From NCBI GenBank assembly GCA_903850885.1, contig CAINMU010000039.1, positions 1-37,168 on the forward strand: a stretch of 37,168 bases of DNA. Reading direction: 5' to 3'. Shown one piece after another: positions 1 to 37,168 of this stretch. Position 1 is the stretch's first letter, and every line of letters begins with the position of its first letter. Under the pieces are notes generated by a model that was not told where the DNA came from, did no database searches, and saw only the letters and a list, made by a program, of their open reading frames with translations. This DNA comes from an uncultured Opitutia bacterium (GTDB lineage Bacteria; Verrucomicrobiota; Verrucomicrobiia; Opitutales; UBA953). The position numbers and the translations under genes were made by a program.

Positions 1-819
1 GGCCAAGCTGCCGAACAATTACGCGAACGACTCATCGCCGCGGACTTTGGCCTAACCACCGCGAATGAAGTCGTAGCCGCCGCGCAAGCCGCGTGGAAAA
101 ACGAATCCGCCGTCCGCCAAGCGGGTGCCGCCGAAGCTGCCACCTTAGCCATCGAACAGGCATTGAGTGCCGCAAGCGTGCTTCCTGCTTATACGACCAA
201 GCCAACGGTCATCATGCTCCTGGGTGTCAATGGGGCCGGCAAGACTACGACGGCCGCCAAACTGGCCTGGCACTATCAACAACAAGGCCGGACCAGTTTA
301 CTCGGAGCGTGTGATACATTCCGCGCCGCCGCGGGCGAACAGTTGGCCGCTTGGGCCGCCCGACTCGACGTCGAAGTCGTCGGTGGCGCCGCCGGAGCCG
401 ATCCTGCCGCGGTCGCCTTCGACACCGTCAAAGCCGCCACGGCGCGCGGCGTTGATTTTGCGATTTTAGATACCGCTGGCCGCCTCCACACCAAAACCCA
501 CCTCTTAGAAGAGTTACGCAAAGTCGTCCGCGTGATCGCGAAAGCACTCCCCGGAGCGCCGCACGAAAAATGGCTGGTGATCGATGGCTCGCTGGGCGCG
601 AACTCCATCGAGCAAGCCAAGGTCTTCCATGAAGCCGTGGGGTTGACTGGCCTGATTGTCACGAAGCTTGATGGCACCGCGAAAGGTGGTGCATTGGTGG
701 CGGTGGTCCGAGAGCTTGGCCTCCCGGTTCGTTTTATCGGCATGGGCGAAAAACCCGAAGACCTTCAGCCGTTCAACGCCAAGGCTTACGCACGCTCCAT
801 TCTCGGCCTCGGCGCGTGA
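1..819 (+). CDS. ftsY: Signal recognition particle receptor FtsY (5' end outside window)
   Basis: The reading frame is open from base 1, so only the C-terminal 272 residues are present and the true start lies upstream. FtsY is the SRP receptor GTPase that docks ribosome-nascent chain complexes at the SecYEG translocon on the inner membrane. Visible SRP-GTPase motifs in order: the P-loop GVNGAGKTTT at about 210-240 bp, DTFRAAA (G2), LDTAGR (G3) and TKLDGTAKGG (G4). The ending GMGEKPEDLQPF followed by a short hydrophobic helix is typical of FtsY rather than Ffh, which would carry a methionine-rich M domain here. The N-terminal acidic A domain is not visible. aroB begins 43 bases downstream on the same strand. 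Family assignment is secure. Confidence 0.96.
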   Translation, partial: GQAAEQLRERLIAADFGLTTANEVVAAAQAAWKNESAVRQAGAAEAATLAIEQALSAASVLPAYTTKPTVIMLLGVNGAGKTTTAAKLAWHYQQQGRTSLLGACDTFRAAAGEQLAAWAARLDVEVVGGAAGADPAAVAFDTVKAATARGVDFAILDTAGRLHTKTHLLEELRKVVRVIAKALPGAPHEKWLVIDGSLGANSIEQAKVFHEAVGLTGLIVTKLDGTAKGGALVAVVRELGLPVRFIGMGEKPEDLQPFNAKAYARSILGLGA

Positions 820-862
820 GGTTGTCTTGCCAGCCGCTCTAAGGAGCGTCACCGTCAGACCC

Positions 863-1960
863 ATGCCGGCCGAGACCGTCACCGTTCAATTAGGCAATCG
901 CTCTTACCCGGTGAGAATCGGTGCGGGCGTACGTCAAGAGGCCTTAGCTGAGGCGCGCAAACGCGTGGACGCCGGACAGAAGTGCGCCGCGATCACCTCG
1001 CCGGCCGTAGCTGCCGCTCAGAGTGATTTCGTCGAATCCCTTGGTAAACTGATGCCCGTGCTGGTCACCGCCCAAGATGGCGAGACCGCCAAGTCCGGCG
1101 CCGAATTAGGGCGCATCTGGGATTTCCTGGCCGGCAACGGCATCGCCCGCGATGGCGCCGTCTTTGCTTTCGGTGGCGGGGTGATCGGAGACCTTGCTGG
1201 CTTCGCCGCCGCGTCCTACCTGCGTGGGTTAGATTTTTATCAAATCCCGACGACTTTACTGGCGATGGTTGATAGTTCCGTCGGCGGGAAAACGGGCATC
1301 AATCTCGTCGCCGGAAAAAACCTGGTCGGAAGTTTTCACCAACCCACGGCCGTCTGGGCGGATACGGACTTGCTCGCAACCTTGCCGCCGCGCGAATTCG
1401 CCGCCGGTATGGCCGAGGTCATTAAACACGGCTTGATCGCTGACGCTGAACTCTTCGGGCTCCTCGAGCAAAATGCCCCGTTGCACTGGAATCACGCGTT
1501 GCTGCCGAGCGTCATCCGCCGCTGCGTCGAAATCAAAGCGGAAGTGGTCGCGGGCGACGAACGCGAGACCAGCGCCCAGGGCGGACGCGCGCTCCTGAAC
1601 CTCGGACACACTTTCGGGCATGCCGTGGAAGCCACCGCCGGTTATGGCAACTACTTGCACGGGGAAGCGGTCGCGATCGGCCTGGTCATGGCTGCAAATC
1701 TCTCCGCCGATCTGAAACACTGCACGGCAGCCCAAGCCGAGGCCGTGGAGGCCGTCATCCGTGCTCATCAATTACCGACCCGCCTGCGGACGGCCCTCCC
1801 GCTTGACAAGATGTTAGCGGCGATGCGGCGCGACAAGAAAGTCCGCGGCGGTAAATTAAGGTTCGTCCTGCAAGACGGCATCGGCGCGGCAAGTACCGCG
1901 GATGACGTTCCGGAAGAACTCGCCATCCGCGCCCTGGAACGTGGCGGCGCCAGTCGCTGA
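863..1960 (+). CDS. aroB: 3-dehydroquinate synthase
   Basis: AroB converts DAHP to 3-dehydroquinate in the cytosol, the second step of the shikimate pathway, using NAD+ and a divalent metal. The product from the ATG at 863 is 365 residues, the usual family length. The frame is open further upstream into ftsY, but that part reads as out-of-frame ftsY sequence, so 863 is preferred. The NAD-binding glycine-rich segment FGGGVIGDLAGF is at about 103-114 and DSSVGGKTGIN at about 137-147. The likely zinc ligands are Glu185 (AEVIKHG), His249 (NLGHTFGHA) and His266. An AAGGAG sequence lies 16 bases upstream of the ATG, rather far for a normal ribosome binding site. It is probably co-transcribed with ftsY. 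Confidence 0.96.
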   Translation: MPAETVTVQLGNRSYPVRIGAGVRQEALAEARKRVDAGQKCAAITSPAVAAAQSDFVESLGKLMPVLVTAQDGETAKSGAELGRIWDFLAGNGIARDGAVFAFGGGVIGDLAGFAAASYLRGLDFYQIPTTLLAMVDSSVGGKTGINLVAGKNLVGSFHQPTAVWADTDLLATLPPREFAAGMAEVIKHGLIADAELFGLLEQNAPLHWNHALLPSVIRRCVEIKAEVVAGDERETSAQGGRALLNLGHTFGHAVEATAGYGNYLHGEAVAIGLVMAANLSADLKHCTAAQAEAVEAVIRAHQLPTRLRTALPLDKMLAAMRRDKKVRGGKLRFVLQDGIGAASTADDVPEELAIRALERGGASR

Positions 1961-1999
1961 ACTAGTTTAATTCATCGGAGATAAAATCGCAGACAGCCC

Positions 2000-2902
2000 A
2001 TGCCACGCATCCTGATAGCTTTACTCTTGTTTATGGCTTCGTCGCAGGCCGACGAAGCTTATGTGCCGAGCAAGACCTATTACGGACGGAACCACTACGT
2101 CGAATACATCGCCGGCAGTCTTCCCTTTGTACTGTCCGCCCCGCACGGCGGCCGCGAAAAACCTGACGAGTTGCCTGACCGAGAGAAAGGCACCTTCGCC
2201 TTTGATACCAATACCTTGGAACTGGCGCGCGCGATCGATGATGAACTCGTCGCCCGCACCAGCCAGCATCCCCACGTGATCATCTGTCAGGTCACGCGCA
2301 AGAAAATCGATTGTAACCGCGAGATCGTCGAAGGGGCAGCTGGTAATCGTCTCACTGAACAGAGCTGGAACGACTTCCAAGGCTTCATCCGTAGCGCCCA
2401 GAAGTCCGTCGTCGGGCAATACGGTAAAGGATTCTATATCGATCTCCATGGGCATGGACATGCCGACGCGCGGCTCGAACTCGGCTACGGACACGACCGG
2501 GCGCAGTTTGGCCTGACTGACGCCGAACTCAGCAAGCCTGACTTCATCAAGAAAGGTACGTTGCAATTCTTTGCGCTGAAAAATCCGTCAGCCTATCCGG
2601 CGCTCCTGCATGGACCGCAAAGTTTCGGTGCGCTGATGGAGAAGTCTGGTTTCCCCTCTACGCCGAGCGCCGCCAAGCCCATCCCAGGCGAACCCTATTT
2701 CAATGGTGGCTATAATATCCGGACCCACACCGCGCCGGAAACCCACTTCGCCGGCTTCCAGATCGAAAGCAATTCCAAGGGCGTCCGTGACACGGACGCT
2801 AGCCGCAAGCACTTCGCAGCCGTATTCGTCGAGCAGCTCGCAATTTATATGGAGGCGCAGATGGGCCTCAAGCTGCCGCTGAAACCCAAGAAGTCGAAGT
2901 AA
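2000..2902 (+). CDS. Secreted N-formylglutamate amidohydrolase-like protein
   Basis: A 300-residue protein with a short signal peptide (hydrophobic residues 4-13, likely cleavage after ASSQA at about 17), so it should act in the periplasm or outside. The mature part shows the signatures of the N-formylglutamate amidohydrolase (FGase) superfamily: SAPHGG at 46-51, the RKKIDCNR segment at about 100-107, and DLHGHGH at 148-154, whose His and Asp residues are expected metal ligands. Cytosolic HutG-type enzymes release formate from N-formylglutamate in histidine breakdown. No hut genes are near and this one is exported, so the natural substrate is unknown; a peptide or cell-wall amide is possible. 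It converges with the small lipoprotein gene, with only three bases between stop codons. Confidence 0.8.
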   Translation: MPRILIALLLFMASSQADEAYVPSKTYYGRNHYVEYIAGSLPFVLSAPHGGREKPDELPDREKGTFAFDTNTLELARAIDDELVARTSQHPHVIICQVTRKKIDCNREIVEGAAGNRLTEQSWNDFQGFIRSAQKSVVGQYGKGFYIDLHGHGHADARLELGYGHDRAQFGLTDAELSKPDFIKKGTLQFFALKNPSAYPALLHGPQSFGALMEKSGFPSTPSAAKPIPGEPYFNGGYNIRTHTAPETHFAGFQIESNSKGVRDTDASRKHFAAVFVEQLAIYMEAQMGLKLPLKPKKSK

Positions 2903-2905
2903 CGG

Positions 2906-3133
2906 CTACGGTTGCGGACCCACGGCGGGTTTCGCCGCGCGCCAATCGCCCTTCAAGAGACGTTCGTCGTTCTTCTGATTCGCCGCCCGTACGCGGTCCT
3001 CAAGCGAACCTTCGCCTGGTTGGCTGCCGGCCAGAGCGGCGGCAGCTGGCGTCTTCTCGGTGATGAAAGATTTGTCGCCGGGCGGAACGGCGCAGCCGAC
3101 CAGCAATAAAACCGACGTTAGGATTGTTTTCAT
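2906..3133 (-). CDS. Small lipoprotein, function unknown
   Basis: A 75-residue product with a clear lipoprotein signal: hydrophobic residues 4-13 and a lipobox LVGC ending at Cys14. The remaining 60 residues are hydrophilic and probably disordered or helical, with SLEDRVRAANQKNDERLLKGDW as the most structured-looking part (quoted here only as residues 42-63, charged and Asn/Lys rich). The start codon lies four bases after the stop of the phosphohexomutase gene, so the two are probably one transcript. I recognise no family. The lipobox and tight spacing argue for a real gene despite its size. Confidence 0.6.
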   Translation of the reverse strand: MKTILTSVLLLVGCAVPPGDKSFITEKTPAAAALAGSQPGEGSLEDRVRAANQKNDERLLKGDWRAAKPAVGPQP

Positions 3134-3137
3134 AAAA

Positions 3138-5066
3138 TCATGCGGCGCGACGACGAGCGTCGGTCTCCAGCCAAGCGCGGAGAGCTAAGGCGGATTTGCG
3201 GGCGCGTTCGCGGGCCGCCGGCAGATCATCGGCATCGGTGACGTCGGCGCGCGTAAAGGAATAGAATTTAACTTTGGGTTCGGTGCCCGAGGCCCGGACG
3301 GCGATGCGGCGACCGTCGGCCAACTCAGCCAAGATAAATTCTTCGGGGGGCACACGCTCGCCCTCGGCATCGATCACCTCGTCGCGATCGTAATCCGTCA
3401 CCTTGACGACCTTGGACCCATCAATGGTGACCGGCGGTTTCGCGCGCCAAGAGGCGACGATCCGACGGATACAAGCGGCGCCCTGCGCACCCTCAAAGGA
3501 AAGGTTTAATAAATCCTCATGGTGAGCTCCATGACTTAGGTGCAGGACATCGAGCGCATCCAAGATGGTCCGGCCGCGAGACCGCAGCACCGCCGCGAAT
3601 TCGCAAAGCATGACTACGGTAGCGTTGGCATCCTTGTCGCGGACGGCGTCATCGGCGAGGTATCCGTAGCTTTCTTCGGCTCCCAGGATGAATAAAGTCG
3701 AATGACGTAAGGCCAAGGGAGCGCGCCGACGCAGAGGCAAAGCCAGGGAAGCAACGCCGGCAGATTCCGCCAAGCGGCTCGACCATTGCTCCAGTTTGCG
3801 AGCGATCCACTTGAACCCGACCAAGGTTTCGACGCAGCGCACGCCATGCCGCGCGCAAATGGCTGCAACCAGCGGGGTCGTGACCAGCGACTTGACGACC
3901 GCCACGTTCTGCCCGCCCGCCGAGGGAATGATGGAAGCATCCTTGAGCGATGAAATCCGAAATTCTGTGAGCAAGGCCGCCACCTCATTCCCGTTGAGCA
4001 AGCGGTAGCCGCCCGCAGGCAAGGGGCAAGCCACCCCAACACGATCGGAGTCCGGGTCGGTCGCGAAAATCACATCGGCTCCGACTTCTTCGGCTAGTTT
4101 CAAGGCCAACGCGAAAGCCGAAGCATTCTCTGGGTTTGGCGAGGGTACCGTCGGGAATCGTCCATCGTGCTCGCGCTGCTCCTCGACGACATGCGGATCG
4201 ATACCGAGACGGCGCAAAGCAGGGACAACCATGACATCTCCGGTCCCGTGCAAATTCGTATAAACAACCTTCGGCGTATGCCGGGCGATAATTTCCTGAT
4301 CCAAAACGATACCGGTCAAGCGGGTTAAGTAGGCCTCCTCGACTTCGGCGCCGACCGTGAGAACAGCCGCGAGATTTTTGTCCAAATACGGAGCCACGTC
4401 CGCGAGCGTGATCTGGGCGACCTCGGCCACGATGGCCGCATCGTCCGGGGCCACCACCTGACCGCCCGTCGCCAGACAACATTTGAAGCCGTTATCGTGC
4501 GATGGATTATGGCTGGCCGTGATGACCACGCCGGCGTGCGCCTGAAGATGTCGAACCGTAAAACTTAACTGCGGAGTGGAGCGGGGGCCGGAAAATAAAT
4601 AGGCTTCACCGCCCAGGCCGACCCAAGCGCCAGCGATCAGCTCGGCGAAGTGACGGGAAAAATGACGGACGTCGTGAGCGACGATGAGCCGGGCACCAGA
4701 CTGCTTCGCGGACACCTGCCGCCACAATCCCATGACTGCCCTCAAAACATTGATATCATTGAGGCACGCAGAGCCGACGGCCGCCAAGACCGGAAGCCCT
4801 TGGGCGTCTAACTCATTGGCGGCCGAGACCCGACCCACAGTCCGACCGCGCATGCCACCCGTCCCGAAAGCGATGCCTTTGTAAAAACGGTCCTCGAGCT
4901 CAGCCCAGGCCTCCTGCGCGAGTAAGTCCTGCAGGGCAGCGAGCCCGGCCGCAGGCAGGGCCCCAGACTGGACCCAAGTCGCGGCATTCGCCAAGGTATC
5001 AGCCGAAATCTTCCTTTGGGCCTGGGCCGCTTGGAGAACGGACAGAACGGCAGCGGATGCGCTCAT
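3138..5066 (-). CDS. Phosphoglucomutase/phosphomannomutase family protein
   Basis: An alpha-D-phosphohexomutase that interconverts hexose 1- and 6-phosphates in the cytosol, feeding glycogen, nucleotide-sugar and cell-envelope synthesis. All four active-site loops are visible: the phosphoserine loop TASHNP (Ser185), the metal loop DPDSDR at 337-342, the sugar loop GAEESYG at 462-468, and the phosphate loop RASGTEPK at 591-598. At 642 residues it is somewhat longer than the usual 550-600 of the PgcA-like branch. The ATG at 5066 is chosen; in-frame ATGs at 5078 and 5081 are equally possible, and none has a good ribosome binding site. Glucose versus mannose preference cannot be read from sequence. 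It is divergent from the TPR-like gene and followed closely by a lipoprotein gene. Confidence 0.93.
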   Translation of the reverse strand: MSASAAVLSVLQAAQAQRKISADTLANAATWVQSGALPAAGLAALQDLLAQEAWAELEDRFYKGIAFGTGGMRGRTVGRVSAANELDAQGLPVLAAVGSACLNDINVLRAVMGLWRQVSAKQSGARLIVAHDVRHFSRHFAELIAGAWVGLGGEAYLFSGPRSTPQLSFTVRHLQAHAGVVITASHNPSHDNGFKCCLATGGQVVAPDDAAIVAEVAQITLADVAPYLDKNLAAVLTVGAEVEEAYLTRLTGIVLDQEIIARHTPKVVYTNLHGTGDVMVVPALRRLGIDPHVVEEQREHDGRFPTVPSPNPENASAFALALKLAEEVGADVIFATDPDSDRVGVACPLPAGGYRLLNGNEVAALLTEFRISSLKDASIIPSAGGQNVAVVKSLVTTPLVAAICARHGVRCVETLVGFKWIARKLEQWSSRLAESAGVASLALPLRRRAPLALRHSTLFILGAEESYGYLADDAVRDKDANATVVMLCEFAAVLRSRGRTILDALDVLHLSHGAHHEDLLNLSFEGAQGAACIRRIVASWRAKPPVTIDGSKVVKVTDYDRDEVIDAEGERVPPEEFILAELADGRRIAVRASGTEPKVKFYSFTRADVTDADDLPAARERARKSALALRAWLETDARRRAA

Positions 5067-5163
5067 AAGTCCGCCCATCATTGCGGACAGCTGGGCGGGG
5101 ACAAGCCCGGACGTGGGGAGGCGTGACTTGACACAATCCCTGCGGTGGCAAGGGTTGACCCCC

Positions 5164-5895
5164 ATGCCTGACGACAGTTCCAAGAAGCAGCCACCGGCCG
5201 ACGACGACCGTAATTTGGTCATTGTCGATGAAGACTTTGCCAACGCCGACGCCGAGGACCGCCTCTGGCTTTTCTGGGAGCGTAATAAGAATATTATCGT
5301 CCGCGGTTCGACCGCCCTCATCGGCGGCATCCTCGCCTTCCTCGCCTTCCATTTCTGGAGCGAAGCCCAAAAAGAAGCGATCGGGCAGGAGTATGTGGCG
5401 TGTCAGGATGAAACCGCCCGGCGAGCCTTTGCCGCCAAACATAACGGCGAACCCTTGGCGGCCGTTGCCATGGTCGAAGTCGCCGACGCGCTCAAACAAG
5501 CCGGCAAATTACCCGATGCCGTCAAAGCTTACGATGACGCTGGCCGCCTGGCCGACCTCGCCGGCAAAGCGCCCGCCGTCGAGGCCCTGGCCGTACGCTC
5601 TCGCTTATACGCCGCCTTGGTCCGTCATGAATTAGGGGATGCCACGGCAATCCCCGCAATCACGGCCATCGCCGAAAATGTCGCCGTGGCCGAAACCTTA
5701 CGCGGGTATGCCATGCTGACGCTTGCGAATATCGCCGTGAGCAAGGGCGATACAGCTGCTGCTTCCAAGTGGCTCAATCTGATGGATAAGCGCTTACGCC
5801 CGAGCCATGTCTGGCAAAGCGATAAGACCTGGCTCGTGCGTTCGGAGCCTTCGTTGCTCGCCGCCCCAGCCGCCCCAGTGCCTGCCGCCAAGTAG
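5164..5895 (+). CDS. Membrane-anchored TPR-like protein (YfgM/TPR_21 type)
   Basis: A 243-residue protein with a charged cytoplasmic N terminus (residues 1-43), one transmembrane helix at about 44-66, and an alpha-helical periplasmic domain that reads as degenerate tetratricopeptide repeats (for example LKQAGKLPDAVKAYDDAGRL near 114-133). This layout matches the YfgM/TPR_21 family, whose E. coli member associates with the SecYEG translocon and periplasmic chaperones. The exact partner here is inference. The ATG at 5164 follows a run of five C residues; an in-frame GTG at 5113 would add a poor N terminus. The C terminus is Ala/Pro rich. Its stop is one base from the stop of the convergent phosphoesterase gene. 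Confidence 0.7.
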   Translation: MPDDSSKKQPPADDDRNLVIVDEDFANADAEDRLWLFWERNKNIIVRGSTALIGGILAFLAFHFWSEAQKEAIGQEYVACQDETARRAFAAKHNGEPLAAVAMVEVADALKQAGKLPDAVKAYDDAGRLADLAGKAPAVEALAVRSRLYAALVRHELGDATAIPAITAIAENVAVAETLRGYAMLTLANIAVSKGDTAAASKWLNLMDKRLRPSHVWQSDKTWLVRSEPSLLAAPAAPVPAAK

Positions 5896-5896
5896 T

Positions 5897-8461
5897 TTAG
5901 CGGGCCGAGGGGCTCGGCGTCGCCTGGACGGGTTGCGTGAAGATCGCGCGATGGATGGCGGCAGGGTAAGCCTCTCCAGGGCGGGCTTGCGCCCAAAGAA
6001 TACGGTTCAGTTCATCTTCGGGCGCCAAATCGTAGACGGCGAAATTCATCTGACCGGACTCGAACCAGAAAGCGGATTTCTTGGTGTTCGTGGCCTCTAA
6101 ATCAATCTGCGGGAGTAGCGGCGTATAGCCGGTCAACGTCGGCGTTTTTTGGAACGCATTAAACATCGGCGTGGCCGCGGCATCGTATTGAGTCAACGGA
6201 GGCAGACCCAAGATGAGCTCAATCGTGCGGATCATCCCTGCCTGGGTATAGAGCGTACTGTCTACGACCCCCCTCTTACAATAGGGGCTAATGACAAAAC
6301 CAACGGTGCGGTGGGCATCGACATGGTCAGGGCCGTTCTGGGTATCATCTTCGATGATGAAAATCGCCATCTCTTTCCAGAATTTACTACGACTGGCGGC
6401 TTCGACGATGCGACCCAAGGCGAGGTCATTGCTACCGACGCATGCTTCAGGAGTATTGGCGCCGAGCGTAGTTCCTTTAGTATGATCTTCCCCCAGCGAC
6501 ATGATGGTGAACTGCGGCAGGTCGTTATTTTTTTCAGCGGCATGCAAGTCGCCGATCCAATTCTTCACCAACTCCATATCGCGTCCGGCCTTGCCTAAGG
6601 CTTTCCAGTTACCGCGATTTTCGGACGGCACCCGCTGCGCGCCCTCTCCGTAATTGCGATAACTGACGCCGTGACGACGGCAGAGATCCCAGAGGTAACC
6701 ATTGGCCGGAGTCTCCATCTCATCATTCCCGAAAAGTTTGCCGTGGCCCGAGTAAGACATGATCCAAGAGCGTTGGTTAAAATCCGTCGCCATGGCCGCA
6801 TCCGTCCAGCTATGGCCATCGACGCTGACCTCGCTGTTACAATAAAGATTATCGAAGAGGACGTAATCGCGGGCTAATTGGTGATGGTTCGGCGTGACCT
6901 TCTCGCCGTACATCAGTAAGCGAGTGTCGCCGTTGCCGATTGGCTTTCCTTTCGCATCGGTCATATCGCTCATCACCTGGTCGTACGTCCGGTTTTCCTT
7001 GATGATATAGAGGACGTGTTTGATCGGGCACGGGTCGCCGACCTTGGCAGGGATCGCCGACTCGCTGGCCAGCGGAGCCCGGAAATATTGGTCGGGATGG
7101 TAAGGTGAGTTCTTTCGAACCTGCTCAGTATAAGTCGCCATCTGTTTCGTATCAGGCTTGGCGATGAAAGAAACCGAGCCCTCGAAAGTTTTTCCCGGAT
7201 GGTCGAATAAAATGCCGTTGTGCAATTTGTTAGGCTTAGGACTAAGGGCGGGGTAACTTGCGCGCGACGTCAGCCCTTTCCCGTTAGAAACCAAAAGGAA
7301 CTGATTATCGGGCGAGACGGCGACGGAAGTCGGGTACCAGCCCGTGGGGATGAACCCATTCACGAGGGCGATTTTTTCGCCATGGTCTTGGGCTTCCTCG
7401 GTGAGATTGCCGGAGACATCGACGACCATGACCGCGTTGTTGTCGGCGTTAACCACGAAAAGCGTCCGGCCATCTGGCGAAAGTGCCACGCCGCAGGGCG
7501 TGCTTCCTTCCGGAGATTGCGGGTACAAAGAAGTGGCGATTACTTCGCGACTACCTTCCCAAAGACGACGCGTCGGCCCAGCTGCCTCGCCCGCCTTCTC
7601 CAGTTTACCCGTTGTGATGACATGGACGGAATTATCTCCGGAGCAGGCCACGAACAGCCGGCCGTCTGCCGCAACGACCATGTCATTAGGACGCAGGCCA
7701 ACGGAAAGATCCCGCACGCGTTGGAATTTTTTGGTGTCAACGGCACTTACGCTCCGACTGCCCCAATTGCTAACGTAAAGGTGAATCCCATCGCCGCCGA
7801 ACACACAAGAATGCGGATGCTGACCGACGCTCACCGTTTTATCCAACAGGAGCGATTCCGGCTTCAGTTGCCAGATTTCGTGATTCCCTTCGTTGCAGAC
7901 ATAAATAATGCCGGTGCGCGGATGCACGGCGATCCCAGCCAAGAACATATTCTTGGCCAGCGGATCAGGTTTGACCTCACGTTCCAGCGTAGCTTCGCCA
8001 TGCTGGTAAGCGAAGACGTAGATGACGCCCGAATCGCCACCGCTAACATAGAACTTCTTCCCGTCTGGGCTAAACGCCAGACCATTAAAAGTTTCCTTTA
8101 AAGGGATAAATTTTGGGTCGTGCTTGGCGTTGAGGCTGACGATTGAAATGCCGACCTTGTTATAGCCGGCACAGACCGTCAGGACCGCTTCCTTATCCGG
8201 AGCGATGACCATCTTTAATCCCATATCGCCGCTGGCCACATGGGTCCCCGCCGGTGAAATGCCCCAACCATTGAATAGTAAATTCGCACTCGCGGAAAGC
8301 CCGGGCCGATTTCGCACGGAGGCGCTGTTGACATCCTCACCGGGAGCGCGCGTCGGCAAGTTGAGTTGGGGCTCCGCGACCAATAACGTGGTGATGCCCG
8401 CGAGAACTAAGATGAGGCGACAAGGGGAGAAGATCATGGGAGGGGTGCGGGGATTAACCAT
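5897..8461 (-). CDS. Secreted YncE-like beta-propeller / phosphoesterase fusion
   Basis: An 854-residue exported two-domain protein. After a signal peptide (about residues 15-29) comes a seven-bladed-propeller-like region, residues about 60-435, with repeated blades of the form GLAFSPDGKKFYVS, VALSPDGRTLFVVN and VAVSPDNQFLLVSN. The second half, about 480-820, is a phosphoesterase of the acid phosphatase/phospholipase C-like family: IIKENRTYDQ at 489-495 is the usual N-terminal metal/nucleophile motif and IFIIEDDTQNGPDHVDAHR is a later metal-binding motif. This is the 'bifunctional YncE family/alkaline phosphatase family' architecture; a role in scavenging phosphate from organic esters is plausible but unproven. 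A second in-frame ATG at 8436 follows a CCCCTCCC stretch and gives a cleaner signal peptide, so it may be the true start. Confidence 0.86.
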   Translation of the reverse strand: MVNPRTPPMIFSPCRLILVLAGITTLLVAEPQLNLPTRAPGEDVNSASVRNRPGLSASANLLFNGWGISPAGTHVASGDMGLKMVIAPDKEAVLTVCAGYNKVGISIVSLNAKHDPKFIPLKETFNGLAFSPDGKKFYVSGGDSGVIYVFAYQHGEATLEREVKPDPLAKNMFLAGIAVHPRTGIIYVCNEGNHEIWQLKPESLLLDKTVSVGQHPHSCVFGGDGIHLYVSNWGSRSVSAVDTKKFQRVRDLSVGLRPNDMVVAADGRLFVACSGDNSVHVITTGKLEKAGEAAGPTRRLWEGSREVIATSLYPQSPEGSTPCGVALSPDGRTLFVVNADNNAVMVVDVSGNLTEEAQDHGEKIALVNGFIPTGWYPTSVAVSPDNQFLLVSNGKGLTSRASYPALSPKPNKLHNGILFDHPGKTFEGSVSFIAKPDTKQMATYTEQVRKNSPYHPDQYFRAPLASESAIPAKVGDPCPIKHVLYIIKENRTYDQVMSDMTDAKGKPIGNGDTRLLMYGEKVTPNHHQLARDYVLFDNLYCNSEVSVDGHSWTDAAMATDFNQRSWIMSYSGHGKLFGNDEMETPANGYLWDLCRRHGVSYRNYGEGAQRVPSENRGNWKALGKAGRDMELVKNWIGDLHAAEKNNDLPQFTIMSLGEDHTKGTTLGANTPEACVGSNDLALGRIVEAASRSKFWKEMAIFIIEDDTQNGPDHVDAHRTVGFVISPYCKRGVVDSTLYTQAGMIRTIELILGLPPLTQYDAAATPMFNAFQKTPTLTGYTPLLPQIDLEATNTKKSAFWFESGQMNFAVYDLAPEDELNRILWAQARPGEAYPAAIHRAIFTQPVQATPSPSAR

Positions 8462-8549
8462 TAAACAGTAAGCGGAGGCAAATGGTTCCTCGGGTGCTTG
8501 GTCAGGGTTCTTATTTCAAATCTGCTTGTAAAGGACCCCTCCCCCTTCA

Positions 8550-8563
8550 ATCGTTTAAACGAT
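8550..8563. promoter_or_regulatory. Perfect 14-bp palindrome, candidate operator
   Basis: ATCGTTTAAACGAT is a perfect palindrome in the 152-base gap between the divergent phosphoesterase gene and the ABC operon. A partial copy of its centre, AGTTTAA, follows at 8564-8570. The position, about 50 bases before the ABC ATPase start, suits a repressor or activator site. Binding by a LacI-like or other dimeric regulator is inference; no regulator gene is adjacent. Confidence 0.4.
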
Positions 8564-8613
8564 AGTTTAAGTAGCACAAACGAGCCTAAACCCGAACCCC
8601 AGGTGCCCACCCC

Positions 8614-9600
8614 ATGAACGAATACGTGCCGACACCTGAAGCTGCCGTGGTCGCCGAACGGCTCACTAAAAAATACGGTTCGTTGACGGCTATCGAAGAT
8701 TTGAGTTTTACGGTCGCTCCCGGCGAAATCGTCGGGTTTTTAGGTCCAAACGGGGCCGGCAAGTCGACGACGATGCGCATCCTTTCCGGCACGATGTCGG
8801 GGACGTCAGGTCGGGCCGCAATCTGGGGGGCATCCGTCGCCCTTGATCCCGTGGGAGCCAAACGCCACATGGCGTACATGCCGGAAAATAACCCACTGCC
8901 GGAAGACCTCCGGGTTGAAGAATACCTCACGCTCCGGGCACGCCTCAAAGATGTCGCCAATGATCGGGTTGCAGAACGCGTCAATCGTGTGATGGAGGAT
9001 TGCGATTTGGCCCGGCGCGCCGCGGGCCGTCTGATCGGGCAACTTTCCAAAGGCTTCCGTCAGCGCGTGGGCATTGCCGATGCGCTCCTCGCCGAACCCA
9101 AAGTCGTCATCCTTGATGAACCGACCATCGGTTTGGACCCGCATCAAATCTTAGGAATCCGGGATTTGATCCGCTCCTTACGCGGCAAGATGGCCGTCTT
9201 GATCTCGAGCCACATTTTACACGAAGTCGAACAAGTCTGCGATAAGGTCGTGATTATCAACCGCGGACGACTGGTCGCCCAAGGACGCACGGATGATCTG
9301 CGTCGCGAACTTCTCCCTGAGTCAAGTTTCAGCGTCGTCACCCGCGCGAGCATGAGCGAGCTCACGCTCGCTTGCCAGCGCCTCGAGCCCGCCGCCTTGG
9401 TGGAGATGGTCTCGCAAAACGAGGGTGTCACCCGTTATCGCGTCATTCTACCGGCGACCTCGCCCATCCGCGAAACGCTGGCGAGCGGACTTATTGCCGG
9501 CGGTTTAAATCTGCGGGAAATCTCGGAAGAGAAGTTTGGCCTCGAAGATATTTTCTTGGCTGCCACCCGGCGTTCACCCGCCGAAAATCGTCGTCCGTAA
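8614..9600 (+). CDS. ABC transporter ATP-binding protein, GldA-like
   Basis: A 328-residue nucleotide-binding subunit of an ABC-2 type transporter. Walker A GPNGAGKST is at 44-52, the Q-loop region reads YMPENNPL (Glu instead of Gln, as is common in the GldA branch), the signature LSKGFRQR is at 144-151, Walker B with VVILDEPTIGLDP at 164-176, and the H-loop SSH at 198-200. About 110 residues follow the nucleotide-binding domain, as in GldA and similar ATPases. In Bacteroidetes GldA works with GldF and GldG, and this gene is followed in order by GldF-like and GldG-like genes. The exported substrate is unknown. It leads a five-gene operon; the permease starts four bases after its stop. Confidence 0.9.
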   Translation: MNEYVPTPEAAVVAERLTKKYGSLTAIEDLSFTVAPGEIVGFLGPNGAGKSTTMRILSGTMSGTSGRAAIWGASVALDPVGAKRHMAYMPENNPLPEDLRVEEYLTLRARLKDVANDRVAERVNRVMEDCDLARRAAGRLIGQLSKGFRQRVGIADALLAEPKVVILDEPTIGLDPHQILGIRDLIRSLRGKMAVLISSHILHEVEQVCDKVVIINRGRLVAQGRTDDLRRELLPESSFSVVTRASMSELTLACQRLEPAALVEMVSQNEGVTRYRVILPATSPIRETLASGLIAGGLNLREISEEKFGLEDIFLAATRRSPAENRRP

Positions 9601-9604
9601 TAGC

Positions 9605-10366
9605 ATGCGACACTTTCGTACCCTACTCGCCCACGAACTTCGGTCGGCCCTGCTCTCTTGGAATACTTGGGCCGCAGGCGCGCTGTTTCTCGCGCTTATG
9701 GGTTCGATCCATTGGTTCGCGGTCCTGGAATCAAGCCGTTCGCCGCAAGATTGGACTCCGGTCGAAGCTACGTTCCGGCTTTTTTGGCTACCGCTGCTCT
9801 GCGTGCTGCCTCTGCTCACCATGCGGAGTTTCGCCGAAGAGCGTCGGTCGGGGACGCTCGCCGCGCTGCTGACCACTCCGGCCAGCCCTACCGCCGTCGT
9901 CTGGGCAAAATTTCTTTCCGTCTGGGTCGTGTGGATGGTCTTCTGGCTGCTCTTCACGATTTTCCCTTTGTTGGTGGAAATTCAATTAGGTAAGCCGGGC
10001 GACCATCGCCTAAGCGACCCGTCCATACTTTGGGGCGGGATTTGTTTCGTCGCCGTCAGCGGCCTGATGCACGCCTCCGTTGGCATCCTTTGCAGCTGTG
10101 TCACGCGCAGTTCCGCCCTGGCGGCCCTGCTTGCTTTCATCAGCTTACTGGCGCTCACCGCGGCGGGCGGCGCGATGGAATCCTTGCCCGTCGAAAGCTG
10201 GGAGTGGTTGGGTTGGCTCAGAGAGCCCGCGGCACACCTTCGCACCTTCGCCCACTTGCAAGATTTCGCGAGCGGAATCCTGGATTCGCGCCCTATCATC
10301 CTCTACGCCACCGGGACTTTACTATGCTTGGGATTGGCGAACCTCGCCATCGAGGACCAAGAATAA
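9605..10366 (+). CDS. ABC-2 type permease, GldF-like
   Basis: A 253-residue integral membrane protein with about six hydrophobic segments, beginning MRHFRTLLAHELRS, which is a typical short amphipathic start for ABC-2 permeases ('ELRS...F.SP..'). The segment SFAEERRSGTLAALLTTPAS near residues 75-94 is the conserved coupling region of the GldF/ABC-2 family (usual form EE+..GT.ELLLT.P). It forms the inner-membrane channel for the upstream GldA-like ATPase. The ATG at 9605 is used because it sits four bases past the ATPase stop; the frame extends upstream only as overlap. Its stop is followed after one base by the ATG of the GldG-like gene, so translation is likely coupled. Confidence 0.88.
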   Translation: MRHFRTLLAHELRSALLSWNTWAAGALFLALMGSIHWFAVLESSRSPQDWTPVEATFRLFWLPLLCVLPLLTMRSFAEERRSGTLAALLTTPASPTAVVWAKFLSVWVVWMVFWLLFTIFPLLVEIQLGKPGDHRLSDPSILWGGICFVAVSGLMHASVGILCSCVTRSSALAALLAFISLLALTAAGGAMESLPVESWEWLGWLREPAAHLRTFAHLQDFASGILDSRPIILYATGTLLCLGLANLAIEDQE

Positions 10367-10367
10367 G

Positions 10368-11876
10368 ATGGCTCCGATCCGCGATGACTTCAGCGCCGTG
10401 CGTCCGATTCGCCGGCTGAACCGCTTGACGCAGGCGGTACTCGCCATCGCTTTGGCGGTACTCGTCAACTACTTGGGCTCGCTTCCCGAATTTCGCTTCC
10501 GCCAAGACATCACCTCCGATCGACGTCACTCACTGGCCCCCGAGTCCATCGAAACCGTCCGCTCTGCCGGTCGTCGTAGTCCGGTCGGCTTAGGCTTAAA
10601 CAAGGGATGGGTAAAGGCGGTCGTCGTCACGAGCGACAGCTCCGAAGTCGCCCAAGCCCTGAGGAATAAGTTGCTAAAACTGCTGGACGCTTACGTTTTA
10701 GAATCCGGTAAACAAGGACCGGGCTGGCTGAGTATCGAGCTCGCCGGACTCGACCGTAACGCGCCCCTACTCTCTGAAATCGCGGCTCGGCATGGACCGC
10801 CCGAAGCGGGCACCGCTCTCATCCTAACCTGTGGCGCGCGCGCCAAATACATTAACTACCGCGAACTTTTAACCACGAACGCTGGTTTTCGTGGAGAAGA
10901 ATTAATCACCTCGGCGCTCATAGAGGTCACGGAAGAGAAACCTGCGATCTGCTATGTTACGCGCGGACATGGTGAGCTCGGGGTCGAAGACGCGTCGCTG
11001 GTGCGAGGGATGTCCCAATTCTCGCGTCTACTCCGCAGCCGTAATTTCGAAGTCAAGACGCTTGACCTTGCCGTCTTGGCAGAAGTGCCCCGCGATGCCG
11101 CGATGGTATTGATCCCCGGTCCGCTCACGCCGTTTTCGCCAGCCGAAAGCGGCCGTCTGCGTACTTACTTATACGAGCGCAACGGACGCGTCTTGGCGTT
11201 GCTGGATCCGGGCCGGGAACACGGCCTCGACCCCGTGCTCACGGATTGGGCGATCTTCTCCCCGGACGCCGAACTACAGGAGCCCGACCCATCGCGACGT
11301 ACGACCGACGGTGATATTGCGCTCCGCCGCCTCGACGAAAAAAACCATCCGCTGACCAAGGTGTTAAAGGAACAAGACCTTCCGTTGATCGCCTCCCGAC
11401 TCCGCCCCGCTCGCTTCGATGAAGGGAGCGCGCCCGACAGCACCCTGGGCGTCTGGCAGTTGATTTTTTCCTCCGATGCGGCTTGGGGCGAAACCGACCT
11501 CACGCGTCGCCCCGTCAAGTTTGACCCCGCTCGCGACCAGCCTGGCCCGGTCTGCTTGGCCGCGGCGGCCGAACGGGCGACGGGAATCCGCAAGGGTGTC
11601 GGCGGAGCCGGCGGTCGTCTGGTGGTCGTCGGCACCTCCGATATCGCCGCGAATGCCCGCCTCAACCGCGGAGGCAACCGAGCGTTCATGACCCAGTGCG
11701 CGGCATGGCTCTCCGATCGCGATCGTGCGATATCCCTCCCCTCGCGCTCGGTCGGAGAATATCAGGTGAATGCGACCGCCGCTGACTTCTGGAGTCTGGC
11801 GCTCCGATTTATCAGCGTTCCGGTTCTTATCCTCGCACTCGGGCTTGTGGTTTCCGTCTGGCGTCGTAGAAGTTAA
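10368..11876 (+). CDS. GldG-like ABC transporter auxiliary protein
   Basis: A 502-residue protein with one N-terminal membrane helix (about 19-38), a large periplasmic region, and a second helix near the C terminus (about 478-497). This is the layout of GldG/ABC_transp_aux proteins. Diagnostic features: FRQDITSDRRHSLAPESI just after the first helix (usual form 'R.DLT..+.ysLs..t') and the turn YVTRGHGE at 196-203 (usual 'flTGHGE'). The family is thought to extend the ABC-2 permease into the periplasm; its biochemical activity is not established. The start ATG at 10368 is one base after the permease stop. It is followed seven bases later by the DUF4340 gene, as is common in this gene neighbourhood. 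Confidence 0.88.
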   Translation: MAPIRDDFSAVRPIRRLNRLTQAVLAIALAVLVNYLGSLPEFRFRQDITSDRRHSLAPESIETVRSAGRRSPVGLGLNKGWVKAVVVTSDSSEVAQALRNKLLKLLDAYVLESGKQGPGWLSIELAGLDRNAPLLSEIAARHGPPEAGTALILTCGARAKYINYRELLTTNAGFRGEELITSALIEVTEEKPAICYVTRGHGELGVEDASLVRGMSQFSRLLRSRNFEVKTLDLAVLAEVPRDAAMVLIPGPLTPFSPAESGRLRTYLYERNGRVLALLDPGREHGLDPVLTDWAIFSPDAELQEPDPSRRTTDGDIALRRLDEKNHPLTKVLKEQDLPLIASRLRPARFDEGSAPDSTLGVWQLIFSSDAAWGETDLTRRPVKFDPARDQPGPVCLAAAAERATGIRKGVGGAGGRLVVVGTSDIAANARLNRGGNRAFMTQCAAWLSDRDRAISLPSRSVGEYQVNATAADFWSLALRFISVPVLILALGLVVSVWRRRS

Positions 11877-11883
11877 TACCCTC

Positions 11884-13722
11884 ATGCGGTTCTCCCGCAC
11901 CACGCTCTTTCTTCTCATCGCCAACCTGGCCGCATTCGGCTTGGTCTGGAAGGCTACCTATCGCCATACGGCGGCCAACGTCACCCAACTGGTGCTCTTT
12001 CCGGCGGCACCTTCCAAGGTCATATTAACCGAGGGAGCCGACCGCTTGGTGCTCGAAAAACGCAGTTCGCTTTGGCATATCAGCGAGCCGTTTGATTGGC
12101 TGGCGAATAGCTGGGCGGTGCAACGCCTGCTGGATGAGTTGCACGATTGTCGGACGGAAAATAGTTTCTTGGCCGCAGAGTCTAAGGCCAATGGTTCGTC
12201 GCTCGAAGCCTACGGCTTAGCCAAGCCTCGCTGGACGCTTAAAGTTACGAGCGAAACGGGCACCACGACGGAAGTGAAAATCGGGCAGCAGGCGTCGACT
12301 AAGAATGTTTTTCTTTTAACTGAAGACGGCCAACGGATTATTCCGCTCCGCGAATCCATGAGCGCCGCCATCGAAGCGAAACCCGAGACATACCGCGTCG
12401 ACAAGATTTTTGAAGTAGCGGACTTTGAGGCCCGCGCCGTTTCGGTACGCCTGCGGAATAAAGAAGGCGAAATCACGACCTCGCTCACCAGTGAATCCCG
12501 ACCTCGTTCCGGTCGGCGGAACCAACTGGCGGAGTGGCGCTTCGAAGCCCCCTACGATTTCCTGGCGGATGCGGACGCGACGACAAAAGCGGTTTCCGAC
12601 TTAGCCAACCTGCGAGCCGTCAAGTTCCTCCCGCTCAGCGAAGATGTCTCCGGCCTGAGTAGCCCCTCCTTGCGCCTAGCGCTCGAAGGCAATTCCCGTC
12701 GCCAAGTTCTCCTCGTGGGCAATCCCGTTGCTGGCTTTCCCAACCTTGTTTGTGCCAAGTTGGAGGACAATGTCGCGACCTTCACCATCGAAGCCCGCAG
12801 CCTGACCGATTGGCTTCGGCCGCGCGAAGCCTTGGCGGCCACCAAGCCCATCGATTTCGAGCCTGCCCTGGTGACTGGATTTACCATCACTTCGGCGGGA
12901 CGTTCCATCACGCTGCATCGACTCGATAGCGCCAGCGGCGACTCTCGTTGGGAAATTCCGCTAGCGCCAGGCTCGACGGCGATCAAACGTCGGGAAGCAG
13001 ACGTTCGACTCGTGAATCACTTCCTCGATGCCTTAAGTCAACTAAGGGCCACTCGCCGGAAGGCGCCGGAAGGCGGCGCCACCACCCTGCCGGCCATCGT
13101 GGTGCTCAAGACGCCGCCCGCCTTGATGCAGACGGTCGAATTAGAATTTGGTTCGGAAAAAATCGTCGTCGGGTTTTCCGATGATCCTGAAAGCGGCCAG
13201 GCCACGCGCTTGGTTTATGCCAAAGGCTCACCGCTCGGCGCCATCTGTGATGTGTCACTGCTCAGTAACGGCCAACAAAACGTCGAACCGCAAGCTTGGC
13301 GTAATCGCACCGTCGCTGAATTGCCTCAAGGCGCGAAGGTCAGCGGACTCCGGATTACCGACCGAACCGACGGCAAAGTCCTGGGCGAAGCGCGACTCCG
13401 GCCAGACGGTAACTGGACGGGCAGCGGCCGGCTTGAGCCTGCGACTGCCCGACGTCTCGCCACTGGGATGAGCGAAGTCAAGGCCACGGAGTTTCCGATC
13501 CGACAAAACGGATCGTCAGATTGGAAATATGAACTGCGCATCACCGACCAAGCCGCCACGGGGGCCGCCGCGGCGAGCGAAACTTTCCGCAACTACTTTT
13601 GCGCCGCACCCTTGACCCCGCGCTCTATCTTACTTCGGGACGAAACGGACGGTGACGACTTCCTGCTTGAAACGACCTTAGCCGAAATCCTTACGCCCCT
13701 TCTGGAAACAGCGGGGCGATGA
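11884..13722 (+). CDS. DUF4340 domain protein
   Basis: A 612-residue protein with an N-terminal membrane anchor (about residues 6-23) and a long periplasmic region of repeated beta-rich units. Each unit has the DUF4340 pattern: a residue-level comparison such as LVLEKRSSLWHISEP followed by a removal of 'base' residues, a YGLAKPRWTLKV segment near 107-118 (usual 'fGLd.P..tv.l') and a TEVKIGQQ segment. DUF4340 proteins are usually encoded beside GldF/GldG-like genes; their function is unknown. The ATG at 11884 follows ACCCTC and gives a clean anchor. The stop overlaps the next start by four bases (ATGA), so this gene and the AsmA-like gene are translationally coupled. Confidence 0.82.
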   Translation: MRFSRTTLFLLIANLAAFGLVWKATYRHTAANVTQLVLFPAAPSKVILTEGADRLVLEKRSSLWHISEPFDWLANSWAVQRLLDELHDCRTENSFLAAESKANGSSLEAYGLAKPRWTLKVTSETGTTTEVKIGQQASTKNVFLLTEDGQRIIPLRESMSAAIEAKPETYRVDKIFEVADFEARAVSVRLRNKEGEITTSLTSESRPRSGRRNQLAEWRFEAPYDFLADADATTKAVSDLANLRAVKFLPLSEDVSGLSSPSLRLALEGNSRRQVLLVGNPVAGFPNLVCAKLEDNVATFTIEARSLTDWLRPREALAATKPIDFEPALVTGFTITSAGRSITLHRLDSASGDSRWEIPLAPGSTAIKRREADVRLVNHFLDALSQLRATRRKAPEGGATTLPAIVVLKTPPALMQTVELEFGSEKIVVGFSDDPESGQATRLVYAKGSPLGAICDVSLLSNGQQNVEPQAWRNRTVAELPQGAKVSGLRITDRTDGKVLGEARLRPDGNWTGSGRLEPATARRLATGMSEVKATEFPIRQNGSSDWKYELRITDQAATGAAAASETFRNYFCAAPLTPRSILLRDETDGDDFLLETTLAEILTPLLETAGR

Positions 13723-16463
13723 AAGCCAAGGCCGCCAGTTTCACGTTTCAGAAGTTTTGCCGGCGTCTAATCACGACCGCTTTAATTCTCCTCCTTCCGT
13801 GCCAACTCGGGCTCCTTTGGGTCGCGCTCCTCGACCAACCCGTCAAGCTGCCCGACTTCGTGACGGATTTTCTCGCTGACACGCTCGCTCGACGGGGTGT
13901 CCGCTTACAAGCCCGATCCTTTTGGCTTTTGCCGGACCGATCCTTGGCCGCTGATGACCTCTCGCTGGAAATCGAAGGACTGACGGGGTCGGTCTTTACC
14001 GCCGAACGGCTCGAAGTCGGTCTTAACCTGATTCAGTTATCGGTGGGGCAGATAAGTCCGACGCACCTCCGCCTCCAAGCCGGAAAAATCTGGTGTCCGG
14101 CCTCCGTTGCGCAAAACGGACAACGCCGCGCCCTCATCGAAGACCTTTATTGTAGTTTCAGCAAGGAGGGCCAGTGGCTCATGCTGCCGACGCTTCAAGC
14201 CAGAGCTAACAAACTCCGCATCCACGTGAGCGGGGAGCTGCCAGCCGGAATTATTCGTGAACTCATGGAAGTCGACAAGGCTCAGCCCAGCGTGACGTCT
14301 ATCTCCAAAATTGTGGGCGCATTGAGTCGACTGGAACAGGGTTTGGCCGTCACTGAAAAATCTGCTGGCGTCTCTTTGAATATCATTGCCCACGGCGAAG
14401 CCAACGGCGGTTCGGCGCTTGATTTTCAAACCTTAATAGGTGCCCGCTGGGTTGAGCCCGGCTTTGGCCTGATCGAGACCCGCGACTTCCAAGCCCGCGG
14501 CCAAGTTCATCTCGACGCCTCTGGCCACTTGAAAAAATGGGACGTGAGCGGGGAAATCCAAAACGCGGTCTTGGGACAATATTTTGCCCAACGTCTGAGC
14601 GTTCGGCTCACCGGCGGAAGCGCCTGGAATGAAACTACCGGTTCGGTGCGCGCGCAGGGATCGACGGTAAGCGGGTTTCCCCCGTTTCAGCTGGAGGCTA
14701 AGCTGCGCTACGCTCAAGCCGCTCCCTTTTCTCCGGTCCTTGAATTCAATCTCTCCACGGGGAGTTCTCAGGCCCATGGCACGATCCAGCTCAAGCCGCA
14801 CGGCAATTACCTTGTCGAGATTGGCCACGCCAACGTCGACACCCAGGAATTCCAAGATCTTGCCTTTGTCCGTCCGATGCTTCGCCCGCTCCAAATCTCC
14901 CTCGGGGATTCGATCTTACTCAACCAAACGACCCTCCATTTGAACGCCTTGGGAGAAATCCAAAGCGCCGATGGCCGCTTAGCCGTGAGCGGCTTGAAGG
15001 CTTTGGGGATTTCGGCGGACACCGTGGCGCCGCAGCAAAACCTGCCGCTCGTCGGATATTTTAATTATCAAGCCGACCGCTCGCCGTTCCCGCTTAAATT
15101 AAAAGAGTGGCGACTCGCCTCGATTCGCGGCGAAGCGGATTGCAGCCTTTTGAACGCTGGACCGTTCGTGCTTAATTTATCTGGCACTATCGCACCGGGC
15201 TCCCTTGATCGCATCTTGGGCGATTGGTGGATAGAGCTCTGGAAGCTTTTCCCGCGTTACGAAAACCCCTCCGCGATGATTTTTGTGGAAAGCCATTGGG
15301 GCGCCCCGACCGGTATCACCAAAGGCCGGGTAGAATTAAAAAACTTCGTATTCTTGGGGGCGCCCTTTCGCTCCGTCGCCGTCAGGATCGATGCGAATGA
15401 GAAAGAAACCTATATCGGCTTACACCAACTCGCGGGCGGCACGGAAGCAAAGGATGGGCAAGTCGAGGGGTCGGCGGTTTGGGATTGGTCTAAGCAAGGA
15501 CCCTTGGCTGGGCCGACGATTCAGCTTCAGGGCGACCTTCAGCCGTGGATTGCCGCCCAATGTGGTAGTCCTGAATTAGGCCAAAGCTTGAAAGGCTTAG
15601 TCCTGCCAGCCGGGCACGATTTCCACCTAGAAATCACCCCCGGCATGCCTAACCCCCAGATCCGAGCCAAAGTCAGCAGCGCCGGCGATTTCACCGCCTG
15701 GAGCATTCCCAGCCGTAACCTCTTCCTGGCCGTAGAGAGTCAAGGCAAGGACCTGAAGATTGTGACGACCCTTGAAATGGCTGGGGGCAAGACAGTCCTA
15801 AGCCTCTCTGGGGACCCCCTGCATCAAAGCGATTTTGCCCTATCCTTAAAGGGATGCGATCCGATGGAGCTGGGTAAAATCATCAGCCTGATAGAGCCGG
15901 CAAATGGTCAAAGCACGAAGCCGACCGCCGCGGTCACTCATTCGAAGCCCTCGGGCGCAACCCTTGACCTAAATCTTACTGGAAAAATTAATCTCCAAAA
16001 CCCTCGGCAACTTCGGGGCTTAGGGGACTTCCGCCTACACAACCCAGAATTACGTAAAGTACGTATTTTAGGGGGCGTTTCGCGTGTTTTGGAGGCCTTT
16101 GGCGTCGATGCCACCACCTACGGCCTCACCGATGCCAAAGGGCAATTAGGCTGCCTCGACGGTACCGCCTATTTCCCGGACTTGATTATTTCTGGCCCGC
16201 AAGCTCGCCTAGTTATGGTGGGCGAAATAGACCTGCTAAAATCTACCGTTAACTTCGAAGGCGATTTCTCGCTACCCCGCCATGAGGGGTTTGCCCTAAA
16301 GGATCTCCTTAACCTAAATCGCACGTTGGTCGGCCTAACCAAAATCAGGGTAAAAGGGCCTATTTTAGAGCCAGACACCCGTGCCATACCCGAGCTGAAA
16401 GACATTATTAAGTCTAACAAGGACAATGAGTTAGGTAAGATACCCCGCAGTATTTTGGAATGA
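13719..16463 (+). CDS. AsmA-like inner-membrane protein with large periplasmic domain
   Basis: A 914-residue protein with one N-terminal membrane helix (about residues 16-38) and a very long beta-rich periplasmic part. The final 170 residues (LDLNLTGKINLQNPRQLRGLGDF, then a conserved 'Y.P.L.I.G....' segment and a closing GDFSLPR/VKGPILEPD stretch) resemble the AsmA C-terminal/DUF3971 domain of YhdP and TamB relatives. Such proteins form hydrophobic grooves and are implicated in phospholipid transport between the two membranes. Assignment at this level is by pattern and length, not by search. Its start overlaps the DUF4340 stop, so it is the last gene of the GldA-F-G-like operon, suggesting that the whole set acts on envelope lipids or polymers (inference). 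Confidence 0.65.
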   Translation: MKAKAASFTFQKFCRRLITTALILLLPCQLGLLWVALLDQPVKLPDFVTDFLADTLARRGVRLQARSFWLLPDRSLAADDLSLEIEGLTGSVFTAERLEVGLNLIQLSVGQISPTHLRLQAGKIWCPASVAQNGQRRALIEDLYCSFSKEGQWLMLPTLQARANKLRIHVSGELPAGIIRELMEVDKAQPSVTSISKIVGALSRLEQGLAVTEKSAGVSLNIIAHGEANGGSALDFQTLIGARWVEPGFGLIETRDFQARGQVHLDASGHLKKWDVSGEIQNAVLGQYFAQRLSVRLTGGSAWNETTGSVRAQGSTVSGFPPFQLEAKLRYAQAAPFSPVLEFNLSTGSSQAHGTIQLKPHGNYLVEIGHANVDTQEFQDLAFVRPMLRPLQISLGDSILLNQTTLHLNALGEIQSADGRLAVSGLKALGISADTVAPQQNLPLVGYFNYQADRSPFPLKLKEWRLASIRGEADCSLLNAGPFVLNLSGTIAPGSLDRILGDWWIELWKLFPRYENPSAMIFVESHWGAPTGITKGRVELKNFVFLGAPFRSVAVRIDANEKETYIGLHQLAGGTEAKDGQVEGSAVWDWSKQGPLAGPTIQLQGDLQPWIAAQCGSPELGQSLKGLVLPAGHDFHLEITPGMPNPQIRAKVSSAGDFTAWSIPSRNLFLAVESQGKDLKIVTTLEMAGGKTVLSLSGDPLHQSDFALSLKGCDPMELGKIISLIEPANGQSTKPTAAVTHSKPSGATLDLNLTGKINLQNPRQLRGLGDFRLHNPELRKVRILGGVSRVLEAFGVDATTYGLTDAKGQLGCLDGTAYFPDLIISGPQARLVMVGEIDLLKSTVNFEGDFSLPRHEGFALKDLLNLNRTLVGLTKIRVKGPILEPDTRAIPELKDIIKSNKDNELGKIPRSILE

Positions 16464-16516
16464 GAGGTTGATTTACCCCCCCGTTACCCTGTATCAGAAA
16501 GGCCTAACCCCCTCAC

Positions 16517-16521
16517 GGAGG
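16517..16521 (+). promoter_or_regulatory. Strong Shine-Dalgarno deciding a TTG start
   Basis: GGAGG lies eight bases before the TTG at 16530. It is the clearest ribosome binding site in the window and fixes the accB start at a non-ATG codon; the first in-frame ATG is inside the conserved N-terminal domain. Confidence 0.75.
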
Positions 16522-16529
16522 ATACACCC

Positions 16530-17006
16530 TTGGACCTCAATAAGATCAAACAAGTCGTGGATTTAATGAAGAAGTCGGACCTTTCCGAATTCGAAATCCA
16601 AGACCAAGAATTCAAACTCCGCATCAAGCGCGATGTACCGGGACGTGCGGCTTCAGCCGCCTCAACGGCCCCCGCCGCTGCCCCTGCGGCCCACGCCCCG
16701 GCCCCGGTGGCCCCAGCCCTGGCGGCTATCGCGGTAGCCCCGGCCGTCGCGCTAGCCGACCCCAGCATTAAGTTGATCACCTCCCCGATGGTGGGTACGT
16801 ATTACGCCACCCCATCTCCCGAGAACCCCAATTTCGTGACCGTCGGTTCACCCGTCAAAGCCGACTCCGTCGTCTGTATCATCGAGGCGATGAAGGTGAT
16901 GAATGAAATTCAATCCGAAATCGCTGGCACCATCGTCGAGTGCTTGGTCGCGAACGGCACGTCGGTCGAGTTCGGCCAGCCCCTCTTCCGCGTGAAGGTC
17001 GGCTGA
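16530..17006 (+). CDS. accB: Acetyl-CoA carboxylase biotin carboxyl carrier protein
   Basis: BCCP carries biotin, and then carboxybiotin, between the biotin carboxylase and carboxyltransferase subunits of acetyl-CoA carboxylase, the first committed step of fatty-acid synthesis in the cytosol. The 158-residue length is normal. Residues 1-35 form the N-terminal dimerisation-like segment ([18 protein letters not shown]), 36-80 is an Ala/Pro-rich flexible linker, and the biotinyl domain follows with IEAMKVMNE, Lys122 being the biotinylation site. Translation starts at a TTG preceded by a strong GGAGG. It heads the accB-accC pair; accC starts 16 bases after its stop. Confidence 0.97.
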
Positions 17007-17022
17007 ACCCCGAAGTCCGAGC

Positions 17023-18399
17023 ATGAATAAAATCCTTATCGCCAATCGTGGCGAAATCGCCCTTCGCGTCATTCGCGCTTGCCGCGAACTTGGCATCAAA
17101 ACCGTCGCCGTCTATTCCCAGGCCGACGAACAATCCTTGCACGTCCAACTCGCCGATGAGGCCGTCTGCATCGGACCCGGCCCCAGCAAAGATTCTTACC
17201 TGCGCGAAGACCGCATCATCTCCGCGGCGGAGATCACCAACGTCGACGCCATTCACCCGGGTTACGGCTTCTTGTCCGAGCGCGCTGGCTTTGCGGAAAA
17301 ATGCGCGGCGGCTAATATCAAATTTATCGGCCCTCGCCCCGAAGCCATTCGCCTAATGGGCGATAAGGCTGTCGCCAAGCAGACCGCGGCGAAAGCCAAG
17401 GTGCCGACCGTCCCCGGGACCGACGGCCCCGTCGACAACCAGCGCGAAGCGATCAAGGAGGCCCAACGGATCGGTTTCCCGGTGATCATTAAAGCCGTCG
17501 CCGGGGGTGGCGGTAAAGGGATGCGCATCGTCCATAACGCCGCCTCTTTCGCCAAAGAATTCGAAAGCGCCCGCTCCGAAGCTGAGAACGCTTTCGGCAA
17601 TGGCTCGGTCTATATCGAGAAGTATATCGACCAACCTCGCCACATCGAGTTCCAGGTCCTGGCTGACGAACACGGCAAGGTCATCCACTTAGGTGAGCGC
17701 GATTGCTCCGTCCAACGTCGCCACCAGAAGCTCATCGAAGAATCGCCCTCCCCTTTCCTGACCCCGAAATTACGCGAAGAGATGGGTAAGGTCGCCGTGC
17801 GCTTGGCCGAAAACATCGGCTACCAAAACGCTGGCACCATCGAGTTCCTCGTCGATAAAAACGGTAAATATTACTTCATGGAGATGAATACGCGCATCCA
17901 AGTGGAGCACGGGGTCACGGAAGAAGTAACCGACATCGACTTGGTTCGTCGCCAAATCCTCATCGCCTGCGGCGAGAAGCTCGAACTGAGCCAAAAGGAT
18001 ATTAAGATTACCGGACACGCCATCGAATGCCGCATCAACGCCGAAGACCCGGCGCGGAACTTCACCCCCAGCCCAGGCACGATTGGGTTGTACTACACCC
18101 CGGGCGGCCACGGCGTGCGCGTCGACTCCCATTGCTATTCGGGTTACGTCATCCCTCCGCTTTACGATTCCATGGTGGCCAAACTCATCTCGGTGGGCGC
18201 GACCCGTCAGAAGGCGCTCGACCGGATGCACCGGGCCTTGGGCGAATACATCATTCGTGGCATCCACACGACCATCCCGGTCTGCCGGGCAATCATGAAG
18301 GACCCCGTCTTCCGTCAGGGCGGCGCGACCACGAAGTACCTCGAAGACTTCTTCGAGCGCACCCCGAAGGAACTCTGGTCAGCTGCGCCGCTCACCTGA
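17023..18399 (+). CDS. accC: Acetyl-CoA carboxylase biotin carboxylase subunit
   Basis: AccC carboxylates the biotin on BCCP using ATP and bicarbonate. At 458 residues it has the standard length. The N-terminal fold opens with [17 protein letters not shown]; the ATP-grasp glycine loop AGGGGKGMR is at 160-168; [19 protein letters not shown] carries the metal and bicarbonate-site residues (Glu, Asn, Arg, Gln, Val, Glu); and the C-terminal domain ends with the usual [14 protein letters not shown] segment. No insertion or fusion to BCCP is present, so this is the dissociated bacterial type. The gene is in an operon with accB before it and the prmB-like gene 16 bases after it. Confidence 0.98.
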
Positions 18400-18415
18400 G
18401 CGAATTTAAGCCCCG

Positions 18416-19360
18416 ATGAGCGCTCCCGCGCGCCCCACCCCGGCCCAGCTCGCTCGCCTAAAAACGGGCGGTGATTGTTTACGCTTTGCGAATCGGCTTT
18501 TCAAGTCGGCCGGCATCGCGCACGGCCAAGGGTTCGTCAGCGCCGAAGAAGAATCGCTCACGCTCATGGGGCACGCCACTGGCCTGGCTTGGGAAAAGCT
18601 GCCTCGCTGCTTCGAGCGCGACCTCAGTTCGAAAGAGAAAAGCGCATTCCTCGGCCTCATTGACCGCCGCGTCTTTGAACGGATTCCGACTGGCTACCTC
18701 GTGGGAGAAACCTGGCTCGGCGGCTTGCGCTTTAAAATCGACGAGCGCGTGATCATCCCGCGGTCCTATTTCGTCGAGCTCATCCCTGAAGCGATTCCGC
18801 AATGGCTTCCACCAACCAAGCAGGTCACGCATGTGGCCGATATTTGCACGGGCTCCGGCTGTCTGGCAATCTTGCTCGCCCAGCGGTTTCCTCAAGCCGT
18901 CGTGCAGGCCACCGACCTCTCCGCCGCCGCCCTCGAAGTCGCCAAGATTAACGTCGCTGACTACAAGCTCTCCAAGCGCGTCAAACTCCACGAAACGGAC
19001 GTCATGGCGGCCCTCGCGAAGGGGCCTAAGTTCGACCTGATCTTGAGCAATCCGCCCTATGAGCCAGCCGGTATTTATCAGGGCCTGCCAGCCGAATTTA
19101 AAAAAGAGCCCAAGCAGTCGCTCGTGTCCGGCCAAGACGGGTTGGGTGTGATCCGCAAACTCCTCGGGCAAGCGCGTGATTTACTAAAGCCGCACGGAAT
19201 CTTGGTCATCGAAGTGGGCGGCCTCCAAACGGCAATGCATCGGGCTTGGCCAAAACTTCCGTTCCTTTGGCTCTCTACGACCGATGGTTCGGATTGCGTC
19301 TGCCTACTGCACGCCAGCGACCTGGCCCGAGGCCTACCAGGCCCGCGCCGCCGGACGTAA
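18416..19360 (+). CDS. prmB: Protein-(glutamine-N5) methyltransferase, PrmB type
   Basis: A 314-residue class I SAM-dependent methyltransferase of the HemK/PrmC/PrmB group, which methylates the side-chain amide of a glutamine in ribosomal protein L3 (PrmB) or release factors (PrmC). Motif I is DICTGSGCLAI at 142-152 and the catalytic NPPY is at 212-215. The segment IIPRSYFVELI at 113-123 and the LPAEFKKEPKQSLVSGQDGL region after NPPY resemble PrmB ('vPRSpiaeLI', 'lP.Ey.hEP..aLasG.DGL') more than PrmC. It lies 16 bases after accC. Its last 27 bases overlap the end of the opposite-strand nuclease gene. Confidence 0.85.
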   Translation: MSAPARPTPAQLARLKTGGDCLRFANRLFKSAGIAHGQGFVSAEEESLTLMGHATGLAWEKLPRCFERDLSSKEKSAFLGLIDRRVFERIPTGYLVGETWLGGLRFKIDERVIIPRSYFVELIPEAIPQWLPPTKQVTHVADICTGSGCLAILLAQRFPQAVVQATDLSAAALEVAKINVADYKLSKRVKLHETDVMAALAKGPKFDLILSNPPYEPAGIYQGLPAEFKKEPKQSLVSGQDGLGVIRKLLGQARDLLKPHGILVIEVGGLQTAMHRAWPKLPFLWLSTTDGSDCVCLLHASDLARGLPGPRRRT

Positions 19361-20278
19361 CTCGAGGCGGTCTTGCGTCTCTCGCGAAAGTTGCGGGAAG
19401 AAGTTCAGGCCCGTGAGGCGCTCCACTTCCCGAATACTGACGACATATCGGGTCAGGTCGCGATCCCGCCAAACCTCGACATGGGGTACCAGGTAAGCGA
19501 TGGCGCGGAGACCATGGGCATCCTTTTCATATTCGGATAAGATCATCCAGAAAGCATCCGGCACGGGCAACCTGCCGACTTTCTTAGCCGGCGGCAGCTT
19601 GTAGACCGGACCGACCTGTACCCACACGACGCCGTAACGTTCAACATAGCGCTTCGCCACCCGGAGCTCCAAGTCCTTCCAAAGTCCCGCATTCAAGGCA
19701 TGAAGTTGCGGAACGATATTACTAAGCAGGAAAGTTTCCTTCTGCGCGGCTTCGCCATAGCAAACCGAGATGGCATAATTAGGCGCCAGATGGCCTCGGT
19801 CATAACCTGAGTGGACGAATTCCTGCGAGGAGACCAAGGCGGAGGTCCGCTTATCGGTCTTGAAAGTCGAAGGCCGCTCAAGGCGCTCATCGCGGTTAGG
19901 AAAAACGCGGTACGAAGACCAGCGCGGGCTCGCCAAGGTGTTATCGTAGCCGACCGAGTAGCCGATATTATGTAAAGGTTGAAGCCCATAGGTATCGGCC
20001 GGTTCGCCATAGGGAGCGGTGGCGTTCGCCATCGGCTCGCGAGCCGCAACGATATCTCCCTTCACCAACTCCGTGCCATCCGCCAGCCGATCAAGCCAAG
20101 TCACGACCTGGATCGGCGTAGTGCCATCTTCGCGTACCCCATCGACCACGTTGAGCACGTGATGCTCGATGGCCATCTTACCCGACCGCTCGGAACACAG
20201 GTAAAGCAATCCGAGGCCCAAGCTGGCCAGCAAAGAGCCAAGGCAGAGCCATCCTAAAAATCTGAGGAGCTTACGCAT
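19334..20278 (-). CDS. Membrane-anchored DNA/RNA non-specific endonuclease (NUC1 family)
   Basis: A 314-residue beta-beta-alpha-metal nuclease. Residues about 5-28 form a signal anchor or signal peptide, so the enzyme should face the periplasm. The hallmark DRGH is at 160-163 (GYDRGHLAP; the His is the general base), the metal-binding Asn is N187 in LLSNIVPQ, and LNAGLWKDLE at 195-204 supplies the conserved Asn, Trp and Glu. Residues 35-120 before the core have no family I recognise. The start ATG overlaps the stop of the DUF2752 gene (TGATG), so translation is coupled; an upstream in-frame ATG at 20341 lies inside that gene. Roles could be nucleic-acid scavenging or defence. No inhibitor gene is visible beside it. 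Confidence 0.88.
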   Translation of the reverse strand: MRKLLRFLGWLCLGSLLASLGLGLLYLCSERSGKMAIEHHVLNVVDGVREDGTTPIQVVTWLDRLADGTELVKGDIVAAREPMANATAPYGEPADTYGLQPLHNIGYSVGYDNTLASPRWSSYRVFPNRDERLERPSTFKTDKRTSALVSSQEFVHSGYDRGHLAPNYAISVCYGEAAQKETFLLSNIVPQLHALNAGLWKDLELRVAKRYVERYGVVWVQVGPVYKLPPAKKVGRLPVPDAFWMILSEYEKDAHGLRAIAYLVPHVEVWRDRDLTRYVVSIREVERLTGLNFFPQLSRETQDRLELRPAARAW

Positions 20279-20700
20279 CAGCGCGTCAGGTAGTAACATT
20301 GCCAAGCCCAATGGACGAGGAGAAGCACGGCGACGACCCACCGCAGCCTAAGTGAATCAGCTCCCGACCAGGCCGGACGTACTCGCAGCGTATCTCGACG
20401 TAACCAGAAGACCGCCGAGTAAAGCGTCCAAGCCCCGCCCGCTACCATAATGAGAAAAAATCCGGGGTGGAAAAGGAAGGCCTGCGAAAAATCCAGACTC
20501 GCCAGATGACGGGCGCAGCGTGTGCCGCCGCAGCCTAAACACGGTAGGCCCGTGAACTTAAAAAATATGCACTCCGGCAGCTTGAGCCCGAGCTGAAACC
20601 AAATGGCGGCGAAGGCGGAAGCGCCGAGGAAGGCCAACGGCCAGACGAGCTCGTGATTGAGTTCGCCGGGGTAAGCCGGCCTACGCACGAAGCGAAACAT
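20278..20700 (-). CDS. DUF2752 family membrane protein
   Basis: A 140-residue protein with about three hydrophobic helices (about 20-36, 76-99 and 121-137). The Cys-rich core, CIFFKFTGLPCLGCGGTR at 44-61, is the DUF2752 signature (usual form 'CPf...tGlpCPgCG.tRa'), followed by a helix containing ARHLASLDFSQAFLFHPGFF, here given as residues 63-82. The conserved cysteines could bind a metal or be redox active; function is unknown. DUF2752 genes are often found near GYF/CD225/YIP1-type membrane proteins, as here: the GYF-YIP1 gene ends 21 bases upstream. Its stop overlaps the nuclease start. Confidence 0.83.
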   Translation of the reverse strand: MFRFVRRPAYPGELNHELVWPLAFLGASAFAAIWFQLGLKLPECIFFKFTGLPCLGCGGTRCARHLASLDFSQAFLFHPGFFLIMVAGGAWTLYSAVFWLRRDTLRVRPAWSGADSLRLRWVVAVLLLVHWAWQCYYLTR

Positions 20701-20721
20701 TCGAGCGACGGATGAACCGAA

Positions 20722-21576
20722 CTACCTCCAGCTCTTTGCAACCAAGGCGAATAGCACTGCATAACCAACGCAGGCGCAGCAACAGGGCACGACTACCGTT
20801 GAAATCACAACCTTCCACCATTCGATTTTGTGCACGCGCGAAAGCCCGATGACAATTGCGACGACTTGCCACGGCCCGGCGACATAATTAAGGCAGGGAA
20901 TGAAGATGAATGGGAAGAATACCGCCTGGGCGTAAGAGGTCGCCCGATAAGTCTGACTGTAAGTGCCTTTAGGACCCCATGGCAGAAGGAGTAGGTGCGT
21001 CAACGCTGCCCCTACCATGCTCGAAAGGGGTATTAATAAGAAAAGTAAGCCAAGGCCCACCCCGATTAAAACCATGACGGCACCCGTCGAAACGTCGTTC
21101 AAAAAAGCGGGCATATTTCCCGCCGCCTTTAGGGAACGGAGAATCTCATCGCCCATGACGCCAAAGAGCAGCCCGTAGAGTAGGGTACCAAATAATACCG
21201 CTGGCAGGCTCGCCCAATAAGTAAACGTGATCGGCTTGCCGAAGCCTCCGTTTGGCAAGGCATCAAACGTTCGGACAGGATTCAAAGCAACGTCGCGGAT
21301 CGTCTGGAAGAAGTGCGCCAAGGACGGGCCACGCTCCCAGGCGGGCATGGGCTGGACGGGTGCTTCCGCAGAAAATTGATTCGGTGAAGAAATCGGCACA
21401 ATGCTCGCGCGGAACTCCGGCCAGTCGCCGAGAGGCGTCCAGCCGGCCATCCCTTCCCGCCACGCGAGATCGGTGGAATTGAATCGGCCGGCCTGCAATC
21501 CAGCTTGGATTTCTTCGGCGCTAAAAACGCCGAGTTGGGCAGAATTACGAGCAACGTGGATTTGCATGCGCCCCAT
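20722..21576 (-). CDS. GYF_2 domain plus YIP1-like membrane protein
   Basis: A 284-residue protein in two parts. Residues about 4-60 form a GYF_2/DUF4339 domain (IHVARNSAQLGVFSAEEI, then TDLAWREGMAGWTPLGDWPEF), a small adaptor fold found in many bacterial membrane proteins. After a linker, residues about 95-284 hold four or five transmembrane helices and match the YIP1 pattern (FQTIRDVALNPVRTFDALPN before the first helix). A run CCCAC sits in the last helix. The second ATG at 21567 is an equally good start. It is the first gene of a minus-strand operon with DUF2752 and the nuclease. Function is unknown; an adaptor-like membrane role is inference. Confidence 0.78.
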   Translation of the reverse strand: MGRMQIHVARNSAQLGVFSAEEIQAGLQAGRFNSTDLAWREGMAGWTPLGDWPEFRASIVPISSPNQFSAEAPVQPMPAWERGPSLAHFFQTIRDVALNPVRTFDALPNGGFGKPITFTYWASLPAVLFGTLLYGLLFGVMGDEILRSLKAAGNMPAFLNDVSTGAVMVLIGVGLGLLFLLIPLSSMVGAALTHLLLLPWGPKGTYSQTYRATSYAQAVFFPFIFIPCLNYVAGPWQVVAIVIGLSRVHKIEWWKVVISTVVVPCCCACVGYAVLFALVAKSWR

Positions 21577-21608
21577 TAAGCCCGTGCCGGATAAACTCGC
21601 AAGCCTCG

Positions 21609-21628
21609 GCCGCTCCGACTGGAGCGGC
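21609..21628. repeat. Hairpin between tRNA-Arg and the GYF/YIP1 gene
   Basis: GCCGCTCC and GGAGCGGC form a perfect 8-bp stem with a 4-base loop, 17 bases past the 3' end of tRNA-Arg on the minus strand. No T-run follows on either strand, so it could be a weak terminator, a processing stem for the tRNA transcript, or part of the leader of the downstream gene. Confidence 0.4.
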
Positions 21629-21645
21629 GCGGACTAAGAAAGTGG

Positions 21646-21720
21646 TGAGGAGGGCGGGAATCGAACCCGCGACCCGCAGCTTAGAAGGCTGCTGCTCTAA
21701 TCCAACTGAGCTACCCCCTC
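21646..21720 (-). tRNA. tRNA-Arg (anticodon TCT)
   Basis: The minus strand folds into a full cloverleaf: acceptor GAGGGGG with CCTCCTC (one G-T pair), D stem GCTC/GAGC, anticodon stem GCAGC/GCTGC around loop CTTCTAA with anticodon TCT, a five-base variable loop, and T arm GCGGG-TTCGATT-CCCGC. The discriminator is A and CCA is not encoded. It reads AGA codons. It lies 49 bases past the end of folE2 on the same strand. Confidence 0.95.
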
Positions 21721-21769
21721 GTAAAAGTGACCATAGACGGCCACCGCACTTGGGCAAGCCGTCAGCGAA

Positions 21770-22729
21770 CTAGCAGATCAGGTCTCTAAAGTTATGGAAA
21801 TCGGCCGATAAACCGCCCGGCATCCCCTTATTGATGACCGAGACGGCATCATGGGAGTGCAAGGATTCCAAATGCGAACAGGCGATGACGAAATCCCGGA
21901 CCCGCAGATCGGCGTCAAATTGTTCGTAAACCAAGCGCGCGGCGTCCTCGACGAATTTGGAATAAGCCCCGTTAAGCTCGGCAAAAGCCTGCTCATCTTC
22001 GCGCTTCACCATGACCTGGGTTTCGGTCTGCAAGGCTGCCAGGCAGAGATCCTTCATATCCTCGACGAAGAGCGCCTTCCCTGGCGAAATCTCGGCGATG
22101 ACACGGGCCTTGGAGCGCTGCGAGTGAGGAATGCCGTACGTATCGCGGGCTTCGCGGGCATGTTCCGTCAACTCAGCCGAACAAGGGCAAGCGGACGAAT
22201 AAATAAAATCGAAATGAACGTAACGTCGGAGGCGATCCAGATCATCGATCGTGCCCTCGAGCACGGCACGATAATACTGCCACCCTTCGAGACTGGAGCG
22301 CAGCGACTTCTGCAGGATTGGGTACTGGAACTCGATCAGGATGCGAGCCCGGCTACACTCGAGGTCTTTTTTATAACGGATAAGAATTTCTTCCAACAGC
22401 TCATGCGAAATCACCCGATCCTTAAATTCATAAAAAGTCCGCATGATGCGGGACATATTGATCCCCTTGCGATCGACGGCTAAAGAGACCGAGCCCGTCA
22501 CCGTACATTCGAGCGTGATGGGTTTGCCATCGCGCGTGACGACTTGCATCGGCAGCCGGAAACCGGAGATGCCGACGTGCTGGATGGGTACATTGGCCCC
22601 CTGAATCTGGCTGGCGTCCTTATTTTGCATATCAGGCAAACTCGCCCGATAAGCCTCGTCGGCCCTAAAATCACGATCGTAGCGGCGGGATAAATCCCGG
22701 CTACGGGGCGGTGGGTCGGCGCGACTCAT
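21770..22729 (-). CDS. folE2: GTP cyclohydrolase I, FolE2 (type IB)
   Basis: FolE2 converts GTP to 7,8-dihydroneopterin triphosphate for folate and queuosine-type deazapurine pathways. Unlike FolE it can work with metals other than zinc, which is why it often serves under zinc limitation. The 319-residue length fits. Diagnostic parts: DMQN at 33-36, a central [17 protein letters not shown] region at 178-194 whose first Cys is the expected catalytic/metal residue, and [13 protein letters not shown] at 198-210. The family motif usually read as G-x-H-M-S-R appears as GINMSR at 89-94, with Asn replacing His. The gene sits between two tRNA genes on the same strand; the start is preceded by a pyrimidine-rich stretch and no Shine-Dalgarno. 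Confidence 0.94.
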
Positions 22730-22793
22730 AAGAAAGAGATTAGAAGAAAAACCCGAAGTGGCAAATAGGCTGAAGAAAATTGAACCCCCGTGC

Positions 22794-22869
22794 TGGAGCC
22801 ACCTGCCGGACTTGAACCGGCGACTTTCTCATTACGAATGAGACGCTCTACCAACTGAGCTAAGGTGGC
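22794..22869 (-). tRNA. tRNA-Thr (anticodon CGT), CCA encoded
   Basis: Complete cloverleaf on the minus strand: acceptor GCCACCT with AGGTGGC, D stem GCTC/GAGC, anticodon stem TCTCA/TGAGA with loop TTCGTAA (anticodon CGT), variable loop AAGTC, and T arm GCCGG-TTCAAGT-CCGGC. Discriminator T followed by an encoded CCA. It reads ACG. It lies 64 bases upstream of the folE2 start and is divergent from the kinase gene. Confidence 0.96.
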
Positions 22870-22978
22870 GGCACAGGGGAAGGTGGAACATGAGGTGGCG
22901 AAAAAGAAAATCAAGCCTTGGCATGATGGGAATGCCCTCGCCTCCCCCGAAAAGAACCACAAATTGAGCCTAATCCCC

Positions 22979-24079
22979 ATGCGTGCCGCCCATATTGCTC
23001 GCCAATTTGACGTCCCCGGGCGGCTGGTCAGCGTCGAACCCTACGGCTCCGGGAACGTCAACGATACCTATTTGGCAATTTTTCGGACGACTTTTTCCGA
23101 GCAACGCTTCGTCGTCCAGCGCATCAGGAAATCCGTTTTTCCCGAACCCGAAGCCATCATGCAGAACATGCGGGTGCTGACGGACCACTGCCACACCAAG
23201 CTCGAAGCCGAAATCGATCAATCGGATCGCATCTGGCAACTTCCCAAAATCATCCAGACCAAGGGTGGCGAAGATTGGGTGACCGATGCCGAGGGTGATC
23301 TCTGGCGGGCGATTTCGCAGATCGCGAGCGCGCAGGCCTTCGAGAGCGTGAAGCACCCCGAACACGCGCACGAAGTCGGCTATGTTCTCGGACATTTCCA
23401 CCGCATGGTCAGCGACCTACCGCCCACGCTGCTTCGCTACGCGTTGCCAGGCTTTCACGTCACCCCGGGATACCTTGCTAAACTTGATATTAATAAAACA
23501 CCTTCGCGCGCGTGCGACCTGCTCCAAGCCTCTCTTGAAGCCAAGCGGGCGCTACTTTTCGTCGAAGAACGGCGCCCACGCTGCTCGGTGCTCGAAGATG
23601 CCTTGCAGCGAGGTGAATTAAAACTACGGACCACCCACGGCGACCCCAAGGTGGGTAACGTGATGATTGACGAAGCCACCGGCCGCGGCACTTGTATCGT
23701 CGACCTCGATACCGTGCAGCCCGGCTTGGTCCATTATGATATCGGTGACGCGACGCGATCGGCTTGCAATCCCGCCGGGGAAGACGCGGCTAACTTGAGC
23801 TCGGTCATCTTTGACCTCGAACTTTTCACGACGATTTACCGGGGCTACCAATCGCACGCGAAAGACTTCCTCAGCCAAAACGACCACCGGCACCTCTTTG
23901 ACTGCATCCATTTGATTCCGCTGGAGCTCGGCATAAGATTCTTAGCCGACCACCTGGCCGGAGATACCTATTTCAAAGTGCGCTACCCTGGGCACAATCT
24001 TCGCCGGGCCCTCGTGCAATTCAAACTCGTCGAAAGCATCGAAGCGCGCGAGGCCTCCATCCGCAAAATCTTAGGCTAA
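22979..24079 (+). CDS. APH-fold kinase, N-acetylhexosamine 1-kinase-like
   Basis: A 366-residue phosphotransferase with the aminoglycoside-phosphotransferase/choline-kinase fold. The nucleotide loop region reads YGSGNVNDTYLA at 22-33, the catalytic loop is HGDPKVGN at 220-227 (Asp222 the likely base, Asn227 a metal ligand), and IVDLDTVQPG with Asp242 holds the second metal site. The exact wording of these motifs is closest to N-acetylhexosamine 1-kinase (NahK) proteins, which phosphorylate GlcNAc/GalNAc at the anomeric carbon; the sugar specificity is inference. The ATG at 22979 after ATCCCC is preferred; the longer open frame runs into the divergent tRNA. A CvpA-like gene follows after nine bases. 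Confidence 0.8.
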   Translation: MRAAHIARQFDVPGRLVSVEPYGSGNVNDTYLAIFRTTFSEQRFVVQRIRKSVFPEPEAIMQNMRVLTDHCHTKLEAEIDQSDRIWQLPKIIQTKGGEDWVTDAEGDLWRAISQIASAQAFESVKHPEHAHEVGYVLGHFHRMVSDLPPTLLRYALPGFHVTPGYLAKLDINKTPSRACDLLQASLEAKRALLFVEERRPRCSVLEDALQRGELKLRTTHGDPKVGNVMIDEATGRGTCIVDLDTVQPGLVHYDIGDATRSACNPAGEDAANLSSVIFDLELFTTIYRGYQSHAKDFLSQNDHRHLFDCIHLIPLELGIRFLADHLAGDTYFKVRYPGHNLRRALVQFKLVESIEAREASIRKILG

Positions 24080-24088
24080 ACTGCCACC

Positions 24089-24904
24089 ATGCCCTCCCTT
24101 CCTGACGCCTCGCCGACCCTTTGGATTGCCGGCTGCCTGCTTTTATTGCTCATGATCCGGGGCGCCTGGCGTGGCTATAAGCGCGGGCCCCTCCGCCAAC
24201 TCGCTGGGCCATTCTCTCTTACGGTTGGGTTGCTTGCGGGTTGGACCTTTGGCCCTGACTGCGGACACGCTTGCCTGCACGGTACCGCTTACCCTTGGCT
24301 GCTTCGTGGAGCCACCGGGCTGGTCGTGCTCGCATGCCTGACAGGGCTGCTTTGCTACACCCTCGCTTGGTGGCTGGGGAAGCGCCCAGAGGGGCAGGAT
24401 GAGGCCGAGAGCCCGATTTCCGGCTCCCTGGTGGGCTGCTGGACCGGTGCCCTTTATTTTGGAATCTTGGTGGGCATTTTGGCCTCTATTGCGTCGATTT
24501 ATGACTTAATCGAAGCGCCCGCTCAGGCCCAAAGGAATTGGTTTGTTCAAACCCGGAATGAATTAGCGGCCACGACCCTAACGGCTAAATTGAAGACCTG
24601 GTCGCCCATCCCTTTAAAACAGCGCAGGTTAATTGGCCAAGTGCGGCTGCTCATGGCGGACTCGGAGGCCCGCAAGCGATTGATGGCCATGCCTGAAATT
24701 CGCGCCCTCGCCACCCACCCCACCGTTTATCAGGCTTGGGAAGATAAAAAGGTTCGTGAACTGTTGACTAACAATGACTTAAGTGGATTCATCGACCATC
24801 CTAAAGTTCGGGCGATACTCGCAGACGAAAATCTTCAAAAACAGGCGGATTCGGTTGATTTACCCAGTATTATCGAACGATCACTACAAAAGCCCATAAA
24901 ATAG
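24089..24904 (+). CDS. CvpA-like membrane protein
   Basis: A 271-residue protein with about four hydrophobic segments in its first 155 residues and a hydrophilic, helical C-terminal half. RGAWRGYKRGPLRQLAGPFSLTVGLLAGW (residues about 25-53; given by position) has the Arg/Gly-rich cytoplasmic loop and following helix of the CvpA family ('G..rGf.r.l..l.g...g...a'). CvpA proteins affect colicin V production, purF expression context and envelope stress tolerance in enterobacteria; the mechanism is not settled. The C-terminal half contains two short repeats around MPEIRALATHPTVYQAW and LSGFIDHPKVRAIL, a pattern often seen in CvpA-linked proteins. It is probably co-transcribed with the kinase. Confidence 0.65.
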   Translation: MPSLPDASPTLWIAGCLLLLLMIRGAWRGYKRGPLRQLAGPFSLTVGLLAGWTFGPDCGHACLHGTAYPWLLRGATGLVVLACLTGLLCYTLAWWLGKRPEGQDEAESPISGSLVGCWTGALYFGILVGILASIASIYDLIEAPAQAQRNWFVQTRNELAATTLTAKLKTWSPIPLKQRRLIGQVRLLMADSEARKRLMAMPEIRALATHPTVYQAWEDKKVRELLTNNDLSGFIDHPKVRAILADENLQKQADSVDLPSIIERSLQKPIK

Positions 24905-24978
24905 GGCTAAGGAGCATTTTTTTGTAGTCCAGAGGGACGAAAGGGGTATGTTCAAACCTCCTATCCTTTAGCACCCTC

Positions 24979-25857
24979 ATGAAGACACTTGCCCTTCTCT
25001 TTTCTGTTCTGGCCCTCGGAGCTTACGCTGCCGATGAAGCGAAGCCTGTTGCCGCTCCGGCCGCACCCGTTGCCGCTGCACCAAAAGACGTGCAAGTCGA
25101 AGTACTCGACGTCGATGGCAAGCGCTTTGTCCTCGTGAAGAACATCGGGTCCGCCGAGGAGTTCGCGAATTTCGAACAGAATGTTAAGATTATCTCGCAG
25201 GAAAAAGCCGACGCGACTCAGGTTAAGCAGCTCTCGGAATTAGCGCTCACCACCCCGGAACGCGAAGCGCGTAACCGCGAGCTGGAAGGCAAATTAGCCC
25301 GCCTTCAGGCCGACAACACCGCCATGGCCAAGGCCTACGGTTTCGACCTGAGCCGCCAGTATACCGTCATCCCAACCAAGCTTCTGATCCTCACCGCCCT
25401 GTCCAACGACGACTATATCAAATTAGCCGCTGGCAAGGACTTCAAAGCTGAATCCGTGATCAACGGTGGGGACAATAAGAAATTCCTCCTGAAAGACACC
25501 GTGACTGGGGCCGTTGATGTCGAAAGCTTTAAGCTCCTGGTCCAACGCGTCCTTGAAAGCCGCAAGGCCCTCCAGCAACTGGTAGACCTGCAACCTCGCC
25601 TCACCAAGGAAGAAGACAAAAAGAAGGTCGAAGAAGCTTTAAAGAACGCCCAAAGCGAAGTGAATAAAGCCCTTGAAGAATTCAAAAAGGCCCGGACTTA
25701 CGACCTGCCTAACGAACTCACCATTCAGACGGCTGAAGCCAAACTCTACACCCTGCTCAGCGACGAAGAGAAAAAGAGCCTCCAAGCCCAAGTAGACTCC
25801 AAAAAGGATGAGGCCAAGAAGGACGAAAAACCCGTCGCGACCCCAGAAAAGAAATAA
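24979..25857 (+). CDS. Exported protein, first of a paralogous pair; function unknown
   Basis: A 292-residue protein with a signal peptide (about residues 1-17, cleavage near AYA-AD), an Ala/Pro linker to about 36, a helical central region, and a Lys-rich tail. I recognise no named family. It is clearly homologous to the next gene: both contain an LTTxEREA segment, a GKDFK or SKDFKEE segment followed by an NGGD/RGD turn, and a C-terminal stretch of the form 'L..R.T.EE.KK....L..A.....K...E' then 'Y.L...Y/T.I...EAK...LL..EE...LQ'. The central and C-terminal parts are rich in Glu, Lys and Leu and probably form long helices or coiled coils. The start follows GCACCCTC with no Shine-Dalgarno. Confidence 0.75.
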   Translation: MKTLALLFSVLALGAYAADEAKPVAAPAAPVAAAPKDVQVEVLDVDGKRFVLVKNIGSAEEFANFEQNVKIISQEKADATQVKQLSELALTTPEREARNRELEGKLARLQADNTAMAKAYGFDLSRQYTVIPTKLLILTALSNDDYIKLAAGKDFKAESVINGGDNKKFLLKDTVTGAVDVESFKLLVQRVLESRKALQQLVDLQPRLTKEEDKKKVEEALKNAQSEVNKALEEFKKARTYDLPNELTIQTAEAKLYTLLSDEEKKSLQAQVDSKKDEAKKDEKPVATPEKK

Positions 25858-25886
25858 TTTTACCCCAACCCTAAACTCACACACCC

Positions 25887-26732
25887 ATGACCACCGCAGC
25901 CCAAACCCCAGCTCCGACCGAAGCCCCTAAAGGTCCAGTCATCGAGCTCCTCCCTCTCGGCCAAAACTTGGCCCGAGTCGTCCTCACGATCTCTAACCAA
26001 GGTTCGCTCGCTCGCTTCCAGCAGGAAGTCGGCACCCTCGGTCAGCAGTTCGCCCGCATCCAACAACTCCAGCAGCGCATCCAGTCCGCCCTCACCACGG
26101 TCGAGCGCGACGCCCTGACGAAAGTCGGCGAATCCGAAGTAAAAGACTTCAACGAAAAGGACGCCCTCTTCGCCAAGGTCTGGAGCTTCAGTATCCCCGC
26201 CCTCGCCAATCGTCAGACCGCTTTGGTCAACACCTCTCTGCGCTTGATGGCGGTCATCTCGGAAGAAGAAGCCGTCAAAGCCCGCGCCTCGAAAGATTTC
26301 AAGGAAGAGCAGATCGTCATCCGGGGTGACCGTCGTCTGCTCCAGACCGCTGAAATTCGCGGCTTGGAGTTCGTCGTTCAGTTCGAACAATTCGTCAAAG
26401 TCCTCCAGGCTCGTCGCGATGCCTTCCTCCAGCTCACTGAGTTGCTGAAGCGCGCCACCACCGACGAACAGAAGAAGAGTATCCAGACTCAGCTCGACCA
26501 AGCCACCGAGTTGCTCGATAAGGGCAACAAGGAGATGGCCGAAAGCGTCGGCTATTCGCTCACCCATAATTACGAAATCGAAGTACTCGAAGCTAAGTTC
26601 GTCTTCCTCCTGAATCAGGAAGAAGTGAACCAAGTCCAGAATCTCTTCGCTAACAGCCAGCAACAGCAGGCGGCCGCGGCCACGCTCGACGCCCCTAAGG
26701 TCGAAAATCGTCTGACTGAAAAGAAGAACTAA
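25887..26732 (+). CDS. Second paralogue of the pair, no signal peptide; function unknown
   Basis: A 281-residue helical protein homologous along most of its length to the preceding exported protein, which ends 29 bases upstream. It lacks a signal peptide: the N terminus is a Thr/Ala/Pro-rich stretch (residues 1-16) followed directly by VIELLPLGQNLARVVLTI, which aligns with the VQVEVLDVDGKRFVLVKNI region of its neighbour. No alternative upstream start adds a signal. The Gln-rich segments (QQLQQRIQ near 53-60, SQQQQAAAA near 261-268) are absent from the first copy. Either it is cytoplasmic, or it is exported by another route. It is closed by a strong terminator. Confidence 0.75.
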   Translation: MTTAAQTPAPTEAPKGPVIELLPLGQNLARVVLTISNQGSLARFQQEVGTLGQQFARIQQLQQRIQSALTTVERDALTKVGESEVKDFNEKDALFAKVWSFSIPALANRQTALVNTSLRLMAVISEEEAVKARASKDFKEEQIVIRGDRRLLQTAEIRGLEFVVQFEQFVKVLQARRDAFLQLTELLKRATTDEQKKSIQTQLDQATELLDKGNKEMAESVGYSLTHNYEIEVLEAKFVFLLNQEEVNQVQNLFANSQQQQAAAATLDAPKVENRLTEKKN

Positions 26733-26753
26733 GCCACCCGCTTCGTTCTTAGC

Positions 26754-26784
26754 AAAAGGCCCGCCTTCACTGGCGGGCCTTTTT
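26754..26784. terminator. Bidirectional Rho-independent terminator
   Basis: Stem GGCCCGCC/GGCGGGCC with a six-base loop TTCACT, flanked by AAAA on the left and TTTTT on the right, so it can stop transcripts from the paralogue pair (plus) and the exonuclease gene (minus), which converge here. Confidence 0.93.
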
Positions 26785-26790
26785 ATTGCC

Positions 26791-27741
26791 CTAGAAGAGC
26801 TCGCCCTGCTTAGGTTCGGTCGACTCTGGTGGTGCCGGGGGTGCTACGATCTTTGATTCCTGAACGCTGCGACCGTGCTTGGCTTGGTAGCGCTTAAGGG
26901 TCGAAAACATCTCCATGGCTGCCAAAAACTCTTCGACTCCGGCGATATCTTCGGGCGGAGATGCTCCGGGCTCGAAAGCGTAATCCGTCCGGAAAGTGAC
27001 TAACCCGAGATTGCTCCGCATCCGACCTGCTTCGCTTAGGATCTGCTCTCGGAATCGTTCCGGCTGAATCGTTCCAGCCGCGGCCAGGACTCCTTCCAGG
27101 CTGCCGTATTCCATCAGCCATTTGACCGCCGTCTTAGGGCCCACCCCGCGCAGGCCTGGAATATTATCCGAGGTATCGCCGACCAAGGCGAGGTAGTCAG
27201 CGATCCGCTGCGGCGGAACGCCAAACTTCTCCGTAACCCCGGCCGCGTCTAGCCGCCTCCAACCCAAAGCTGGATTCGCCGTGGGCGGGGGTGCTAACTG
27301 TAAAACTTTTTCGCCCACGCATTGTCCGAAATCCTTATCCGCGCTGACAATAATGCATTCCTTACCCGAACCCGAGAGCACCTTGACCGCTGTGGCGATC
27401 AGATCGTCTGCCTCTACCCCACGCTGCTCCACCACTTGGAAGCCGAGCAAGGCGGTCAGTTTTTTGATTTCAGGCAATTGCTGCACGATCTCATTCGGCG
27501 TCTCATCACGCTGAGCTTTGTATTCCGGCAAGACCGCCAAGTGACGATCCGAGCCCCCTAAGTCAAAAAAGACGACGCACCTATCTGGTTTCTCGGTTTC
27601 CCGTAATTCCATCAGGGTCTTGATCCATCCGTGCAAAGCCCCAGTTGGAAACTGATCCGATTGCCGGCGCAGATGAGAGCGCTCCATGGCAAAGTGACTT
27701 CGGAAAACTAAGTTGAATCCGTCAACGAGCAACCAGCGCAT
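26791..27741 (-). CDS. Stand-alone 5'-3' exonuclease (Pol I N-domain/FEN family)
   Basis: A 316-residue protein equal to the 5' nuclease domain of DNA polymerase I without the polymerase. Visible features: LLVDGFNLVFR at 4-14 (Asp7 in metal site 1), GVEADDLIATAV near 108-119 (the paired Asp residues), IVSADKDFGQ near 131-140, and the helix-three-turn DNA-binding region LVGDTSDNIPGLRGVGPKTA near 188-207. It should trim flaps or RNA primers during replication or repair. The protein ends in QGELF, which resembles the sliding-clamp-binding pentapeptide. It could complement, or partly replace, a Pol I exonuclease elsewhere in the genome. The gene is flanked by two terminators and is likely monocistronic. 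Confidence 0.92.
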   Translation of the reverse strand: MRWLLVDGFNLVFRSHFAMERSHLRRQSDQFPTGALHGWIKTLMELRETEKPDRCVVFFDLGGSDRHLAVLPEYKAQRDETPNEIVQQLPEIKKLTALLGFQVVEQRGVEADDLIATAVKVLSGSGKECIIVSADKDFGQCVGEKVLQLAPPPTANPALGWRRLDAAGVTEKFGVPPQRIADYLALVGDTSDNIPGLRGVGPKTAVKWLMEYGSLEGVLAAAGTIQPERFREQILSEAGRMRSNLGLVTFRTDYAFEPGASPPEDIAGVEEFLAAMEMFSTLKRYQAKHGRSVQESKIVAPPAPPESTEPKQGELF

Positions 27742-27777
27742 AGGATTATTCTCACGTCCTCCGGGCCATCCATCGAG

Positions 27778-27807
27778 AAAAAAGCAGGCCCGCCAAAGGC
27801 GGGCCTG
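27778..27807 (-). terminator. Rho-independent terminator of the pilus operon
   Basis: On the minus strand CAGGCCCGCC-TTT-GGCGGGCCTG forms a 10-bp stem and is followed by CTTTTTT. It lies 25 bases past the secretin stop and ends the five-gene minus-strand operon. The inner 8-bp stem is the same as in the terminator at 26754. Confidence 0.93.
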
Positions 27808-27831
27808 TCTCGCTCTAAAATAAGCCCACGC

Positions 27832-30800
27832 TTACTTTGCAGGCTCGGCGGCTGGCTGGGAGGGAGCCGACGAGGAGGTCGGAGTCACGGCTTCAATCGG
27901 TTCGCGATAAACTGCGCCGCCCGGGGAGGTGAGGATTGGATTCGAGAAGGTCGTACCGGCGCGCATACCAGGGTGAGAACTACGGAGCGTAGCACCACCG
28001 GGAGAAACCAGGTTCGCGGTGATGAAGATCATCAAATTGCGCTTGGTCGTGGTTTTCCCAGTAGAACGGAAAGCCGCACCGATAAGAGGGATGTCTCCTA
28101 AGACCGGAACCTTGTCGTTCACCGTCTTTACTTCTTCGCGAGTCAGACCGCCGATCACAACCGTAGCCCCGTCAAAGACGGTGACTTCGGTCGTAACTTC
28201 ACGCGTGGAGAAGATAGGCTGGAAGAAACCAGAAGGCACTGAGACCGTCATGCCCGAAGCGATAGCAATCGAAGTTCCGCCGTATTCGACGAAGCCTTCG
28301 AACTCGGTCACCTTCGGCTTAAGATTTAGGGCAATCGAGTCGTCTTGGCCAACCGTCGGCGTCACTTCGAGAGAGACCCCGACTTCCATGACGGTGAAGT
28401 CCTGAGGAGTACCCGCGGTGATTGCCACGCTACCCGAGACAGCGCCTGCTCCCGCAGCCGTTGCCGCCGTACCGGCAGCAACCTGCGACTGGGTATCGCC
28501 ATAAGATTGAGGATAACGCAGCAATTGGGCCACCTTGATCACGGCTGTCTTTCCGTCGAGAACCGTCAAGCTGGGCGAAGACATCAAATCCGTGCCGCTT
28601 TGTTGTTCGACCGCCCGGAGGAAGACCGATAGGTCAAAACTTCCCATGGTTCCGATCATACCATTGTAAGTACCCGTAGCGCCATTGATGCCGGAAATTC
28701 CGCCAAAGTTAGGCTCGGTCCCACCCGTATTGACAGATCCAGGAACGGTGGGCGCCGTGTTGACGATAGGGGTCGAACTTGCGATTCCACTTATGGAACC
28801 ATTATCAAAAATGGCCCCTTGGCGGGCGGAGGAAGTCGAACCAAAGGTCGAGTTCAACGAACGTAGATTCGTCTGGGCTCGGACGGTGTTGGTAAACGTG
28901 CCGTTTGGCAGGCCGGTGGTCGCATCGATATTAGGTGTCTGAGTCGAAAGACGGAAGTTGGTCGATAGCTCGTTCAGCGTATTTTGGGCTACTTCGATGA
29001 ACTTAGCCTCGATGTGGACCTGCTTAATATCCGAGTAGCGACGGAGAATATTGCGAACGCGATCGAGATTCTTGCGGTTCTGGGTGACGATGAGATTGGT
29101 CCCGTCGTAATTGAGCTGGGCACCGGTCACACCTTCGAATGGGACGCCCGAACGAACTAAGAAGCTCTTCAAGGCCTCATTGCGAGGGCTGCCGTCTCCG
29201 CCCGCGCTCGCACCCGCACCCGCCGCACCACCGAACGGGCTCGCACCTGCGGCCGGCGCAGCACCCGCCGCACCACCGCCCGACATGCCGGTCATTTTCA
29301 TTTCAGCGCCACTATTAAGACTGAAGAATTCAGTTTCTAAATCGTTGGATCCGGAATCAGGACGGATTTCAACGATGCCTTGGCTGATGGTAAAAGTGAA
29401 GTTAGCCTGCTTGGTGATGATTTCGAGCGCCTTCTCGAGCGTCAGGTTACGCAAGCTGGTATTCGGGATCAACGGATTCTTACGTTCCGGATCCATCACG
29501 ACCATATTCACGCCTTTTTGGTCCTTGTCGTAAGTCTGTCCGGCGTTGTTCAGCTGCTGAATCGCCCGGTCCAAGGTCATCTCACGAATGGTCAATTCAG
29601 GTAAGCTGATCGAACGGAGTTTTTCGAGGACGGGATCAGTGGTAGAAACGCCGCCTTCTTTGATGCTTTCGCGATTAAATACTTCTGGGAGCTTCCAAGT
29701 TTCATCGAGCAGCTCGAGCAACTTACCCTTGGTCACGCCGCGATTCCATTGACCAGAGTTCTCCGAAAGGATTTCCCGGATCCGGACCTGATAGGCCTTG
29801 GATTCGGAATTATTTGGCTGGTACTGAAGTACTTCGCGGTAGGCCTCGAGGGCGCCTTGGTAGTCACCGTATAGGTAACGCGCGCGGCCTTTCACCAAAA
29901 GTTCGTCCACCTTGTCGTCCTTCGCCCGTAAGCCTGGCGAGACGTCATCGACATTGCGATAGGTGGGATTCATTTTCTTCGCGCTGAATTCTGCCCGGAG
30001 CCGGCGGGCGCTCGCATCATCCGCCCCCATGAGTTTTTCGTATTCGCGGATTTTCTCGTCTGCTCGGCTCATTTCGCGAGCTTCCATGGCGACCAGCGCA
30101 CGGCGGGCCAAGGCACCTGCTTTGGCTTCCTTGATCCGTGCCTTATAAGTTGTTGCGGAAATATTCTCAGGCAAGGCTTTGTCCGCGCGCTCGAGTTCAC
30201 TGATTGCCTCGTCAAGGTTCGCGGCTCCGCCCTTGCGGATTAGCGATTGGGCCTTGGAGAGGGCGTCATCGCAGTTTGAAAATGTCGTTTTCGAAATCTG
30301 GCGCAAACGGCTAAGTTCGTCGCTAGGATTGACGGCCTCGCGCCTCAAAATGATATCCTGCTTGGCTAAAGAGATTTTGTCTCGGTAAGGCTGGGCGGCA
30401 CTCGTGTTCGGCAAGGCAGAAAATGCGCCGTCTAATTTGGCCAACGCATCCGCAAAATTTCCATCTTTGGCTAACTGATTGGAGTAAGCAGTGGCCGCTT
30501 CGACTTCGGCAAAGAGTTTTTGGTGATCACTGACCACCGCATCCAAGGCGCTTTCAGGCTTTGCCATGACGACCGGAGCCGCCGGGGCCGTCGGGGCTGG
30601 AGCGGCGGCGGCATCTTCGGCCTTTTTCTTTTCCATGGCAGCGGCCTCAATCGCAGCCTTGACTGCATCGCGGCCTTCCTGGGCCCCGACATCCTTGTCA
30701 TCAATTTGCAGGATTTGCTCATACTTCTCTTGAGCAAGTGCCAGACTACCCTCTTCGCGCGCTTTCAGCGCCTCGATGAGAAGCTGGGTTTTCTTCTGGA

Positions 30801-30891
30801 CGGGATCGGAATCCTGGGCGACCAACGTGCCAGCGATGACGATGGCGATAATGATGGCCCAAGTAAATGGGGTGCGGGTATTTTTCTTCAT
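27832..30891 (-). CDS. PilQ/GspD-type secretin with N-terminal TPR region (Amuc_1098-like)
   Basis: A 1019-residue outer-membrane secretin. Residues 1-25 are a signal peptide. Residues about 30-380 are helical with TPR-like units (for example at 330-365) and an Ala/Pro-rich linker near 95-110. A secretin N0/STN-like domain follows at about 425-512, then a Gly/Ala-rich low-complexity linker (about 536-568), an N1/NolW-like domain at about 572-640, and the beta-barrel secretin domain, whose end reads VPVLGDIPLIGAAFRS followed by a KRNLMIFITANLV strand, the classic PilQ/GspD signature. Secretins form the gated outer-membrane ring for type IV pili or type II secretion. Being last in a pilMNOPQ-ordered operon points to the pilus role. 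The long TPR front and the linker are unusual relative to proteobacterial PilQ. Confidence 0.92.
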   Translation of the reverse strand: MKKNTRTPFTWAIIIAIVIAGTLVAQDSDPVQKKTQLLIEALKAREEGSLALAQEKYEQILQIDDKDVGAQEGRDAVKAAIEAAAMEKKKAEDAAAAPAPTAPAAPVVMAKPESALDAVVSDHQKLFAEVEAATAYSNQLAKDGNFADALAKLDGAFSALPNTSAAQPYRDKISLAKQDIILRREAVNPSDELSRLRQISKTTFSNCDDALSKAQSLIRKGGAANLDEAISELERADKALPENISATTYKARIKEAKAGALARRALVAMEAREMSRADEKIREYEKLMGADDASARRLRAEFSAKKMNPTYRNVDDVSPGLRAKDDKVDELLVKGRARYLYGDYQGALEAYREVLQYQPNNSESKAYQVRIREILSENSGQWNRGVTKGKLLELLDETWKLPEVFNRESIKEGGVSTTDPVLEKLRSISLPELTIREMTLDRAIQQLNNAGQTYDKDQKGVNMVVMDPERKNPLIPNTSLRNLTLEKALEIITKQANFTFTISQGIVEIRPDSGSNDLETEFFSLNSGAEMKMTGMSGGGAAGAAPAAGASPFGGAAGAGASAGGDGSPRNEALKSFLVRSGVPFEGVTGAQLNYDGTNLIVTQNRKNLDRVRNILRRYSDIKQVHIEAKFIEVAQNTLNELSTNFRLSTQTPNIDATTGLPNGTFTNTVRAQTNLRSLNSTFGSTSSARQGAIFDNGSISGIASSTPIVNTAPTVPGSVNTGGTEPNFGGISGINGATGTYNGMIGTMGSFDLSVFLRAVEQQSGTDLMSSPSLTVLDGKTAVIKVAQLLRYPQSYGDTQSQVAAGTAATAAGAGAVSGSVAITAGTPQDFTVMEVGVSLEVTPTVGQDDSIALNLKPKVTEFEGFVEYGGTSIAIASGMTVSVPSGFFQPIFSTREVTTEVTVFDGATVVIGGLTREEVKTVNDKVPVLGDIPLIGAAFRSTGKTTTKRNLMIFITANLVSPGGATLRSSHPGMRAGTTFSNPILTSPGGAVYREPIEAVTPTSSSAPSQPAAEPAK

Positions 30892-30916
30892 ACAATTCTG
30901 GGCTTGGTAAAGGGGT

Positions 30917-31858
30917 TTATTTTTTTAGCGGGGTTTTCTGAGTGGAAAGGGGTTTAGCGGCTGGGACCGGAGCCGCGACGGTCAACGCCTCGGTAAATGT
31001 TTTCTTCCCCTTCTTCGGGTTCGGCGTGAAGGTCTTATCAACGGTCACGGTCTTGGCATCCAAGTCAATGCCTTTGACCACGTAGAGGGCCCCTTTATAA
31101 TTGAACTTATCCCCAACCGCGTGAAGTACCCAGGTATCGGCCGGATCGGAAGTTGAGGCTAAATAGAGGTCGGTTTTATTCGGAAATTCTAAAGGCTTAA
31201 TGTCGTCGATTTCGACGACCTGCCCAAGTTGTTTATCATCAAGGCGTAGAACATTTCGGGTGGTCGTAAAGCCCTCGGCATCTTTTTCCTTTACCGATTT
31301 ATAAGAAAGAGGCGTGATGGGGACCGTCGCACTAAGCGGCTTCTTAATCTTACAGCGGTCAAAGTATTCCTTGGTGGCGATATTTTCGATTGAGAATTCC
31401 CGATCCTCTTCCTTCCCGGAGCGACCTGCCATCGTCGACCTTAAGACGTAGGGATATTTGGGGTGTTCGGCGTTCACCAGCGCGACTCCGAACGGAGGCA
31501 AAGGTTCGATCTTTCGGCGACTTGGGACGTAGTCTTTCGTCGCCGGATCCCAAACGACATCGATGGTCGTAAATAAATCGTAGTCCCAACTGTCTTCATT
31601 TTCCTCCGGGCTTAACCAATCCTTAATATTATCAAGCAAGGATGCCCGCGGCGTCGCCGGATACTCGATGCCCTTAGGGGACGCTAAAAGCTGCGGGATT
31701 TCGACGGCGGCGACCTGTTCGTCTAAGACAATCGGCTTAATCCATTTCGGGGTAAGCTCGGGCGCAATACCATTAAGCAAGCAACCAACCGTAACCGCCA
31801 AGGTAAGCAGTACGCTAGCCGAGATAATGAAAATGAGATCCTTACGAGGAGTGTTCAT
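30917..31858 (-). CDS. Amuc_1099-like membrane-anchored protein in the PilP position
   Basis: A 313-residue protein with one N-terminal membrane helix (about residues 9-29) and a periplasmic domain rich in beta strands. There is no lipobox in a usable position: the Cys at 26 lies inside the helix (TVGCLL) and could in principle be a lipobox-like site, but the context is not convincing. Residues about 225-285 (VVEIDDIKPLEFPNK then YKGALYVVKGIDLDAKTVTVD) show a repeated small beta unit. I recognise no named domain. By gene order (PilMN, PilO-like, this gene, PilQ) it occupies the PilP slot, whose product links PilNO to the secretin; sequence similarity to PilP is not evident. It lies 11 bases after the PilO-like gene. 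Confidence 0.65.
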   Translation of the reverse strand: MNTPRKDLIFIISASVLLTLAVTVGCLLNGIAPELTPKWIKPIVLDEQVAAVEIPQLLASPKGIEYPATPRASLLDNIKDWLSPEENEDSWDYDLFTTIDVVWDPATKDYVPSRRKIEPLPPFGVALVNAEHPKYPYVLRSTMAGRSGKEEDREFSIENIATKEYFDRCKIKKPLSATVPITPLSYKSVKEKDAEGFTTTRNVLRLDDKQLGQVVEIDDIKPLEFPNKTDLYLASTSDPADTWVLHAVGDKFNYKGALYVVKGIDLDAKTVTVDKTFTPNPKKGKKTFTEALTVAAPVPAAKPLSTQKTPLKK

Positions 31859-31869
31859 GGCTGGTAGGC

Positions 31870-32961
31870 TTATTTCTTGGCTTCGCCCTCAGGCGGAGCT
31901 GGTTTTTCGTCAGGGATACTAAGGTAGTCGATTTGGACGATGAACTCGGAGGGAGTTTCTTTAAAGACGAGCGTTCGCACATCCTTGGGCGTGGCACCTG
32001 AAGTCCGGGCTTTGCTCGCGCTGGCCGCCGTATCTTCAGCAAAGAACCCAGGGAGGTTAGTCACGGCCGGAGCCGTAGGAGCACCAGGCGCGGCGATGAT
32101 GCCGATGGCTTTGGTGATTTCTGGGCTGGGGAGGCGGACCTCCACGGCGGTGATGGCGAAAGCCCGTCCGGAATTTCTTATTTTATTAACAAAGGTTCGC
32201 AGGGTCGGGGTCGTTCCCGCAAAGCGCAGCCGGAAGGATAAGGTCTCGACCAGGCCCATGCGGTCAAAGGTGCGGGTCGGGAAAAATTCGTCGTTTTCAT
32301 TCCGGCTGCTTTCATTCTCGGGGCCATAGGTACCGGCACCTGGTTTACCTTCTGGAATCAACACGTAAGTCTCGACTGGCTCACGGTCAACCGAGAGCAG
32401 GAGCAGCGGTGACGCCGCCGGGCGCGATTCTACCAATTGGCGGTAAAGGAAATCGATGATTAGCCGCTGCTGGTCGACCCGCTGGAATTCGCGCTTAGGC
32501 GAGGTGCCAGGGTTGCGGATATAACGGCGGAAGCCGAAGTCGCATTGATCATTAGGCAAAATCTTTACGTCGTGGTCGACCGCCAGCTTCTTCCATTCGT
32601 CAACCGACTGCTTCAACGTCGCATTCAACTCGTTGGAATTAGTGGATTGTTTGCCACGAATAATCAGCTCCGGATTGCTCGCGATGCTGGTACGCAAGGC
32701 CGCCAACTGTTCGTTCAAGTCTGCCAAGTCCTTAGCCGCATTCTTGACGTTATCATCCGTCAGGGAAATCGCCCGGTCGTCATGGGCGAAGACATGTCCG
32801 GCCAGAAGCGCCGCAGTCTCCTTCTTGACCTTTTCCAGGGCCAAAGCCGTCTTGCTATGGTCGAGCACGGAAACCACGGCGTAGTATAATCCGGCAATGA
32901 AGACCAACCCAACCAGGGAAAGCCCGACGTAAAAAAGTTTGTTTTTCTTGAAATTGTCCAT
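31870..32961 (-). CDS. PilO-like, Amuc_1100-like membrane-anchored protein
   Basis: A 363-residue protein with a short cytoplasmic N terminus (MDNFKKNK), one membrane helix at about 9-32, a coiled-coil-forming stretch (about 35-130) and a periplasmic alpha/beta domain. This is the architecture of PilO and of Akkermansia Amuc_1100, which is encoded in a gene cluster of the same order and whose fold is PilO/PilN-like. The C-terminal 80 residues are Ala/Pro/Thr rich (an insertion about 285-320) before a last strand pair ending SEFIVQIDYLSIPDEKPAPP (given as residues 337-356). It should pair with the PilN part of the upstream fusion in the inner-membrane alignment complex. It starts one base after the fusion stop. 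Confidence 0.72.
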   Translation of the reverse strand: MDNFKKNKLFYVGLSLVGLVFIAGLYYAVVSVLDHSKTALALEKVKKETAALLAGHVFAHDDRAISLTDDNVKNAAKDLADLNEQLAALRTSIASNPELIIRGKQSTNSNELNATLKQSVDEWKKLAVDHDVKILPNDQCDFGFRRYIRNPGTSPKREFQRVDQQRLIIDFLYRQLVESRPAASPLLLLSVDREPVETYVLIPEGKPGAGTYGPENESSRNENDEFFPTRTFDRMGLVETLSFRLRFAGTTPTLRTFVNKIRNSGRAFAITAVEVRLPSPEITKAIGIIAAPGAPTAPAVTNLPGFFAEDTAASASKARTSGATPKDVRTLVFKETPSEFIVQIDYLSIPDEKPAPPEGEAKK

Positions 32962-32962
32962 C

Positions 32963-34669
32963 TTAGAGAGCTGTGTCCTTACGGATGACCAAAGTTAAGG
33001 TGATTTTGGGAGAGTTAGCCGGGTTGAAATTCTGCTTGATGTCAGCGTCGGGAATTTCCGCGATGAACGGCGACTTGCGCAGGACCGCGAGCAACTCTTG
33101 TTCGCGGGTGGAATAAGGCTTCTTGGCGAAATTCGAGCCCGGTGAAATTTCAGGCAAAAGGAAACGCGCCGTGAGGACGATTTTGGTGACTTCGACGGGC
33201 GGTACCACAACCGTCCCAGGTGGCGAAGGCTCGACGGACGTGACGGCTGGGGGCACGACGCGCTTGACCTCGAGTTCTTCAATCCACGTATTCTTACAGC
33301 TGGAGACGCGAGACTGGAGGTCGGACAGGAAGGCGGGCCAATTAGGCCGACTCAGCGCCACATCCTCTAATTTTTTGTTAATCGCAAAAACTTCCGTGGC
33401 CTTTTTTCGTGTTTCTTCGATCGCGGCCTGATGGCCTCCCAACTCGGTTTTGCGCTTTACCAATTTGGCGGAAAGTTCTCGGTTAGTATCTGCGCCCTTA
33501 TCAAATGCCCACCAAATCGGCCAAGGAATCAAGGCCATCAGAAGGGCGGCGACCAATAAACCCGGCTTGCGACCATCAAAGGCAAGCTGGGCCGCGATAT
33601 CGCGGGGGATTAGGTTAACCCCCGTCACATGCGTGAGCACCAATCGAGCGGCTTCACCGATAACTTCCGAAATTTGGTGACGGGCGCGCTGCATGTTCTC
33701 CGGATCAACATCGGCACCGAGGGCCAAGACAGAGGAGGGATCAAAAGGCTCAACGGGCATCCGCAAGGTTTCGCAGAGTTGCTCTGAAAGGCCCGAGACC
33801 AGCGAACCACGACCGGTCAGCAAAATGCGGGTGGGCTGACGGCCGGCGGTTCCGCGACGCACATTGATCAACCGACGATTGATATCTTGGGTTAAGCGGC
33901 GAATGAAGCTTTGGGCATTCGCCTGCAGGATGGCGACCTGTGGGTCCGACTCCGGCAAATGGATGACACCCGAATAATAGCCGACCTTGATGGCTTCGGC
34001 ATTCATGAAGGGTTGCCCGGTATTATCGGAAACACCCTGGGTCAGGAGATTACCGCCGATATTGGCCGTCTGGATATTGGAACCGCTTGGGCCGATGAAA
34101 CTGAGGGTGGTCGAACGGGCGCCGATGTTGATGATCAGCACTTCTTCCGTAGCCGAACCGCCGGCCAGCAGGAAGGCCTGGCTGTCGAGCAACGGAGCGG
34201 CCTGAACAGATAATGGCCGCAGGCCAGTGGCGGCAACGAGGTTGGCAATCTTGCTCGCCATCTCGGTGCGCAGAGCAAAAAGGAGGACCTCGGCCTCAAC
34301 CCCGTCGGAGGCCATCACCTGGCTATCCCAAATTACCTCATTAAGTGGGTAAGGAATGGCATTCTGCGCTTCAAAGGCGACGATCTGAGCCTGACGTTGG
34401 CGCTCAACCTGAGGCACCTTCAAAGATTTCTGGAGGAGCAGAAAGCTTGGAGCGATGACCGTGACTTGTCCCGAAATGCCGTAAGTGGTGACCAGGTTGC
34501 CCAAAGCACCCATCGCTGTGTTCAGCCACTCGTCGTCATTAGTCAGACCGGGGGCGATTTCTTCGACGTAAAATTTTTCAAGCACCAACCCTTTGGATTG
34601 GACGCCAAAAAGTGAGACCGAGACATGTGACGCGGCGAGGTTTACAATAGTGGCCTTCTTCTGGCTCAT
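32963..34669 (-). CDS. PilM-PilN fusion protein of the pilus alignment complex
   Basis: A 568-residue protein. Residues 1-345 are a PilM-type actin-like ATPase: EAQNAIPYPLNEVIWDSQV near 100-118 is the PilM signature ('E...yIPfpleev..D..v'), VLIINIGARSTTLSFI near 177-192 is the phosphate-2 loop, and TRILLTGRGSLVSGL near 280-294 the adenosine loop. Residues 351-357 read VNLIPRD, the PilN peptide ('INLLP') that in two-protein systems inserts into PilM. A membrane helix follows at 369-387, then a coiled coil (about 395-430) and a ferredoxin-like PilN domain to the end. So PilM and PilN, separate in most pilus systems, are one chain here; both sides of the join read as intact. Confidence 0.88.
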   Translation of the reverse strand: MSQKKATIVNLAASHVSVSLFGVQSKGLVLEKFYVEEIAPGLTNDDEWLNTAMGALGNLVTTYGISGQVTVIAPSFLLLQKSLKVPQVERQRQAQIVAFEAQNAIPYPLNEVIWDSQVMASDGVEAEVLLFALRTEMASKIANLVAATGLRPLSVQAAPLLDSQAFLLAGGSATEEVLIINIGARSTTLSFIGPSGSNIQTANIGGNLLTQGVSDNTGQPFMNAEAIKVGYYSGVIHLPESDPQVAILQANAQSFIRRLTQDINRRLINVRRGTAGRQPTRILLTGRGSLVSGLSEQLCETLRMPVEPFDPSSVLALGADVDPENMQRARHQISEVIGEAARLVLTHVTGVNLIPRDIAAQLAFDGRKPGLLVAALLMALIPWPIWWAFDKGADTNRELSAKLVKRKTELGGHQAAIEETRKKATEVFAINKKLEDVALSRPNWPAFLSDLQSRVSSCKNTWIEELEVKRVVPPAVTSVEPSPPGTVVVPPVEVTKIVLTARFLLPEISPGSNFAKKPYSTREQELLAVLRKSPFIAEIPDADIKQNFNPANSPKITLTLVIRKDTAL

Positions 34670-34695
34670 ACAAAAGTCAGTAGTTTATGGGTTAA

Positions 34696-35403
34696 TTAGC
34701 GAGTAGGCACGTCCTCGCGGATAAACTCCGGCGAAGGCGGTACGACCACGGTATCCGCATAAAGAACCAGATACTGCGGGCGCAAGATCCCGGCCGAAAC
34801 GCCGACTCCGCGATCAGCAGCGTCTTTGGCGTTATCAAAATCAGCTTTTTTGGAAATATCCTTATGAACAGCCCGGGCATGATCGGCGGCGATCTTCCCA
34901 GCGGCGTCAAATAAAGGGACTTCATTGCCGCCGACCTCAATTTGGACGAAATAATAGTCAGGCTCCTTGTGCAGGACGTCGCGCTTGACGATATCTCCGG
35001 GCAGGTAAAAAACAACGGAGCGAGGCTGCTGCACTTCCATGGTCAAAACCGTCGCGCTCGCTCGATAGTAATTCCAGTCTTTGGCATCTTTAGAGGCATT
35101 CTTGTAAATTTGCGTCACGGTTACTTTTATTTTATCCACATAACGCTTGTTCACGATGGCTTTCGGATCGGCGCTGGCGGGGTTATAGTTCGCTTGCAAT
35201 TCAACCTGCATCCGATTCCAGGGGTAGATTTGACCGCCCAATTTAGTTTGGGTGAATTTCACATCTTTTACAGAGACGGGGGCCTTGGAACCCGCTCCTT
35301 TGACCGGCGTAGTTTCATCCCCCTTGGCGGCTTGGCCAAAGGCACCCAAGGTGGTGGTGAGTACCGCTAAAATAATAGCGGAAATAACTCGGAAATGGGG
35401 CAT
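34696..35403 (-). CDS. Exported Amuc_1102-like protein, first gene of the pilus operon
   Basis: From the ATG at 35403 this is a 235-residue protein with a signal peptide (about residues 1-22, cleavage near AFG-QA). The mature domain is beta rich and of Ig-like appearance: VKDVKFTQTKLGG, then YVDKIKVTVTQIYKN, then a C-terminal strand region QYLVLYADTVVVPPSPEFIRED. It occupies the place of Amuc_1102 in the Akkermansia cluster, a protein I recall as Ig-like in structure; the match here is by position, size and general pattern. An in-frame ATG at 35427 has GGAGG only one base away, too close to use normally, while 35403 follows CTCCCC like many starts in this window. Exact role in pilus assembly is unknown. 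Confidence 0.7.
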   Translation of the reverse strand: MPHFRVISAIILAVLTTTLGAFGQAAKGDETTPVKGAGSKAPVSVKDVKFTQTKLGGQIYPWNRMQVELQANYNPASADPKAIVNKRYVDKIKVTVTQIYKNASKDAKDWNYYRASATVLTMEVQQPRSVVFYLPGDIVKRDVLHKEPDYYFVQIEVGGNEVPLFDAAGKIAADHARAVHKDISKKADFDNAKDAADRGVGVSAGILRPQYLVLYADTVVVPPSPEFIREDVPTR

Positions 35404-35460
35404 GGGGAGTTCTTTGTTAGTCGGCATTCCTCCTCTGGCAAATGCAAAAGAAGGAACTAA

Positions 35461-35511
35461 AGTTACAGTCAGTAACTGCAAATAACTTGCAATTGGTAGC
35501 TGTTTTGCTAC
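35461..35511. promoter_or_regulatory. Three adjacent inverted repeats in a divergent promoter region
   Basis: In the 120-base gap between the pilus operon and the metal importer there are three dyads: AGTTAC-N5-GTAACT (35461-35477), TGCAA-N5-TTGCA (35477-35491) and GTAGC-N6-GCTAC (35496-35511). The first two have the spacing of dimer-binding operators. A zinc regulator (Zur) would fit the importer, but the motif is not one I can match firmly. No convincing -35/-10 pair was found. Confidence 0.42.
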
Positions 35512-35523
35512 GCCCTTTCTCCT

Positions 35524-36420
35524 GTGCTTCGGCTTACCTATTTAATCTTAATCTTGTTAAGTCCTCTACCTGGTTGGGGAAATGATTCTCCAAGCAAAGC
35601 GGGGGGGGTGATTTCCAGCTTCACCATTCCTGGTGACTGGGTCGCCAGTATTCTTCCTGCCCCATATAGACACCGGAGCCTTGTTCCGGAGCGAAGCGAG
35701 CTCCATGGCTATCAAATCAACGCTACTGACGCCCGAGATCTGGCAAAAGCTGAACTCATCGTCGGTTTGAGCCCAGAGCTTGAGCCCTGGCTGGCTGACT
35801 GGGTTAAGGCAAACCATCGGGAGGATGCCACCCTCTGGTTAACCCTGGAATCTAAGCCCACCATCCAGGCCATAGGTAATCAAACCGCGCCAGACCCACA
35901 CGTCTGGACAGATCCAATCCTGGTACTAAAAATTATCGGAAAATTACGCGACAAGCTCCAATCTTTATACCCACAGGCAAGCATGGAAGATTCTTATAAT
36001 CAGTTAGTTAAAGATGTCATAGCCGTTGATAACATCCTTCGTAGCTCTTTTGCCTTAATTCCGGCAAAGCAACGCCGGATCATCACCCAGCATGCCAACC
36101 TTGGGCCTTTTGCGCATCGCTACGGACTGACCGTGGCTTCGACAATCTTACAGAGCACTTCAACTGAGGCAGCCGACCCCTCGGCGAAGCAGTTCTCCCA
36201 GCTTCTTGAAACCATCCGAAGCCAGGGGGTTAGGGTCGTGGTGGTCGACGACGGCCAAAACGATACGATTGCTCAGCAACTTTGCCGAGACACCGGATTA
36301 CCGCCTCCGCTTCAACTTTCCTTTGAATTCTTGGAGCCCAAAGGCCTGGAAGGTGGCACTTGGGCAGGCATGATGCTTAGAAATGGCCGAATACTTCAAG
36401 CCGCACTCTTAAAACCATGA
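35524..36420 (+). CDS. ZnuA/TroA-type metal-binding protein of an ABC importer
   Basis: A 298-residue cluster 9 (A-1) periplasmic binding protein for zinc or manganese. It starts at GTG 35524, since no ATG lies upstream of the signal peptide (about residues 1-19, LSPLPGWG-ND). Metal-ligand positions are visible: ELHGYQ (first His), PDPHVWTDP (second His), ITQHANLGPFAHRYGL (third His) and VVVDDGQND near the C terminus (Asp). Three His plus an acidic residue favours zinc over manganese, where the third ligand is usually Glu. The long His-rich loop of many ZnuA proteins is missing. Its stop overlaps the ATPase start (ATGA). The membrane permease gene is not in the window and probably follows. 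Confidence 0.88.
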   Translation: MLRLTYLILILLSPLPGWGNDSPSKAGGVISSFTIPGDWVASILPAPYRHRSLVPERSELHGYQINATDARDLAKAELIVGLSPELEPWLADWVKANHREDATLWLTLESKPTIQAIGNQTAPDPHVWTDPILVLKIIGKLRDKLQSLYPQASMEDSYNQLVKDVIAVDNILRSSFALIPAKQRRIITQHANLGPFAHRYGLTVASTILQSTSTEAADPSAKQFSQLLETIRSQGVRVVVVDDGQNDTIAQQLCRDTGLPPPLQLSFEFLEPKGLEGGTWAGMMLRNGRILQAALLKP

Positions 36421-37168
36421 GCCTTATTTTCCCTCCATGGCTTCAACGCGTTAATGATGCGCCCCTAGAATTACTTCCAACCCTACCCTACGCTTCAGTC
36501 GAAAAAGCCCCTTGTCAGGGTAACGCCGTGCAAGCCGCGAATCTGTCAGCATCCGCAAGGCCTGATGGTCACCTCGCCTTCGAACAGGCCACCTTTGAGA
36601 TTCCTTGCGGCTGCCGGGCCGCTCTCATCGGGCCTAACGGCTCCGGAAAATCAACGGTCCTCCGCGTCTTGGCCGGACTGATCAAGCCCCGATCAGGGGA
36701 GGTCCAAGTTATAGGTTCGCCTCCCGCACTGGGTCGAAGCCGCGTGGCCTACCTCTCCCAACGTCCAACCTTCACGGAGAATTTCCCTCTTCAACTCCGT
36801 CGGCTGGTCCAGATGGGAACCTACGCCCACCACGGGTGGTTCGAGGAATGCCATCACGGCAATCAAAGCGTCGACCACGCCCTCGACCTCATGGGGCTCA
36901 CTGATTTAGCTGATCGCCCCGTCCATACGCTTTCAGGAGGCCAGCTCCAACGCGGCCTGCTGGCCCGTGCCACCGTGCAAGGCGCCGAAATCCTGCTGCT
37001 GGATGAACCCTATGCGGCGCTGGATCAAGCCAGTCGCGATATCGTCGAAAAATTCCTATTCGAACAAGGCCACGCTTTCACGGTCATCATGGCCACACAT
37101 GACCCGGCCGACTCACGTCGGTTTGATCGCATCTTGGAAATCAGAAATGGCACCGTCACCACCACCCA
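36417..37168 (+). CDS. Metal ABC transporter ATP-binding protein, ZnuC-like (3' end outside window)
   Basis: The frame runs from ATG 36417 through the window end, giving 250 residues without a stop. It is a nucleotide-binding subunit: Walker A GPNGSGKST at about 71-79, Q-loop YLSQRPTF near 112-119, signature LSGGQLQRG near 172-180, Walker B ILLLDEPYAALD near 192-203 and H-loop ATHDP near 226-230. It starts inside the stop of the metal-binding protein gene, so it is the ATPase of the same importer. About 37 residues precede the usual start of the domain; either this is a genuine extension or translation begins at GTG 36528 (residue 38). Confidence 0.9.
   Translation, partial: MSLIFPPWLQRVNDAPLELLPTLPYASVEKAPCQGNAVQAANLSASARPDGHLAFEQATFEIPCGCRAALIGPNGSGKSTVLRVLAGLIKPRSGEVQVIGSPPALGRSRVAYLSQRPTFTENFPLQLRRLVQMGTYAHHGWFEECHHGNQSVDHALDLMGLTDLADRPVHTLSGGQLQRGLLARATVQGAEILLLDEPYAALDQASRDIVEKFLFEQGHAFTVIMATHDPADSRRFDRILEIRNGTVTTT

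Follow-up and report, generated by a model that had tools for sequence, protein, structure and literature searches.

A probable natural fusion of PilM and PilN at a pilus locus of the Amuc_1098-1102 type in Verrucomicrobiota

What does a pilus locus encode when PilM and PilN, two proteins in the type IVa systems represented by 2ych, 3jc8 and 5eou, appear as one chain? The question is raised by a gene of an uncultured Opitutia bacterium, located on a stretch of 37,168 nucleotides (contig CAINMU010000039.1 of assembly GCA_903850885.1, positions 1 to 37,168) that is called the window here. The gene is read from the minus strand at 32963..34669, starting with an ATG at 34669 and ending with a stop codon at 32963-32965, and its 568-residue product shares with the type IVa pair the PilM fold, the PilN motif, the membrane helix and PilN homology. 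The first-pass annotation had described it as PilM and PilN joined in one polypeptide, and both domains are indeed found in this single frame. We consider it very probable that the gene encodes a natural PilM-PilN fusion, predicted to act as the inner-membrane coupling subunit of an alignment complex for type IV pili, of the kind encoded by Amuc_1098-1102 in Akkermansia.

The N-terminal 345 residues (33635..34669, minus strand) had been assigned to PilM, and the Pfam family PilM_2 (PF11104) bears this out with 72.2 bits on residues 11-338, above its gathering cut-off of 27. The subfamily model TIGR01175 (pilM) scored 86 bits, below its cut-off of 133, and NF045709, the Amuc_1101 equivalog model, scored 253.4 bits over residues 3-469, below its cut-off of 650. 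Judged by these models, the fused protein is PilM-like and not a member of TIGR01175, and its score under the NF045709 cut-off would make it a relative of the Amuc_1101 family, not an equivalog member. Under an 80% identity limit, 60 sequences were kept from the loci, and four divergent ones (L054-L057) were left out to give a 56-row alignment, from which an AlphaFold2 model of the full chain was made (mean pLDDT 92.7, pTM 0.72). The model matched PilM 2ych_A with a Z of 33.5 (rmsd 2.7, 324 residues), so the fold predicted for the N-terminal part is that of PilM; it also matched 3jc8_Ma (Z 33.0, rmsd 3.0, 338 residues) and 5eou_B (Z 32.2, rmsd 3.5, 341 residues), the latter with model residues 4-356 on chain residues 10-366.

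The second half discloses its identity only to profiles. As a single sequence, the fused protein gave no match to the Pfam PilN family (PF05137) at E<=1, and three of the 56 family members matched this family at E<=0.01. When the whole-length profile of the 56 members was run against the PDB, it identified PilM as well and found M. xanthus PilN (3jc8_Na) with an E of 1.8e-10 from profile position 350 on, and a profile of the C-terminal part only (A3) found the same chain with an E of 8e-10, the alignment beginning at the PilN N-terminus and pairing NLLP with NLLP close to it. The row after 3jc8_Na was a designed coiled coil (E 0.0039), and T. thermophilus PilN was reached at E 0.5 only, amid coiled coils. 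The PilN identity is thus invisible with one sequence, because only the profiles gave PilN matches. The full-chain model runs from the actin-like domain through an extended stretch (344-355), a helix (356-379) and a long helix (382-440) to a helix-strand-strand-helix-strands arrangement, and the order of secondary structure in the C-terminal model is compatible with the ferredoxin-like periplasmic fold of PilN. The fold list of the full chain held no separate PilN or GspL row; it was filled by matches to the actin-like domain and is uninformative on the C-terminal fold. A PilN-like character of the C-terminal half is nevertheless supported by the family profile, as had been suggested for the periplasmic domain, and we place the PilN-like periplasmic part at residues 390-568 (32966..33502, minus strand).

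Between the two halves, six residues past the PilM domain as originally noted, lies VNLIPRD (residues 351-357; 33599..33619, minus strand), the putative PilM-binding motif of the PilN N-terminus, which aligned with INLLP of the PilN peptide in 5eou and with NLLP of M. xanthus PilN. Its L353 and P355 are invariant in the 56 aligned sequences and position 352 is Asn in 48 of them; L056 and L057, both outside the alignment, are without the motif Pro. As a control for chance, the pattern [VI]NL[LIVM]P arose anywhere in 158 of 20,000 shuffles of the fused protein, and it has one match only in the stop-to-stop frames of the window (36,481 residues). The motif is followed by a transmembrane helix, as at the N-terminus of PilN and as the first reading had it: residues 371-389 (33503..33559, minus strand) form the 19-residue window with the highest hydropathy in the protein (2.01), partly covered by the model helix 356-379, and in 55 of the 56 members a window of at least 1.4 occurs inside the 45 residues after L353. 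Spacing is just as regular. From L353 to P369 there are 17 residues in every member, and from G338 to L353 there are 16 in 50 members and 15 to 23 in the remaining six.

The constant linker bears on where the peptide docks. The first-pass annotation proposed that the fusion makes the PilM-PilN contact intramolecular, and the model is consistent with this, since residues 344-355 are extended and free of secondary structure with a pLDDT of 93-95. A useful comparison is 5eou, the crystal of a laboratory-made PilM:PilN1-12 fusion, in which the PilN peptide was placed on the C-terminus of PilM at a near-equal spacing (17 residues by a hand count on the alignment, versus 16 here), although that chain lacks the membrane and periplasmic parts of the window protein. 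Our sequence profile also extends through its INLLP. Taken together, the confident linker, the 5eou_B alignment up to residue 356 and the constant spacing lend indirect support to cis docking, and VNLIPRD likely packs intramolecularly on the PilM domain. The same data do not distinguish cis from trans, and the alternative of a domain swap, in which the peptide docks on a neighbouring subunit and the fusion links a ring, must be weighed here. A short linker of constant length suits both geometries, and a one-chain prediction cannot reveal swapping; on the other hand, the single-chain model is confident on a linker and motif without secondary structure, as would be expected for packing on the same chain, and we regard the swap as possible but unlikely. 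The fixed 1:1 stoichiometry that had also been claimed does follow from the fusion, but it is not distinctive and makes a weak argument, because published models with separate PilM and PilN (PMC8389850, PMC13039148) already use the two in equal numbers.

With cis docking as the preferred reading, the fused protein would do the combined job of PilM and PilN with their contact made permanent, the NLxP peptide clamping on the PilM domain of its own chain. As the contact is in principle reversible where the proteins are separate, regulation in the fused system would have to open the clamp and not release PilM. The PilM domain would contact PilB/PilT motors encoded elsewhere in the genome, while the periplasmic part would pair with the PilO-like product of the next gene, which in turn would be linked via the third gene product to the secretin.

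The gene order supports this scheme. Five closely spaced genes, the fused gene among them, run on the minus strand from 35481 to 27832. Next to the fused gene, at the PilO position, is a gene for a 363-residue Amuc_1100-like protein (31870..32961, minus strand; P0002), with 36.2 bits against NF038287 (cut-off 180). Its single-sequence search of the PDB gave no match, and its model (pLDDT 71.6) superimposed on Amuc_1100 6lad_D (Z 18.7, rmsd 2.2, 164 residues), on PilO 2rjz_A (Z 9.3, rmsd 2.7, 98 residues) and on PilO 5uvr (Z 7.4, rmsd 3.4, 95 residues). The third gene (30917..31858, minus strand, 313 residues) holds the PilP or Amuc_1099 position. It had no Pfam or NCBIfam match, its profile A4 found nothing in the PDB at E<=10, and no Pfam family was common to more than one of 19 members of its family; with no profile, PDB or Pfam support, calling it PilP is a guess from position. 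The PilQ/Amuc_1098-like secretin gene (27832..30891, minus strand, 1019 residues) matched PF00263 with 129 bits and NF042912 with 354.5 bits (cut-off 750). Upstream of the fused gene, at the Amuc_1102 position, is a gene of 261 residues counted from the listed TTG (34696..35481, minus strand), the true start of which may be further in; it had no Pfam or NCBIfam match, and since its profile A5 gave a galectin at E 1.2 as its single PDB match, an identification with Amuc_1102 by homology is unsupported. The gene order is that of the Amuc_1098-1102 locus, with the NF038287 and NF042912 scores both below their cut-offs. In the 21 wide loci viewed (out of 30), size-matched frames follow downstream in the same direction as the fused gene, a comparison of position and length only, and in L033 and L034 the downstream arrangement is less clear. 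Elsewhere in the same genome, contig C65 has two PilB-like frames, one PilT-like and one PilC-like frame, contig C5 has a second motor and platform gene and four pilin-like genes, and N-methylated pilin-like genes were also located outside the window.

An older precedent for a one-chain arrangement is GspL of the type II secretion system, long known as the counterpart of PilM plus PilN (PMC3815138, PMC3724824). In GspL as these papers describe it, one chain crosses the membrane with a single helix, which connects an actin-like domain in the cytoplasm to a ferredoxin-like one in the periplasm, and these two parts are said to correspond to PilM and PilN (PMC3815138). The architecture of the window protein would also suit a GspL, and GspL-like fused proteins do occur in the phylum, for example in L198 (420 residues) and L199 (531 residues). 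However, the best sequence matches of the window protein are PilM families, and neither the Pfam nor the NCBIfam scan gave a GspL family at E<=1; it matches the whole PilM fold, its PilM domain aligning full-length with PilM, keeps the NLxP motif, and has as its neighbours a protein of PilO/Amuc_1100 fold and a secretin. Furthermore, a separate type II-like cluster with a GspL-like frame of 376 residues lies on contig C5 of the same genome. A GspL identity is disfavoured by the PilM family matches, the full-length PilM alignment and the fold of the neighbour, and seems to us quite improbable. The 376-residue frame (L203:11011-12138, on G000:C5) was recognised by position and by eye and matched no family model. 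The GspL-like proteins of L198 (4436-5695) and L199 (2798-4390) have a reduced cytoplasmic part, and L198 carries LNLLPESW before its membrane helix.

It could also be envisioned that translation of the fused gene begins at a second, internal site as well, for example at the GTG of codon 348, and so yields PilN by itself alongside the full-length chain. GTG codons do stand at 344 and 348, shortly before the motif, but residue 348 is Val in one of the 56 members only and most often Pro (27/56), no start residue is conserved there, and the codons inspected by eye held nothing resembling a Shine-Dalgarno sequence; such a second product is very hard to credit.

The least probable explanation, that a sequencing or assembly error fused two genes, we take to be negligible: separate pilM and pilN genes do occur in the phylum (L195, L207, L208, L209, L211 and L212), but the junction is read through in the near-identical genomes L002, L003 and L004, excluding a stop hidden at residues 345-350, and both domains lie in a single frame in 60/60 loci of the relatives, 30/30 of the phylum set and 79/80 of the named set. 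The last group comprises records titled Verrucomicrobia, Opitutae/Opitutales, Puniceicoccaceae and the like, with one 'bacterium', and its only exception (L165) has a frame that ends at the contig end. Having been fetched with PilM or fused queries, these loci do not sample pilus systems at random.

Searches of whole genomes give the same picture of a widespread fusion. Among relatives, 79 of 95 genomes matched, the window genome counted in, and 76 of the 79 have an open frame of at least 500 residues; the three shorter ones are two frames that begin at a contig end (G018, G022) and a divergent frame of 436 residues (G075). In the phylum, 365 of 387 genomes matched PF11104, and 148 of the 150 frames among the phylum matches listed are at least 500 residues long, the two short ones (G446, G334) running off their contigs past the start of the PilN part. 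In the class, 132 of 141 genomes matched the Amuc_1101 model, 20 of them above the cut-off. The rarity implied by the first reading is therefore not borne out. Across the phylum the fused gene is the rule at this locus, and GspL shares the overall architecture, which makes the finding informative and not surprising. L054, L055, L057 and L200 are fused proteins of 430-520 residues in which the PilM match leaves out a large stretch of the window protein (about residues 200-340), a gap that looks like a partial loss or strong divergence of the actin-like domain.

The count of fused against split genes that had been called for has a second side, as split pairs exist elsewhere in the phylum. A PF05137 search of 115 phylum genomes matched 35, and its 42 rows consist of 40 frames of 390-582 residues and two short ones. 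Of the two short ones, L195 is a true split pair, with a PilM of 359 and a PilN of 210 residues; L196 is a fused gene truncated by a contig end and not a split pair. Ten further regions, picked from weak or PilN-type matches, were inspected. Eight of them (L205-L212) have a stand-alone PilM of 357-404 residues, with a separate PilN frame found by profile in five and not found in L205, L206 and L210, and the other two (L213, L214) have GspL-like fused frames. In the genomes with a stand-alone PilM (G105, G468, G471, G486, G492, G495, G518 and G540), without exception, a frame of 582-674 residues also gives a strong match of the Amuc_1101 type. Some genomes of the phylum thus have a second system, with PilM and PilN encoded apart, beside the fused one. 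The split PilN proteins of L195 and L205-L212, which come from other families of the phylum, begin with NLL and no Pro, as in LNLLHE, LNLLAE and VNLLRK. A tree built from 67 PilM domains has a branch (support 100/99) with the 58 fused domains on one side and the 9 split ones on the other, and since a single branch divides them, one origin of the fusion would be compatible with the data, though not proven by them; the tree program flags long branches, above all that of split_L195.

The closest known relative is the Amuc_1101 family of Akkermansia (NF045709), which shares gene order and one-chain length with the window locus. Its member L194 (617 residues, 732.7 bits, above the NF045709 cut-off) has PilM followed by a PilN-profile match at 359-542, with IDLEP where the window protein has VNLIP. 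In the window, the Amuc_1098-1102 cluster of Akkermansia is present in a distant form. Amuc_1101 was described as a predicted FtsA by Ottman et al. (PMC5332112) and as 'MUL2B, a PilM protein' in PMC13174399. The latter reports that 266 of the 352 non-muciniphila Akkermansiaceae genomes carry MUL2A and MUL2B of the locus, and it treats amuc_1099 and amuc_1100 as uncharacterized; Amuc_1100 was labelled PilO elsewhere (PMC11573778). Among open-licence papers, as far as their available text goes, we found none in which Amuc_1101, or any PilM from Verrucomicrobiota, is named as a fusion of PilM with PilN. The present analysis adds three points: the second half, with its binding motif, has PilN identity; it is conserved throughout the phylum; and it coexists with split systems.

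Throughout the phylum, a single chain joins a cytoplasmic actin-like PilM domain, the conserved NLxP peptide, one membrane helix and a C-terminal part with the coiled coil and fold of a PilN-like protein, each of them shown or well supported. This overturns no view of pilus assembly. It does show that the second half of the Amuc_1101-type 'PilM protein' is PilN-like, and it places Amuc_1100, studied as a host-active factor, beside the fusion in the inner-membrane PilO position. Genomes with both fused and split systems provide a natural experiment on whether pilus dynamics require the release of PilN by PilM.

The usual phosphate-loop motif of the PilM domain is DxG. The loop of the window protein (residues 10-18; 34616-34642) and its residue 181 depart from this motif. 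Across the 56 members, Asn outnumbers Asp both at residue 10 (31 against 21) and at residue 181 (29 against 26), and residue 12 is Gly in 47 and Ala in 8, the window protein being one of the eight. In the genus of the window genome the loop reads NLAAS, with Asn for Asp and Ala for Gly. Nucleotide binding of the PilM domain may be altered. A wider scenario, in which the contact became permanent once, before the classes diverged, as a clamp in cis, with the PilM domain in the window's genus turned into a nucleotide-independent mechanical strut converging on the way GspL works, and with fused and split systems serving different pili, is a speculation that we regard as doubtful when taken whole.

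Beyond the secretin, the next gene (26791-27741) resembles a 5'-3' exonuclease by eye, and frames with a similar start stand in the same place in several relatives. Two adjacent genes further on (24979-25857 and 25887-26732) have products that look alike by eye, and a tandem duplication is possible.
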